From Streptacidiphilus pinicola (GTDB lineage: Bacteria; Actinomycetota; Actinomycetes; Streptomycetales; Streptomycetaceae), in NCBI RefSeq assembly GCF_003258295.1, contig NZ_QKYN01000087.1, positions 1 through 53,727 of the forward strand: a stretch of 53,727 nt of DNA, in the 5' to 3' direction. Below, one piece after another: positions 1 through 53,727 of the stretch. The stretch's first letter is position 1. Each line of letters opens with the position of its first letter. The notes below the pieces were generated by a model. It had not been told where the DNA came from, did no database searches, and saw nothing but the letters and a program-made list of their open reading frames with translations. The position numbers and the translations under genes were made by a program.

Positions 1-144
1 CAGCTTGTAGATGCCGCGCTCGACACGCCAGTGCTTGCGCGTGGTGAGCACGTAGGCGATGTAGTCGCCCAGCGGCCGGTAGGACAGGGCCAGCAGCGCC
101 ACCAGGGCGAAGGCCTGCAGAAAGCCCGCGAGGGTTGGGTTCAC
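1..144 (-). CDS. kdpA: Potassium-transporting ATPase subunit A, N-terminal part (cut by window edge)
   Basis: First 48 codons of the K+-channel-like subunit of the high-affinity KdpFABC potassium pump in the cell membrane. The visible residues begin with the first transmembrane helix and continue into the typical early motif SYRPLGDY, then KHWRVERGIYKL, which is characteristic of KdpA. The start is GTG at 142-144 and overlaps the last base of the kdpF stop codon (TAGTG), so translation is probably coupled. The rest of the gene, and presumably kdpB and kdpC, lie beyond the left edge. Subunit identity is confident; nothing can be said about the selectivity-filter regions, which are not in the window. 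Confidence 0.93.
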   Translation of the reverse strand, partial: MNPTLAGFLQAFALVALLALSYRPLGDYIAYVLTTRKHWRVERGIYKL

Positions 145-233
145 TAGAACTTCTCCGGACGGATCAGAGCCGCGACGAGGTAGCCGACCAGGAGGACCGA
201 CACGATCAACCCGACGATGTTGTCAGCGCTCAC
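144..233 (-). CDS. kdpF: KdpF, small stabilising subunit of the Kdp K+-ATPase
   Basis: A 29-residue single-helix membrane peptide that stabilises the KdpFABC complex. The sequence has a short polar N-terminus (SADNIVG), one hydrophobic helix (LIVSVLLVGYLVAALI) and the family-typical end RPEKF. The start is GTG at 231-233, overlapping the stop codon of the preceding micro-ORF by two bases, and its own stop overlaps the kdpA start by one base. The tight overlaps mark one transcription unit. Length and C-terminal signature match KdpF proteins of actinobacteria, so the call is firm despite the size. Confidence 0.92.
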   Translation of the reverse strand: MSADNIVGLIVSVLLVGYLVAALIRPEKF

Positions 234-313
234 AGCCGCTCCACCCCCTTGACGATCAGGGCGAGGATCGCGAACACCACGACCGTCACCCCCACAAAGA
301 ACAGGTCCTGCAC
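230..313 (-). CDS. 27-residue single-helix membrane peptide leading the kdp operon
   Basis: A micro-ORF starting with GTG at 311-313. It encodes VQDLFFVG, a hydrophobic stretch of about 16 residues and a basic/acidic tail KGVERL. It overlaps the kdpF start by two bases and is the first gene of the visible kdp transcript. Peptides of this shape occur just upstream of kdpF in other actinomycetes as far as I recall, but I know of no assigned function. It could be an extra small subunit of the pump or a leader whose translation couples to kdpF. The evidence is position, overlap and amphipathic composition; there is no recognised domain. Confidence 0.65.
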   Translation of the reverse strand: MQDLFFVGVTVVVFAILALIVKGVERL

Positions 314-619
314 GGGAATCGCACCCCAATGTCGAAGATGTGTCTTGATCCGCCGGACAGATCCGGTGGCGCCGCCCGGTGGCGGCCTACGAAAGGAAAC
401 CGCACGTCAGGGGGGTGTATGTGCTTCCTTGACGGCCTCCTTGCGGGCTCCTCGGGAACCTTTGCGCCCTCTTAGCGCCGGCCCGATCGGCCGCCTCGCC
501 GCCCGCCGTCAAGGCCGCGTCAAGGCCGGACGCGGCGGCATCAGAGCCGCGTCAACGGCCCTTTGCGCAGCTCAGTGGCGGAGGTGCACTGAAAGCACGA
601 GATGAAACCGAGGTGCGCC
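314..619. other. Divergent intergenic region between kdp and the UspA-like gene
   Basis: About 300 bases without a convincing gene. It must hold the promoters of both the leftward kdp transcript and the rightward UspA-like gene. Several short G+C-rich inverted repeats are visible around 350-385 (ccgccgga / tccggtgg). An open frame crosses it but is Arg/Pro/Ser-rich low-complexity noise. I could not identify a KdpE box or a recognised riboswitch. Confidence 0.4.
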
Positions 620-982
620 ATGGCTGAGCTGCATGAATCCGCCCGGATCGCGCGCGTGATCGTGGGCGTTCGCGACGAGGTCGGCGCCGTGGCGCTGCTG
701 CACCGGGCGGCCGCAGAGGCGCGGCTGCGGCACGCGGTGCTGGTACCGGTGATGCTCTGGTCGCCCGCCGCCTACCTTGTGCTCGACGAGCTCGTGACCG
801 ACACCTTCGGGCCCGAGGAGCCGGTGCGGGTGCACCCGCTCGTGGTGCGGGCCGCGAGCCTGCCCGCCGCGGTGGCCTCGGTCGCCACCGACCCGGCGGA
901 TGTGGTCTTCGACGGGCCGGAGCACCCATCCCTGCGGGACCGGCTGCACCTGCACCCTCACCGCCCGGCGATGGCGGGCTAA
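620..982 (+). CDS. Small UspA-like universal stress domain protein
   Basis: A 120-residue protein whose first third matches the opening of UspA domains: ARVIVGVRDEVGAVALLHRA followed by AAAEARLRHAVLVPVMLW, the usual beta1-alpha1-beta2 pattern in which the canonical Asp after VGV is replaced by Arg. The C-terminal ATP-binding G-2x-G-9x-G(S/T) motif of UspA is not seen, so it is a divergent or non-nucleotide-binding member. I chose ATG 620 because GAGG lies about seven bases upstream; an in-frame ATG at 602 lacks such a site. It is divergent from the kdp operon. KdpD sensors carry a Usp domain, so a link to K+ or stress signalling is possible but only inferred. Confidence 0.6.
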   Translation: MAELHESARIARVIVGVRDEVGAVALLHRAAAEARLRHAVLVPVMLWSPAAYLVLDELVTDTFGPEEPVRVHPLVVRAASLPAAVASVATDPADVVFDGPEHPSLRDRLHLHPHRPAMAG

Positions 983-1136
983 GAGGGCGTAAAGAGCTCT
1001 CGCGACCGCGTCAGGACTCCATCAGGAGTGCTTCAGGGCAGGTCACAGGGTGGGGAGAGTGTGTGTTCGGCTCCGGCCCCGTCTGGTCGAGCTCCGGCAC
1101 GGAACCCCGACTCCCCCACCTGAACGGAGAACTCCT

Positions 1137-1388
1137 ATGGGCCTGCTCGAACTGGCCGCTCTACCCGTCATGATCGCCCTGCTGCTGCTCGCCCTGGGCG
1201 GCGTCCTCGCCCTCGCCCCCTCCCGCGCGCTGCGCACCCTCGGGGACGGCTTCGGCTTCGACGGCTCCGCCGCCACCCGCACCGCGGCACGCCGCGTCCC
1301 GGCGCGCGTCGTGGGTCTGGCCCTCGCCGGCTACGGACTCTTCCTGATGGCCAACACCGTCGGGCTGTTCCGCGCGTTCCACCTCTGA
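1137..1388 (+). CDS. Small membrane protein, two predicted helices
   Basis: An 83-residue protein with two hydrophobic segments, LLELAALPVMIALLLLALGG (about residues 2-22) and VVGLALAGYGLFLMANTVGL (about 58-78), joined by a basic/polar loop containing SRALRTLGDGFGFDG. ATG 1137 has GGAGA six bases upstream. No family recognised. It stands alone, 154 bases after the UspA-like gene and followed by a gene-poor stretch. Confidence 0.6.
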   Translation: MGLLELAALPVMIALLLLALGGVLALAPSRALRTLGDGFGFDGSAATRTAARRVPARVVGLALAGYGLFLMANTVGLFRAFHL

Positions 1389-1420
1389 CCGGGTCGCCCG
1401 CCCTCAGAGGTCGGTTCCGC

Positions 1421-1650
1421 TCACGTCAGGAACCTGGCGAGGTCCGCCGGTGTCGTGGTGAAGCGCAGCTCCAGGTCACTCTCCCCTGCAGGCCACCGAC
1501 GCTCGCACTGAAGACGAGGTGCGTGGCGTGGACGGGGAGGACCAGTTCGAAGTGGGCGGCGGCGTCCGCGAGGGAGAGGTTGTTGCCGCCGGTCTGCGGG
1601 CAGACGCGGGAGTCGGTGGCCGCGATCGCCAGTCGTCCACGCGTCCTCAA
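1421..1650 (-). pseudogene. Frameshifted remnant of a small secreted/lipoprotein-like gene
   Basis: The minus strand reads RLAIAATDSRVCPQTGGNN, then LSLADAAAHFELVLPVHATHL, VFSASVGGLQG in one frame. It continues in another frame as ESDLELRFTTTPADLARFLT and a stop at 1421. The two halves join if one base is restored in the C run at 1483-1486 (GGGG on the coding strand). The combined sequence has the look of small actinomycete surface proteins ending in a conserved F(R/T)TTPA-L-FL tail, recalled only as a pattern. No convincing start or signal sequence remains upstream, so this is called a broken, 5'-truncated gene. A sequencing error at the homopolymer cannot be excluded. Confidence 0.4.
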
Positions 1651-2171
1651 GGCCGGTGCGCTCCCCCGTGAGTGATGCAGAGCAGGCTCGGGGTCGTGGC
1701 GACGCCCCGGGCGCCGATCCAACCCCACCGACCGCATCGCGGCAAGGAGCCCTCGGCCTGCACCGGATCTCGCGCACCATCTGTTCTCACAACGCCCGCG
1801 CACTACCCAGCGACCAGAAGGCCGCCTTCGTGCTGGAGGGCATCCGCGGTCATCCCGACCGCGTCGGGTCTTCTTCTCCTCCTTTTTCTTCTGCCCCTTC
1901 GTCTGCTCATCGGCGGACTCCGTTAGGTTGGCTCAAGGACACGGCGCCTCCAGGGGGTTGAGCGCTCGCCCGGCCGGGCGAGCGGTCGCCGGTGCGGCAC
2001 CGGCGATAAGGCAACCCTACGCTTGACGGTGAACAGACAACCAGAGGGAATTTCTGATTCTTCCGTGTGATCCGTCGCACACTTTGCGTGACCGAGCAAT
2101 TCGTCTAAGTGGCCTACGCCATGGGTACGTGCGCGCGCACGCGCGGCGCGCGCCCCTGACGTGAGGGGCCG
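1651..2171. other. Gene-poor stretch with polypyrimidine tract
   Basis: No convincing gene. Contents seen are a pyrimidine-rich tract at about 1868-1910, two back-to-back hairpins at 1963-2006 (listed separately) and alternating CG-rich sequence at 2125-2155. Open frames on both strands are Arg/Pro/Ser-rich and lack ribosome binding sites. Together with the frameshifted remnant beside it, this looks like decayed sequence. Confidence 0.4.
1963..2006. terminator. Two adjacent perfect hairpins
   Basis: Positions 1963-1984 form a loopless perfect palindrome (arms cgctcgcccgg / ccgggcgagcg). Positions 1986-2006 form a second stem of ten base pairs around one base (tcgccggtgc / gcaccggcga). They lie about 165 bases downstream of the APH-type kinase gene in its transcription direction, so a terminator role is possible; there is no T run. 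Confidence 0.35.
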
Positions 2172-3239
2172 TCAGCCGCGTTCCGTACCGATCCGCCAGG
2201 CCTCGGAGCGCTCCGCCGGGAAGGGCCCGAGGGTCGGCCAGCGGTCGAGCATCGCGGCCCGCAGGGCGGTACTGAGCCGGCCGAGCGCGGGGAGCCGCTC
2301 GGCCTCTGCCGACATCCGGCCGACCACGTCGAGACGGTGGGCCAGCCGCTGGCGGGCGGTGCCGGAGCCCCACCACCAGTCACGCCGTGGGAGTCGGGCC
2401 AGTTGGTCCTCGGTACCGCGTCGGGCCCGGGGCACGAGGGCGTCGCCGCGCAGCAGCCAGCTCGCACAGGCATCGAGCAGGTCGCCCTGGACCTCGGTGC
2501 CCGTCGCCTCCCGCCACGCGCAGCGGTACGCGGACTCCGCGGCGTCGAGCCGGTCGGGCGGCGGAACGCTGACACACCAACAGGTGGGGAACCCGATCCG
2601 CAGGTAGGCGAGTTCCATCAGACCGTTGCCGAGCGACGCCTGCTCGAAGTCGATGAAACGCACACCGTCGGTGGTGTACAGGTCGTTGCCGGGGCACGGA
2701 TCACCGTGCAGCAGCGCGAGCCGGCCCGGCGTCTCGGCCAACCGCTGGACCAGCGCGGCGAGTTCGTCACGGACGCCGGTGGTCTCGGCGACCCCCAGCC
2801 GCGCCGCGAGGCCGAGGAAGGCCTTGATGTCGGCGGCGCCGGGGCCGGACCACGCGGGGAGCGGACCGTCGATCCCGGCGGCGGCCGTCGCCGAGGCGTG
2901 CAGGCGGGCCAGCGTCGAGGCGTACTCGACGAGCCGATCCTCCCCTGACTGCTGCTCCGTCACGTGCTCCAGGACCAGCACCCGTTCCACCGGTTCGGTG
3001 CCGAGGAGCCTCGGCACCACCGGCGGGTCGACGCGGGAGGCGAGCGTCAGCGCCGCGACCTCGCGGGCGTAGCGCTCGTCCGCCTCCGGCCCGTCGACCA
3101 GTTGCTTGACCACGACCGGCACGCCGGACAGCTCCGCCCGCCACACCCGCGACCGCGGGCTGCTGCCGAGCCTGCGGGCCCGGCAGGGAGTGCCGAGCTC
3201 CGCCCGCAGGCCGTCCCCGAACGGCGGTCGTGATCCCAT
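2172..3239 (-). CDS. Aminoglycoside phosphotransferase (APH) family kinase
   Basis: A 355-residue protein-kinase-fold enzyme of the APH/choline kinase group, which transfers phosphate from ATP to a small hydroxylated molecule. A candidate ATP-binding Lys sits at residue 45 (PVVVKQL). The catalytic loop is LLHGDPCPGN at 177-185 (Asp180, Asn185) and the metal-binding motif is FIDFEQ with Asp197. The substrate cannot be read from the sequence: the family includes antibiotic kinases but also many sugar, amino-acid and fatty-acid-derivative kinases. The start at 3239 gives MGSRPPFGDG. The gene stands alone, convergent with nothing, and 63 bases beyond the end of the PLP decarboxylase gene. Confidence 0.8.
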   Translation of the reverse strand: MGSRPPFGDGLRAELGTPCRARRLGSSPRSRVWRAELSGVPVVVKQLVDGPEADERYAREVAALTLASRVDPPVVPRLLGTEPVERVLVLEHVTEQQSGEDRLVEYASTLARLHASATAAAGIDGPLPAWSGPGAADIKAFLGLAARLGVAETTGVRDELAALVQRLAETPGRLALLHGDPCPGNDLYTTDGVRFIDFEQASLGNGLMELAYLRIGFPTCWCVSVPPPDRLDAAESAYRCAWREATGTEVQGDLLDACASWLLRGDALVPRARRGTEDQLARLPRRDWWWGSGTARQRLAHRLDVVGRMSAEAERLPALGRLSTALRAAMLDRWPTLGPFPAERSEAWRIGTERG

Positions 3240-3302
3240 CCCGCGATCGTCGCACGGGCACGGACGAGGACTCGACCGATTTTGTCCCCGGGCCGGGGGA
3301 TG

Positions 3303-4730
3303 TCAGCGGGCGAGCGAGGCGAGGATCTGGTCCACCGCCTCCTCGGTGATCCCGGGGTGGACGAACGCGAGGCGGGCCACGGTCTCACCCTCCCACACGG
3401 TCGGCGCGAGGAAGCCGACGCCCTGCCGGAGCAGCCGGGCGCACCAGGCGTGGTGGTCGGCGGCGCTCCAGCCGACACGGCGGATCAGCACGACGGAGAG
3501 CTCGGGCTCGCGCACCAGCTCCAGGCCGGGCGTGCGGGCCACGCGTTCGGCCGCGTGGCGCGCCATCCGCAGGCCGTGCTCGACGGCCTCGCGGTAGGCG
3601 TCGGTGCCGTGGACGGCGAGGGAGAACCAGAGCGGCAGGCCGCGGGGGCGCCGGGTGAGGTGGTAGGCGTAGTCGCTCGGGTTCCACTCCGCGTCGCCCT
3701 CGGCGTGGATGGCGTCCAGGTAGGAGGCGTCCTGGGTGTGCACGGCGCGGGCCAGGCGCGGGTCGCGGTAGAGCAGCGCTCCGCAGTCGAAGGGCGCGAA
3801 GAGCCACTTGTGCGGGTCGATGACCAGCGAGTCGGCGTGCTCGATGCCGCGGTACTTCTCCCGCAGTGAGGGGGCGAACAGCCCGGCGCCGCCGTAGGCC
3901 GCGTCCACGTGGAACCAGAGACCGTGCTCGCGGGCCACCTGGGCGAGACCGGCGAGGTCGTCGACGAGGCCGGCGTTGGTGGTGCCCGCGGTGGCCACCA
4001 CTCCGATCACCAGGCCGAGTTCGTCGCCTGCGGCCTGGTCGGCGAGCAGCGCGGCACGCAGCGCGGCGCCGGTGAGCCGGTGGTCCTCGGTGGGGACGAC
4101 GAGCGGGTCGACGCCGATGATGCGCAGGGTGTTGGCGACCGACGAGTGCGTCTGATCGCTGACCGCGATCCGCAGCGGCGCGCGGGTGTCGAGGCTGAGG
4201 CGGGCCCGGGCGGTGTCGCGGGCGACGACGAGGGCGGAGAGGTTTCCTGCGGAGCCGCCGCTGACGAAGGTGCCGCCCGCCTGCTCCGGCATCCCGGCCA
4301 GGTCGGCGAGCAGCCGCAGTGCCTGGTTCTCCGCCTCGATGGCCCCGGCGGCCTCCAGCCAGGAGACGCCGTGCAGCGAGGCGGCGGAGACGACCATGTC
4401 GAACAGGGCGGCGGCCTTGGTGGGCGCGCCGGGTATGAAGGCGAGGAACCGGGGGCTGTCGCAGGAGATGACGGACGGTTCGATCTGTTCGGTGTAGCGG
4501 CGCAGCACCTCGGCGGGGTTGTTGCCGGCGGGGCCGAGCAGGCCCTTGAGGGAGGCGCGGAGTTCGGTCTCGTCGGCCGGGCGGCCGAGTGGGGCCTCGG
4601 CGAGACCCATACGGGTCCCTACGAGATCCAGCAGCAGGCGGGTCAAGGCCGGGTCGGGCTCGTGCATGAGCGCGGGCTGGGCTGGCCGTGGCTGCGGGAC
4701 TTCGGAACAGTGCGCGTCAGGGCGGGGCAT
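3303..4730 (-). CDS. Pyridoxal-phosphate-dependent amino-acid decarboxylase (group II)
   Basis: A 475-residue PLP enzyme of the aromatic-L-amino-acid/glutamate decarboxylase group, which removes CO2 from an amino acid. Visible landmarks are SGGSAGNLSAL (phosphate binding, about 158-167), FHVDAAYGG with the cofactor-binding Asp (about 273-281) and DPHKWLF with the Schiff-base Lys308. ATG 4730 is chosen because AGGAGG lies seven bases upstream; an in-frame ATG at 4769 sits inside a palindrome. The gene is 42 bases downstream of the GntR gene on the same strand, and the palindrome 4742-4776 sits between them, touching its ribosome binding site. The substrate is unknown; tyrosine, DOPA/tryptophan or diaminobutyrate-type substrates are all possible. 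Confidence 0.85.
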   Translation of the reverse strand: MPRPDAHCSEVPQPRPAQPALMHEPDPALTRLLLDLVGTRMGLAEAPLGRPADETELRASLKGLLGPAGNNPAEVLRRYTEQIEPSVISCDSPRFLAFIPGAPTKAAALFDMVVSAASLHGVSWLEAAGAIEAENQALRLLADLAGMPEQAGGTFVSGGSAGNLSALVVARDTARARLSLDTRAPLRIAVSDQTHSSVANTLRIIGVDPLVVPTEDHRLTGAALRAALLADQAAGDELGLVIGVVATAGTTNAGLVDDLAGLAQVAREHGLWFHVDAAYGGAGLFAPSLREKYRGIEHADSLVIDPHKWLFAPFDCGALLYRDPRLARAVHTQDASYLDAIHAEGDAEWNPSDYAYHLTRRPRGLPLWFSLAVHGTDAYREAVEHGLRMARHAAERVARTPGLELVREPELSVVLIRRVGWSAADHHAWCARLLRQGVGFLAPTVWEGETVARLAFVHPGITEEAVDQILASLAR

Positions 4731-4741
4731 ACGTGATCCTC

Positions 4742-4776
4742 CTAAGTATTGGATCCACTTTGGATCCAATACTTAG
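4742..4776. promoter_or_regulatory. Perfect 35-bp palindrome between GntR gene and decarboxylase
   Basis: Two perfect 16-bp arms (ctaagtattggatcca and tggatccaatacttag) around ctt. One arm contains the stop codon of the GntR gene (4773-4775); the other end overlaps the AGGAGG of the decarboxylase (4738-4743). The core tggatcc is much more AT-rich than the surroundings. It can act as an operator for the GntR protein, or as an RNA hairpin that hides the ribosome binding site. A 13-mer from its core recurs upstream of the regulator. Confidence 0.7.
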
Positions 4777-5534
4777 CCCGCGGACGCGAAGCGGTCCAGC
4801 AGCACCAGGAACTGCGTGTGCGCCTCGCGGAGGTGCGCCCGCATGCCCTCCTCGGCGCGGGCGGCGTCACCGGCCAGCACGGCGAGGGCGATGCCCAGGT
4901 GCTCCTCGCGGAAGACCTGGCCCAGGTCGCGCTCGGGCGGGTAGACCAGATGCCAGTCGGCCTGCAGCCACAGGGCGTTGCCGCCGACGAACATCTCGGT
5001 ACGGGCGCGGGCCACCGCCTCCTGCAGCACCTCGTTGCCCGCCGCCGCACCGAGGCCCAGATGGAAGCGCGAGTCCAGCCGGTGGTAGTCGGCCAGGTCC
5101 GCGACGGGCTCGTCCAGCAGCTGCAGCAGCGCACGGCGGTCGGCGGTGCTGCCGCGCTCGGCGGCCAGCCGGGCCGTCGTCGCCTCGATGGCCTCGCGGT
5201 ACTCCATGTAGTCGCGCAGCGTCGCACGCAGCGAGGCGGCGACGGCGCTCCGGTGCCGCCCGTCCAGGTCCGGCACCGCGGGGCCGGCCGGCGGGCGCAC
5301 CCGGGTGCCGCCATTGCGGCCCGGCTCGGTCTCGACCAGGCCCTCCTCGGCGAGCAGGCGCAGCGCCTGACGCACGGTGTTGCGCCCGACCCCGAGCGAG
5401 GCGGCCAGCTCCCGCTCGGTCGGCAGCCGGTCCCCCGGCTCGAACCCGCCGAGCGCGATGCGCTGGCGCAGCGCGTCGGCCAGCAGCACATGGGACGGGG
5501 CGCGCAGTTCGCTGCGCTTGCTCGAAGCGCCCAT
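4773..5534 (-). CDS. GntR-family transcriptional regulator, FadR/FCD type
   Basis: A 253-residue regulator. The N-terminal winged helix-turn-helix is typical of GntR: LLADALRQRIALGGFEPGDR, LPTERELAASLGVGRNTVRQ, ALRLLAEEGLVETEPGRNGG. The C-terminal all-helical FCD domain contains EYREAIEATTARLA, a DYHRLDSRFHL metal-site-like segment and FREEHLGIALAVLAGD. ATG 5534 follows GAGG five bases upstream. It is transcribed towards the decarboxylase, 42 bases away, and most likely controls it. Related sequence motifs lie in its own promoter region (5566-5581 and 5647-5659), which suggests autoregulation. The ligand is unknown, perhaps the decarboxylase substrate or a product. Confidence 0.85.
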   Translation of the reverse strand: MGASSKRSELRAPSHVLLADALRQRIALGGFEPGDRLPTERELAASLGVGRNTVRQALRLLAEEGLVETEPGRNGGTRVRPPAGPAVPDLDGRHRSAVAASLRATLRDYMEYREAIEATTARLAAERGSTADRRALLQLLDEPVADLADYHRLDSRFHLGLGAAAGNEVLQEAVARARTEMFVGGNALWLQADWHLVYPPERDLGQVFREEHLGIALAVLAGDAARAEEGMRAHLREAHTQFLVLLDRFASAG

Positions 5535-5565
5535 GAGGACCTCAATCGCTCGACGAATGGGCTCA

Positions 5566-5581
5566 TTGTAGATCCATACAA
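5566..5581. promoter_or_regulatory. Inverted repeat upstream of the GntR gene
   Basis: TTGTA-GATCCA-TACAA, 32 bases upstream of the GntR start. It shares the GATCC core with the larger palindrome at 4742-4776 and is AT-rich in a G+C-rich setting. Likely an operator for autoregulation; this is inference from position and shared core. Confidence 0.45.
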
Positions 5582-5646
5582 GGGCGTTCGCGTTTTTGGG
5601 GGCCAGGGCGACGCCAGATGAACGGCGGACAGCCGGCTCAAGAAGT

Positions 5647-5659
5647 CCAAAGTGGATCA
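5647..5659. promoter_or_regulatory. 13-mer shared with the decarboxylase palindrome
   Basis: TCCAAAGTGGATC also occurs, on the opposite strand, in the centre of the palindrome at 4742-4776. It lies 113 bases upstream of the GntR start and about 110 bases upstream of the secreted phosphoesterase start on the other strand, so it could affect either. Confidence 0.45.
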
Positions 5660-5767
5660 ACCCTGCCCACTTGTCGTGACCTTGACTCGTCGTCACAATC
5701 CCGTATGGCTCCATGCACGCGCGTAGATTTCGTGCGCCCAGGCGCGCGCCCTCGACTCGGGAGTGCC

Positions 5768-8515
5768 ATGAGAAGATCCAGAAAACTGCTGCTGACCGGT
5801 GTCGTCAGCCTCGCCGTGCTGGTCGGCGGGGTGGAGGGCGTGGCCAACGGCGCCGGTGTCCACCCCGCGACGGGCCTCGGCTCGTGCACACTGAAGGGAT
5901 ACAACCCGGCGACCAGCCCGCCGAACGCCAAGAATCTGCCGGTCGGCCACCGCCCGCAGTCGTACAAGCCGGACGACTTCGACTGCACCGGCGCGAAGTT
6001 CGCCGCACCCGGCGTGGAGTTCGCGAAGTTCCCGCAGCCCAAGAACTTCAAGATATCCAACAAGACCGTCGTGAAGACGGTCGCCGGTCATCAGGCGGTC
6101 GTGGGCCAGCCCACCGCCGCGGTGAACCCGACGGCGCCGTACTTCCCGCCGTTCCAGCACTTTGTGATCATCTATCGCGAGAACCACACCTTCGACGACT
6201 ACCTCGGCGACTGCGCCACCACGATCGCGGCCGGCTGCAACGGCCAGGTGGAGAGCACCAACCACATCAGCTCCGTGCCGAACCTGCACAACCTGGCGAA
6301 GACCTACTCGCTGTCCGACTCGTACAGCACCGGCGTTCAGCCGCCCTCCGGCCCCAACCACTGGTTCCTGTTCTCGGGGCAGTCCTCGTCCAGCAGCCAG
6401 CAGCAGTCGTACCCGTCGAACGGCACCCAGTTCGACCGGTTCCTGCAGAACTCCAACGGCCCCACGGACGAGGGCACCAACGCGTGCACCCCGCCGTCCG
6501 GCAGCAGCAGCGGCTCCAGTCCGTTCTCGATGATCGTGAACGGTGACATCTACTGGATGCTCAACTCCGGCAGCGGCTACTGGAAGAACCCGGCCGACGG
6601 CAAGGTCGAGGTGCTGCCGCCGAACCGTCCGGGGACGACCATCCCCGAGGAGCTGCACACCAACGAGTACACCTGCAACAACCAGAGCCTCCCCGACAGC
6701 ACCATCTCCGGGGACTACCTCAACTTCATCAACCAGTACGGGATGCCGACGTACAACTACGTCGAGCTGTTCAACGACCACCCCGGTACGTACCAGGACA
6801 TCCCCGGTAACGACACCGCGACGAACAACATCGTCAGCTCGATCATGAACAACGCGAACTACAAGAACAACACCCTGATCATCGTCACCGAGGACGACAC
6901 CCAGAACGGCAGCAACGGCGCGGACCACGTCAGCAACACCTACCGCGTGCCGCTGCTGGTGATCGGGAACCCGGCCTACGTCAAGCAGCACTACCTCTCG
7001 CACGTGGCGTACACCACGGCGAACGTGCTGGCGGCGATGGAGCGCACGATGAACAACGTGCACTCCGGGGTCATCGACCCCAACAACAACCTGGGCGCGT
7101 CGACGTTCCCGATGACGACCGCTGACCAGGCGGCCCTCGGCGACCCGCTCGAGGACTTCTGGGTCCAGGGCTCGACCCCCCTCTCCGCCAGCGCCACCGG
7201 GTCCCCGACCACGGGCAACGCGCCGCTGACGGAGAACTTCACCGGCTCGGCCACCGGCGGCACTGCGCCGTACAGCTACAGCTGGAACTTCGGCGACGGG
7301 TCCACCAGCACCACCCAGAACCCGAGCCACACCTACAGCACCGCGGGCACCTACACCGCGACACTGACCGTCACCGACAGCGCCTCCCCCGCCAACACCG
7401 CCACCTCGCAGGTGACGACCACGGTCAACGCGGTCGGCAACCCGCTGGCGGCCAGCGCCTCGGCCACGCCGACCTCCGGTCAGGTGCCGCTCAACGTCGC
7501 CTTCACCGGCACCGGCACCGGTGGCACCCCGGGGTACAACTACAGCTGGAACTTCGGTGACGGCTCCGCCACCAGCACCACCCAGAACCCGAGCCACACC
7601 TACAGCACCGCGGGCACCTACACCGCCACGCTGACCGTCACCGACAGCGCCTCCCCGGCGAACTCCGCGACCTCGACGGTGAGCATCACGGCCTCCCCGA
7701 TCGCCGCGACGGTACCGGGCGCACCCACGGGCTTGACGGGCACGGCCGGAACCGGGCAGGTCTCGCTGAGCTGGACGCCACCGTCCAACACCGGCGGTGA
7801 GAACATCACCTCGTACAAGGTCTACCGCGGCACCAGCAGCGGTGGCGAGACGCTGCTGACCAGCGGCGGCTGCAGCGGCCTGGGCTCGGTGACCTCGTGC
7901 ACCGACACCGGGCTGACCCCCGGTCAGGCCTACTACTACACCGTCACCGCGGTGAACGGCGTGGGCGAGGGCGCGGCGAGCAACGAGGCCACGGCCACCC
8001 CCACGGGCAGCACCGGCTGCAAGGCCGGTCAGCTGCTGGGCAACCCGGGCTTCGAGAACGGCAGCGCCAACCCGTCCCCGTGGACCGTGACCTCGACGCA
8101 CAGCCCCGTCGACGTGATCAGCAACAGCAGCTCCGAGCCTCCGCACAGCGGCAGCTACGACGCGTGGCTCGACGGCTGGGGCAAGACCACGACCGACACC
8201 ATGGCCCAGAGCGTCACGCTGCCCAGCGGCTGCAGCAACTACAACTTCAGCTTCTGGCTGCACGTCGACACGGCGGAGACCTCGACCAGCACGGCCTACG
8301 ACACCCTCAAGGTGCAGGTGCTGAACAGCTCCGGCACCGTCCTCGGCACCCTGGCCACCTACTCCAACCTCAACCACAACACCGGTTACGCGCAGCACAC
8401 CTTCAACCTGAGCTCGTACGCGGGCCAGCAGGTGACGCTGAAGTTCACCGGCGCCGAGGACTTCGAGTACCAGACCTCGTTCGTCGTCGACGACACCGCG
8501 CTGAACGTCAGCTGA
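5768..8515 (+). CDS. Secreted phosphoesterase with two PKD domains, FN3 domain and C-terminal lectin-like module
   Basis: A 915-residue exported protein. A signal peptide ([20 protein letters not shown]) is followed by a phosphoesterase/phospholipase C-acid phosphatase domain (about 120-450) with [26 protein letters not shown] and the late [20 protein letters not shown] metal-site motif. Two PKD domains with YSWNFGDGS follow (about 480-640), then a fibronectin type III domain ([20 protein letters not shown], about 650-745) and a C-terminal beta-sandwich opening with [17 protein letters not shown]. It probably releases phosphate from extracellular phosphoesters while the accessory modules bind surfaces or polymers. 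ATG 5768 has GGGAG upstream; the longer in-frame version starts before any signal peptide. It is monocistronic with a hairpin terminator after it. Confidence 0.88.
7277..7660 (+). repeat. Near-identical PKD repeat pair inside the phosphoesterase gene
   Basis: The segments 7277 to about 7395 and 7541 to about 7660 are nearly identical at the DNA level, including third codon positions. They run from tacagctggaacttcgg through accgtcaccgacagcgcctc; the second copy has one extra codon after GDGSA. The DNA identity indicates a recent internal duplication or gene conversion of one PKD module. Confidence 0.75.
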
Positions 8516-8536
8516 GTCTGACGCAGCACACACTGG

Positions 8537-8566
8537 CGGCCGGTCGGGCAGTAGCCCGGCCGGCCG
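8537..8566 (+). terminator. Hairpin terminator after the phosphoesterase gene
   Basis: A 13-bp stem (cggccggtcgggc / gcccggccggccg, one G-T pair) around the loop agta, starting 22 bases after the stop codon. No T run follows, as is usual for terminators in such G+C-rich genomes. Confidence 0.6.
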
Positions 8567-8688
8567 TTCGCGTGGCACAGGTCACGGAACCGGATCCGGA
8601 CGATCAGCGTTTCGCGGGCGACGCCGATCGGGTACGCCACCGCCGAGCGGCGGACGCCGCCCTCCTTCCGTCCCCTCAGGAGCACCAC

Positions 8689-10257
8689 GTGACACCCCCT
8701 GCCGCCGCCCGCTTCGCGCAGCAGCTGCTCGACCCCGGTAGCTGGATCGGCTGGGACGCCCCGCCGCGCGGCAACCCGGTCTCCGGCCCCTACGCCGACA
8801 CGCTGGCCCGCGCGGAGAAGCGCAGCGGCGGCGCGGACGAGTCCGTGCGGACCGGCGAGGGCCGGATCGACGGTCACCGGATCGCGCTCATCGTGGGCGA
8901 GTTCGACTTCCTCGCCGGCTCGATCGGCGTCGCGGCCTGCGACCGCCTGGTCCGCGCCGTCCACCGCGCGACCGCCGAGCGGCTCCCCCTGCTGGCCTGC
9001 CCCGCGACCGGCGGGACCCGCATGCAGGAGGGCACCCCCGCCTTCGTCGGCATGGTCCCCATCGTCACCGCGCTCGCGGCCCACAAGGCCGCGGGGCTCC
9101 CCTACCTCGTCCATCTCCGCCACCCGTGCACCGGCGGCGTCCTCGCCTCCTGGGGCTCGGTCGGCCAGATCACCACGGCGGAGCCCGGCGCCCTCATCGG
9201 CTTCCTCGGCCCCCGCGTCTACGAGGCCCTCTACGGCCACGCCTTCCCGGAGGGCATCCAACGGGCGGAACACCTCGCCCACTTGGGCGTCGTGGACGCC
9301 GTCCTCACCCCGGACGCCCTCCGGACCGGACTCGCCGACCTGCTCCCCATCCTGTCCGCCAACCGCGCGGAGCGCGGCCTGCCGGCCGGACCCGAATCCG
9401 GGGGTCCGGAGACGCCCACGAGCCCGGTCGCCTCGTCGCAGCCGCACGCGGAGGGCGGCCCGTGGGGCGACGCCGAAGGGTCCGGCGCGGAGCGCGGGGG
9501 CGATGTCTGGCGGTCCGTCGGGGTTACGCGTTCGCCCTCGCGACCTGGGCTGCGGGAGGTGTTGGCCACCGCCGATGGCGTGGTGCGGTTGTCCGGGACG
9601 CAGGACGGGCAGCGGGACGAGGCGCTGAGCGTGGCGCTGGCGCGGTTCGGGGAGGTGGGCTGTGTGGTGGTCGGGCACGACCGGGCCGGGGCGGAGGAGC
9701 AGGGTGAGGATGTCGGTCCCGGCGGGCTGCGCGCCGCGCGGCGCGGGATGAGGTTGGCGGCCGAGCTGCGGCTGCCCCTGCTGACCGTCATCGACACCGC
9801 CGGGGCGCGGCTCAGCCGGGCGGCCGAGGAGGGCGCGCTCGCGGGCGAGATCGCCCGGTGCCTGCAGGATCTGACGACGCTTCCGGTGCCGACGCTGAGC
9901 CTGCTGCTCGGCCGGGGCACCGGCGGTGCCGCGCTCGCGCTGCTGCCCGCCGACCGCGTGCTCGCGGCCGAGCACGCCTGGCTGGCGCCGCTGCCGCCGG
10001 AGGGCGCCTCGGAGATCCTGTACCGGACCACCGAGCGCGCGCCCGAGCTCGCCGTCGCCCAGCGCATCGGCGCAGCCGAGCTGCTGCGCGCCGGAACCGT
10101 GGACCGGATCGTCCCGGAGCCGGACACCGCCGACGCGTTCGTGCGGGCGATGAGCGACGCGCTCCGCGCGGAGCTGGCCGCCCTGCCAGAGCTCGCCGAC
10201 CTCCACCCGGCCCGGCTCGCGGAGCAGCGGGGTCGGCGCGGCGCGCCTCTGGTGTGA
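8689..10257 (+). CDS. Fused carboxyltransferase (acetyl-CoA carboxylase beta-alpha type)
   Basis: A 522-residue protein with two crotonase-fold carboxyltransferase halves in one chain. The AccD-like half (about 1-235) has ATGGTRMQEGTPAFVGM and HPCTGGVLASWGSVGQI. The AccA-like half (about 280-520) has LLTVIDTAGARLSRAAEEGA, LGRGTGGAALALLPADR and APLPPEGASEILYRT. It should transfer CO2 from carboxybiotin to an acyl-CoA. The N-terminal zinc ribbon of bacterial AccD is missing. GTG 8689 is preceded by AGGAG six bases upstream. No biotin carboxylase or biotin carrier is nearby, so it must use partners encoded elsewhere, or decarboxylate. The linker of about 45 residues is low-complexity. Confidence 0.8.
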   Translation: MTPPAAARFAQQLLDPGSWIGWDAPPRGNPVSGPYADTLARAEKRSGGADESVRTGEGRIDGHRIALIVGEFDFLAGSIGVAACDRLVRAVHRATAERLPLLACPATGGTRMQEGTPAFVGMVPIVTALAAHKAAGLPYLVHLRHPCTGGVLASWGSVGQITTAEPGALIGFLGPRVYEALYGHAFPEGIQRAEHLAHLGVVDAVLTPDALRTGLADLLPILSANRAERGLPAGPESGGPETPTSPVASSQPHAEGGPWGDAEGSGAERGGDVWRSVGVTRSPSRPGLREVLATADGVVRLSGTQDGQRDEALSVALARFGEVGCVVVGHDRAGAEEQGEDVGPGGLRAARRGMRLAAELRLPLLTVIDTAGARLSRAAEEGALAGEIARCLQDLTTLPVPTLSLLLGRGTGGAALALLPADRVLAAEHAWLAPLPPEGASEILYRTTERAPELAVAQRIGAAELLRAGTVDRIVPEPDTADAFVRAMSDALRAELAALPELADLHPARLAEQRGRRGAPLV

Positions 10258-10289
10258 CCGGCTCAGCCGGCGAGGCACCGGTCGAGCCC

Positions 10290-10810
10290 GGGGCGTAGCC
10301 GGCCCGGCCCCAGGGCGTCGCTCACGCTCGACGCGATCGTGACCGCCGGCATCGAGCTGGTGGACGACCGCGGCGGCCCTGCACCCTCCATGCGCGCGGT
10401 CGCGGACCGGCCCGGGTGCACGCGACTGGACCCGCGCGCTGGCCGCGCTCTACGCCGACCACCACTGGCAAGCCGACGTCTCCTGGGCGCGGCCGGGCCG
10501 GAACCCTCGCCTCGGCGCTGTTCGCGCTGGCGCGCAACACCGGCCGGATGGTCGCCGACGCCCGGCACGCCGAGCGGACGGCGGGGCTGTCGGAGTGGGA
10601 GTGGTGGCAGCGCCAGTCCGCGGCGAGGACGGAGCTCGTCCCGGACTTCGCGCAGCGCTTCCCGCTCAGCGCGGGGCTCGGGGCACCGTGGCGGAGGACG
10701 ATGCCGAGCGCCCCGCTCCCGAGGTGGGCTATCTGGAGCACGCGCCGTGGACGCAGCTCACCCGGTCCGTGGACCTGCTGCTCACGGGCGCGACCAGCGC
10801 ACCCGAGACC
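10290..10810 (+). pseudogene. Decayed TetR-family regulator
   Basis: The three plus-strand frames each carry pieces of one TetR/AcrR protein in the right order. The helix-turn-helix start is SLTLDAIVTAGIELVDDRGG then PSMRAVAD (from about 10318). The middle pieces are WTRALAALYADHHWQADVSW and LASALFALARNTGRMVADAR. A later segment is LSEWEWWQRQSAARTELVPD, and the C-terminal piece GYLEHAPWTQLTRSVDLLL is in yet another frame. At least three frame changes and a missing part of the DNA-binding domain rule out a working protein. It sits between the carboxyltransferase gene and the convergent lysE-type gene. Confidence 0.6.
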
Positions 10811-10813
10811 GCC

Positions 10814-11437
10814 TCACCCGAGCGCCAGCCTGACGGCCAGTGCGATGATCACGGCGCTTGAGACGAGCGAGGTCCACAACCGGCCCTGAGGGCCTGTCAG
10901 CACCCGGCCGAGAATCGCCCCGCCACCGGCCAGGAACAGCTGCCAACTCGCGGACGCCGCGAACGCGGCGACGACGAAGAGCGTCTTGGCGACCCGGTCG
11001 GGCACGGCCCCGCCCTCCCCGGCCAGGACCAGCGCGGCGAAGTAGACCACCGTCATCGGGTTGAGCAGGGTGATCCCGAGGAAACCGAGATAGGCCCGCC
11101 CGGGGCCGGTCGGCGTCCGCGTCTCCCGCTGGGCGAGCGCCCGTTCCCGGTAGTGGCGCACGGCGGTCCGGGCAGCGTGCAGGGCGAGTGCGAACAGCAC
11201 GACGACCGCACCCCAGCGCAGTACGCCCGCGAGGGGTCTGATCACGGGCGCGAGCGCCGCGCCGCCGGCCATCGCGACCGTCGCGTACAGCCCGTCCGCC
11301 GTGGCCACCCCGAGCGCGGCCCCGGCTCCCACCCGCCACGAGGTCCGTGCGGTCAGCGCCACGAGCAGGGCCCCGACGGCCCCGACCGGCATCGCGATCC
11401 CGTAGCCGGCCACCACGCCGGCGAGGACCGCGTTCAC
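10814..11437 (-). CDS. LysE/RhtB-family amino-acid exporter
   Basis: A 207-residue inner-membrane exporter, the usual family length, with about six hydrophobic helices. Landmarks are GYGIAMPVGAVGALLV near the N-terminus (the family GxxxGP-like region), GVATADGLYATVAMAGG, and FLGITLLNPMTVVYFAALVL (the conserved NP after helix 3). It exports amino acids or related small molecules; the substrate is unknown. GTG 11437 is used as start; the nearest strong purine tract (ggagggggag) is about 14 bases upstream, so the start is a little uncertain. It converges on the decayed TetR gene and is divergent from the SixA-like gene. Confidence 0.82.
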   Translation of the reverse strand: MNAVLAGVVAGYGIAMPVGAVGALLVALTARTSWRVGAGAALGVATADGLYATVAMAGGAALAPVIRPLAGVLRWGAVVVLFALALHAARTAVRHYRERALAQRETRTPTGPGRAYLGFLGITLLNPMTVVYFAALVLAGEGGAVPDRVAKTLFVVAAFAASASWQLFLAGGGAILGRVLTGPQGRLWTSLVSSAVIIALAVRLALG

Positions 11438-11647
11438 CCGCGCGGCCTGGTCGCTCCCCCTCCCGTGACGCGCTGCTGTCGGCCGGTGACCGCCACGAAG
11501 GAGACGGACGGCAAGGAGGGCAGCAAGCACGGAGAAGTCATGCGGCGATGGTGCAACCCGCCGACCGGACCGGGCAACGCCTTTTCCGCGCATCCGCGTG
11601 CGCGCGCCTCGCTTGCGTCGCACCCCCGGTGACCCCAGGGTGTTCCT

Positions 11648-12229
11648 GTGTCCTCCCCCACCGCCGACCCCACCGGCGCCCCCGTCAGCGCCACCGACAC
11701 CGAGGCCGTCCGGCTCGTCGTGCTGCGCCACGCCAAGTCCGCGTGGCCCGACGGCGTGCCCGACCTGGAGCGCCCGCTCGCCGAGCGCGGGCAGCGCGAC
11801 GCGCCGCGGATGGGGACGTGGCTGCACCAGGCCGGCGTGCGGCCTGGGCTGGTCATCTGCTCACCGGCGCGGCGGACCCGGGAGACCTGGGACCTGGTGG
11901 CGGGGCCGCTCGGCGGCGAGCCGATCGTGGCGATCGAGCCGCGCCTGTACGGCGCCGAGGTCGAGGAACTGCTGGAGGTGCTGCGCGAGGTCCCCGCGGG
12001 CGTCGGGACGGTGCTGATCGTGGCCCACTTTCCGGGTGTGCAGGGCCTGACGCTGGAGCTGGCCGCCGCGCGACACGGCGGGCACCGACACGACCTCGAG
12101 CGGGTGCGCGAGAAGTTCCCCACGGCCGGCGCGGCCCTGCTCACGCTCCCCACTGGTTGGGCCTCACTGCGGCGCGGCACGGGCACGCTGACGGCCTTCT
12201 CGGTGCCCAAAGAACTGCCCGCGGACTGA
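11648..12229 (+). CDS. SixA-like histidine phosphatase
   Basis: A 193-residue member of the histidine phosphatase (phosphoglycerate mutase-like) superfamily. The catalytic RHAK motif is at residues 27-30 (His28 would carry the phosphate), an Arg-rich SPARRTRET is at 72-80, and the second catalytic His is 127 in LIVAHFPGVQG. The short form and KSAWPDG after the first motif match SixA, which removes phosphate from phosphohistidine proteins or from small substrates. The GTG start at 11648 has only a weak purine-rich site. The gene stands alone, followed by short tandem repeats. Confidence 0.78.
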   Translation: MSSPTADPTGAPVSATDTEAVRLVVLRHAKSAWPDGVPDLERPLAERGQRDAPRMGTWLHQAGVRPGLVICSPARRTRETWDLVAGPLGGEPIVAIEPRLYGAEVEELLEVLREVPAGVGTVLIVAHFPGVQGLTLELAAARHGGHRHDLERVREKFPTAGAALLTLPTGWASLRRGTGTLTAFSVPKELPAD

Positions 12230-12249
12230 CCGCGGACCGCCGGCGGACC

Positions 12250-12282
12250 GACTCCGGGCCGACTCCGGGCCGACTCCGGGCC
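12250..12282. repeat. Three tandem copies of an 11-bp unit
   Basis: gactccgggcc is repeated exactly three times without spacing, just after the SixA-like gene and 146 bases before satP. Probably replication slippage; no function seen. Confidence 0.7.
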
Positions 12283-12427
12283 GACCGCAAAACCCATATG
12301 ACCTGCATAAACACCCATCCCGGTGATTTCGTGCCCCGTACACCCACACGTCTGGTCGCGCGCATAAAGCCGCCGTAAAGTTGAAGAGTGTGAGGTCCTG
12401 ATCGAGCCGCTGGGAAGGGTCACGACC

Positions 12428-13054
12428 ATGAGCAACGAATCCCCCACGCCGTCGAGCAGTCCGCTGACGGCAACCGCTCCCACTTATGCCGATCCGGCCG
12501 CTCTGGGCCTGGCCGGCTTCGCGTTGACCACGCTCGTGCTTTCGTTCGTCAACGCCAACCTCATCAAGGAGACGGCCGCGATCATCGTGGTACTGGGGCT
12601 GGCCGCGTTCTACGGAGGCCTCGCCCAGTTCATCGCCGGCGTTCTGGAGTGGCGGCGTGGCAACACCTTCGGCCTGATGGCGTTCTGCTCGTACGGCGCC
12701 TTCTGGCTGTCGTACTGGTGGCTGGTCACGCATCTGCCGCTGCGCGCGGATGTCCACCAGGCCGTCGGGTTGTACCTGATCGGCTGGTGCGTCATCACCG
12801 CCTACCTGACCCTGGCCTCGCTGCGGACCAACCTGGCGGTGACCGTGGTCCTGGTACTGCTGACCATCACGTTCCTGTTCCTGGCCATCGGCGCGTTCCA
12901 GAACGGCCTTCCCGGACCGGACACGATGACCAAGGTGGGCGGGTGGTTGGGCATCTTCACCGCCGCTGCCGCCTTCTACGCCTCGGCCGCCGTGGTGGTC
13001 AACGCCACGCACAAGCGGGACGTGCTGCCGCTGCCCACGCTGCCCGGCCGCTGA
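12428..13054 (+). CDS. satP: Acetate/succinate transporter, GPR1/FUN34/YaaH family
   Basis: A 208-residue membrane protein with six hydrophobic helices. It opens with the family signature in the form ADPAALGLAGFALTT (usually NPAPLGL). Later segments FYGGLAQFIAGVLEWRRGNT and FGLMAFCSYGAFWLSYWW are also typical of the family. It takes up acetate (and succinate in E. coli SatP) with protons. It is followed after 36 bases by acs, so uptake and activation of acetate are probably co-expressed. Low-GC segments upstream (12290-12400) are promoter candidates. Confidence 0.88.
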   Translation: MSNESPTPSSSPLTATAPTYADPAALGLAGFALTTLVLSFVNANLIKETAAIIVVLGLAAFYGGLAQFIAGVLEWRRGNTFGLMAFCSYGAFWLSYWWLVTHLPLRADVHQAVGLYLIGWCVITAYLTLASLRTNLAVTVVLVLLTITFLFLAIGAFQNGLPGPDTMTKVGGWLGIFTAAAAFYASAAVVVNATHKRDVLPLPTLPGR

Positions 13055-13090
13055 CGTCCGGATCCGTCCGACAGGAGGGAGCACACAGAC

Positions 13091-15097
13091 ATGGCTGCGG
13101 AAGAGGCGGCACCCGGCACCCCGCAGGGAGCCGGAGCTCAGGAGACCCTCTCCAACCTGCTGCACGAAGGGCGCCGCTTCGCTCCGCCCGCCGCGCTCGC
13201 CGAGGCCGCGAACGTCCGCGCGGACGCCTACCAGGCGTCCCGCGCGGACCGTCTCGGCTTCTGGGCGGAGCAGGCCCGGCACCTGCACTGGGACCGCGAG
13301 TGGGACCAGGTCCTGGACTGGAGCGGGGCGCCGTTCGCCCGCTGGTTCACCGGCGGGCGGCTCAACGTCGCCTACAACTGCGTGGACCGCCACGTCGAGT
13401 CGGGCCACGGGGACCAGGTGGCCCTGCACTTCGAGGGCGAGCCCGGCGACCGACACTCCGTCACCTACGCGGAACTGCAACGCGAGGTCTGCCGCGCCGC
13501 GAACGCGCTGACCGAGCTCGGCGTGCATGCCGGGGACCGCGTCGCGATCTACCTGCCGATGATCCCCGAAGCCGTGGTCGCGCTGCTCGCCTGTGCCCGC
13601 ATCGGCGCGCCGCACTCGGTGGTCTTCGCCGCCTTCTCCCCCGGCGCGCTGCGCTCGCGCATCGACGACGCGCAGGCCAAGGTGCTGATCACCGCCGACG
13701 GCTACCACCGCCGCGGCTCGGTGGTGCAGCTCAAGCCCAATGCCGACGAGGCCCTGCAGGCCGACGGCGGGGCCCAGAGCATCGAGCACGTGCTGGTGAT
13801 CCGCCGCAGCGGTCAGGAGGTGCCGTGGACCGAGGGCCGGGACCTGTGGTGGCACGAGACGACGGAGCGTCAGTCCGACCGGCACACGCCGGAGGCCTTC
13901 GACTCCGAGCACCCGCTCTTCATCCTCTACACCTCGGGCACGACGGGTAAGCCGAAGGGCATCCTGCACACCACCGGCGGCTACCTGACCCAGGTCTCCT
14001 ACACCCACCGCGCGGTCTTCGACCTGAAGCCGGACACGGACGTGTTCTGGTGCACGGCCGACATCGGCTGGGTGACCGGCCACTCGTACATCGTCTACGG
14101 GCCGCTGGCCAACCGGGCCACGAGCGTCCTCTACGAGGGCACCCCGGACACCCCGAACCAGGGCCGCTTCTGGGAGAACGTGGACCGGTACGGGGTCAGC
14201 ATCCTCTACACGGCGCCGACCGCGATCCGCACCTTCATGAAGTGGGGCACCGAGATCCCGGCCCGCTACGACCTGTCCTCCCTGCGGGTGCTGGGCAGTG
14301 TCGGCGAGCCGATCAACCCCGAGGCCTGGATCTGGTACCGGGAGAACATCGGCCGCGAGCGGTGCCCGATCGTGGACACCTGGTGGCAGACCGAGACCGG
14401 CGCCATCATGATCAGCCCGTTGCCCGGCGTCACCGAGACCAAGCCCGGCTCCGCGATGCGGCCGCTGCCCGGCATCTCCGCGGAGGTCGTCGACAGTGAC
14501 GGCAACCCCGTGCCGAACGGCGCGGGCGGGCTGCTGGTGCTGGACCAGCCGTGGCCGTCCATGCTGCGCGGCATCTGGGGCGACGAGGAGCGCTACCGGC
14601 AGACCTACTGGGAGCGCTTCGCGGACCAGGGCTACTACTTCGCGGGCGACGGCGCGAAGAAGGACGAGGACGGCGACATCTGGCTGCTGGGCCGGGTGGA
14701 CGACATCATGCTCGTCTCCGGCCACAACATCTCCACCACCGAGGTCGAGTCCGCGCTGGTCTCCCACCCGGCGGTCGCCGAGGCGGCGGTGGTCGGCGCG
14801 ACGGACCCGACGACGGGTCAGCGCATCGTCGCCTTCGTCATCCTGCGCGGCGGCAGCGAGGAGGTGGCCACGCTCGCCGAGGAGCTGAAGACACACGTCG
14901 CCAAGGAGATCGGACCGATCGCCAAGCCTCGGCAGATCCAGGTGGTCGCGGAGCTGCCCAAGACCCGTTCCGGCAAGATCATGCGCCGGCTGCTGCGCGA
15001 CGTGGCCGAGGACCGGGCGCTGGGCGACACCACGACGCTCACGGACGCGTCGGTGATGGACCTGATCGCGGCCAAGCTGCCGCACGCGACCGAGTGA
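13091..15097 (+). CDS. acs: Acetyl-CoA synthetase
   Basis: A 668-residue AMP-forming enzyme that activates acetate to acetyl-CoA through acetyl-AMP. The order of motifs is complete: P-loop YTSGTTGKPKGILHTTGGYL, the DTWWQTETG adenylate motif, YFAGDGAKKDEDGDIWLLGR and the hinge/ribose region, and near the C-terminus KTRSGKIMRRLLR with the catalytic Lys that is the usual acetylation switch. The N-terminal ACAS domain (FWAEQARHLHWDREWDQVLD) and the length distinguish it from medium-chain enzymes. It is the second gene of the satP-acs operon and is followed by a strong hairpin terminator. Confidence 0.95.
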   Translation: MAAEEAAPGTPQGAGAQETLSNLLHEGRRFAPPAALAEAANVRADAYQASRADRLGFWAEQARHLHWDREWDQVLDWSGAPFARWFTGGRLNVAYNCVDRHVESGHGDQVALHFEGEPGDRHSVTYAELQREVCRAANALTELGVHAGDRVAIYLPMIPEAVVALLACARIGAPHSVVFAAFSPGALRSRIDDAQAKVLITADGYHRRGSVVQLKPNADEALQADGGAQSIEHVLVIRRSGQEVPWTEGRDLWWHETTERQSDRHTPEAFDSEHPLFILYTSGTTGKPKGILHTTGGYLTQVSYTHRAVFDLKPDTDVFWCTADIGWVTGHSYIVYGPLANRATSVLYEGTPDTPNQGRFWENVDRYGVSILYTAPTAIRTFMKWGTEIPARYDLSSLRVLGSVGEPINPEAWIWYRENIGRERCPIVDTWWQTETGAIMISPLPGVTETKPGSAMRPLPGISAEVVDSDGNPVPNGAGGLLVLDQPWPSMLRGIWGDEERYRQTYWERFADQGYYFAGDGAKKDEDGDIWLLGRVDDIMLVSGHNISTTEVESALVSHPAVAEAAVVGATDPTTGQRIVAFVILRGGSEEVATLAEELKTHVAKEIGPIAKPRQIQVVAELPKTRSGKIMRRLLRDVAEDRALGDTTTLTDASVMDLIAAKLPHATE

Positions 15098-15112
15098 GCG
15101 ACCGCCGTCGCT

Positions 15113-15157
15113 GACGCGAGCCGGCCCGGGGCAGCGCGCTCCGGGCCGGCTCGCGTC
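15113..15157 (+). terminator. Strong hairpin terminator after acs
   Basis: A perfect 17-bp stem (gacgcgagccggcccgg / ccgggccggctcgcgtc) around an 11-base loop, 15 bases after the acs stop codon. Confidence 0.8.
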
Positions 15158-15227
15158 CGTCGCCTCGCGGGCGCCGGGAAATCGTCATAGCGTCGGATTT
15201 CCCGACTCCGAGCAGGAAGGCCGGCTG

Positions 15228-15596
15228 ATGACGCGACCCTCTCCCTCCCGGCAGGCGCTGCTGAGCGGCGCGGTCCTCGCCGCCGCCGTCGCCCTCGCCC
15301 CGCCCGCGAGCGCCGCCGAGAACGCCGGACACTGGCACACGCAGCCGTGCGACCAGGGCCAGGCCGCGTTCTGGGAGCCGCTCAACCACACGCCCGGGAT
15401 CTTCCTGCAGTGCGACCGTCCGGAGGACGCGGCGAGCGCGGTGACCACGGGGATGCTGAGCACCCAGTTCCAGCGCGCGAACGCGATCGCGGCGCAGCTG
15501 CAGCAGGACCACGATCTCGCGCTCAGGACCGAGGTGCCGTGCCGGGTCGGCGATCTGGCGTCCGTTCAGGGGCGCTTCGGGCAGTGCGTGCGCTGA
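15228..15596 (+). CDS. Small secreted protein with four cysteines, unknown function
   Basis: A 122-residue protein with a clear signal peptide (SRQALLSGAVLAAAVALAPP then ASA-AE as the likely cleavage site) and a mature part of about 90 residues. Four cysteines (QPCDQG, LQCDRP, VPCRVG, GQCVR) could make two disulfides. ATG 15228 is preceded by AGGAAGG. No domain recognised. It lies between the acs terminator and another secreted protein and is probably its own unit. Confidence 0.7.
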   Translation: MTRPSPSRQALLSGAVLAAAVALAPPASAAENAGHWHTQPCDQGQAAFWEPLNHTPGIFLQCDRPEDAASAVTTGMLSTQFQRANAIAAQLQQDHDLALRTEVPCRVGDLASVQGRFGQCVR

Positions 15597-15728
15597 CGCG
15601 TGGGGAACGCCGCGCTGTCGCTCCTTCGGCCCAGCCCACGTCGTGTCCGCGCCGATGACGGCGGGTCAGCCCGCACCCTGGTGACCAGGCGGCCGACTCG
15701 CGGCCGCGCGGAGCAGGGAGGCGGGCGC

Positions 15729-16211
15729 ATGGTGAACAACGGGCGTGGGTGGCGGACACTCCTCGCGGTGACCCTCGGCACGGTCGGCGCGATCGGACCG
15801 GCGACGGCCGCCGCGGCGACGCCCCCGCTGCCCCCCAAGAAGCCGCGGCTGGTGCTGGCCGCGCAGCCGCTGGTGGCGATCCGGTCCGGCGGGCGTTCCG
15901 TCGTCCACGAGGAGCTGTGGAACCTCGGCAACGCACCCGAGAGCACGCCGGTGGTCCTCGACGTCAGCCTGCCGCCGGGCGTGTCCGTCACCAACCTCCC
16001 GGCCAACTGCACGCCGCAGCCCCACGGCCACATCGCCGACTGCCTCTTCCCCGCCGGGCTGAAGCCCAGCCACGCGGACCGCGTCGACTTCCCGATCATC
16101 GCCGACCACGGCCTGAAGCCCGCCGTCCTCACCGGCCAGGAACGCGCCGGAGCCAAGGGCGTGCAGGCCCTCGGCAGCCCGGCGAAGTTCTACGTCGTCG
16201 TGCTGTCCTAG
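15729..16211 (+). CDS. Secreted protein with a bacterial surface-domain look, unknown function
   Basis: A 160-residue exported protein. A signal peptide (residues about 8-30, GWRTLLAVTLGTVGAIGPAT) is followed by a Pro-rich spacer PPLPPKKP and one beta-rich domain. That domain has the pattern of cell-surface repeat folds: ELWNLGNAPESTPVVLDVSL, PPGVSVTNLPANC and IADCLFPAGLKPSH, similar to the style of DUF11/NEW3-like domains. Two cysteines (ANC, ADC) may pair. The start ATG 15729 has AGGGAGG upstream. Function unknown. Confidence 0.65.
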   Translation: MVNNGRGWRTLLAVTLGTVGAIGPATAAAATPPLPPKKPRLVLAAQPLVAIRSGGRSVVHEELWNLGNAPESTPVVLDVSLPPGVSVTNLPANCTPQPHGHIADCLFPAGLKPSHADRVDFPIIADHGLKPAVLTGQERAGAKGVQALGSPAKFYVVVLS

Positions 16212-16227
16212 GCGCGCGGGTCAGTCA

Positions 16228-16833
16228 TCACCGGCTTGCGGGGAACCCGCCGTGCCTGGACCAGTCGTCGGCGAGGACCGCCAGGACGTGGGCGTCGACC
16301 CAGGCTCCCTGCCAGTGCAGCGCCTGACGCTTCGTGCCCTCGTGGACGAAGCCGACCCGCTCGTAGACGTGCCGAGCGCGTGGATTGAAGTCGAAGACCT
16401 CAAGGCCGACCCGGTGGATACCGACAGCCTCGAAGGCGTGGGCGAGGATGAGCCGGGTGGCCTCGGTGCCGTAACCACGGCCGAAGGCACGGGGCCCGAC
16501 CAGGGCGATCCGGAACGAACACGACCGGTTGTCGGCATCCAGATCTTCCAGCACCACCTCGCCCAGGTACTCACCCGTGGCCGGCTCCACGACCGCCAGA
16601 TACAGCTCGTCGTCCTCCGCCGCCTGAGCGGAGTACAACGCCTCGGCGCGTTCCAGAACCCCGGGGCGGACCTGCCCATGCGTCCCCGTCAGCCGCCGTA
16701 CGTCCGGGTCGTTCAGGAGTTCCACGAGCCCTGGGGCATCGGCGACCGTGACCGGTCGCAACAGCACCCGCTTCCCGATCAACGTGGGCTTGGCAACGAA
16801 CGAGGGCGTGGGAGACGTCATGACCTCGATCAT
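16228..16833 (-). CDS. GNAT-family N-acetyltransferase, RimJ/RimL type
   Basis: A 201-residue acetyl-CoA-dependent transferase. Motifs in order are LIGKRVLLRPVTVADAPGLV at the N-terminus, GEVVLEDLDADNRSCSFRIA, the acetyl-CoA loop GRGYGTEATRLIL (Q/RxxGxG/A), and FNPRARHVYERVGFVHEGTK, the late RimJ-type segment. The acceptor (protein N-terminus, antibiotic or small amine) cannot be told. An alternative start four codons later (ATG 16821) is possible; neither has an ideal ribosome binding site. It is convergent with the secreted protein gene. Confidence 0.8.
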   Translation of the reverse strand: MIEVMTSPTPSFVAKPTLIGKRVLLRPVTVADAPGLVELLNDPDVRRLTGTHGQVRPGVLERAEALYSAQAAEDDELYLAVVEPATGEYLGEVVLEDLDADNRSCSFRIALVGPRAFGRGYGTEATRLILAHAFEAVGIHRVGLEVFDFNPRARHVYERVGFVHEGTKRQALHWQGAWVDAHVLAVLADDWSRHGGFPASR

Positions 16834-16885
16834 GCCGAACACGGAGCCACCTGCGCGAACGCATAACCGGGGAGAGAGGACGGCG

Positions 16886-17362
16886 TCAGAACTTGGTCTG
16901 CGCGGAGAGGATCGCCTCCCGGATGCGGTGGTAGGTGCCGCAGCGGCAGATGTTGCGGATCTGGTCGAAGTCCGCGTCACCCAGCTGCTGCCCGGCGGCG
17001 CGTGCCTGGAGCACCTTGGCGACGGCGGCCATGATCTGGCCGGGCTGGCAGTAGCCGCACTGCGGAACGTCCATGTCCAGCCAGGCCTGCTGCATGGGGT
17101 GCAGCTCCTGGCCGACCGTGGCCGGCAGGCCCTCGATGGTGGTGACCTGGTCGGTGGCCTGCAGGTCGCCGACCGGGGTGCAGCAGGGGTTGAACGCCTT
17201 GCCGTTGACGTGGCTGGTGCAGGCCTGGCAGACGCCCAGCCCGCAGCCGTACTTCGGCCCCGTGACGCCCAGGATGTCGCGCAGGACCCAGAGCAGTCGG
17301 ACGTCGTCCTCGACGTCGACCGTGACCTGCTGCCCGTTGAGGACGAAGGTGTGCGTAGGCAC
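16886..17362 (-). CDS. 2Fe-2S subunit of a molybdenum hydroxylase (isoquinoline 1-oxidoreductase type)
   Basis: A 158-residue electron-transfer subunit with both iron-sulfur centres of the xanthine dehydrogenase family. The plant-ferredoxin-type centre is YGCGLGVCQACTSHVNG with a later Cys in FNPCCTPV. The second is the [2Fe-2S]-binding fold with CGYCQPGQIMAA and NICRCGTYHRIREAI. GTG 17362 is preceded by AGGAG. It starts 25 bases after the large subunit gene and passes electrons from the molybdopterin site to an external acceptor. No FAD subunit is nearby, which fits the two-subunit IorAB type. Confidence 0.88.
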   Translation of the reverse strand: MPTHTFVLNGQQVTVDVEDDVRLLWVLRDILGVTGPKYGCGLGVCQACTSHVNGKAFNPCCTPVGDLQATDQVTTIEGLPATVGQELHPMQQAWLDMDVPQCGYCQPGQIMAAVAKVLQARAAGQQLGDADFDQIRNICRCGTYHRIREAILSAQTKF

Positions 17363-17387
17363 GCGAGAGCTCCTGCTGTTCGGAGGG

Positions 17388-19706
17388 CTAGTAGGCGCGG
17401 CTGAGACCGTCGGTGGGCGACTGCGGGATCGGGGGGACCGTCGGCAGCGGTGTGAACGCGAGCGGCGCGTCATGGTTGATCGGGAAGGTGGTCGGCATGG
17501 TGCCGGTGGCCCGCCCGTAGGCGCAGGCGACGGCGGCCATCGAGCCCGCGACGGCCAGCTCGCCGGCCCCGCCCGGCGTGCCGGTGGTCGGCGGCATCAC
17601 GTAGATGTCCAGCTCCGGCGGGGTGTTCCACTGGCGGGTGTAGAAGTAGTTGTCCCAGCTGCCCTCCTGGAAGTACCCGCCGTTCAGGTGCAGGCTGGAG
17701 GTCAGCGTGACGGCGATGCCGTCCATGATGCCGCCCATCATCTGGGCTTCCAGGCCCTTGGGGTTGACGGCGAGGCCGACGTCGACGGCGCAGACCACCT
17801 TGGTGACGCGCGGTCCGGTGACGGCGTCCGGGATCTGCCGGTTGACGGTGGCCGGGGTGCAGTCGATCTCGGCCAGGATCGCGACGAAGCCGTGGTACTC
17901 GGGGTGGATCGCGATGCCCTGGGCGGTGCCGGGCGCCATGGTCCGTCCCCAGTTGCCCTCCTGGGCCACCTTGTCGAGCACGGCGATGGCGCGCTGGTCC
18001 TTCAGGAAGCCGCGCCGGAAGTGGTACGGGTCCTGGTTCATGGCGGCGGCGAGCCGGTCCACGATCAGCTCCTGGGCGCAGCGCACGTTCGGCGAGTAGA
18101 TGTTGCGCATGCTGCCGGTGTGGAAGCCGTTGTCGACCTCGGTCAGCAACTGCGTGGTGACGCCGAAGTTGTACGGCGTCTGCTGCGTCATCGAGAAGAT
18201 GGTCTCGGAGAAGGTCAGCCCGCCCACCGGCAGCTTGGCGGCCTCGGCGGTGATGATCTCGCCGAGTCCGTGCCCGAACTCGGTGGCCACGGAAGTGTGC
18301 CGCTGGTCCAGGGTGAGCACCTGGCCCAGCGAGTAGGTGGCCCGCACCCGGGAGATGGACATCGGGTGCGCGCGACCGTGCCGGAAGTCGTCGGTGCGGT
18401 GCCACATCAGCCGCACCGGCTTGCCCATCGCCTGCGACACCTCCGCCGCCTCCAGCGCGGCGTCGTGGAAGAGCTTGCGTCCGAACGAGCCGCCGCCCTG
18501 GGTGACATGGACGGTGACGGCGCCGACGGGCAGGCCGAGCTTGGCCGCGATCTCCTCCTGGGCCGTGATCGGGGCCTTGACGGAGGCCCAGATCTCCGCG
18601 CTGCCGGAACGCACGTCGGCGACGGCGCAGTTGCTCTCCAGTGCGCTGTTGCTGGCGAAGTGGAAGGTGAAGCGGGCGTCGACCGCCGCCGTCAGCAGCG
18701 GCAGCGGCGGGGTGACCAGCGGGTTCTCCGCGGCCCTCAGCTCGGCGAGCACGGTCGCGTCGGTGGCCGCGTCCTCGCTGCCGGGGCCCCAGGTGACCTG
18801 CAACGCCCGCACCGCGTCGATGCACTGGCCGAAGGTGCGGCCGCGCACGGCCACGCCGGTGGAGACCACGGCCACGTCGGTGATCCCGGGCATGGCCGCC
18901 ACCACGGCCTGGTTCTGCACCGAGACGACGGTGCCGTTGATCGTCGGCGGCCGGCAGATCATGGCCGGCATCGCGTTCGGCACCTGCACGTCCATCGCGA
19001 ACTTCTTGCGTCCGGTGACGGCGTCGAGCGCGTCGATGCGGTTCTGCGGCGTGCCGATGACGCTGAACGCGGAGGCCGGCTTCAGCGTGACCGACACCTG
19101 AAGGTTGGTCAGGCTGGCGGCCTTGACGGCGAGTTCGGCGTAGCTGAGGGAGCGGCCGTCGGGGGCGGTGATCACGCCCTGGAGTGCGGACAGCGCGGAG
19201 AGCGGCACGCCCAGCTCGGTGGCCGCGGCCTCCAGCAGTTGCTGCTTGGCGGTCGCGGCGGCGACGCGGACGGGTGTGTAGGTGGAGATGGTGGTGTTGG
19301 AGCCGCCGGTCAGCTGGTTGAAGAGCAGCTCGGGCCGGGCGTCGGCGAGGGAGACCTGCACCTTGTCCAGCGGCAGGTCCAGCTCCTCCGCGATGAGCAT
19401 GGCGGTGGAGGTGGTGATGCCCTGGCCGACCTCGGTGCGCGGCAGCGCGAAGGAGGCGGTGCCGTCCGCGTTGACGGTGATGGTGATGAGGTTCGCCGTC
19501 GCGAGCGTGGCGTCCGTCAGCATGTCGTTGAGGTCGTACAGGTCGGCCGGCTCCGGCACGCCCGGCACGGCGGCCTCGGCGCGCGGCGCGGCGGCGCCCT
19601 CGCCGAGCTGCGCCGCGACGGTCAGCGTGGAGGCGGCGAGCACGTAGCCGAGGAAGCGCCGCCGCCCGATGCCCGAGGGCTCCTGCTCGCCCGAGATGTC
19701 ACCCAT
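17388..19706 (-). CDS. Molybdopterin-binding large subunit of an aldehyde/isoquinoline oxidoreductase
   Basis: A 772-residue catalytic subunit of the xanthine dehydrogenase superfamily, IorB-like. A twin-arginine export signal GRRRFLGYVLAASTLTVAAQ at the N-terminus indicates folded export to the cell envelope. Cofactor landmarks are RTEVGQGITTSTAMLIAEEL, VHVTQGGGSFGRKLF (molybdopterin contact), NIYSPNVRCAQELIVDRLAA and GTPGGAGELAVAG, which holds the catalytic Glu. It hydroxylates an N-heterocycle or oxidises an aldehyde using water; the substrate is unknown. The gene precedes its 2Fe-2S subunit. Maturation and chaperone genes are not in the window. Confidence 0.87.
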   Translation of the reverse strand: MGDISGEQEPSGIGRRRFLGYVLAASTLTVAAQLGEGAAAPRAEAAVPGVPEPADLYDLNDMLTDATLATANLITITVNADGTASFALPRTEVGQGITTSTAMLIAEELDLPLDKVQVSLADARPELLFNQLTGGSNTTISTYTPVRVAAATAKQQLLEAAATELGVPLSALSALQGVITAPDGRSLSYAELAVKAASLTNLQVSVTLKPASAFSVIGTPQNRIDALDAVTGRKKFAMDVQVPNAMPAMICRPPTINGTVVSVQNQAVVAAMPGITDVAVVSTGVAVRGRTFGQCIDAVRALQVTWGPGSEDAATDATVLAELRAAENPLVTPPLPLLTAAVDARFTFHFASNSALESNCAVADVRSGSAEIWASVKAPITAQEEIAAKLGLPVGAVTVHVTQGGGSFGRKLFHDAALEAAEVSQAMGKPVRLMWHRTDDFRHGRAHPMSISRVRATYSLGQVLTLDQRHTSVATEFGHGLGEIITAEAAKLPVGGLTFSETIFSMTQQTPYNFGVTTQLLTEVDNGFHTGSMRNIYSPNVRCAQELIVDRLAAAMNQDPYHFRRGFLKDQRAIAVLDKVAQEGNWGRTMAPGTAQGIAIHPEYHGFVAILAEIDCTPATVNRQIPDAVTGPRVTKVVCAVDVGLAVNPKGLEAQMMGGIMDGIAVTLTSSLHLNGGYFQEGSWDNYFYTRQWNTPPELDIYVMPPTTGTPGGAGELAVAGSMAAVACAYGRATGTMPTTFPINHDAPLAFTPLPTVPPIPQSPTDGLSRAY

Positions 19707-19747
19707 GCAGCGATCTTGTCGGGTCCGCGGCGTGTTGCGCTAGAGCT

Positions 19748-20398
19748 TCAACCAAAGGCGTGCGGAAAAAGTTGTTCCAGGCTACGAACGGTCTGCGCAC
19801 TGTCGGTGTGGTGCAGGCCCCGGATGCCCAGGCGCGCGGCGCCGTCGAGGTTCTGCTTCAGGTCGTCGATCATCACGCAGTCCTCGGGCGCGACGCCGAG
19901 GCGCTCGCAGGCGATCGCGTAGATCCGGCGGCTCGGCTTGCGTTCGCCGACCTGGCTGGAGATGACGGCGACGTCGCACAGCGTCTCCAGGTCCACGTCG
20001 CGGTAGAGGTCGTCGCCGAGGGCGTTGGAGACCAGCGCGACCGGGACGCCGCTCTGATGGAGCCTGCGCACGGCCGCCAGCATCCGTTCGTCGGGCCGGA
20101 TCTCCGCGGCGAGCGCGTCGAGCAGTCCGTCCGGCGCGACCTCCACGCCACGGGCGCGCAGCGCACCGGCGAGCGCCTCCTCGAAGCCCGCCTGCGGCAG
20201 CAGACCGCGCTCGTGCGCGACGAGGGCGCGAGAGACCTCCTCGTCCCCGCGCAGCAGCCGCTCGACGGCGAGCGGGTCGCCGGTGAGCCGGGCGGAGCAG
20301 GCGCGGAAGGAGACGAAGATGTCCGTGGTGAGCACGCCGCCGTAGTCGACGAGCACGGCCTTCGGCGGCGCGGGGTCGGCCTCGGTGGTCGACGTCAT
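19748..20398 (-). CDS. HAD-superfamily hydrolase
   Basis: A 216-residue haloacid-dehalogenase-fold phosphatase. Motif I is VLVDYGGVLT with nucleophile Asp18, motif II is ALVSNALGDD, the motif III Lys is in GERKPSRRIY, and motif IV is CVMIDDLKQNLDGA. The DYGGVL variant of motif I is typical of the group that includes the N-terminal phosphatase-like part of epoxide hydrolase and of ACAD10. ATG 20398 overlaps the enoyl-CoA hydratase stop (ATGA), so it is the last gene of the acyl-CoA dehydrogenase operon. The substrate is unknown, perhaps a phosphorylated acyl intermediate. Confidence 0.82.
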   Translation of the reverse strand: MTSTTEADPAPPKAVLVDYGGVLTTDIFVSFRACSARLTGDPLAVERLLRGDEEVSRALVAHERGLLPQAGFEEALAGALRARGVEVAPDGLLDALAAEIRPDERMLAAVRRLHQSGVPVALVSNALGDDLYRDVDLETLCDVAVISSQVGERKPSRRIYAIACERLGVAPEDCVMIDDLKQNLDGAARLGIRGLHHTDSAQTVRSLEQLFPHAFG

Positions 20399-21231
20399 GT
20401 CAGGTCCCCCTGCGGGTGCGGTTCCGGGGCGGGCAACGGCGGGAAGGCGGGGGCGCGGCGCTCCAGGTAGCTGGCGACGCCCTCGCGCACGTCCGGACGG
20501 GCGAAGCCCTCCAGCATCAGCGCGTCCGCCTCGGCGACGGACGCGGCGAAGCCGCTGTCCAGGGCACGCCGCACCTGCCCCTTGATCATCTGCATCGACC
20601 AGGGCGAGCACTGCTCGGCGAGCTCGGTGGCGTAGGCGACGGCGGCGTCCAGCAGCCCGTCGGGCTCGACGACGAAGTCCACCAGGCCCATGGCCAGGGC
20701 CTCTTGGCCGCGCACGACCCGGCTGGAGAGCAGCAGGTCCATGGCCCGGCTCGCGCCGACCAGGCGCGGCAGCAGCCAGGCGATGCCGTACTCGGCGATC
20801 AGGCCGCGCCGTGCGAAGGCGGTGGTGAGCTTGGCGTCGGGCGCGGCGAAGCGGATGTCGCAGTAGAGCGCCTCCACCAGGCCCAGCCCGGCCGCCGCGC
20901 CGTTGACGGCGGCGATGAGCGGCTTGCGCAGCTCCAGCGGCCGGGTGCGCGGACGGCTGCGGGCGGGGAGCTTGGCGAGAGTCTCCGGGTCCGCGTTCCC
21001 GGCGGCCTCAAGGTCCTCCAGGTCGGCGCCGGCGCAGAAGCCCCGCCCGGTGCCGGTCACCACGACGGCGCGGACCTCCGGGTCGGCCTCGGCCTGGTCG
21101 AGCAGGTCGAAGTAGCGGTCCTCCAGGGCGTAGGTCCAGGCGTTGAGCCGCTCGGGGCGGTTCAGGGTCAGCACCAGGACGGGTCCGCGGCGCTCCGCGA
21201 GCACCGTGTCCGTGGCGAGTGAGGTCTCCAT
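20395..21231 (-). CDS. Enoyl-CoA hydratase/isomerase
   Basis: A 278-residue crotonase-family protein. The N-terminus ERRGPVLVLTLNRPERLNAW leads into the oxyanion-hole segment GRGFCAGADLEDLE, with the second oxyanion segment in NGAAAGLGLVEALYCDIRFA and an Arg/Gly-rich FARRGLIAEYGIAWLLPRLV. It should hydrate or isomerise an enoyl-CoA. I use ATG 21231, which has GGAGGAG about nine bases upstream; ATG 21240 is too close to that site. It is the second gene of the ACAD operon, 24 bases after the dehydrogenase gene, and its stop overlaps the HAD gene start. Confidence 0.88.
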   Translation of the reverse strand: METSLATDTVLAERRGPVLVLTLNRPERLNAWTYALEDRYFDLLDQAEADPEVRAVVVTGTGRGFCAGADLEDLEAAGNADPETLAKLPARSRPRTRPLELRKPLIAAVNGAAAGLGLVEALYCDIRFAAPDAKLTTAFARRGLIAEYGIAWLLPRLVGASRAMDLLLSSRVVRGQEALAMGLVDFVVEPDGLLDAAVAYATELAEQCSPWSMQMIKGQVRRALDSGFAASVAEADALMLEGFARPDVREGVASYLERRAPAFPPLPAPEPHPQGDLT

Positions 21232-21255
21232 GACGCGCATCTCCTCCCGAACGAC

Positions 21256-22470
21256 TCAGGCCTGGCGGTACTTGGCGAGTTCCTGCTTGGCGATGGCCGC
21301 CTTGTGGACCTCGTCCGGCCCGTCGGCGATCCGCAGCGTGCGCAGGTGGGCGTAGGCGCTGGCGAGCGGGAAGTCGTCGGTGACACCGGCGGCGCCGAAG
21401 ACCTGGATGGCCCGGTCGACGATCTTCAGGGCGACGTTGGGCGCGGCGACCTTGATGGCCGCGATCTCGGTGCGGGCGGCCTTGTTGCCGACGGTGTCCA
21501 TCATCCAGGCGGCCTTGAGGGTCAGCAGCCGGATCTGCTCGATCTCGATGCGGGCCTCGGCGATCCAGTCCTGGATGTTGCCGCGGTCGGCGACCGGCTT
21601 GCCGAAGGTGGTGCGCGACAGCGCGCGGCGGCACATCAGCCCCAGCGCCCGCTCGGCCATGCCGATGGCCCGCATGCAGTGGTGGATCCGGCCCGGCCCG
21701 AGACGCGCCTGGCTGATCGCGAAGCCCTCGCCCTCACCCTTGAGCACGTCGGCGAGCGGCACCCGCACGTTCTCGAAGGTGATCTCGGCGTGGCCCTCGC
21801 GGTCCTGGTAGCCGAAGACGGGCAGCCCGCGCAGCACGGTGACGCCGGGGGCGTCGATCGGGACGACCATCATCGACTGCTGGCGGTGGCGCTCGGCGGT
21901 CGGGTCGGTCTTGCCCATCACGATCATCACCGTGCAGTGGGCGTGCAGCGCGTTGGAGGCGAACCACTTGCGGCCGTTGAGCACGTAGTGGTCGCCCTGG
22001 CGCTCCATGCGCAGCTCGATGTTGGTCGCGTCGGAGCTGGCGACGGCCGGCTCGGTCATGGCGAAGGCCGAGCGGATGGTGCCGTCCAGGAGCGGCTTCA
22101 GGTACTTCTCCTGGTGCTCCTCGGTGCCGAAGAGGGTGAACACCTCCATGTTGCCGGTGTCGGGCGCGGCGCAGTTGGTCGCCTCCGGCGCGAGGTGGGC
22201 GCTGCGGCCCATGATCTCGGCGAGCGGCGCGTACTCCAGGTTGGTCAGGCCGGCGCCCCACTTCGGGTCCGGGTGGAAGAGGTTCCACAGCCCGCGCCGG
22301 CGCGCCTCGGCCTTGAGCTCCTCGATGACCGGCGGCTGGAAGTGCGGATCGCCCGCGGCGCGCATCTGCTCCTCGTAGACGGCCTCGGCGGGGTAGACGT
22401 GCGTGTCCATGAAGTCCAGCAGTTCGGCCTGGTACTTCTGGGCGCGCTCCGACAGCTCGAAGAGGGACAT
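21256..22470 (-). CDS. Acyl-CoA dehydrogenase, ACAD10/11-like
   Basis: A 404-residue FAD enzyme. The N-terminal helices ([29 protein letters not shown]) resemble the ACAD10/11-like group. [20 protein letters not shown] and [20 protein letters not shown] are the beta-domain flavin contacts. In the C-terminal domain, [20 protein letters not shown] and [20 protein letters not shown] are typical. It oxidises an acyl-CoA to the enoyl form, perhaps a hydroxylated or branched one. ATG 22470 has AGGAG six bases upstream. It is the first gene of the ACAD-ECH-HAD operon, with an operator-like site 50 bases upstream at 22519-22540. Confidence 0.9.
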
Positions 22471-22518
22471 CAGGGGCTCCTGCCGTGAGGGTTCGACCTT
22501 GTACGTCATCCTTTCTAG

Positions 22519-22540
22519 TTGAATCCAACGTCAAGTTCAA
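22519..22540. promoter_or_regulatory. TetR-type operator copy 1, in the acyl-CoA dehydrogenase promoter
   Basis: Read on the minus strand: TTGAA, CTTGACGTTGGA, TTCAA. The outer pentamers form an inverted repeat. The same 22-bp sequence with few changes is found twice more at 24849-24870 and 24899-24920. It lies 50 bases before the dehydrogenase start and is probably bound by the TetR protein encoded next door. Confidence 0.7.
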
Positions 22541-22579
22541 GTACTCGCGGGCCGCGGGCACCCGTACACCGGGCAACGC

Positions 22580-22613
22580 GAAGGGGCCCGACGTGAGAAC
22601 GTCGGGCCCCTTC
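22580..22613 (-). terminator. Hairpin terminator after the TetR gene
   Basis: A perfect 15-bp stem (gaaggggcccgacgt / acgtcgggccccttc) around gaga, 15 bases beyond the TetR stop codon. It separates the regulator operon from the dehydrogenase promoter. Confidence 0.75.
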
Positions 22614-22628
22614 TGGTCGACCGTGGAA

Positions 22629-23291
22629 CTACTGCGGAGCGTGGCCGCCCGGCTCGCGCAGCTGCAGGGCGTTGCACCAGATCTGGTTGAGCGTGCCCAC
22701 CAGCCGCTCGAAGGCGAAGCGCTGCTCCAGCACGTAGACCATGTACGCCATCCGGCTCACCATGTGCGACAGCGCGTGAGCCGTCACCAGCGGGTCCAGC
22801 GAGGGGTCGGCCTCGCCGCGCTCCTGGAGCTGACGGATCAGCTTGGCGTTGCGCTGCGCGAAGGCGTTGCCGCGCTGGATGCGCAGCGCGCGGAAGGTCG
22901 GGTCGATCTGCGCGACCTGCTCGAACAGCGCCATCAGGCGGGCGTTCTGCTTGTAGGAGCGCAGGTACTCGCGGTTGGAGGCGTCGATCAGCTCGCGGGC
23001 GTCGGTGATGCCGGTGCGCTCGCGCAGGTGCGGGTGGAGCATCTCCTCCTGCACCTGCTCCACGACGGCCGCGAAGATCTCCTCTTTGTTGTTGAAGTAC
23101 GTGTAGAAGGAGCCGGAGGCGACGCCCGCGGCCTTGGAGATGTCGGTGATCCGCGCGTCCAGATAGCCGTCGCGCTCGAAGACCTCGCGGGCGCCCGCGA
23201 CGAGCGCCTTCCGGGTCCGCTCGCCGCGCGCGCTGCGCGGCGTCATGATCCGCACGTTCGAGCTGTCGCCGGTCGGGATCTGGTCTGCCAC
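22629..23291 (-). CDS. TetR-family transcriptional regulator of acyl-CoA metabolism genes
   Basis: A 220-residue repressor-type protein. The N-terminal DNA-binding domain is clear: GERTRKALVAGAREVFERDG, YLDARITDISKAAGVASGSF, YTYFNNKEEIFAAVVEQV. The helical C-terminal ligand domain continues with LHPHLRERTGITDARELIDA and RLMALFEQVAQIDPTFRALR. The start is GTG 23291 with GGAGGG six bases upstream. It is the last gene of a possible hydrolase-MaoC-TetR operon and lies between the two promoter regions carrying the three 22-bp sites. The likely inducer is an acyl-CoA made by the neighbouring synthetase. Confidence 0.88.
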   Translation of the reverse strand: MADQIPTGDSSNVRIMTPRSARGERTRKALVAGAREVFERDGYLDARITDISKAAGVASGSFYTYFNNKEEIFAAVVEQVQEEMLHPHLRERTGITDARELIDASNREYLRSYKQNARLMALFEQVAQIDPTFRALRIQRGNAFAQRNAKLIRQLQERGEADPSLDPLVTAHALSHMVSRMAYMVYVLEQRFAFERLVGTLNQIWCNALQLREPGGHAPQ

Positions 23292-23360
23292 GCGTATCCC
23301 TCCGAGCTTCGACCTGGCTTTCTGCCTGGGATGATAGCAATCCGCCCGCCCGGGGCCGGA

Positions 23361-23858
23361 TCAGCCGGCCTTCTCCGCGCTGTGCTGTTCGACGACGCGC
23401 GCCAGCGACTCCGCCACCACGATCGGCTTCTCCCCGCCCTCGCGCTCGACGACGTGCTGCGCCCGCAGCTGGATGCCGCCGGGGACGGGGTCGGCGGCCA
23501 GCAGGGTCAGCCGCATCCGGATCCGCGAGCCGACCGGCAGCGGCGCGGGGAAACGTACCTTGTCGTAGCCGTAGTTGAGCCCGTGCGCGAAGCCGTCCAG
23601 GGCCAGCAGCGTGTAGGAGAAGGCCGGGCCGAGGGCGAGGCTGTAGAGGCCGTGCGCGATCGTGCCGCCCAGCGGGCTCGCCGCGGCGCGCTCGGGGTCG
23701 ACGTGGATCCACTGCTTGTCGCCGGTGACCTCGGCGAAGGCGTCGACGCGCTCCTGGGTGACGTCGTGCCAGTCCGTCGGGCCGATCTCCTGGCCGATCA
23801 GCTGCTGCAGCTCGGCGAGGTTGGTCGGGCGGACCGGGAGGACGCTGGTGTCGATCAT
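23361..23858 (-). CDS. MaoC-like hot-dog dehydratase
   Basis: A 165-residue single hot-dog-fold enzyme of the R-specific enoyl-CoA hydratase type. The hydratase motif is present: DAFAEVTGDKQWIHVDPERA with catalytic Asp and His, followed by GGTIAHGLYSLALGPAF. It probably adds water to an enoyl-CoA or removes it from a 3-hydroxyacyl-CoA. It is in a unit with the alpha/beta hydrolase gene upstream (49-base gap) and the TetR gene downstream (69-base gap). The ribosome binding site (aaagg) is weak. Confident family call; chain length unknown. Confidence 0.86.
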   Translation of the reverse strand: MIDTSVLPVRPTNLAELQQLIGQEIGPTDWHDVTQERVDAFAEVTGDKQWIHVDPERAAASPLGGTIAHGLYSLALGPAFSYTLLALDGFAHGLNYGYDKVRFPAPLPVGSRIRMRLTLLAADPVPGGIQLRAQHVVEREGGEKPIVVAESLARVVEQHSAEKAG

Positions 23859-23880
23859 CTGCGGGGCGGGCCTTTCGTCG

Positions 23881-23917
23881 GAGGGTGGCTCGTCAGGGGG
23901 TGGCTCGTCAGAGGGTG
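23881..23917. repeat. 15-bp tandem repeat at the end of the hydrolase gene
   Basis: gagggtggctcgtca and gggggtggctcgtca follow each other, then a partial third copy (gagggtg). The second unit contains the stop codon of the alpha/beta hydrolase gene. Slippage repeat; no role seen. Confidence 0.6.
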
Positions 23918-24834
23918 CCGAGGAAGTCCAGCAGCGCCGCGTTGATCTCGTCGGGGCACTGCTGCTGGATCCAGTGGCCGGCGCCGTCGAGCACGAGGTG
24001 CCCGCGCTGGTCGGTGAGGACGCGGTCGAGGCGGTCGGTGGCGCTGAACCTGCCGACCGGGTCCTTGGAGCCGATCGCGAAGAAGGAGGGCTGGTCGACG
24101 GTGCGGCCGTCCAGCGGCTCCATCAGCTGCCAATTGCGGTCGATGTTGCGGTAGTAGTTGAGCCCGCCGGTGAACCCGGTCGCCTCGAACGTCTCGACGT
24201 AGAGCGCGAGTTCGTCCTCGGTCAGCCAGCCGTAGCGCGGCTCGGCGGGTTCGCCGCCCGCCGCCCAGGCGGCCGTGGGCGCCTGGCGGCTGAGCAGCGT
24301 CCGCCGCACGTCCGCGCGCAGCGCGGTCTCGGGCTCGGGGGTCTGGAACCAGTTGATGTAGAAGTCCTCGCCCATGCGCGAGCGCAGGATCCCCAGCGGC
24401 GGCACCGGCGCGCGGGGCGCGGGCGGGACGCTGAGCCCGGCGACGGCGCGGACCCGGTCCGGGTGCAGCAGGGCCATGTGCCAGACCACGACCGCGCCCC
24501 AGTCGTGGCCGACGAAGACGGCGTCCGCGAGGCCGAGCGCGTCCAGCAGCCCGGCCAGGTCGGCGCAGAGAGTGACGATGTCGTACGCGACGGGGTCGGC
24601 GGGCCGGGAGCTACCGCCGTAACCGCGCAGGTCGGGGACGATCACGTGGTGGCCGGCCTCGGCCAGCGGGGTGATCTGGTGGCGCCAGGAGAACGCCAGC
24701 TCGGGGAAGCCGTGGCAGAGCACGACGGGCGTGCCCTCGCCGGCCTCGTAGGTACGGAGCTCGATGCCGTTGGTGGCGACCTGGCGCGGGACCAGCTTCT
24801 CCCACGCGGCGAGTGCGGTGCTGTCGGTGGCCAT
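23908..24834 (-). CDS. Alpha/beta hydrolase, epoxide hydrolase-like
   Basis: A 308-residue alpha/beta-hydrolase-fold enzyme. The oxyanion strand motif is VVLCHGFPELAFSWRHQI, then VPDLRGYGGSSRP. The nucleophile elbow is VFVGHDWGAVVVWHMAL with Asp in place of Ser, as in epoxide hydrolases and haloalkane dehalogenases. Two cap tyrosines suitable for epoxide activation are candidates in GLNYYRNI, and the catalytic His is in VLDGAGHWIQQQCPDE. ATG 24834. It is divergent from the acyl-CoA synthetase and shares the promoter region with two TetR-type operators. Confidence 0.87.
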   Translation of the reverse strand: MATDSTALAAWEKLVPRQVATNGIELRTYEAGEGTPVVLCHGFPELAFSWRHQITPLAEAGHHVIVPDLRGYGGSSRPADPVAYDIVTLCADLAGLLDALGLADAVFVGHDWGAVVVWHMALLHPDRVRAVAGLSVPPAPRAPVPPLGILRSRMGEDFYINWFQTPEPETALRADVRRTLLSRQAPTAAWAAGGEPAEPRYGWLTEDELALYVETFEATGFTGGLNYYRNIDRNWQLMEPLDGRTVDQPSFFAIGSKDPVGRFSATDRLDRVLTDQRGHLVLDGAGHWIQQQCPDEINAALLDFLGTL

Positions 24835-24848
24835 GGCACCGAGGCTAG

Positions 24849-24870
24849 TCAAACTTGACGTCGGATTCAA
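24849..24870. promoter_or_regulatory. TetR-type operator copy 2, divergent hydrolase/synthetase promoter
   Basis: TCAAACTTGACG followed by TCGGATTCAA. It differs at only a few positions from copy 1 (22519-22540, opposite strand). It lies 15 bases from the hydrolase start and about 110 bases from the synthetase start. Confidence 0.7.
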
Positions 24871-24898
24871 GAACTTGCCGAGGTGGCCGTCCGGCGTA

Positions 24899-24920
24899 TT
24901 GAACTCGACTTCTGATTCAT
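24899..24920. promoter_or_regulatory. TetR-type operator copy 3, upstream of the acyl-CoA synthetase
   Basis: TTGAACTCGACT followed by TCTGATTCAT, same orientation as copy 2 and 28 bases further along, 58 bases before the synthetase start. More diverged than copies 1 and 2 but with the same frame TTGAACT-GAC-T-GATTCA. Confidence 0.65.
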
Positions 24921-24978
24921 CTATACCGGGGGTCAGCCGCACCGGATCCGCGATGAAGCAAGCTCCGGAAGGAGACCC

Positions 24979-26484
24979 ATGTCGAATGCCGCGCAGCCCG
25001 TCTGGGACCACGCCGCCTCCGCCCCCGACCGCACCGCCCTCCTTGGAACCGCAGGTCAGCGCTGGTCCTACGCCGCGCTGCGGGACCGCGCCGCCGCCGT
25101 CGCCACCCGTCTGCGGGCGGCCGGGGTCGGGGCCGGGGACCGGGTGCTGCTGATCGCCCCCTCGGTGCCGGAGTTCGTCGGGGCCTACTACGGCGTGCTG
25201 TCGATCGGGGCCGTCGCGGTCACCGCCAACACCATGGCGACCACGCCGGAGCTGGAGTACATCGGCTCGGACGCCGGGATCTCGCTGGTGCTCGGCTGGC
25301 ACGCGGTCGCCCCCGCCCCGGCCGCCGCCGCGGAGGCCGTCGGCGTCCCGTACTGGCCGCTGCACGCGGAGCTGGCGGGCCTGGCGACGCCGATCGCGAC
25401 GCCGGAGACCCCGCTCGACATCGCCGCCGACGAGACCGCGGCCATCCTCTACACCTCGGGCCCCACCGGCCGTCCCAAGGGCGCCATGCTCACCCACGGC
25501 AACCTGCACGCCTGCGCGTCGATCTACCAGCGGATCCACCGCCTCGGCCCCGAGGACCGCGCCGGGACCGCGCTGCCGCTCTTCCACGTCTACGGCCAGG
25601 CCTGCATCCTCGCCACCACGATGCGCGTCGGCGCCTCGCTCTCGCTGCTCCCCCGCTTCGACCCGCGCGAGATGCTGGCACTGATCCGCGACCACCGGCT
25701 CACCACCACCGCCGGCGTGCCGACGATGTGGAACGCGCTGCTGCACGCGTCCGACGACGCCGACCCCGCCGACTTCGCCTCGCTGCGCCTCGCCTCCTCC
25801 GGCGGCGCCTCGCTGCCGGGCGAGGTCAAGCGGACCTTCGAGGAGCGGTTCGGCTGCACCATCCTGGAGGGCTACGGCCTGACCGAGACCACGGGCTCGG
25901 CCACGGTGCAGGTGGCCGGGCGCGCGTCGGTCGGCTCGGTCGGGGCCGCGATCCCGGGCTGCGAGGTCGAGATCCGGGCGCTGGACGGTGCGGCCGTCGC
26001 CGCCGGCGAGATCGGCGAGGTCCACGTGCGCGGGCCCGTGGTGATGAAGGGCTACTGGGGCCGTCCCGAGGCCACCGCCGAGGTGCTGCACGACGGTTGG
26101 CTCGCCACCGGCGACCTGGGCCGGATCGACGAGGCCGGGGAGCTGTACATCGTCGACCGCAAGAAGGAGCTGGTGATCCGCGGCGGCTACAACGTCTACC
26201 CGCGGGAGGTCGAGGAGGTCCTCTACGAGCACCCCGACGTCGTCGAGGCGGCCGTCGTCGGGGTGCCGCACTACCACTACGGCGAGGAGGTCGCCGCCGC
26301 CGTCGCGCTGCGCCCCGGCGCCACGCCCGACGCGGCGGCGCTGCGCGCCTGGGCCAAGGAGCGGCTCTCCGCCTACAAGGTGCCGCATCTGGTGGCCTTC
26401 GTCGACACGCTCCCCAAGGGCGCGACCGGCAAGATCCTCAAGCGCGCCATCGACCGCTCCCTCTTCGACGGCGTGGGCGAGTGA
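24979..26484 (+). CDS. Acyl-CoA synthetase (AMP-forming) with altered P-loop
   Basis: A 501-residue ANL-superfamily ligase that activates a carboxylic acid via an acyl-adenylate to the CoA thioester. Later motifs are canonical: LEGYGLTETTGSATVQ, LATGDLGRIDEAGELYIVDR, KKELVIRGGYNVYPREVEEV and near the end PKGATGKILKRAI with the catalytic Lys. The P-loop reads YTSGPTGRPKGAML: the usual Ser/Thr after TSG is Pro, a one-base change (ACC to CCC). Activity may be lowered, or the loop tolerated. ATG 24979 follows GGAAGGAG. It feeds the dehydrogenase/MaoC pathway of the same TetR regulon. A strong terminator overlaps its stop codon. Confidence 0.88.
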   Translation: MSNAAQPVWDHAASAPDRTALLGTAGQRWSYAALRDRAAAVATRLRAAGVGAGDRVLLIAPSVPEFVGAYYGVLSIGAVAVTANTMATTPELEYIGSDAGISLVLGWHAVAPAPAAAAEAVGVPYWPLHAELAGLATPIATPETPLDIAADETAAILYTSGPTGRPKGAMLTHGNLHACASIYQRIHRLGPEDRAGTALPLFHVYGQACILATTMRVGASLSLLPRFDPREMLALIRDHRLTTTAGVPTMWNALLHASDDADPADFASLRLASSGGASLPGEVKRTFEERFGCTILEGYGLTETTGSATVQVAGRASVGSVGAAIPGCEVEIRALDGAAVAAGEIGEVHVRGPVVMKGYWGRPEATAEVLHDGWLATGDLGRIDEAGELYIVDRKKELVIRGGYNVYPREVEEVLYEHPDVVEAAVVGVPHYHYGEEVAAAVALRPGATPDAAALRAWAKERLSAYKVPHLVAFVDTLPKGATGKILKRAIDRSLFDGVGE

Positions 26485-26529
26485 CCGTGCCGCTCCGGGC
26501 GGGGCCTGCCTGCCCGGAGCGGCACGGTC
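26483..26529 (+). terminator. Strong hairpin terminator between convergent synthetase and P450 genes
   Basis: A perfect 18-bp stem (gaccgtgccgctccgggc / gcccggagcggcacggtc) around an 11-base loop. The left arm overlaps the stop codon of the synthetase. It can serve both strands, the P450 gene ending at 26542. Confidence 0.8.
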
Positions 26530-26541
26530 AGCCGTGCTGGG

Positions 26542-27747
26542 CTACCACATGACGGGCAGCCGCTCCGGCAGGCGCTTCATGTAGCCGGTGCGCCAGACCA
26601 GTTGCTCGATCGGCACGGCCAGCTCCAGCTCCGGCATCCGCTCCAGCACGGTGGTGACGGCGATCTCCGCGTGCTTGCGGCCGAGCGCCGTCGCCGGGCA
26701 GTAGTGCTGCCCGCCGCCGAAGGAGAGGTGGGCGGAGCTGTTGTCGCGGGCCGGGTCGATCGTCAGCGGGTCCGGGAAGGCGTCCGGGTCGTGGTTGGCG
26801 CCCTCCACCAGGACCAGCACCAGCTCGCCGGCGCGAACCAGGACGTCACCCAACTGCACGTCCTCCAGGGCGAGTCGGGGCAGCCCGTCGCCGATGGAGA
26901 GGTTGACGCGCAGCAGTTCCTCCACCGCCGCAGGGACCAGCTCCGGCTCGGCGCGCAGGCGGGCACGCAGCTCCGGGTTCTGAAGCAGCGTCACGAACGC
27001 CATGCTGAGGAAGCCCGCTGTGGAGACCACACCGGCGCCGAACATGGTGACGCCCACGGTGGCGAGCATCTCGTCGGTCAGGTGGTCGTACTCCCGGTCC
27101 AGCCGCAGGGCCGCGAGCTCCGCCATCAGACCCGTGGTCGCCGGGTCGTCCAGCCGCTCCGTCATGTAGGAGATGTCGCGGTCCCAGTTGAGCTTGGCGC
27201 CCGCGATCGGGCAGGCCGAGTTCATGAACGCGATGTCCAGGCTGGCCGCCAGCTTCGGCGCGTCCGCCAGCGGAATGCCGAGGATCCGGCAGTGCATGGC
27301 CTCCGAGTACGGGTTGGCGAAGCCGTGCCGCAGATCGGCGGGCGCGCCCGCCGCCAGCAGGCCGTCGACCAGGGTCGCGGCCTGCTCGCGCATCCACGCC
27401 TCCAGGCCGGGGGCCTTGGGGTTGATCGCCTTGAGCACCGCCTTGCGCAGGCCGGCCCCGGTGATGTTGCCCATGTTGTTGACGACCTCCGGCGGGATCG
27501 TCAGCGCGTACTGGCGCGGCACGCCCGGGGCGGAGGTGTCCTTCAGGCTGAACCGGCGGTCCTCCAGCACCTGCTTGCACAGCGCGTGCGAGGACACCAG
27601 CCAGGCCGGGTCCCCCGCGATGGTCCGCACCCGCTTGACGGGCTCCGCGCGCAGCTCCTCGATCTCGTCGGGCAGGCGGTCGCCGCGCCAGGAGAACGGG
27701 AAGGCGGGCAGGTCCGCCGGCTCGATCGGCAGTGTCTCAAGCGACAT
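26542..27747 (-). CDS. Cytochrome P450 paired with cyclodipeptide synthase
   Basis: A 401-residue bacterial P450. The K-helix ExxR is EELLR (Glu277-Arg280) and the haem ligand is Cys350 in [20 protein letters not shown]. The residue after the ligand is Pro rather than the usual Gly in the CxG position pattern. The I-helix reads [16 protein letters not shown] (235-250): the acid-alcohol pair used for O2 activation (usually Asp/Glu-Thr) is Val-Ser. From recall, such I-helices occur in P450s that couple diketopiperazines to each other or to nucleobases rather than hydroxylate. ATG 27747 lies inside the end of the CDPS gene (11-base overlap), so the two are co-translated. The expected substrate is the cyclodipeptide. 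Confidence 0.9.
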
Positions 27748-28465
27748 TCTGGTGTCCCCCTTCGGCGGCCGGCGTGACGATCGCGTGGCCCTGGTTGCGT
27801 GAGGCGCGCAGGCCCGAGCCGCGCGAGTAGAGCAGCTCCGCGAGCGGCAGCAGCTGGTGGTAGCAGTTGAGCGAGGACGGCACGTCGAGGATCGCCGGGC
27901 TGTCCAGGAAGAGCGGCGCCTCCGCGCAGATGTAGCGCAGACACACCTCACGCTGCAGCGACGTGGCGGCACTGCCGTCCGCCAGCACCTTGGCGGAGAG
28001 GAACACCCCCACCAACTCGTCGATGACGGACCGCAGTTCGGCGTCGGTCTCCAGCCGCTGCCAGAGCTCGTCGTGGAGTTGGCGGTAGGCGGCGTTGGCC
28101 AGGAAGTCCGACATCGCATGGGACCGGATCCGTCCCGTGCCGTCGTCGGTCTCCTCGACGGCGGTGCGCACCTTGGCGCGCACGCCGCGCAGGTTCTTGA
28201 CGGCCTTGCGCCGGGCGTCGTCCGCGCCGTAGCCGAGCGCCTCGTACATTTCGGCCACGTACAGGTCGGTGTGGACGAGGTCGACGCGCTCGAAGTTCTC
28301 CGCGCCCCAGCGGGCGAGATCCAGCAGGCGCTGCTGGGAGAAGTAACTGTTGCCCGGCGAGACCCCGATCACCGCGTGATCGCCCTCGGCCTGGATCAGG
28401 GCGCAGTGGGCCGTATAGGGCCTGACTTGGAATAAGGTCTCGGTCGCTGTTTGCAAGATCTGCAA
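27737..28465 (-). CDS. Cyclodipeptide synthase (AlbC-like, NYH subfamily)
   Basis: A 242-residue tRNA-dependent enzyme that joins two aminoacyl groups from charged tRNAs into a 2,5-diketopiperazine. The nucleophile motif is [16 protein letters not shown] with catalytic Ser36 (AlbC Ser37) and Asn39. [13 protein letters not shown] places Tyr178 and Glu182, and [10 protein letters not shown] places Tyr202 and His203, at the same numbers as in AlbC. Asn-Tyr-His assigns the NYH subfamily. Residues 83-103 form a basic patch ([16 protein letters not shown]) expected for tRNA binding. The start is TTG 28465 with a modest purine site (aaagga) about 11 bases upstream, so the N-terminus is slightly uncertain. 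The amino acids used cannot be read safely by eye. Confidence 0.93.
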
Positions 28466-28621
28466 GAGAGGGAGGGTCCTTTGCGCCGCTAGTCCCGTGG
28501 AGCCTCGTGCTCCAGGTGTGGCGGCGACACGCAGTCAAACTTCCCACACGCTCCGCTGTCAACGCCCGTCCCGTGAGGTGAGATCCGCATCCGAACCACA
28601 TGGCATGGGAGGATCGGCGAC

Positions 28622-29389
28622 GTGGCGGATGCGCAGGTGAACAGGCAGAAGGCGGCACGTTACCGGGAGCTGGCGGCAGCATTGCGGGAGGATGTCCAGA
28701 GCGGCGTCTACGGCGAGGGCGGCCGCCTGCCGAGCGAGGAGGCGCTGGCCGCCTCCCACGGCGTCTCGCGCGGCACCGTCCGTCAGGCGCTGGCACTGCT
28801 GCGCGCCGAGGGCGTGGTCACCTCCCGGCGCGGCACCCGCCGCGTCGTGCTGGAACAGCCGCGCGTGCAGAGCTTCGCGGAGCTGTCCAGCTTCACGCGC
28901 TGGGCGCGCTCGCTCGGCGAGGAGCCGGGCGGCTCCGTCCTCGACCTGCACTGGCGCGCGGCCGACGCGATCGAGGCGGACCGGCTGCGCCTGGCTCCGG
29001 GCACCCGGGTCCTGTGGGTGCTGCGGCTGCGCACGCTGGGCGGCGAGCCGGTGATGGTCGAACGGACCGTCTATCCGGAGCCGGTTGGCGCGTTGGTGGC
29101 GGCGATGCCGGCGGACACCGTCTCGGTCACCGAGCTGCTGGAGGCCCGGGGCGTGGTCCTGGCCGACGCCGACCACACCGTCGACCTCGCCTTGGCCGAC
29201 GCCGACGACGCCCGCCTTCTGGACTGCGCCCCGGCCGCTCCCCTGCTGCGCGAACGCCGCCGCACCAGCGACCCCACCGGCCTCCCGGTCGAGTGGTCGG
29301 AGGATCGCTACCGCGCGGGCACGGTGGCCTTCACCGTCCACAACTCCCTCGCCACGACGGCGCTGGCGCGCACGCGCAGCGAGGGTTAG
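28622..29389 (+). CDS. GntR-family regulator, HutC/UTRA type
   Basis: A 255-residue regulator. The N-terminal winged helix-turn-helix is ARYRELAAALREDVQSGVYG, GRLPSEEALAASHGVSRGTV, RQALALLRAEGVVTSRRGTR. The UTRA ligand domain follows (about 90-245), with VLWVLRLRTLGGEPVMVERT and later EWSEDRYRAGTVAFTVHNS, the typical UTRA ending. GTG 28622 has GGGAGGA upstream. It is divergent from the CDPS-P450 operon across 156 bases and is the best candidate for its local regulator, although no clear operator palindrome was seen there. UTRA proteins usually bind sugars, phosphosugars or amino acids. Confidence 0.86.
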   Translation: MADAQVNRQKAARYRELAAALREDVQSGVYGEGGRLPSEEALAASHGVSRGTVRQALALLRAEGVVTSRRGTRRVVLEQPRVQSFAELSSFTRWARSLGEEPGGSVLDLHWRAADAIEADRLRLAPGTRVLWVLRLRTLGGEPVMVERTVYPEPVGALVAAMPADTVSVTELLEARGVVLADADHTVDLALADADDARLLDCAPAAPLLRERRRTSDPTGLPVEWSEDRYRAGTVAFTVHNSLATTALARTRSEG

Positions 29390-30256
29390 TCAGGCGGTCT
29401 GCGGGCGGAAGACGGCAGCGTGGTCGTCGGCCCAGGTGGCGAAGGGCAGCGCCGGACGGCCGAGCAGGCGGTGGACGGTGTCGGTGGTGGGACCCGGGTG
29501 GTCGACACAGGTGCGCTGGTAGCCGAGGGCGCGGTCGGGGGCGTCGGCGGGCACGCCCTGGGCGAGCATCGCCCGGCGGACGGCCTCCGGGGTGACCTCC
29601 ACGAAGTCGAGCGGCACGCCCACGGCCTCGCCGATGATCCGAACCCGGTCGCGCTGGGTCAGCGGCGCGGGGCCGGTGAGCGCGTGGGCGGCGCCCGCGT
29701 CCTCCGGGTGAGCACCCGTCAGCGCCCGTACGGCGACGGCGGCGACGTCGCGTTCGTGGATCGGCGAGGTGGTCGCCTCCGGATAGGCGCCGCGCACCAC
29801 TCCCGTGGCCCGGATCTGCGGGGCCCAGGCGAGGCTGTTGGCCGCGAAGTCGGCGCAGCGCAGGAAGGTCCAGGGCAGCCCGGAACCGGCCGCGGCCTGC
29901 TCGACGGCGCGGAACCCGGCGGCGAAGCGCTCGTAGCCGCCGCCGTACTCGACGGTCACCGCGGAGATCACCACCACCCGCTTCGCTCCGTGCCGCGCGG
30001 CGAGCTCCAGCAGCTCGCCCGTGGCCTCCCCGACAGCGCGCGGGCTGATCAACACGGCTTCCAAGCCACCGAGTTCAGCCAACCCCTCGGCGAGCGAGGC
30101 CGGCCGGGACGGATCACCCCCGACCAGCCGGACACCCTCGGGGAGCCCGGCACTCTCCCGACTGCGGGTGACGGCAGCGACCGGCTGCCCGGCCTCGTGG
30201 AGCAGTTGGACTGCCACCCGCCCGATCGTGCCGGTGGCTCCGGTGATGACGAACAT
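29390..30256 (-). CDS. NmrA-like NAD(P)-binding protein
   Basis: A 288-residue atypical short-chain dehydrogenase of the NmrA/quinone oxidoreductase-2 type. The dinucleotide motif MFVITGATGTIGRVAVQLL starts at residue 1, with Arg31 in AVTRSRESAGLP suiting NADPH. GAKRVVVISAVTVEYGG follows, and WTFLRCADFAANSLAW is the NmrA-type segment. It is either a redox sensor or a reductase; the usual YxxxK catalytic pair is not evident. It abuts the GntR gene tail to tail with no gap. An AT-rich inverted repeat (30293-30325) lies 37 bases before its start. Confidence 0.82.
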   Translation of the reverse strand: MFVITGATGTIGRVAVQLLHEAGQPVAAVTRSRESAGLPEGVRLVGGDPSRPASLAEGLAELGGLEAVLISPRAVGEATGELLELAARHGAKRVVVISAVTVEYGGGYERFAAGFRAVEQAAAGSGLPWTFLRCADFAANSLAWAPQIRATGVVRGAYPEATTSPIHERDVAAVAVRALTGAHPEDAGAAHALTGPAPLTQRDRVRIIGEAVGVPLDFVEVTPEAVRRAMLAQGVPADAPDRALGYQRTCVDHPGPTTDTVHRLLGRPALPFATWADDHAAVFRPQTA

Positions 30257-30292
30257 GACGCACTCCCTCGCGACGTGCGGATCCAGACGTAC

Positions 30293-30325
30293 ATTACGAG
30301 AACCGTATCATATGGATCCCGTAAT
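30293..30325. promoter_or_regulatory. AT-rich inverted repeat in the NmrA-like gene promoter
   Basis: attacg at 30293-30298 and cgtaat at 30320-30325 with gaaccgtatcatatggat between them, plus an inner tacg-agaac-cgta repeat. It looks like an operator (HxlR- or TetR-like spacing), but no regulator gene of that kind is adjacent. Confidence 0.45.
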
Positions 30326-30384
30326 ACATCTCCTGCGAAGGCACTCCTCCGGGCCCGCCAAGCCCCTCGACACGCGAGGCAGTC

Positions 30385-31383
30385 TCAGCGGCCGGGCGCG
30401 CCGCCGTCGGTGAGCGGGAGCTTCGAGAGGACGGCGGCCGGAATGCCCGCGGCGGATTCGCCCCCGAACAGAAGCGGGAACAGGACGAGCACGACGAGAC
30501 CGGCCGGAATCGGCCACTTGAACCGGACTCCGGCCCACAACACCGCGCCGACCACGGCAGCGCCCACGACCAGTCGCAGGATCCCGATGACCGCGGATGC
30601 GTCCCGGGCGGGCGTCAGTCCCTTGAGGTATTTCTTCGGCAGGAGCGCCCCCGTGCGTCCCTCGGTGTGATTCACCCCTATGGAGACCAGCAGCACGGCG
30701 AGTTTGCGCACGGCGCTCTCCGGGTCCGAGTCGAGACCCGCTGCCGCCCGCCGCAGAGCGGCGACAACCAGTCGAGCGTGCTCGGCCAGGCCCCGATGAC
30801 GGAAAGAACTCCAGCGCACGGTGCCCCGCCTCCGGTGGGCGCGCAGGACCTCCCGCTCGACGTACCTGAGCCGCTCGTCGATCGCCCGCAGCTTCGCCGG
30901 CTGATCCTTCGTGCGAGCGGCGCGGAACTCGGCGCATGCGACCACGGCGCCGACCGTGGCCCGGGTCAGCCCGTAGCGGTACTGATAACTACGCCCTGGA
31001 GCCGCCCAGTTGAACAGCCGGAAGCCCTGAATGGTGCCCACCACCGCCGCCACGTTCAGGCTGACTCGGGCGACGTGTTCCGACATCGCGAACCCGAAAC
31101 CCAGTAGATGACGCGTGTCGCCCAGGATCGAATACAGGACAACGGCAAGCAGGAATGTACGCCTGGCTGCCCAGTCAGCGGCAAGCCCGAAGTGGAACAT
31201 CCATGTGCCGACCCTCAGGGCTCCAGGCGCCTTGTCCATCCCGAGCACCGGCAGCGCCCGTTCCAGCGTCCGCATCTGCTCCGCCACGGGCCCCGAGGCG
31301 TGCTCCTCCATCCGTCGCCGGGTACGCCGGCGGACCATCGCCGCACAGTGGCGAATCGCCGTACCCGCGCGCTTGCGCTGCAT
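30385..31383 (-). CDS. Membrane protein of unknown function
   Basis: A 332-residue protein with a basic N-terminus and hydrophobic segments at about 65-90 (WAARRTFLLAVVLYSILG), 105-125 (VARVSLNVAAVVGTIQGF), 265-285 (IGILRLVVGAAVVGAVLWAG) and 290-310 (PIPAGLVVLVLFPLLFGG). A long basic, helical, probably cytoplasmic middle (about 140-235) carries RAIDERLRYVEREVLRAHRR. No domain recognised and no partner genes evident. It is transcribed away from the HD-domain gene with 160 bases of non-coding sequence upstream. Confidence 0.6.
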   Translation of the reverse strand: MQRKRAGTAIRHCAAMVRRRTRRRMEEHASGPVAEQMRTLERALPVLGMDKAPGALRVGTWMFHFGLAADWAARRTFLLAVVLYSILGDTRHLLGFGFAMSEHVARVSLNVAAVVGTIQGFRLFNWAAPGRSYQYRYGLTRATVGAVVACAEFRAARTKDQPAKLRAIDERLRYVEREVLRAHRRRGTVRWSSFRHRGLAEHARLVVAALRRAAAGLDSDPESAVRKLAVLLVSIGVNHTEGRTGALLPKKYLKGLTPARDASAVIGILRLVVGAAVVGAVLWAGVRFKWPIPAGLVVLVLFPLLFGGESAAGIPAAVLSKLPLTDGGAPGR

Positions 31384-31544
31384 TGGCCCCCCTGGGCGCT
31401 CGAGGATTTACCAGAGCATGCCACAGTGGACCATCTCCCTTGTCTCTCCGAGGCTTTGACCTCGGAGGTTCGTGGTGTGCGCCGCAGTGATCGCCGCGGC
31501 GGGAGGGGGCGGCCGCCGTGGGGCCGTGGCCGCAGTGAGCGTGC

Positions 31545-32105
31545 TCAGCCGCCCGCGAGCTGCGTCAGCATCCCCCGGTAGTGGTCGAAGCCCGGCACCG
31601 CCGCGCTCGCGTCCTTCGCCGCGTCGTCCCAGCGGCGCAGGCGGACGGCGTCGGCCGCGTGCGGGTCGGCCGCGAAGGCGGCGGACCCGGCCGGGTTCAT
31701 CGGGCCGCCCTGGAGGGAGAGGGTGTGGACGGAGGCCGGGGACAGGAGGGCGAAGTAGGACGGCTCGGTCGCGCAGAGGTAGCGCTTCGCGGCGACGTGG
31801 AGGCGGATGGGCTCGGTGACGGCCGGGCCGAACCAGGGGGCGAGCCACTCCGCGCCCTGGTGGCTGTGGCGGTTGTCGCGGGCGCCGGACATCAGCTCGC
31901 GCCCGTGGACCGCGCCGCGGAAGTGGCCGACGTCGTGGAGGAGCGCGGCGGCGACCAGCGCCGGCGGGGCGTCCTCGGCGGCGGCGAGCGCGGCGGCCTG
32001 GAGCATGTGCTCGGCCTGGGTGACGTCCTCGCCGAGGTAGTCCTCGGCGCCCTCGCCCTCGAAGAGGGCGGCCAGGGTGTCCACGACCTGGTACGGCGTC
32101 AGCAT
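31545..32105 (-). CDS. HD-domain iron oxygenase, PhnZ/TmpB-like (C-P bond cleavage)
   Basis: A 186-residue HD-domain protein whose residues line up one-for-one with PhnZ, the mixed-valence di-iron oxygenase that splits 1-hydroxy-2-aminoethylphosphonate. Seen here are Tyr23 and Glu26 (YLGEDV), His33 (AEHMLQAA), His57-Asp58 (LLHDVGHF), His80/His82 (NRHSHQGAEW), His103 and Lys107 (LHVAAKRYLC) and Asp160 (RRWDDAA). PhnZ numbers as I recall them are each one higher. The segment LSPASVHTLSLQGGPM is also typical. ATG 32105 overlaps the stop of the dioxygenase gene by seven bases. Together they match the TmpA-TmpB order: hydroxylation, then oxidative C-P cleavage to phosphate. A plain HD phosphohydrolase is less likely. 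Confidence 0.8.
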   Translation of the reverse strand: MLTPYQVVDTLAALFEGEGAEDYLGEDVTQAEHMLQAAALAAAEDAPPALVAAALLHDVGHFRGAVHGRELMSGARDNRHSHQGAEWLAPWFGPAVTEPIRLHVAAKRYLCATEPSYFALLSPASVHTLSLQGGPMNPAGSAAFAADPHAADAVRLRRWDDAAKDASAAVPGFDHYRGMLTQLAGG

Positions 32106-33172
32106 GCCTGCGCCTCCTTGCGGCGCAGCACGGCGACCGTGCTGAACAGGCCGTCCAGGTCGGCGTAGCAGCCCTGGAGGTGCCGCGCGCCGCCGCGCGC
32201 GAAGGCGGTGCGGGCGTGGAACAGGCGGGTGTTGTCGAAGATCAGGCAGTCGCCCGGCGCCAGCCGGAAGTCCAGCTGCCGATCCGGTTCGAGCAGCAGC
32301 CGCGCGAACGCGCGGTAGCCGGCGTAGAAGGCCTCGGTCTGCGTGGCCGGGAGGCGGAGCGTGCCGAGCCCGCGGTTGTTGAACCGCACCTCGCGGATGC
32401 GGCCCGCCGGGTCGGTGCCGATCAGCGGGCGGTGCGCGCTCAGCTCGGTGACGTCGTCACGGAAGACGAACGGCACCACCGTGCCGGTCAGCGCCGCGAA
32501 GGCGTCGGCGTCCCGCTCGCGCAGCGCCGCAGCGGCCGCGAAGCCGTCGACCAGGCCGGAGTCGCCGCCCTCGGCGTCGTTGACCAGGCAGTGCAGCAGC
32601 TGCAGCGTCGGGACCGGGTCGCGGTAGGGGTTGTCGGTGTGCGGGGTGATCGCGACGTTGGTGAAGGCGAGGTTGTTCGGCCGCTCCTCCTCGCGGACCT
32701 CGAACTGCGCGCCGTAGTTGGTCTCGCGCACGTAGCCGAAGCTGCGCGCCACCTCCCGCGACTGGCCGTCGCGCACCGGCACGTCCCGCAGCAGGCAGAA
32801 GCCGAGCCGGGCGACGGCCTCCAGCATGCGCAGCCGCTCGGCGTCGTCGGCGAGGTACGCGTCCCAGGACGCCTCGGGCAGGCCCTCGGCCAGGGACGCG
32901 GCGCTCCCCCACAGGTCCTTGGCGTCCTCGGTGCGCGGGTCCGGCTCGGCGGGGCGGCCGAGCCACTCGGCCGAGTAGCGGGAGACGTGGCCGTCGGGCG
33001 CCCAGACGACCTCCCAGCCCTCGACGCCGTCCAGCTCGCGGACGGTCCCGAGAGCGAGTGACTCCGGCAGGTCGGTGATCTGGTGGAGCTTCTGGCCGGT
33101 CAGCGGATCACGGCAGTCCGGACAGGCGCAGTTGTCCCGCAGCCACAGGGCGGGGACGTCGGCAGGCAGCAT
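32099..33172 (-). CDS. Fe(II)/2-oxoglutarate dioxygenase, TmpA/gamma-butyrobetaine hydroxylase-like
   Basis: A 357-residue dioxygenase. The N-terminal zinc-binding GBBH-like domain shows CACPDC (Cys15, Cys17, Cys20) and His30 (KLHQITDL). The TauD-type catalytic domain (about 110-357) has the iron triad His178-Asp180 (AITPHTDNPY) and His319 (FDNTRLFHART), with a 2-oxoglutarate-binding Arg nearby (ARGGARHLQG). The family includes gamma-butyrobetaine and trimethyllysine hydroxylases and TmpA, which hydroxylates trimethylaminoethylphosphonate. Coupling to a PhnZ-like gene favours a phosphonate substrate. ATG 33172 has GAGGAGG upstream; the longer frame upstream is not protein-like. A palindrome lies 21 bases before the start. 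Confidence 0.85.
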   Translation of the reverse strand: MLPADVPALWLRDNCACPDCRDPLTGQKLHQITDLPESLALGTVRELDGVEGWEVVWAPDGHVSRYSAEWLGRPAEPDPRTEDAKDLWGSAASLAEGLPEASWDAYLADDAERLRMLEAVARLGFCLLRDVPVRDGQSREVARSFGYVRETNYGAQFEVREEERPNNLAFTNVAITPHTDNPYRDPVPTLQLLHCLVNDAEGGDSGLVDGFAAAAALRERDADAFAALTGTVVPFVFRDDVTELSAHRPLIGTDPAGRIREVRFNNRGLGTLRLPATQTEAFYAGYRAFARLLLEPDRQLDFRLAPGDCLIFDNTRLFHARTAFARGGARHLQGCYADLDGLFSTVAVLRRKEAQAC

Positions 33173-33192
33173 GGGCCCTCCTCGGGTCGGCC

Positions 33193-33210
33193 AAGTTGTA
33201 TAGCCAACTT
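33193..33210. promoter_or_regulatory. Palindrome in the dioxygenase promoter
   Basis: aagttg-tatagc-caactt, an 18-bp inverted repeat 21 bases upstream of the dioxygenase ATG. Its G-T-TA-AC layout resembles operators of HutC-type GntR proteins. No regulator gene is adjacent. Confidence 0.5.
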
Positions 33211-33286
33211 TGCCTCGGCGCCGACGGCCACAGCAAGGAACGGCCGAGTGAACGACAGGCCAAGCCGTGGCGAAGCGCACGGCTGC

Positions 33287-33418
33287 TCAGAGCCCGCAGA
33301 CCCGCACCGCGTTGCCGCCCGCCCAGCCCGTCGCGTAGTCGACGGCCAGCCGGTCTCCTCGGGCACGCGGACCGTCTACACCAGCACCGTCGCGTCCGCT
33401 CCGGCCGGTGCGAGGGAC
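33287..33418 (-). pseudogene. Gutted amidohydrolase (L-fuconolactonase-like) remnant
   Basis: Directly after the mutarotase stop, the minus strand reads SLAPAGADATVLV-stop-TV. This matches the early segment (A-AGVDATVLVQTV) of COG3618-type amidohydrolases with CAG changed to TAG. About 50 bases later, in another frame, comes AVDYATGWAGGNAVRVCGL and a stop, which matches their C-terminus (GGNAxRVYGL). Roughly 240 residues between these are missing. Such an enzyme hydrolyses L-fucono-lactone and belongs exactly here in fucose operons. The match is from recalled family patterns. Confidence 0.55.
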
Positions 33419-33730
33419 TCACAGCTGCCACACCACCGGCAGACCGGCGTCCGCGCCGTCGGTGGAGTAGTCGTGGACGACGTCGAGCAGCTCCGCCATC
33501 CGGGCCTGCCAGGCGGCGTTGACGGGCAGCTTCTCCAACTCGGCCAGGAGGCGCGGGTAGTCCTCGACCTCCAGCAGGTGGAACAGCTCGGTGCCGCTGC
33601 GCCAGATCGTCCACTCGCTCGCGCCCGCGGCGCGGATCGCGGCGGTGAGCTCCGCCGGGACCTCGCGGTGGGCCTGCTCGTACGCCTCGATCCGGTCCGC
33701 ACGGACGCGGGTGTGCAGGGCGACTCTCAA
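33419..33730 (-). CDS. L-rhamnose/L-fucose mutarotase-like protein (RhaM family)
   Basis: A 103-residue alpha-beta barrel protein, the standard RhaM length, that interconverts sugar anomers. Signature segments are VALHTRVRADRIEAYEQAHR, VPAELTAAIRAAGASEWTIW and SGTELFHLLEVEDYPRLLAE. The conserved His, Tyr and Trp of the active site are plausible in LHTRV, EAYEQAH and EWTIW. The start is TTG 33730, whose last two bases form the stop of the preceding gene (TTGA), with AAGGAG five bases upstream. Translational coupling to the sugar dehydrogenase fits a role in supplying the right anomer of L-fucose. Confidence 0.85.
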   Translation of the reverse strand: MRVALHTRVRADRIEAYEQAHREVPAELTAAIRAAGASEWTIWRSGTELFHLLEVEDYPRLLAELEKLPVNAAWQARMAELLDVVHDYSTDGADAGLPVVWQL

Positions 33731-34749
33731 CTCGGCTCCTTCGCTTGCTCGTCGGGCTGGTCCGAGGTGGGCACGGGCACGTCCGGCGGCAGCAGGCCCT
33801 CCGCGCGCAGCGCGGCCCACAGCGCGGCGGGCACCGGGGTGCGCAGCAGCGCCGCCGCGTCCCCGATCTCGGCCGCGCTGCGCGCCCCCACCAGCACGCC
33901 CGCGACGGCCGGGTGCCCGAACGGGAAGCGCAGTGCGGCCGCCCGCAGCGGAACGCCCGCCGCCTCGCAGACGGCCCGCATGCGCAGGGCCCGGTCCAGC
34001 AGTTCCGGTGCGGCGGGCGCGTAGTCGAAGGTCGCACCGGGCCTCGGGTCGGCCAGCAGGCCGGAGTTGAAGACCCCGCCCGCCACGACGGAGACCCCGC
34101 GCCGCGCCGCCTCGGGCAGCAGGCCGGCCAGGCCGGACTGGTCCAGCAGGGAGTAGCGCCCGGCGAGCAGCACGACGTCCACGTCGGTGTCGCGGACGAA
34201 ACGCTCCAGCATCGCGGCCTGGTTCATGCCCGCGCCGATCGCCCCGACCAGGCCCTCGGCGCGCATCCGCTCCAGCTCCGGATAGGCGGCGTCGAAGGCC
34301 TCGCGCTCGTGGTCGTCGGGGTCGTGCAGGTAGACGATGTCGACGTGGTCGAGCCCGAGCCGGGTCAGGCTCGCCTCCAGGCTCGCGCGGACGCCGTGCG
34401 CGCTGAAGTCCCAGACGCGCTCGTGCGTGCGCGGCACGGCGAAGCCGTCCGAGAGGTCGTCGCCACTCGTCTCGGGCAGCGCCCGCAGCAGGCGGCCGAC
34501 CTTGGTCGACACCGCGAACTCCGCCCGCGGCCGCCCGCTCAGGGCGTCCCCGAGCCGCCGCTCGGACAGCCCGAGCCCGTAGTGCGGCGCGGTATCGAAG
34601 TGCCGCACTCCCGCGCCCCAGGCCGCGTCGACGGCCTCCCGCGCCTGCACGTCGCCGACTTCGGCGAACAGATTCCCGAGCGGCGCCGCCCCGAACCCGA
34701 GCGCACTGACCTGCACTCGACTGCGCCCGATCCGTCGCCCCTGCGGCAT
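33727..34749 (-). CDS. Aldo/keto reductase, probable L-fucose (D-threo-aldose) 1-dehydrogenase
   Basis: A 340-residue AKR-fold oxidoreductase. The catalytic tetrad is visible as Asp and Tyr in VRHFDTAPHYGLGLSERRLG, Lys in FAVSTKVGRLLR and His in DIVYLHDPDDHE. The GLGLSERRLG turn and the DFSAHGVRASLEASLTRLGL segment are typical of the fucose/D-threo-aldose dehydrogenase group, which oxidises the sugar C1 to the lactone with NAD(P). ATG 34749 starts two bases after the stop of the SDR gene. Operon context with fuconate dehydratase and mutarotase supports L-fucose as substrate; L-galactose or D-arabinose are close alternatives. Confidence 0.85.
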   Translation of the reverse strand: MPQGRRIGRSRVQVSALGFGAAPLGNLFAEVGDVQAREAVDAAWGAGVRHFDTAPHYGLGLSERRLGDALSGRPRAEFAVSTKVGRLLRALPETSGDDLSDGFAVPRTHERVWDFSAHGVRASLEASLTRLGLDHVDIVYLHDPDDHEREAFDAAYPELERMRAEGLVGAIGAGMNQAAMLERFVRDTDVDVVLLAGRYSLLDQSGLAGLLPEAARRGVSVVAGGVFNSGLLADPRPGATFDYAPAAPELLDRALRMRAVCEAAGVPLRAAALRFPFGHPAVAGVLVGARSAAEIGDAAALLRTPVPAALWAALRAEGLLPPDVPVPTSDQPDEQAKEPS

Positions 34750-34751
34750 TG

Positions 34752-35522
34752 TCAGCTCCCCGACGGGCGCAGGCGCAAGCCGGCCATGCCGCCGTCGACG
34801 GCGAGGGCGGTGCCGGTGGTGGAGCCGGACGTGGGGGAGGCGAGGTAGGCGATCGCGCCCGCGATCTCGTCTGCGGAGACCAGGCGGCCGTGCGGCTGGC
34901 GCGCCGCGAGCGCGGCGCGCTCGGCGGCCGGGTCGGGGGCGGCGTCGAGCAGGCGGCCGACCCACGGGGTGTCCGCGGTGCCGGGGTTGACGCAGTTGAC
35001 CCGGATGCCCTCACGGACGTGGTCCGCGGCCATGGCCAGGGTCAGCGAGAGCACCGCGCCCTTGCTGGCGGAGTAGAGCGCGCGCTGCGGCAGCCCGGCG
35101 GTCGCGGCGACGGAGCAGGTGTTGACGATGGCCGCGTGCGCGGAGCGCCGCAGGTGGGGCAGGGCCGCGCGGGTCACCCGCGCCACGCCGACGACGTTGA
35201 TGTCGAGCACCCGGTGCCACTGGGCGTCGTCGTTGTCCTCGACCGTCCCGGCCGCGCCGATGCCGGCGTTGTTGACCAGGATGTCCAGGCCGCCGAGCGT
35301 CTCCGCCGCTGCCGCGACCGCCGCGCGGACGGAGTCGTCGTCGCCGACGTCCGCGGTGAAGCCGTGCAGCGGCTTGGGCAGTTCGGCCACGGCGAGGTCG
35401 AGCACGGCCACCTCGGCGCCGCGCTCGGCGAGCAGACGGGCGGCGGCAAGGCCGATCCCGGACGCACCGCCGGTGACGAGGGCGCGCAGGCCCGCGAACT
35501 CTCCCCTGGTGGTCTCGCTCAT
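34752..35522 (-). CDS. Short-chain dehydrogenase, probable 2-keto-3-deoxy-L-fuconate dehydrogenase
   Basis: A 256-residue classical SDR. The cofactor motif is [20 protein letters not shown] with Asp42 (VAVLDLA) favouring NAD. NNAGIG, the catalytic Ser in [13 protein letters not shown] and [11 protein letters not shown] (Tyr-x3-Lys) complete the active site; the end VDGGMAG is typical. The start ATG 35522 overlaps the stop of the dehydratase gene (ATGA). In the non-phosphorylated L-fucose route this enzyme oxidises C4 of 2-keto-3-deoxy-L-fuconate. The function is inferred from the operon; the family call itself is firm. Confidence 0.85.
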
Positions 35523-36853
35523 ACACGCGCTCCTGACGGCAGGTCGGCGGCCCAGAAGCCGCCGGACGGATAGGTGTAGGCGGCGATGGAATCCCCACGC
35601 ATCTGCGCGGAGAAACCCGGCGCGGTCGGCGCGAGGTACCGGCCGTCGCGGATCACGGTGGGCGCGAGGAAGTGCTCGTGCAGGTGGTCGACGTACTCGA
35701 TCACCCGGTCCTCGTACGTCCCCGACAGTGCCACGTAGTCGAACATGGACAGGTGCTGCACCAGTTCGCACAGCCCGACGCCGCCCGCGTGCGGGCAGAC
35801 GGGCACGCCGAACTTGGCGGCGAGCAGCAGGATCGCGAGGTTCTCGTTGACGCCGCCGACCCGGGCCGCGTCCAGCTGCAGCACGTCGATGGCGCGGGCC
35901 TGCAGCAGCTGCTTGAAGACGATGCGGTTCTGCACGTGCTCGCCGGTGGCGACCTTGACCGGCGCGACCGCGACGCGCACGGCGGCGTGACCGAGGACGT
36001 CGTCGGGGCTGGTGGGTTCCTCGATCCAGTACGGATCGAACTCGGCCAGCGCCTTGGTCCAGCTGACCGCCTCGGCGACGTCCCAGCGCTGGTTGGCGTC
36101 GAGCGCGATCCGGACGTCCGGGCCCACGGCGGCGCGGGCGGCGCGACAGCGGCGGATGTCGTCGGCGAGGTCCGCGCCGACCTTCAGCTTGATCTGGGTG
36201 AAGCCGCCGGCGACGGCCTCGCGGGCGAGCCGGGCCAGCTTCTCGTCGCTGTAGCCGAGCCAGCCGGGCGAGGTGGTGTAGCCGGGGTAGCCGCGGGCGA
36301 TCAGGTCCGCGGCGCGTTCGCCGCGCCCCTCGCGGGCCCGGGCCAGCAGTGACAACGCCTCCTGCGGGGTCAGCGCGTCGGAGAGGTAGCGGAAGTCGAC
36401 CTGGGCGACCAGCCACGCGGGATCCGCCTCGGCGAGCAGCCGCCACAGCGGCAGGCCGGCGCGCTTGGCCGCCAGGTCCCACACGGCGTTGACGACGGCG
36501 CCGACGGCCATGTGCATCACGCCCTTCTCCGGCCCGAGCCAGCGCAGCTGGCTGTCACCGACCAGCGCCCGGTTCAGCGAACCGGGGTCGTCGCAGACCT
36601 CGGCGACGGAGCGTCCGACCACGTGTGCGCGCAGCGCCTCGATCGCGGCCACCTGCACGTCGTTGCCGCGGCCGATGGTGAAGGCGAAGCCGTGGCCCTC
36701 CAGCCCGTCACCGGCGTCGGTGCGCAGCACCAGGTAGGCGGCGGAGTAGTCGGGGTCGGGGTTCATCGCGTCCGAGCCGTCCAGCGAACGGGAGGTCGGA
36801 AAGCGGATGTCGTAGGTGTCGAGGGCGGTGATCCGCGGGGTGGGGCTTGGCAT
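35519..36853 (-). CDS. L-fuconate dehydratase (enolase superfamily)
   Basis: A 444-residue acid-sugar dehydratase of the mandelate racemase subgroup. The N-terminus has [20 protein letters not shown] and [20 protein letters not shown], characteristic of L-fuconate dehydratase. Active-site landmarks are the KxK base QIKLKVG, metal ligands in [22 protein letters not shown] and [10 protein letters not shown], and the His base in [16 protein letters not shown]. Length and motifs match the fuconate dehydratases rather than galactarate or gluconate enzymes. ATG 36853 has GAGAGG about seven bases upstream. It is the first intact gene of the leftward fucose operon, followed by SDR, AKR and mutarotase in overlapping order. 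Confidence 0.92.
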
Positions 36854-36864
36854 GCCGGCGCCTC

Positions 36865-36972
36865 TCAGGCCTCGGACGAACGGAAGACCTGGCACGGGCG
36901 GAAGGTCCGGCCTTCGTCATCGGACACGGCGGGCGGTTCGGCCCCGGGCGTCCCCAGTCGCAGCAGTCTCAT
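36865..36972 (-). pseudogene. Internally deleted fumarylacetoacetate hydrolase-family remnant
   Basis: A 35-codon open frame starting [24 protein letters not shown], the usual first residues of FAH-family enzymes, and ending with QVFRSSEA and a stop, which resembles their C-terminus (GLGRxRQVFR...). About 250 residues between are missing while the frame stays open. It has its own start and AGGAGAGG upstream, 11 bases before the dehydratase gene. The FAH-type enzyme of this pathway cleaves 2,4-diketo-3-deoxy-L-fuconate. The short peptide is very unlikely to be active; it may still serve as a leader ORF. Confidence 0.55.
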
Positions 36973-37286
36973 GCGATGCGGTCCTCTCCTGAGCACACGT
37001 CGGACGTGTGAGTGGCGGCGAACGGACCATAAGCGCGCCGGGCCGAGGGCGACAAGTAGTCATCGGATGTCACCTGAGCACACGTCATCTGAGAGATCTT
37101 CAACTTCCCAGTTCAGAGCGATGATGGCTGATCTGAAACACGGCAGGGTTCCTCACTTGGGCCGAATTCATCCGACGAGACATCTTGTCTCCGGCCCCGG
37201 GCAGTCGTAACGTCCTGGCCGCCGGACAGCAATCCGATGAATCACCGGCGGTCCCCTCAACCCCCGCCCACCCGGAGTGATCCGCC
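36973..37286. promoter_or_regulatory. Divergent promoter region of the fucose module with operator-like repeats
   Basis: Three marked elements are visible. CACACGTC-G-GACGTGTG at 36994-37010 is a perfect 17-bp palindrome. A 14-bp direct repeat CCTGAGCACACGTC occurs at 36988-37001 and 37073-37086. GAGACA-TCT-TGTCTC at 37177-37191 is a perfect 15-bp inverted repeat. They separate the leftward catabolic operon from the rightward transporter operon. The FadR-type regulator at 43691-44389 is the likely binder of one of them. Specific -35/-10 boxes could not be assigned. Confidence 0.6.
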
Positions 37287-38339
37287 ATGAACCTGCGTTC
37301 CTCCCGCGTCGCCTCCGCCGTCGTACTCGCGGCCGCGCTCGGCACGCTGCTCACCGCCTGCAACCGCGGCAGCAGCACCGGCTCCAGCTCCGCCGCCGCC
37401 GGAAAGCCCGCGATCGGCATCGACCTGCCCAGAGCCGACTCCGACTTCTGGAACTCCTACGCGCAGTACCTCAGGGGCGACATCAGCAGCCAGGCCCTGA
37501 ACACCCTGCCGATCAGCTCCTCGCAGAACGACATCACCAAGCTCGTCGCGAACGTCCAGGTCTTCGAGAACACCGGCGCCAAGGCCATCGTGATGGCTCC
37601 TCAGGACACGGGGGCCATCGCCTCGACCCTCGACCAGCTGGCCGCGAAGAACATCCCCGTCGTCAGCGTCGACACCCGCCCGGACAAGGGCAAGGTGTAC
37701 ATGGTGGTGCGCGCCGACAACCGCGCCTACGGCACCAAGGCCTGCCAGTTCCTCGGCCAGCAGCTGCACGGCAAGGGCAAGGTCGCCGAGTTCGAGGGGG
37801 ATCTGACCTCGGTCAACGGCCGCGACCGCTCCGAGGCCTTCGCCTCCTGCATGAAGCAGAACTTCCCCGGCATCCAGGTCTTCCCGCTCACCACCAACTG
37901 GGACGGCTCGGTCGCCTCCAGCAAGCTGCAGACCACGCTCGCCCAGAACCCGGACCTGAACGGCATCTACATGCAGGCCGGCGGCGTGTTCCTGCAGCCG
38001 ACCCTGGCGCTGCTGCAGCAGAAGGGCCTGCTCAAGCCCGCCGGTACCCCCGGGCACATCACCATCATCTCCAACGACGGCATCCCGCAGGAGTTCGACG
38101 CGATCCGCAAGGGCCAGATCGACGCGACCATCTCCCAGCCCGCCGACCTCTACGCCAAGTACGCGCTCTTCTACGCGGAGGCCGCCGCGGCGGGCAAGAC
38201 CTTCCAGCCCGGCCCGACGGACCACGGCTCCACCATCATCCAGCTGCCCAACGGCCTGGAGGACCAGCTGCCCGCTCCGCTGGTGACCAAGGCGAACGTG
38301 GACGACAAGAGCCTGTGGGGCAACAGCGTCACCGGCTGA
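37287..38339 (+). CDS. Sugar ABC transporter substrate-binding lipoprotein
   Basis: A 350-residue lipoprotein of the ribose-binding (type I periplasmic, RbsB-like) family. The signal ends in the lipobox LLTAC at about Cys25, followed by a Ser/Gly-rich linker. The two-lobed domain shows IGIDLPRADSDFWNSYAQYL, GAKAIVMAPQDTGAIASTLD, NIPVVSVDTRPDKGKVYMVV and IISNDGIPQEFDAIRKGQID. It captures a monosaccharide, presumably L-fucose or a fucose-containing sugar given the neighbours, and delivers it to the ATPase/permease encoded next. It is the first gene of the rightward operon. Confidence 0.9.
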   Translation: MNLRSSRVASAVVLAAALGTLLTACNRGSSTGSSSAAAGKPAIGIDLPRADSDFWNSYAQYLRGDISSQALNTLPISSSQNDITKLVANVQVFENTGAKAIVMAPQDTGAIASTLDQLAAKNIPVVSVDTRPDKGKVYMVVRADNRAYGTKACQFLGQQLHGKGKVAEFEGDLTSVNGRDRSEAFASCMKQNFPGIQVFPLTTNWDGSVASSKLQTTLAQNPDLNGIYMQAGGVFLQPTLALLQQKGLLKPAGTPGHITIISNDGIPQEFDAIRKGQIDATISQPADLYAKYALFYAEAAAAGKTFQPGPTDHGSTIIQLPNGLEDQLPAPLVTKANVDDKSLWGNSVTG

Positions 38340-38373
38340 CGGATCCTCACCATCCCTTGAAAGGACGGCACCC

Positions 38374-39966
38374 ATGGGGGTACCGGTCGTCGAGGCGGTC
38401 GGCGTCACCAAGCGCTTCGGCGCGACCGTCGCCCTGCGCGAGGCGGGCATCACCGTCGAGGCCGGCGAGTCGCACGCGCTGGTCGGCCGCAACGGCGCCG
38501 GCAAGTCGACGCTCGTCTCGCTGCTCACCGGCCTGCAGCAGCCCGATGCGGGCAGCATCCGCTTCGCGGGCGAACCCGCTCCGGCCGTCGGCGACACCGC
38601 GGCCTGGCGCGGCAAGGTGGCCTGCGTCTACCAACGGTCCACGGTGGTCCCGGATCTGACGGTCGCGGAGAACCTGTTTTTGAATCGGCAGAGTGTGAAT
38701 CGGCAGAGTTCGAATCGACAGGGCGGCAGCGCCCTGCGCCCGATCCGGTGGCGCGCGCTGCGGGCGCGGGCGGCCGAACTGCTCGCCGAGTACGGCGTGG
38801 ACGTGGACCCGGGCGCGCGCATCGCCCGACTCACGGTCGAGCAGCGGCAGTTCGTCGAGATCGCGCGGGCGCTCTCGTTCGGCGCGCGGTTCATCGTCCT
38901 CGACGAGCCGACCGCCAAGCTGGACGCCCGCGGCATCGAGCGGCTCTTCGCCAAGCTGAGGGAACTGCAGGCGCAGGGTGTCGCGTTCCTGTTCATCTCG
39001 CACCATCTGCAGGAGGTCTACGACCTGTGCACGCGCGTCACCGTGTTCCGGGACGCGCGGCACATCCTGACCGCGCCGGTCGCCGAGCTGGGCCACGACG
39101 CCCTGGTCGAGGCGATGACGGGCGAGAGCGGCGCTCCGGCGCCGGCGGGCACCGTGGGGATGGTGCGCGCCGGGCGGTCGGACGCCGGGAGGGGGGCCGC
39201 GCTGCTGGAGGTGGACGGGCTGACACTGCCCGGCAGCTTCGCGGACGTCTCCCTCACCGTGTGCGCCGGCGAGGTGGTGGGACTCGCCGGTGCGACGGCC
39301 AGCGGCTGCGTGCAGCTCGGCGAGACCGTCGCCGGGCTGCACCGGCCGCGCGGCGGCCGGATCGCCGTCGGCGGCCGCGGCCTGCGACCGGGCGACATCC
39401 CCGCCGCGCTCTCGGCCGGGGTCGGCTTCGTGCCCGAGGACCGGCACCTGCAGGGCCTGGTGGCCAACCGCAGCGTGGCCGAGAACGCCACCCTGACCGT
39501 CACCGACCAGCTCGGCCCGTACGGCACGGTGCTGCCCGCGCGCACCCGCGCCTTCGCCCGCCGGATGATCGACGACCTCGACATCCGCACGCCCGACGCC
39601 GTCACGCCCGTCGCCGCGCTCTCCGGCGGCAACCAGCAGAAGGTCGTCGTGGCACGCGCGCTGGCCACCGAGCCACGCGTGCTCGTCGCGATCCGCCCCA
39701 CCAACGGTGTCGACGTGAAGTCCAAGGAGTTCCTGCTCGGCCGCTTCCGCCGGCACGCCGACGAGGGCCACGCGGCGCTGATCGTCTCCGACGAGCTGGA
39801 CGACCTGCGCGGCTGCGACCGCGTCGTGGCGATGTTCCACGGTCGCGTCGCCGCCGAGTTCCCCGCCGGCTGGAGTGACGACCAGGTGGTCGCCGCCATG
39901 GAAGGCCTCACCACCAGCGAACAGCACGAGACGAAGGAGAGGTCTGCCCATGGCGGCCACGACTGA
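38374..39966 (+). CDS. Sugar ABC transporter ATP-binding protein, double nucleotide-binding domain
   Basis: A 530-residue RbsA/XylG-type ATPase with two cassettes. The first has Walker A GRNGAGKSTLVSLLTGL, a signature-like TVEQRQFVEIARAL and Walker B FIVLDEPTAKLD. The second lacks a proper Walker A (GATASGCVQLGETVAGLHRP) but keeps the signature ALSGGNQQKVVVARALAT; its Walker B end is VLVAIRPTNGVDV, without the catalytic DEP. One degenerate site is common in this family. A low-GC tandem repeat at 38683-38727 inserts NRQSVNRQSSNRQ after LFL in the first cassette. The 3' end overlaps the permease start by 17 bases. Confidence 0.9.
   Translation: MGVPVVEAVGVTKRFGATVALREAGITVEAGESHALVGRNGAGKSTLVSLLTGLQQPDAGSIRFAGEPAPAVGDTAAWRGKVACVYQRSTVVPDLTVAENLFLNRQSVNRQSSNRQGGSALRPIRWRALRARAAELLAEYGVDVDPGARIARLTVEQRQFVEIARALSFGARFIVLDEPTAKLDARGIERLFAKLRELQAQGVAFLFISHHLQEVYDLCTRVTVFRDARHILTAPVAELGHDALVEAMTGESGAPAPAGTVGMVRAGRSDAGRGAALLEVDGLTLPGSFADVSLTVCAGEVVGLAGATASGCVQLGETVAGLHRPRGGRIAVGGRGLRPGDIPAALSAGVGFVPEDRHLQGLVANRSVAENATLTVTDQLGPYGTVLPARTRAFARRMIDDLDIRTPDAVTPVAALSGGNQQKVVVARALATEPRVLVAIRPTNGVDVKSKEFLLGRFRRHADEGHAALIVSDELDDLRGCDRVVAMFHGRVAAEFPAGWSDDQVVAAMEGLTTSEQHETKERSAHGGHD
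38683..38727 (+). repeat. 15-bp tandem repeat inside the ABC ATPase gene
   Basis: aatcggcagagtgtg, aatcggcagagttcg and aatcgacagggcggc follow each other and encode three copies of an NRQ(S/G)x pentapeptide. The units are AT-richer than the gene around them and keep the reading frame. Confidence 0.75.
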
Positions 39967-41008
39967 CGCCGGTTCCACGGCCTCCGGCGCGGCCGCGCCG
40001 AGCGCGGCGACCGCCACGGCGGCGGCGCCCACCGGGCGCCGGATCGACCTGGCCCGCTACCGGGACCTGTCGCTGGTCCCGGTCCTGCTCGTGCTGGGGG
40101 TGATCGGCTTCATCGTCTCCCCCGCCTTCCTCACCTCCGCCAACCTGCTCGGTGTGGCCCAGCAGTCCACCGAGCTCAGCCTGTTGGTGCTGGGCGAGGC
40201 ACTGATCCTGATCACCGGCAAGATGGACCTGTCCCTGGAGTCCACCATCGGCGTCGGGCCGGTGGTGGCGATGTGGCTGGTTCTGCCCTCCCACGGCGGC
40301 CGGTTCCAGGGCCTCGGGCTGCTGCCGACCTGGACCGCGATCCCGCTCTGCCTGCTGACGGGCGCGCTGATCGGGGCCGTCAACGGCTTCCTCATCCTCA
40401 AGCTGCGGCTCAACGGCTTCATCGTCACCCTCGGCGGACTGACCATGCTGCGCGGCCTCCAGGTCGCGCTCTCCCAGGGCCAGTCGATCGTCGAGGTTCC
40501 GAACTCCTTCCTGTACCTCGGCGAGACGTCCTGGCTGGGCGCCCCGGCCGCGGTCTGGATCTGCCTGGTCCTGTTCGCGGTCGGCGGCGCGGCGCTCGCC
40601 TGGCTGCGCCACGGCCGCGCACTGTACGCGATCGGCGGCAACGCCGAGGCCGCGCGCACGGCCGGGATCCGGGTGGACCGGATCACCTGGAGCGTGCTGG
40701 TCGTCGGCAGTGTGCTGGCCGCCTTCGCGGGCGTCCTCTACACCGGGCATTACGGCTCGATCTCCGCCGACCAGGGCAGCGGTTGGATCTTCCAGGTCTT
40801 CGCCGCGACCGTCATCGGCGGCGTCAGCCTCAACGGCGGCAAGGGCACCCTCTTCGGCGCGCTGACCGGTGTGCTGACGCTGCAGCTGGTCGTCAACGTG
40901 ATGACGCTGGCGGGCGTGCCGCCGCTGTGGAACCAGTTCCTCAACGGCGCGATCATCATCGTCGCGCTGGTCATCTCCCGTTACGCCTCGGGCGAGAAGC
41001 AGGAGTGA
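39950..41008 (+). CDS. Sugar ABC transporter permease
   Basis: A 352-residue inner-membrane permease of the RbsC/BPD_transp_2 family with about nine hydrophobic helices. A low-complexity Ala/Thr-rich cytoplasmic N-terminus (residues 1-30) precedes the first helix LVPVLLVLGVIGFIVSPAFL. The conserved ITGKMDLSLESTIGVGPVVA segment and the EAA-like loop AIGGNAEAARTAGIRVDRIT are visible, as are VFAATVIGGVSLNGGKGTLF and the C-terminal helix. ATG 39950 overlaps the ATPase gene. With the binding protein and ATPase it forms a complete importer. Confidence 0.92.
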   Translation: MAATTDAGSTASGAAAPSAATATAAAPTGRRIDLARYRDLSLVPVLLVLGVIGFIVSPAFLTSANLLGVAQQSTELSLLVLGEALILITGKMDLSLESTIGVGPVVAMWLVLPSHGGRFQGLGLLPTWTAIPLCLLTGALIGAVNGFLILKLRLNGFIVTLGGLTMLRGLQVALSQGQSIVEVPNSFLYLGETSWLGAPAAVWICLVLFAVGGAALAWLRHGRALYAIGGNAEAARTAGIRVDRITWSVLVVGSVLAAFAGVLYTGHYGSISADQGSGWIFQVFAATVIGGVSLNGGKGTLFGALTGVLTLQLVVNVMTLAGVPPLWNQFLNGAIIIVALVISRYASGEKQE

Positions 41009-41013
41009 GCGTC

Positions 41014-43629
41014 TTGTCGACTCATCGTCGAATCGGCACATGGACAACGGTGTTGGCCGCGGGAGCCCTGCTGCTCCCGCTGGCCGGCCCGGCCTCGGCG
41101 GCCTCCGGGACGGTGCTGTACGCCTCCCCGGACGGCACCGGCAGCGTGTGCAGCCTGGCATTGCCGTGCGGCCTCACCGAGGCGCGCGACGCCGTCCGCG
41201 CCGCGGACGGCGCGATGGCCTCGGACATCACCGTCTACCTGCGCGGCGGGACCTACCGGCTGCAGCACACCCTCACCCTCGACAACCGCGACTCCGGAAC
41301 CGACGGCAACACCGTGCACTGGGCCGCGTACCCCGGCGAGACGCCGGTGCTGAGCGGAGCGCGGCAGGTCTCCGGCTTCCAGCTCTACGACAGCGGCCGT
41401 GGCGTCTACCGCGCCCATGTGCCGGTCGGCACGCAGAGCCGCCAGCTCTTCGTCAACGGCGTGCGCGCCGAGCGGGCGCGCACCGCGCTGAACCCCGGCG
41501 GCTTCACGCTGTCCGGCTCGTCCTTCACCACCAGCGACCCGTCCTACGCCACGCTGACCAACCAGAGCCAGGTCGAGGTCGTCGACGACAACGACTGGAA
41601 GCAGATGCGCTGCCCGCTGCAGAGCATCACCGCCACCAGCGGCGGCGGTTCCAGCCTGAACGTCGACCCGGCCTGCTTCGCCGACAACAACACCAGCGTC
41701 CCCAACCCCGGCTACCCGCTCAACGGCGCGGGTCTGCCCCGGCTGGACAACGTCAGCTGGATCGAGAACGCCTACCAACTGCTCACCCAGCCGGGCCAGT
41801 TCTACCTCGACGGGAACGCCGGGTACCTGTACTACATCCCGCGCGCCGGTGAGGACCTGGCCACCGCCGACGTCGAACTGCCGGTGACACAGGAGCTGCT
41901 GGACCTCTCCGGCACGCCCGGCCATCTGGCGCCCGTCGACGACACCGACCCGAACGCCGCCTACACCGGCTCCTGGGCGACGAACTCCGGTCGCCCCTAC
42001 GGCGATCTGGGCGCGGGCGTGCACTACACCACGAACAACGGCGACTCGGCGAGCTACACCTTCACCGGTACCGGCGTCCAGGTGCTCTCGGAGACCGCCC
42101 CGGACGAGGGCGGCATCGACGTCTACGTGGACGGCGTGCGCACCGAGTCCGTCTCGGCGTACGGCGCGACGCGGCTCGCCCAGCAGCCGGTGGTGACGGT
42201 CTCGGGCCTGGCCCAGGGCCGGCACACCGTCAAGCTGGTGAAGACGTCCGGCACTTATATGCTGGTCGACGGCTTCACCGTGGTGCCGGACGCCGTGCAG
42301 CCGGTCCACGACGTGAGCGTCGAGGGCCTGACCTTCGCCTACACCACCTGGAACCAGCCCACTTCCTCCGGCTACGTGGACAACCAGGCGGGCGTGCTGT
42401 GGGCACCGGGCACGCAGACGCCGATCCGCATCCCGGCCGCGGTGCAGGTGCACCGCGGTTCCGGCGTCACCTTCAGCGGCGACACCTTCACCCACCTCGG
42501 CGGCACGGCTGTGGACCTGGCCGACGGCACCCAGCGGTCGACGGTGGCGGGCAGCGTCATCGCCGACACCTCCGGCGGCGGCGTCTCGCTGGGCGAGGTC
42601 GACGACTACTACCAGAACCGCACCGACCTGATGACCTCGGGCGACTCCGTCCACGACGACACGATCACCGCGGTCGGACAGGACTACCACGACGCCGTCG
42701 GCGTCTGGGCCGGCTACACCCGCGACGCCGTCATCGCGCACAACGAGATCGGCTACACGCCCTACTCGGGCATCTCGCTGGGCTGGGGCTGGGGTTGGGC
42801 CTCCTGCACGCTGATCGCCACCGACTGCCACCACGGCACGATCTACGCCGGCGGCAACGAGATCACCGGCAACTGGGTGCACGACGTGATGCGCGTCCTC
42901 AACGACGGCGGCCCGATCTACACCAACGGCGGCCAGGGCGGCGGCGGCCAGACCTCCGTGCTGGCCGACAACCTGGTCGCCGAGGGCAACCACACCAACA
43001 ACATGCTCTACCAGGACGAGGGCAGCTCGTCCTGGGACACCCACGACAACGTCGTGCGCTTCGGCGGCTCCAACTGGATCTGCATGTGGATCGCGACGAT
43101 CCACGACATCACCATCCACGACAACTGGTCCGACAACGCGCACTACTGCGACAATGGCACGAACGTCAGCTTCCAGCAGGCGACGGTGGTCAGCGGAGGT
43201 GCCTGGCCCGCGGCGGCGCAGCAGATCATCGCGGCCGCCGGCCCCGCGCAGCGCTACCGTGCCACGAGCGGTCCGATCGACGACGACAGCACCGCGGTGA
43301 GCTACACCGGCTCGTGGTTCAACTCGGCGATGCGCGGCTATGGCGACTACTGGGACGGCGTGCACGCCACCACGGACAACGGCGACAGCGCGACGTTCTC
43401 CTTCACCGGGACGGGGGTCGCGTTCCTGACGGAGACCAACACCGACGAGGGCCTGATCCAGGTCGCCGTGGACGGCGTCGCCAAGGGGACGGTCAACGCG
43501 TACAGCGCGACGCGTCAGGCGCAGCAGAAGCTGTACGCCGTGAGCGGCCTGCCCTCCGGCCCGCACACGCTGACGCTGACGAAGGCGGGCGGCTCCTACC
43601 TCGTCGTCGACCGCTTCGACGTCGGCTGA
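41014..43629 (+). CDS. Secreted GH141-like right-handed beta-helix protein, candidate alpha-L-fucosidase
   Basis: An 871-residue exported protein. After a signal peptide (TVLAAGALLLPLAGPASA) comes VLYASPDGTGSVCSLALPCG, LTEARDAVRAADG, VYLRGGTYRLQHTLTLDNRD and SGTDGNTVHWAAYPGETPVL. This opening is typical of GH141-type beta-helix enzymes, which include an alpha-L-fucosidase. Helix repeats rich in Asn/His/Asp run from about 430 to 730 (AHNEIGYTPYSGISLGWGWG, GGNEITGNWVHDVM). Two copies of a beta-sandwich module (TGSWATNSGRPYGDLGAGVH, about 310-430, and TGSWFNSAMRGYGDYWDGVH, about 755-871) look carbohydrate-binding. I prefer TTG 41014, with AGGAG eight bases upstream, over GTG 41005. The fucosidase role is inferred from the fucose operon beside it. 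Confidence 0.72.
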   Translation: MSTHRRIGTWTTVLAAGALLLPLAGPASAASGTVLYASPDGTGSVCSLALPCGLTEARDAVRAADGAMASDITVYLRGGTYRLQHTLTLDNRDSGTDGNTVHWAAYPGETPVLSGARQVSGFQLYDSGRGVYRAHVPVGTQSRQLFVNGVRAERARTALNPGGFTLSGSSFTTSDPSYATLTNQSQVEVVDDNDWKQMRCPLQSITATSGGGSSLNVDPACFADNNTSVPNPGYPLNGAGLPRLDNVSWIENAYQLLTQPGQFYLDGNAGYLYYIPRAGEDLATADVELPVTQELLDLSGTPGHLAPVDDTDPNAAYTGSWATNSGRPYGDLGAGVHYTTNNGDSASYTFTGTGVQVLSETAPDEGGIDVYVDGVRTESVSAYGATRLAQQPVVTVSGLAQGRHTVKLVKTSGTYMLVDGFTVVPDAVQPVHDVSVEGLTFAYTTWNQPTSSGYVDNQAGVLWAPGTQTPIRIPAAVQVHRGSGVTFSGDTFTHLGGTAVDLADGTQRSTVAGSVIADTSGGGVSLGEVDDYYQNRTDLMTSGDSVHDDTITAVGQDYHDAVGVWAGYTRDAVIAHNEIGYTPYSGISLGWGWGWASCTLIATDCHHGTIYAGGNEITGNWVHDVMRVLNDGGPIYTNGGQGGGGQTSVLADNLVAEGNHTNNMLYQDEGSSSWDTHDNVVRFGGSNWICMWIATIHDITIHDNWSDNAHYCDNGTNVSFQQATVVSGGAWPAAAQQIIAAAGPAQRYRATSGPIDDDSTAVSYTGSWFNSAMRGYGDYWDGVHATTDNGDSATFSFTGTGVAFLTETNTDEGLIQVAVDGVAKGTVNAYSATRQAQQKLYAVSGLPSGPHTLTLTKAGGSYLVVDRFDVG

Positions 43630-43690
43630 GCGCCGTCGTCCGTCTACCCTGATCCCAGCCCCTCCCCGCCTCCCGCAGGAGTCCGCCTCG

Positions 43691-44389
43691 ATGGCCCTGA
43701 CCGACGACGCGATCGACACGATCAAGTCACTGATCATCGCGGGCGAATTCCCGCCGGGCTCCCGCCTGCCCCGGGAGGAGGACCTCGCCCAGCGCCTCGG
43801 CCTCTCGCGCAGCTCCCTGCGGGAGGCCGTGCGCGCCCTGACCGCCATGCAGATCCTGGTCACCAAACAGGGCGACGGCACCTACGTCTCCAGCCTGGAA
43901 CCGCATCTGCTGCTGGAGAACCTCTCCTTCGTCGCCGACGTCTCCCACGGCGAGACCGCGATGCAGCTGCTCCAGGTCCGTCGCCTGCTCGAACAGCAGG
44001 CGACGGCCCTGGCCGCGACCCGCATCACCGACGCGGACGTCACCCGCCTCGACGCCATCCTCGCGCGCAGCCGCCGGGCGGCGGACGCCGAGGACGTCGA
44101 GGAGTTCATCCGCTGCGACATGGAGTTCCACCGGAGCATCGCCGCCCTCGTCGGCAACCCGGTCCTCGCCATGCTGCTGGAGGTCCTCTCCACCCAGACC
44201 CAGCGCGTCCGCATCCTGCGCGGCACCCGCGTGGGCCGCGCCATCGAGCACGTCCACCGCGAACACGAGACCATCCTCGCCGCCCTGGCCGCCCGCGACG
44301 CCCAACTCGCCGGCGCGGCCGCCGCAGTTCACGTCGCGGCGGTGGAACGCTGGTTGGCCGAGAGCCAGACTGTCCGGGAAAGACCCTGA
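43691..44389 (+). CDS. GntR-family regulator, FadR/FCD type, of the fucose module
   Basis: A 232-residue regulator with a short N-terminus and a clear winged helix-turn-helix (AIDTIKSLIIAGEFPPGSRL, PREEDLAQRLGLSRSSLREA, VRALTAMQILVTKQGDGTYV). The FCD domain has QLLQVRRLLEQQATALAATR, EEFIRCDMEFHRSIAALVGN (Asp and His of the metal site) and AIEHVHREHETILAALAARD. It is the last gene of the rightward transporter/beta-helix operon and is the natural candidate to sense a fucose-pathway acid such as L-fuconate and to bind the palindromes at 36988-37191. Confidence 0.86.
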   Translation: MALTDDAIDTIKSLIIAGEFPPGSRLPREEDLAQRLGLSRSSLREAVRALTAMQILVTKQGDGTYVSSLEPHLLLENLSFVADVSHGETAMQLLQVRRLLEQQATALAATRITDADVTRLDAILARSRRAADAEDVEEFIRCDMEFHRSIAALVGNPVLAMLLEVLSTQTQRVRILRGTRVGRAIEHVHREHETILAALAARDAQLAGAAAAVHVAAVERWLAESQTVRERP

Positions 44390-44453
44390 CAGCGGTCGCC
44401 TCGTGGAATGATCGTGTCCGAACGCGTACGACTGGAGCCAGGAGGAGGCGAGC

Positions 44454-44870
44454 GTGTCCGAGGAGCGGCCCGTGGTGCGGGAGATGCGACTGGTCGTGAC
44501 CGCCGAGGACTACGACTCCGCGTTGAGGTTCTACCGCGATGTTCTCGGCCTGCCGGAGCGCGCGGCGTTCGCGTCGCCTGACGGACGGGTGACGATTCTG
44601 GAGGCCGGGCGGGCGACACTCGAGATCACCGACCCCGGGCACGCCGCGTTCATCGACGAGGTCGAGGTGGGCGAGCGGGTGGCCGGGCGGATCCGGGTGG
44701 CGTTCCAGGTGGACGACTCCCCCGCCGTCACCGCCACCCTGGCCGCCGCCGGGGCGCAGGTGCTGGCCGAGCCGACCAGGACGCCCTGGAACTCGCTGAA
44801 CTCCCGCCTGGAGGCCCCGGGCGCGCTGCAGCTGACCCTCTTCACCGAGCTGGACGACTTGGGCGACTGA
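44454..44870 (+). CDS. VOC-superfamily (glyoxalase/bleomycin resistance-like) protein
   Basis: A 138-residue single-module vicinal-oxygen-chelate protein. MRLVVTAEDYDSALRFYRDV, LGLPERAAF and VTILEAGRATLEITDPGHAA are typical; the C-terminal half ends with LEAPGALQLTLFTELDD. Metal ligand positions are partly replaced (no His at the usual first position), so it may bind or sequester a ligand rather than catalyse. GTG 44454 follows AGGAGGCGA. It is the next gene after the fucose regulator but probably not part of the pathway. Confidence 0.78.
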   Translation: MSEERPVVREMRLVVTAEDYDSALRFYRDVLGLPERAAFASPDGRVTILEAGRATLEITDPGHAAFIDEVEVGERVAGRIRVAFQVDDSPAVTATLAAAGAQVLAEPTRTPWNSLNSRLEAPGALQLTLFTELDDLGD

Positions 44871-44950
44871 CCGCAAAAAACCTTCGACCCACCCCCAACC
44901 CGCACGCCACCCCACCTCATCGATAGAGATGGAACGGAGCAGGGCGAACG

Positions 44951-45508
44951 ATGGGGGTTGCAAGGGTGCACAGGGACGATCCGGAGCTGAGGGAGTTCCT
45001 CAGCCATCGGCGGCACGCGCTGCTGCGCAGCGCCTACCTGATGTGCGGGGACACGCACGCCGCCGAGGACCTGGTGCAGACGACGCTGATCAAGGTCGTG
45101 ATGGCGCGGCGCGGGCGGCGGCGGATCGATCATCTCGACGCGTACGCGCGGCGCACCCTGGTGAACACCTTCATCGCGTCGCAGCGGCGGTTCTGGCATC
45201 GGGAACGGCCGCACGGCGAGCTGCCGGACGCGCCCGTGACGGGCGCGGACGCGGATCTGGGGCTGGCGGTGCGCGCCGCGCTGCAGCGACTGGCGCCGCG
45301 TCAGCGGGCGGTGCTGGTGCTGCGCTTCTTCGAGGACCAGAGCGTCCAGGCGACCGCCGAACTGCTCGGAGTGGCCGAGGGAACCGTGAAGAGCCAGACC
45401 GCACGCGGTCTGGAGGTGCTGCGCGCGCACCTGCGGGACGTCGTGGGTGACGCGGTGGGCGAGGTCGTGGACGAGGAACTGACGCACATGCACGGGGTCA
45501 ACCGATGA
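44951..45508 (+). CDS. ECF RNA polymerase sigma factor, SigE-like family
   Basis: A 185-residue sigma factor of the actinobacterial SigE subgroup. Region 2 is LREFLSHRRHALLRSAYLMC, then GDTHAAEDLVQTTLIKVVMA and DHLDAYARRTLVNTFIASQR. Region 4 is LQRLAPRQRAVLVLRFFEDQ, SVQATAELLGVAEGTVKSQT, ARGLEVLRAHL. ATG 44951 is the start. The stop overlaps the start of the next gene (ATGA), which encodes a membrane-anchored protein likely to act as its anti-sigma factor or as a sensor partner. Its regulon is unknown. Confidence 0.9.
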   Translation: MGVARVHRDDPELREFLSHRRHALLRSAYLMCGDTHAAEDLVQTTLIKVVMARRGRRRIDHLDAYARRTLVNTFIASQRRFWHRERPHGELPDAPVTGADADLGLAVRAALQRLAPRQRAVLVLRFFEDQSVQATAELLGVAEGTVKSQTARGLEVLRAHLRDVVGDAVGEVVDEELTHMHGVNR

Positions 45509-46299
45509 CGGACTACACAGTGAGGGAACTCATGGACAAGGCCCTGGACGGGCTTCGGCCACCGAGTGAGGACATCACCGAGGCGGTGCTGGCGCAGGCG
45601 TCACGCCGGCAGAACCGGCGCCGCGCGGGCGCGCTGCTGGCGACGAGCGCGGGACTGGCGCTGGTGGCCGGGCTCGTCGTGGCACTGCCGCACACCGCGA
45701 ACGGCGCCGCCGGCGCCGCGAAGAAGCCGGGGCCGGTGAGCGCCACCACGCACGCGGCGGCGCCGAAGCCGCTGCGGGATCCGGCCGCGCTCGTGCAGAG
45801 CCTGCTGCCGCCGGGGACGGGCACGGTCACGAAGATCAAGGACCTGCCGCCCACCTCCCCGCCCCCGGGCGCACCGCGGACGACGGTCTTCCCGAAGTCG
45901 CGGCTGGACGGCACCTACCTGGTCACCAAGGACGGCAAGGTCGCCGCGCTGATCGTGCAGACCTACGACCCCAAGGCCGTCCCGGCGCAGTGGCGGATGA
46001 CCGCCTCGCCCGCCAACGTGTGCAACGAGATCCCGGCCTCCTGGGACTGCAAGGAGAGCGTGCTGCCGGACGGCGTCCAACTGGTGCAGACGACGGAGCC
46101 GCCGGGCAACTGGGGCGAGCACGCCGGCACCGTCGGTAACGTCTCGGTCGCCTACCCCGACGGGCGGGTCGTCAGCGTCGACGCGCTGGCGGAGACGCAC
46201 GGACTGCGGCCCACGAACTTCGGGCCGGGCTGGGCGAACCCGCCGCTGGACCGGGCCGAGCTGGCCGCCTTCGCGGAGAGCCCGGCCTGGTTCTCCTGA
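45505..46299 (+). CDS. Membrane-anchored partner (possible anti-sigma factor) of the ECF sigma factor
   Basis: A 264-residue protein with a short cytoplasmic part (residues 1-45: TVRELMDKALDGLRPPSEDI), one transmembrane helix (about 46-66, LLATSAGLALVAGLVVALPH), a Pro/Ala-rich linker and an extracytoplasmic domain of about 180 residues. Two cysteines (ANVCNEIP, SWDCKES) probably pair. Translational coupling to the sigma gene and the topology suggest a regulator of the sigma factor, but no zinc anti-sigma (HxxxCxxC) motif is present, so the role is inferred. A terminator hairpin follows. Confidence 0.7.
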   Translation: MTDYTVRELMDKALDGLRPPSEDITEAVLAQASRRQNRRRAGALLATSAGLALVAGLVVALPHTANGAAGAAKKPGPVSATTHAAAPKPLRDPAALVQSLLPPGTGTVTKIKDLPPTSPPPGAPRTTVFPKSRLDGTYLVTKDGKVAALIVQTYDPKAVPAQWRMTASPANVCNEIPASWDCKESVLPDGVQLVQTTEPPGNWGEHAGTVGNVSVAYPDGRVVSVDALAETHGLRPTNFGPGWANPPLDRAELAAFAESPAWFS

Positions 46300-46321
46300 G
46301 GCAGGCCTCGGGCCGCGGGCG

Positions 46322-46357
46322 GCGGGTGCGGACGGCCGGGGGGCCGCCCGCACCCGC
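46322..46357 (+). terminator. Hairpin terminator after the sigma/partner operon
   Basis: A 16-bp stem with one mismatch (gcgggtgcggacggcc / ggccgcccgcacccgc) around gggg, 22 bases after the stop codon. Confidence 0.7.
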
Positions 46358-46426
46358 ACCGCTGGAACCGCGGAGCGCCCCTCCGGCGTTGGCCTGTTGG
46401 CAGCAGCGCCGACGCGGGGAGGACCG

Positions 46427-47371
46427 ATGGACCGAGGACCCGACTGGTACCGGGGCGACTGCCACGTCCACTCCGTGCACTCCGACGGCGAGCTGACGCC
46501 GGAGCAGCTGACGGCGGAGGCCCTCGCGGCCGGACTGGACTTCCTGGCCACCACCGAGCACAACACCGCTGCCGCGCACGGCGCGTGGGACTGCGCGCGG
46601 AAGGCGGGCCTGCACGTCGTCGTCGGCGAGGAGGTGACGACGTGGACGGGGCACTGGCTGGCGCTCGGCATCGAGCCGGGGCAGGTCGTCGACTGGCAGT
46701 ACGGCGTCCGGGAGGACGTCATCGGGCGGCACCTGGCCGAGGCGCGTCGGGCGGGCGGCGTCTGCGTCGCCGCGCATCCCCACGCGCCCTACCCCTCGGG
46801 CGACTTCATGTTCCCGCTGGAGTACTTCGACCTGGTCGAGGTGTGGAACGGCCTGTGGCGTTCGGACCGTCCCTGGAACGCCGACAACGAGGCCGCCGTC
46901 GCCGAGTGGGGCCGTCGGCTGGCCGTCGACGTGCAGGCGACCGGCGGCTTCCAGCCGGCGATCGGCAACAGCGACGCCCACCTCCCCGGCCAGCTCGGCA
47001 CCCCGCAGACGGTGGTGTTCGCGCCGTCGCCGCGCACGCCGGACCTGCTGGCGGCGCTGCGCTCGGGCCGCAGCTGGATCGCCGAATCGGCGGCGGTGGG
47101 GCTGGAGTTCACGGCGGAGGCGGACGGCCGCAGCGCGGGCGTCGGCGAGACCCTGGTGACGCGCGGCGCGACGGCGACGGTCCGAGTGGCGGTGACGGGC
47201 GTGCCGGAGGCGACGGTGCGTCTGCACACCGACCGCGGCAAGGTCCACCACGGGGGCCCCGCGACCCGGTGGACCACCACGGCGGAGGAGTCCCTGTTCG
47301 TCCGCGCGGAGATCCGCCACCCGGACGGCCGGATGGCCGCGCTGACCAACCCGATCGTGCTGACGCCCTAA
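46427..47371 (+). CDS. PHP-domain metallo-phosphoesterase (CehA/McbA-like)
   Basis: A 314-residue metal-dependent hydrolase of the PHP superfamily. Motif I is GDCHVHSVHSDGELTPEQL, followed by FLATTEHNTAAAHG (motif II), VVVGEEVTTWTGHW, VCVAAHPHAPYPSGDF (motif III) and AIGNSDAHLPGQLG (motif IV), giving a full set of His/Asp/Glu ligands for two or three metals. A C-terminal beta-rich part (about 225-314) follows, as in the CehA/McbA group. Substrate unknown, a phosphoester or carbamate ester. ATG 46427 has GGGGAGG upstream. Its stop overlaps the murP stop on the other strand by four bases. Confidence 0.84.
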   Translation: MDRGPDWYRGDCHVHSVHSDGELTPEQLTAEALAAGLDFLATTEHNTAAAHGAWDCARKAGLHVVVGEEVTTWTGHWLALGIEPGQVVDWQYGVREDVIGRHLAEARRAGGVCVAAHPHAPYPSGDFMFPLEYFDLVEVWNGLWRSDRPWNADNEAAVAEWGRRLAVDVQATGGFQPAIGNSDAHLPGQLGTPQTVVFAPSPRTPDLLAALRSGRSWIAESAAVGLEFTAEADGRSAGVGETLVTRGATATVRVAVTGVPEATVRLHTDRGKVHHGGPATRWTTTAEESLFVRAEIRHPDGRMAALTNPIVLTP

Positions 47372-48825
47372 GGGCCGGCGGGCGCGAGGCGGTTCGTCGG
47401 CTGGCCGGCGGGCTCCGCCTCCGTGTCGAGCTCCGCGAGCATCTGCCGGGTGAAACCGAAGAAGTACGTCGCCAGGAACCCCACCGCGTAGCCGACCAGC
47501 AGTCCGCCCGCGTAGATCAGGACGGCCGCGCCGAGGCCGTGGGAACTGCGGAGGAGCGGGAGGAGGGCCCAGCCGGAGGGGCCGATCGCCGTCGAGCCCA
47601 CGGTGGTGCCGAGCATGTCGAACAGGCCGACGAACGCGCCACCGGCGGCGCCGCCGACGCAGGCGGTGACGAAGGGCCGGCCCAGCGGCAGCGAGACGCC
47701 GTAGATCAGCGGCTCGCCGACGCCCAGGAACCCGGCCGGCAGCGCGGACCTGATGGTGGCGCGGATCGAGGCGTTGCGGCGCAGCCGGACGTGGACCGCG
47801 AGGGCGCAGCCCACCTGGCCCGCGCCCGCCATCGCCAGGATCGGCAGCAGCACGGTGGAGCCCTGCTGCTCGATCAAGGTGGTGTGGATGGGGATCAGGG
47901 CCTGGTGCAGCCCGAGCATGACCAACGGCAGGAACAGCCCGCCGAGGACCAGCCCGGCGAACGCGCCGCCGTGCGCGAGCAGCCAGGTGGCGCCGGTGCC
48001 GATCGCCGTGGAGACCTCCCCGGCGACGAACATCAGGCCGAAGAGCGTGACCAGCCCCGTGATCAGCAAGGTCAGCGTCGGGGTGACGAGCACGTCGAGC
48101 GCCTGCGGCACCCACCCGCGGCACCACCGCTCCACGACGACGGCCAGCGCCGCCGCGGCCAGCGCGCCCAGCACCCCGCCCTGGCCGGGCACCAGCTTCT
48201 CGCCGAGGACGGAGACGTCGGCCACCCCCGGGTAGACGACGACGGCCGCCGCCGCGCCGCCGAGGATCGGCGTGCCGCCGAACTCCTTGGCGGTGTGGTA
48301 GCCGACGAAGACGGCGATCAGGGACATGAAGCCGGAGGAGATCGCGGTCAGCGCGTGGCTGATCGCGGGCAGCCGGTGCAGGGTGACGAGCAGTCCGTTC
48401 GCGCCCGCGACGACGCCGGCGCCGATCAGGGCCGGGATCAGCGGCACGAAGATGTTCGCGATCCGGCGCAGGAGCAGCTTGGCCGGGGTGGCGTTCTTCG
48501 CCCCGCGCGCGGCGCGCATCGCCTCGCCCCGGGCAGCCAGCCCGGCCGCGGTCACCGCGTGCCCCTCCTCGGCCACCCGTTGCTCGAACTCCGGCGCCAC
48601 CCGGGCCACCGTGCCGGGGGTGAGCACGATCTGGCAGGTGTCGCCGTCCCCGACCACGCCCAACACGCCGGGGACCGCCCGGAGTGCGGCCTCGTCGACG
48701 AGCGAGCGGTCGCGCAGGCCGAGCCGCAGCCGGGTCATGCAGTGGGCGACCGTGCCGACGTTGTCGGCGCCGCCCACGAGCGGGAGGATCGCGGCGGCTG
48801 TGACGAGGTGCCCGTCGTCGGGCAT
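47368..48825 (-). CDS. murP: PTS system EIIBC component, N-acetylmuramate type
   Basis: A 485-residue phosphotransferase permease. The EIIB domain (about 1-90) has the phosphorylated Cys in VGTVAHCMTRLRLGL. The EIIC domain (about 115-465) has about ten helices, with FVPLIPALIGAGVVAGANG and LPAGFLGVGEPLIYGVSLPL (the GxxEPxxxG sugar site). No EIIA domain is attached, so it needs EIIA-Glc from elsewhere, as MurP does. It follows murQ on the same strand, which identifies the sugar as N-acetylmuramic acid. ATG 48825 lies inside the 3' end of the murQ frame (91-base overlap). Confidence 0.86.
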   Translation of the reverse strand: MPDDGHLVTAAAILPLVGGADNVGTVAHCMTRLRLGLRDRSLVDEAALRAVPGVLGVVGDGDTCQIVLTPGTVARVAPEFEQRVAEEGHAVTAAGLAARGEAMRAARGAKNATPAKLLLRRIANIFVPLIPALIGAGVVAGANGLLVTLHRLPAISHALTAISSGFMSLIAVFVGYHTAKEFGGTPILGGAAAAVVVYPGVADVSVLGEKLVPGQGGVLGALAAAALAVVVERWCRGWVPQALDVLVTPTLTLLITGLVTLFGLMFVAGEVSTAIGTGATWLLAHGGAFAGLVLGGLFLPLVMLGLHQALIPIHTTLIEQQGSTVLLPILAMAGAGQVGCALAVHVRLRRNASIRATIRSALPAGFLGVGEPLIYGVSLPLGRPFVTACVGGAAGGAFVGLFDMLGTTVGSTAIGPSGWALLPLLRSSHGLGAAVLIYAGGLLVGYAVGFLATYFFGFTRQMLAELDTEAEPAGQPTNRLAPAGP

Positions 48826-49826
48826 GGTCCTGGCCTCTCCGAGAGGGGTGGTTGCCGAGAAGCGCACGACCCGGTTGCCGCGAGCAGCGCCTCACGGAGC
48901 CTGCCGTGGTGCTCGGCGAGCAGCCGGGCGGCGGCGGGGGCGTCGACCTGGCCCAGGACGACCAGGATCGCGTTCTTGGCCTCGCCGCCCGTCGCCGCGA
49001 GCGCCTTCTCGACGACCGCGTCGTCGGCGCCGGTGGCGAGGGAGACGATGCGGCGGCAGCGGGCGCGCAGCTTCTCGTTGCTCGCGCGGACGTCGACCAT
49101 CAGGTTTCCGTAGGTCCGGCCGAGGCGGATCATGGTGATGGTCGAGATCATGTTGAGGACCAGCTTCTGCGCCGTGCCCGCCTTGAGCCGGGTCGAGCCG
49201 GCGAGCAGCTCCGGTCCGACGACGACCTCGATGCCGTGTTCGGCGGCGGCCGCGAGCGGCGAGCCCGTGTTGCAGGACAAGCCGACCGTCAGCGCGCCGA
49301 GCGAGCGGGCGTGTTCGACGGCGGCCACGGCGTAGGGGGTGCGGCCGGAGGCGCTGACGCCGACGACGCTGTCGTCAGCGGTGAGACCGAGTGCGTCCAG
49401 ATCGGCGACGGCGAGGGCCCGGCTGTCCTCGGCGCCCTCGACCGCGCCGACCACCGCCCGCGGGCCGCCCGCGATCAGGCCGACGACCCGGCCGGGCGCG
49501 GTGCCGAACGTCGGCGGACACTCGGCGGCGTCGAGCACGCCCATCCGCCCGGCCGTCCCGGCGCCCGCGTAGACCAGCCGCCCGCCGCGCGCCATCCGCT
49601 CCGCCACACTGTCCACGACGGCGGCGATCACGGGCAACTGCGCGGCGACGGCCTCCGGGACGCCGCGGTCCTCGGCGTTCATCAACGCGGCGATGGCGAG
49701 CGTGTCGAGCCGGTCGAGCTCGGCCAGTTCGGGCCGGTGGGCCTCGGTGGCCAGCTGCTCCAGCGCGCGGCGCAGCTCCGCCGAGGGGGCGGCGCCTGCG
49801 GGGCCGGCCGGTGTCGCGCGGCTCAC
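48735..49826 (-). CDS. murQ: N-acetylmuramic acid 6-phosphate etherase with extended C-terminus
   Basis: A lyase that removes D-lactate from MurNAc-6-phosphate to give GlcNAc-6-phosphate in cell-wall recycling. SIS-domain motifs are LVYAGAGTAGRMGVLDAAEC and PPTFGTAP with the catalytic Glu102. A second catalytic acid is in VEGAEDSRA, and VVGVSASGRTPYAVAAVEHA and GSTRLKAGTAQKLVLNMIST follow. The family normally ends around residue 315 (HHGRLREALLAATG). Here the frame runs on for about 45 residues of Ser/Pro/Arg-rich sequence to 363, overlapping murP by 91 bases. The extension is probably non-functional or reflects a lost stop. GTG 49826 follows GAGGAG. Confidence 0.88.
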   Translation of the reverse strand: MSRATPAGPAGAAPSAELRRALEQLATEAHRPELAELDRLDTLAIAALMNAEDRGVPEAVAAQLPVIAAVVDSVAERMARGGRLVYAGAGTAGRMGVLDAAECPPTFGTAPGRVVGLIAGGPRAVVGAVEGAEDSRALAVADLDALGLTADDSVVGVSASGRTPYAVAAVEHARSLGALTVGLSCNTGSPLAAAAEHGIEVVVGPELLAGSTRLKAGTAQKLVLNMISTITMIRLGRTYGNLMVDVRASNEKLRARCRRIVSLATGADDAVVEKALAATGGEAKNAILVVLGQVDAPAAARLLAEHHGRLREALLAATGSCASRQPPLSERPGPCPTTGTSSQPPRSSRSWAAPTTSARSPTA

Positions 49827-49908
49827 GGCGGTTCAGCTCCTCTTCGTCGAGGTCGACCATGACGACGCGGAGTCCGCCCCGGAGCCGGGCGCCGAGCGGT
49901 GTGCCTCC

Positions 49909-49947
49909 TCGGCGCTCCGGCTCGGCGCTCCGGCTCTGCGTTCCGGC
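49909..49947. repeat. Three tandem copies of a 13-bp unit
   Basis: tcggcgctccggc, tcggcgctccggc and tctgcgttccggc in a row, in the 141-base gap between murQ and the two-domain VOC gene. Slippage repeat; could add secondary structure beyond the end of the VOC gene. Confidence 0.65.
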
Positions 49948-49967
49948 CCCGGGGCGGGTGCGTGTCG

Positions 49968-50735
49968 TCAGCTCTCGCGTGGGGCGAAGACGCCGAAGGT
50001 CGCACCCTGCGGGTCGCGGATGACGGCGAGGCGCGGGCCGTTCTCCATCTCGACGTCCACCGGGCCGTGCAGCACCTCGCCGCCGAGCTGCCCGGCCTTG
50101 GCCGCGGTCGCGTCCACGTCGCTCACCAGGAAGAACGGGTTCCAGTGCGAGGGCACCTCCGGCGGGAACATCTCGCCCATCTCCATCACGCCGCCGAACA
50201 TGGTGTCCGACAGACCGACCATGGGGTACTGCTCGTTCGGCCAGACCTGCCAGCCGAGCGCCTCCCGGTAGAAGCCCACCGCGGCCGCGACGTCCCGCGT
50301 CGACAGGTCGACCCAGCCGAGGGAGTTCGGCTCGTCCGCGACGCCGAAGCCGCTGAACTTCTTGGCCTCCCACAACGCGAAGGGCGCGCCCGTCGGGTCG
50401 CTCAGCAGCGCCCAGCGGCCCAGGTCGCCCACGTCCATCGGGCCCATCCACACCTGGGCGCCGGCGCCCTTGGCGGACTCGGCCGCCGCGTCGACGCCGG
50501 GCGTGGCGAAGGAGAGCAGCCACATGACCGGCTGCTGCGGGTTCATCAGCGGGGCCACGGCCGCGGCGGGCCTCCCGCCGAGCGAGAAGGTCGTGTAGCC
50601 GCCGTACTGGGGGTCCGGGTCGGTCTCGGCGGTCCAGCCGAAGAGCTGACCGTAGAACTTCTGCGCCGCCTCCGAGTCGCGTGCGCTCAGCTGCGCCCAA
50701 CAGGGGGCGCCCGGGAGGTTGCCGATCACCTTCAA
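49968..50735 (-). CDS. Two-domain VOC (glyoxalase-like) protein
   Basis: A 255-residue protein with two vicinal-oxygen-chelate modules. The first (about 8-125) has APCWAQLSARDSEAAQKFYG, QLFGWTAE and ALLSDPTGAPFALWEAKKF. The second (about 135-253) has LGWVDLSTRDVAAAVGFYRE, ALGWQVW and LAVIRDPQGATFGVFAPRES. It resembles the actinomycete proteins of the hydroxylase/27-kDa-antigen type; the reaction is unknown. The start TTG 50735 overlaps the stop of the SRPBCC gene (TTGA), with GAGGAA upstream, so the two are translationally coupled. Confidence 0.83.
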   Translation of the reverse strand: MKVIGNLPGAPCWAQLSARDSEAAQKFYGQLFGWTAETDPDPQYGGYTTFSLGGRPAAAVAPLMNPQQPVMWLLSFATPGVDAAAESAKGAGAQVWMGPMDVGDLGRWALLSDPTGAPFALWEAKKFSGFGVADEPNSLGWVDLSTRDVAAAVGFYREALGWQVWPNEQYPMVGLSDTMFGGVMEMGEMFPPEVPSHWNPFFLVSDVDATAAKAGQLGGEVLHGPVDVEMENGPRLAVIRDPQGATFGVFAPRES

Positions 50736-51193
50736 CGCGGTTCCTCATCTCGTGTGCGGCCCGCCTCCAACAGCTGCCTGAGGCGCGCCAGATCCTTGGT
50801 GTTGGCCCGCCGCATCGCCGCGGCCATCATCGGCGCGGCGACCTTGGCGAAGCCGGACGGCTCGCCGCGGTTGCGCAGCGTCATGCGGGTGTGGGTGGCG
50901 TCGACCGGGTCCCAGGTGTAGGTGGTCTCCATCGGGAACGGGCCCTGCTCGGTGCGCATCACCATGCGCTCGGGCCCGTACTCGACGACCACGTAGGTGT
51001 AGCTGAGGGTCCGGCCGAGGAAGTTCGCCACGAAGTCGAGCCTGGAGCCGACCCCGAGCGGCGGCTCGCTGCGCCACCGCACCGACGTGATGTTCTCGTA
51101 CCACTCGGGCGCGTTGTCCGGGTTCCCGGCATACGCGGCCACCTCGTCGCGGGGACGGGCGATCTCGGTCTCGGTCAGCACGTCGACGGGCAC
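50732..51193 (-). CDS. SRPBCC-family protein (polyketide cyclase/START-like)
   Basis: A 153-residue protein of the START/Bet v 1-like fold. VLTETEIARPRDEVAAYAGN, PDNAPEWYENITSVRWRSEP, PLGVGSRLDFVANFLGRTLS and TYTWDPVDATHTRMTLRNRG are typical of the SRPBCC group, which binds a hydrophobic ligand. GTG 51193 has AGGAG seven bases upstream. It is co-transcribed with the two-domain VOC gene. Ligand and function unknown. Confidence 0.8.
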   Translation of the reverse strand: MPVDVLTETEIARPRDEVAAYAGNPDNAPEWYENITSVRWRSEPPLGVGSRLDFVANFLGRTLSYTYVVVEYGPERMVMRTEQGPFPMETTYTWDPVDATHTRMTLRNRGEPSGFAKVAAPMMAAAMRRANTKDLARLRQLLEAGRTRDEEPR

Positions 51194-51325
51194 GGTTGGT
51201 CTCCTGCGCTCGGTCCCTCCCGCCATGGTGCCCCCGGACCACCCCGCCCCCGGGCGGCGACGCGCCGTCGGATCCGGTGGACGTGGCCGAGAGCCACGCT
51301 CTCGGACCAGCCGGTGTCCGGCAGC

Positions 51326-51490
51326 ATGTCCTACGCGGACCTCTACCCCGAGCCCGCGGGCAGGGCTCCCACCGGGCCGCTCTGGAACGACCCGACGAAC
51401 TACGGCGATCCGGCGGCCTTCACGAGGCTCCACATCACCCTGCTGGGCGCGGATCCGTCCCGATGGACGACAGGCGTGCTCGGCCCCTGA
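51326..51490 (+). CDS. Short open frame of unknown function, possibly a remnant
   Basis: A 54-residue frame, MSYADLYPEPAGRAPTGPLW then NDPTNYGDPAAFTRLHITLL, with more protein-like composition than the frames around it. There is no good ribosome binding site (gtccggcagc) and no recognised family. It lies between the SRPBCC gene promoter and the convergent MerR gene. It may be a small real gene or a truncated one. Confidence 0.3.
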   Translation: MSYADLYPEPAGRAPTGPLWNDPTNYGDPAAFTRLHITLLGADPSRWTTGVLGP

Positions 51491-51497
51491 CAGCGCC

Positions 51498-52403
51498 TCA
51501 ACTCCCGGCCAGCTGCGCGGTGAGCGCGTCGCTGAGCCAGGAGTTGACTGTGCCGAGAGTCGGGACCGGGGTCAGTTCACCGGCCAGCGCCCAGTAGCGC
51601 TGCATGGCGGGATGGTCCCCGGCCGAGAGGTCACGGCCGAGTTCGCGGCGGAAATCGGGGGTGTCGCGGCGGTCGTGGGCGCGGGCGTGGGCGGCGACGA
51701 AACAGTCGAGCGCCTCGCCCGCGGCAGGGCCGCGCCCGGCGAGGAGGGCGGGCGCGGCCAGGTCGTAGGCCTCGCGCAGGCCGTCGTAGAGCAGGTCCGG
51801 CTTGGGCGGCGAGGGACGGTGGTCGACCAGGCAGGCGTCGTTCGCGACGCCGGTCAGCTCGTGCAGCCGCGCGAAGGCCAGCACCTGCGCGGGCGCCGGC
51901 TGCTCCGGCAGCGGCGGCACGGCCGCCTCGACGATCGCGGCGACCAGCCGTGCGGGGAGCCGCAGCGGCAGCAGCCGGCGCCAGTACCGGACCATCGTGT
52001 CCGTCCTGGGAGGCGTCCCGAGTGCGCCGACCAGCCGCAGCAGCTCGGCCCGCTCCCCCGGCGCGGCCTCGTGCAGCAGCCGCAGCGCCGCCTCCCGCCA
52101 CCGCAGCGCGGCCAGCTCCGCCCCGAGGCTGTCCAACTGCCGCGCCACGACGTCCCCGAGGCCGTCACCACCCGCCTCCTCCGCGACGACCCGGGCGATC
52201 TGCGGCAGCGGCACGTCCAGCGCGCGCAGCGACCGGATCAGCCGCAACCGCTCCAACGCCTCCGGCGCGTACCGGCGATGCCCGCCACCACTCCGGTCAG
52301 CCTCGTGCAGCAGCCCCTGGTCGGAGTAGAAGCGCACCGCCTTCACACTCACCCCGGCCCGTCCGGCCAGCTCGCCGATGCTCAGCAGGTCGTCCGGCAG
52401 CAA
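51498..52403 (-). CDS. MerR-family transcriptional activator
   Basis: A 301-residue MerR protein. The N-terminal winged helix-turn-helix is LLSIGELAGRAGVSVKAVRF, YSDQGLLHEADRSGGGHRRY, APEALERLRLIRSLRALDVP, then the dimerisation helix to about 105. The C-terminal part of about 200 helical residues (RYWRRLLPLRLPARLVAAIV) is a ligand domain of the longer, TipA-like kind rather than a metal-binding tail; no Cys cluster is present. The start is TTG 52403 with GGGAGG seven bases upstream. It is divergent from the hydrolase-fusion gene, and matching CTCCCGTYAGGGGWG motifs lie in both promoters, so it probably controls both. Confidence 0.87.
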   Translation of the reverse strand: MLPDDLLSIGELAGRAGVSVKAVRFYSDQGLLHEADRSGGGHRRYAPEALERLRLIRSLRALDVPLPQIARVVAEEAGGDGLGDVVARQLDSLGAELAALRWREAALRLLHEAAPGERAELLRLVGALGTPPRTDTMVRYWRRLLPLRLPARLVAAIVEAAVPPLPEQPAPAQVLAFARLHELTGVANDACLVDHRPSPPKPDLLYDGLREAYDLAAPALLAGRGPAAGEALDCFVAAHARAHDRRDTPDFRRELGRDLSAGDHPAMQRYWALAGELTPVPTLGTVNSWLSDALTAQLAGS

Positions 52404-52411
52404 GACTGAAC

Positions 52412-52426
52412 CTCCCGTCAGGGGTG
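52412..52426. promoter_or_regulatory. MerR-type operator in the merR promoter
   Basis: CTCCCGTCAGGGGTG, directly upstream of the MerR start codon and overlapping its ribosome binding site. It differs at two positions from the element inside the divergent hydrolase promoter (52554-52568). Suggests autoregulation. Confidence 0.6.
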
Positions 52427-52547
52427 TTGGACACCTCCGAGCCTAGCCGGGAGCCGATCCGCGCACGTGCTCCGACCTGGAAAGCCTGGCCGCCATGACG
52501 CGACGGATGCACGGCAAGGGGCCTAGGTGCAGCGGCAGGCTCAGCGC

Positions 52548-52578
52548 TTGAATCTCCCGTTAGGGGAGTTCCTACTGT
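52548..52578 (+). promoter_or_regulatory. MerR-type promoter with 19-bp spacer for the hydrolase-fusion gene
   Basis: TTGAAT (-35, 52548-52553) and TACTGT (-10, 52573-52578) are separated by exactly 19 bp. The spacer contains the inverted repeat CTCCC-GTTAG-GGGAG. This over-long spacer with a central palindrome is the hallmark of MerR-activated promoters. The -10 element ends six bases before the ATG of the gene, so transcription should start at or next to the start codon, giving a leaderless mRNA. Confidence 0.75.
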
Positions 52579-52584
52579 TGCCGC

Positions 52585-53727
52585 ATGCGAAACGATCACG
52601 ACATCACGACGGCGTTCATCCTGGCCTCCGGCCCGTTCACGGGCGGGCTGCTGTGGGAGCGGGTGGGCGGGAAGCTGCGGGAGGCGGGCGCCGAGGTGCA
52701 CGCCGCGACGCTGACGGGGGCGGGCGGCAACGGGGCGCCGGCCGAGGACGAGGACGGGGGCGAGGTGGAGCTGGAGACCCATATCGCCGATCTGGTCCGG
52801 TTGATCGACCGGGTGGACGCGCCGGAGGTGGTGCTGGTCGGGCACGACTACGCCATCCATCCCGTGCTGGGGGCCGCGCAGGAGCGGGTGGAGCGGGTGG
52901 CCCGGATCGTCTACCTCGACTGCGGGCTGCCGCAGGACGGGGACCTGCCGCTCGCGCTGGTGCCCGACACGGACGTGCAGGCGCTGCTGCGGGAGACGCC
53001 GGACGCGAGCGTGCCCGTGCCGCAGCCCGCGGAGTGGCGGAGGTGGGGCGACACGACCGGTCTGTCCGGCGCGGATCTGGAGCGGCTCTCGGCGCTCGCC
53101 GCTCCGCAGCCCGGCCGCACGCTGACCCGGCCGCTGCGGCTGACCGGCGCGCTGAGGGGCGTGCCGACCAGCGGGATCCTGTGCACGGCGGCCGGGCTCA
53201 CCATCCGGCTCGTGCAGCAGATGGTGACCTCGGGCATGCCGCAGTTCCAGGTCCTGGCCGACCCGCAGGTCGGCTTCTTCGAGCTGGAGACGGGCCACTG
53301 GCCGATGCTCTCCTGCCCGGACGAACTGGCGGCGACCCTGCTGCGCGCCGCCGCCGGCGACGGCCACCGGCTGGCCCCGGCAGACAGCAGCCGACCCTTC
53401 CAGGGGCGCCCGTTCCTGCTCGACGTGCCCGAGGCGGCGCGGGAACGGGTCGGCCGCGTCGACCTGCACCTGCCGGACGCCGCGACGCCGCAGGATCCGC
53501 GTCCCGCGATCCTCTTCGTCCACGGCGGTCCGCTCCCCAGGGACCTGGTGCCCGCGCCCCGCGACTGGCCGCTCTACGTCGGCTACGCCCGCCTCGCGGC
53601 GAGCGAGGGCGTGGTCGGCGCGGTCGTTGCGCACCGGCTCCACGCGCCGTCCGACTACCCGGTGGCCGCGGCGGACGTCGCCGAGGCGCTGGAGGTGCTG
53701 CGCGCCGATCCGCGCGTCGACGCGGAC
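52585..53727 (+). CDS. Two fused alpha/beta hydrolase units (3' end beyond window)
   Basis: 381 codons to the window edge. The N-terminal unit (about 1-245) resembles the EstA/salicylate-esterase-like hydrolases: TAFILASGPFTGGLLWERVG and ETHIADLVRLIDRVDAPEVV. Its elbow is LVGHDYAIHPV, where the nucleophile position (88) is Asp instead of Ser, and the His region is LETGHWPMLSCPDELA. A second unit begins about residue 255 and shows PAILFVHGGPLPRDL, the oxyanion motif of the prolyl-oligopeptidase/acyl-peptidase-like hydrolases, continuing into EALEVLRADPRVDAD before the edge. ATG 52585 has no ribosome binding site upstream because the promoter abuts it. The substrate is unknown; MerR control suggests a xenobiotic or antibiotic. 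Confidence 0.75.
   Translation, partial: MRNDHDITTAFILASGPFTGGLLWERVGGKLREAGAEVHAATLTGAGGNGAPAEDEDGGEVELETHIADLVRLIDRVDAPEVVLVGHDYAIHPVLGAAQERVERVARIVYLDCGLPQDGDLPLALVPDTDVQALLRETPDASVPVPQPAEWRRWGDTTGLSGADLERLSALAAPQPGRTLTRPLRLTGALRGVPTSGILCTAAGLTIRLVQQMVTSGMPQFQVLADPQVGFFELETGHWPMLSCPDELAATLLRAAAGDGHRLAPADSSRPFQGRPFLLDVPEAARERVGRVDLHLPDAATPQDPRPAILFVHGGPLPRDLVPAPRDWPLYVGYARLAASEGVVGAVVAHRLHAPSDYPVAAADVAEALEVLRADPRVDAD

Follow-up and report, generated by a model that had tools for sequence, protein, structure and literature searches.

The window analysed here is a 53,727-nucleotide stretch of Streptacidiphilus pinicola DNA (contig NZ_QKYN01000087.1). It harbors a cyclodipeptide synthase (CDPS) gene followed directly by a cytochrome P450 gene (Table 1). 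Within the window no start codon precedes the CDPS TTG in its frame, and four relatives retain both this codon and a second TTG nine bases further along. The genome, which comprises 8.43 Mb in 281 contigs and is 98.65% complete, yields one CDPS match only and no second CDPS.

Table 1. Features at and around the CDPS-P450 locus, in window coordinates
Feature	Position	Strand	Remarks
Cyclodipeptide synthase (CDPS), probable cyclo-L-Tyr-L-Tyr synthase	27737..28465	minus	242 aa, TTG start
Cytochrome P450, GymB-type, CYP121 relative	26542..27747	minus	401 aa, ATG start
Overlap of CDPS stop and P450 start, 11 bases	27737..27747	minus	overlap in 29/30 public loci
GntR/UTRA (HutC/PhnF-type) regulator, probably outside the pathway	28622..29389	plus	PF00392 + PF07702
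TmpB/PhnZ-like HD-domain oxygenase, not gym pathway	31545..32105	minus	TIGR03276, 222.5 bits (cut-off 214.6)
TmpA-like 2-oxoglutarate dioxygenase (TauD-type), not gym pathway	32099..33280	minus	NF049936, 401.1 bits (cut-off 400)
CDPS-GntR intergenic region, presumed to contain the gym promoter	28466..28621		strongly conserved in the window and four other Streptacidiphilus sequences
Long G+C-rich hairpin between the convergent P450 and AMP-ligase gene ends	26483..26529	minus	68-base fold

The CDPS matches PF16715 with 283.6 bits (cut-off 27) and the NCBIfam cyclodityrosine synthase model NF052540 with 411.1 bits (cut-off 300). As the first-pass annotation had claimed, it is an NYH-type enzyme with a complete catalytic set, all six residues (Ser36, Asn39, Tyr178, Glu182, Tyr202, and His203 in its own numbering) being found where they had been placed. 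Its top PDB match is 2x9q (308 bits), which we take to be Rv2275, and AlbC scores 141 bits. The two substrate pockets read VGVTMLFN (P1) and LVFAQLP (P2). In the printed motif table of PMC5816076, the enzymes that produce cyclo(L-Tyr-L-Tyr) (cYY), CDPSs 94–97, have the motifs VG[VI]TMLFN and L-x-[FY]-x-QLP. The text of that table carries no row numbers and its first four rows were taken as the cYY set; the mapping of the P2 columns is likewise our own, checked on the Streptacidiphilus melanogenes locus L008, where it yields the printed motif LAYSQLP. When the pocket is aligned with characterized NYH enzymes, a comparison already proposed in the first-pass annotation, the window P1 falls among the printed Tyr-Tyr motifs. 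The window CDPS thus matches the cYY group at both pockets, with Asn at position 8 of P1 and L.[FY].QLP in P2 (PMC5816076). Its P2 residues agree with those of the printed Tyr-Tyr enzymes wherever these are invariant; Val155 and Ala159 are absent from the four printed motifs, at positions that are variable there.

The CDPS of L008 is 87.2% identical to that of the window and, from its species name and motif, we infer it to be CDPS 95. Expressed in E. coli, CDPS 95 produced 59.6% cYY, 22.2% cYA, and 16.3% cYF (PMC5816076). It is a close-relative counterpart of the window enzyme with the same P1, whereas its printed P2 has Ala-Tyr-Ser at the residues where the window has Val-Phe-Ala. By these sequence comparisons the window CDPS is probably a cyclo(L-Tyr-L-Tyr) synthase.

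The P450 matches PF00067 with 78.4 bits (cut-off 22.8). Its best PDB match is GymB1 (8q6z, 674 bits), which from its name we take to be an enzyme of the published gym loci, followed by 8q6x (578 bits, named just “Cytochrome P450”), CYP121 (551 bits), 9o4d (523 bits, a second “P450 121” entry), and PtmB (499 bits). The dimerases NascB, NzeB, AspB, and TtpB1 score 183 bits or less. The enzyme belongs with the CDPS-linked P450s, as had been anticipated. Against the NCBIfam model of CDPS-associated P450s, TIGR04538, it reaches 84.3 bits, far under the cut-off of 500. Identity is 78.1% to GymB1 over 388 residues, 70.1% to 8q6x over 384, and 62.5% to CYP121 over 387. At 24 of 25 listed positions the window P450 has the residue of GymB1, the exception being Val for Ile at 236 (CYP121 numbering, as throughout for the P450). 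The ligand of CYP121 structure 3G5H is presumably cYY. Sixteen positions are printed as lying within 5 Å of that ligand (PMC11084333); the window agrees with GymB1 at all 16 and with CYP121 at 11. At the other five, 62, 78, 280, 385, and 386, the window, GymB1, and 8q6x share Leu, Ile, Ile, Met, and Lys, whereas CYP121 has Met, Val, Phe, Gln, and Arg. Gln385 and Arg386 are reported at the substrate in CYP121 (PMC11084333), and the window P450 lacks both, having Met385 and Lys386 instead.

In a P450 tree with two further P450s from the window's genome as outgroup, the only firm grouping of the window sequence is that with four Streptacidiphilus sequences (100/100). Its order relative to GymB1, 8q6x, and CYP121 is unsupported and 20 of 36 inner branches are open, because the outgroup branches are too long and the bootstrap did not converge. 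Rows with cut-off ends, duplicates, and unrelated sequences (L017, L048, L038, L040–L043, and L045) were dropped from this tree, and the window's own rows (L001, L002, and L037) were also left out.

With the P450 ATG starting at 27747 and the last base of the CDPS stop codon at 27737, the genes share the 11 bases that had been noted at first pass. Among the 30 public loci the two genes overlap by 4 bases in 21, by 11 in seven, and by 14 in one. The candidate P450 start that overlaps the CDPS end is ATG in 26 loci and GTG in L023, L025, and L027. L030 has no overlap because its CDPS frame ends early. The overlap exceeds chance expectation across the public loci, and translational coupling of the CDPS and the P450 through it is probable from the gene layout. 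In L030, L060, and L044/L048 the gym CDPS frame is short or split while the P450 frame is open, a pattern that could reflect sequencing error or decay.

Of the 30 public loci and the window, all 31 have the CDPS cluster and 30 have the P450 cluster; the missing P450 is that of L017, which runs off its contig. The all-against-all list of neighbours also contains many spurious ORFs. Further true neighbours are shared within groups, for example among 19 Streptomyces loci or among the five GntR-bearing Streptacidiphilus loci, and none occurs in all 31. Eight upstream neighbours, one per locus, were scanned: six differ in kind, and those of L030 and L033 are both aspartokinase-like. The 19 Streptomyces loci (L012–L023, L025–L027, L029, L031, L032, and L034) have a conserved divergent gene upstream of the gym CDPS, which ends 146–220 bases from the reference point in 18 of them and is more distant in L013. 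The one scanned, from L012, is fructosamine-kinase-like (PF03881) and differs from the Streptacidiphilus neighbour.

No cyclodipeptide oxidase, prenyltransferase, or methyltransferase was found among the 12 proteins scanned between 21.3 and 33.3 kb, in agreement with the first-pass annotation, which had seen none adjacent; two of these proteins, MaoC and acyl-CoA dehydrogenase, were scanned against NCBIfam only. The other neighbours are an AMP ligase, an alpha/beta hydrolase, MaoC, a TetR regulator, and an acyl-CoA dehydrogenase, which look like genes of fatty-acid or acyl-CoA metabolism. Those covered by the search, all but the hydrolase, are kept in the four nearest species. The hairpin between the convergent P450 and AMP-ligase ends has a folding energy of −51.4 kcal/mol, which corresponds to a z-score of −6.8 relative to 200 shuffled sequences. 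Although it lacks a T run and is not called by a consensus terminator scan, it possibly serves as a two-way terminator for both transcripts. On the other side of the pair, the gap between the CDPS and the GntR gene contains TTGACA at 28562–28557 (minus strand), and a sigma-70 consensus scan of this region gave no full match. A search of the gap for inverted repeats gave one candidate, with 6-bp arms (28498–28514).

The nearest relatives of the locus are from Streptacidiphilus species. In a genus sample of 14 genomes, the window's own and 13 others, NF052540 is matched over its cut-off in ten, and the same ten contain a P450 match at E ≤ 1e-100. Two of these ten carry caveats: the CDPS of G013, a 76% complete genome, is divided between two frames, and contamination of G004 amounts to 10%. 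In a wider, evenly drawn sample of 297 Streptomycetaceae genomes, with six candidates scored per genome, 84 contain a P450 at the same threshold. The resulting 87 matches fall into two classes separated by a gap, 45 at 67–100% identity and 42 at 56–63%. Residues were read in hand-picked members, 29 of the upper 45, not counting the window, and 20 of the lower 42. All 29 upper-class P450s have Thr229 and Met385, and the associated CDPS has the P1 motif VG[VI]TMLFN in 26; in the other three (L054, L060, and L063) the motif is only partly covered. In the lower class, all 20 P450s have Ser229 and 19 have Ile385, and the 17 members with a CDPS in the fetched stretch have P1 LGVALFF- (15) or LGVAVFF- (2). 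Enzymes that accept Trp have the printed motifs LGVALFFA, -S, and -H (PMC5816076). Thus, among the relatives sampled, Thr/Met at 229/385 occurs beside synthases of predicted Tyr type and Ser/Ile beside those of predicted Trp type. The window has the upper-class pocket and the upper-class 229/385 residues, and its pair therefore falls in the tyrosine class on both proteins.

Several loci stand apart from this pattern. Among the gym-type loci, L024 (P1 LGLTLLFN) and L011 (VGVTVLFN) are a milder exception. In L085, L091, and L093, CYP121-like P450s with 55–63% identity have no recognizable CDPS in the approximately 4 kb fetched. Their pocket residues are altered, for instance with Pro at 76 in L085 and L093 and His at 168 in L093, and these three P450s are possibly orphans with a different substrate. 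L045, L046, and L047 hold further CDPSs from the genus, with 28–33% identity to that of the window and other pocket motifs; in L045 the CDPS is followed by a P450 with 28% identity to the window's.

A widely distributed two-gene gym BGC has been found by genome mining in Streptomyces, and six gym loci expressed in S. albus gave mycocyclosin together with guatyromycines A (guaninyl) and B (hypoxanthine), according to the review from which we take the product claim for these loci (PMC10092475). The same source describes gym P450s as both intramolecular oxidases and nucleobase transferases. The window has the same arrangement, a cYY-type CDPS with a GymB-type P450 directly after it and no further tailoring gene, and it shares with the published BGC the GymB1 likeness described above (78.1% identity, 16 of 16 printed pocket positions). 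It differs in its Streptacidiphilus host and in Val236. Building on the family, pocket residues, gene order, overlap, and distribution of the pair, which are observed directly, we consider it very probable that the two genes form a gym unit producing cYY and then mycocyclosin and adducts with guanine or hypoxanthine.

In this proposal, for which both reactions are predicted from published homologues, the CDPS would join the amino acids of two tyrosyl-tRNAs into cyclo(L-Tyr-L-Tyr), with cyclo(Tyr-Ala) and cyclo(Tyr-Phe) as expected minor products. The P450, probably coupled to it in translation, would oxidize cYY by a radical route, forming a C-C bond between its two phenol rings to give mycocyclosin, and would also join one ring to free guanine or hypoxanthine to give products of the guatyromycine type. 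Redox partners for the P450 would come from elsewhere in the genome. The first-pass annotation had expected a cyclodipeptide changed by this P450 alone; the minimal two-gene unit stands, whereas the nucleobase coupling reported for gym P450s (PMC10092475) had been omitted. It had also held that neither amino-acid specificity nor product could be read by eye. This was too cautious: cYY and the product class are predictable because the CDPS and the P450 both closely resemble studied enzymes.

The pair could instead produce mycocyclosin only, as CYP121, the mycobacterial mycocyclosin synthase, does with its CDPS, without nucleobase coupling. Rv2275 and CYP121 are described as a two-gene BGC (PMC7954767), and both window proteins are homologous to this pathway (308 bits for the CDPS, 62.5% identity within the same family for the P450). 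Asn85, Phe168, Trp182, Thr229, and Ser237 of CYP121 are kept in the window. At the five of the 16 printed pocket positions where the window differs from CYP121, however, it sides with GymB1 and 8q6x; if these residues bear on nucleobase coupling, they speak against a product restricted to mycocyclosin, which we consider unlikely. A tryptophan cyclodipeptide as the P450 substrate, coupled to a nucleobase by a GutD/PtmB-like enzyme or dimerized by a NascB/NzeB-like one, is extremely improbable. PtmB is recognizably related at 499 bits and is described as a nucleobase-coupling P450 acting on cWW (PMC13122648). The guanitrypmycin pathways of GutD and PtmB resemble the window in combining a CDPS with a CYP121-like P450 and nucleobase coupling, but they use tryptophan substrates (PMC13122648). 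The window CDPS has a pocket of Tyr type, and the window P450 has Thr229 and Met385, as do all 29 other gym-class P450s examined, rather than the Ser229 and Ile385 of the lower class. In the Streptomycetaceae relatives that we took to be of the GutD/PtmB kind, both the CDPS pockets and the P450 residues at 229/385 differ from those of the window.

The gym reading of the pair leaves its regulation to be considered, as the first-pass annotation had put forward the divergent GntR gene as the switch. Against NCBIfam the GntR protein scores highest with PhnF (102.9 bits, under the cut-off of 156.8). Beyond it lie genes resembling an organophosphonate-catabolic pair (31545–33280), which overlap by 7 bases. 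The nearest structure to the HD oxygenase is TmpB (PDB 6npa, 150.9 bits), although it fails the TmpB equivalog model (204.5 bits against 300); that to the dioxygenase, which barely passes the TmpA model, is TmpA (PDB 6npb, 292.4 bits). Between the GntR and HD oxygenase genes (29390–31383) are an NmrA-like gene and a 332-aa ORF, the latter with no Pfam or NCBIfam match; both are unmatched in the four closest species' loci, where the remaining neighbourhood is shared.

A GntR orthologue (at least 67% identity) and a TmpA-like gene occur together in ten genomes of the genus, at most 6 kb apart in nine and 13.6 kb apart in G001. The pairing is imperfect: G005 has a TmpA-like gene with a 49% GntR match, and G013 has a GntR match without a TmpA-like gene. 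In G004, G009, G011, and G012 the orthologue (67–80% identity) lies 0.6–0.8 kb from the TmpA-like gene, and the 12 kb fetched around it contain no gym CDPS. The gym CDPS model finds no match in G012, and G004, G009, and G011 carry their gym CDPS on a separate contig or at a distance of over 1 Mb. The GntR gene adjoins gym in five of the ten gym-bearing genomes of the genus. Of the public loci, some of which have short flanks, 26 of 30 lack a match to it, and it is present beside gym in the four closest species only; outside the genus there is a match in 0 of 25 public loci, several with flanks below 10 kb. From these gene associations, the GntR protein is probably the regulator of the TmpA/TmpB-like phosphonate pair, with the HD oxygenase a likely target. 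The simplest reading is a regulator of the phosphonate genes next to which gym landed in one clade.

Control of the gym pair by the GntR protein, in which a phosphonate-type signal would switch on cYY metabolism, is consistent with the divergent orientation and with the 156-bp gap, whose sequence is strongly conserved across the window and four other Streptacidiphilus loci. As these species also retain most of the surrounding genes, conservation of the gap says little. Such control is unlikely given the four genomes in which the orthologue sits by a TmpA-like gene without adjacent gym, and given the 26 public loci, some short-flanked, that have no GntR match. The role of switch suggested at first pass is thus not borne out, as orthologues pair with TmpA/TmpB-like genes where gym is elsewhere or absent. 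A capture of gym by the GntR protein in one Streptacidiphilus clade, which would place the production of cYY-nucleobase conjugates under a phosphonate or phosphate-limitation signal, we regard as very unlikely.

As a two-gene pathway of this kind has already been described in Streptomyces, the locus is an ordinary new copy of it: most likely a genuine gym-type cYY pathway of Streptacidiphilus, conserved and readily predicted. It can be annotated as a gym-type cYY/mycocyclosin/guatyromycine unit, which answers most of the apparently open question of its product, and the divergent GntR gene should not be read as its switch. In the Streptomycetaceae sampled, residues 229 and 385 of the P450 covary with the Tyr-type or Trp-type pocket of the CDPS, which could provide a small, testable rule for the annotation of CDPS-P450 pairs.
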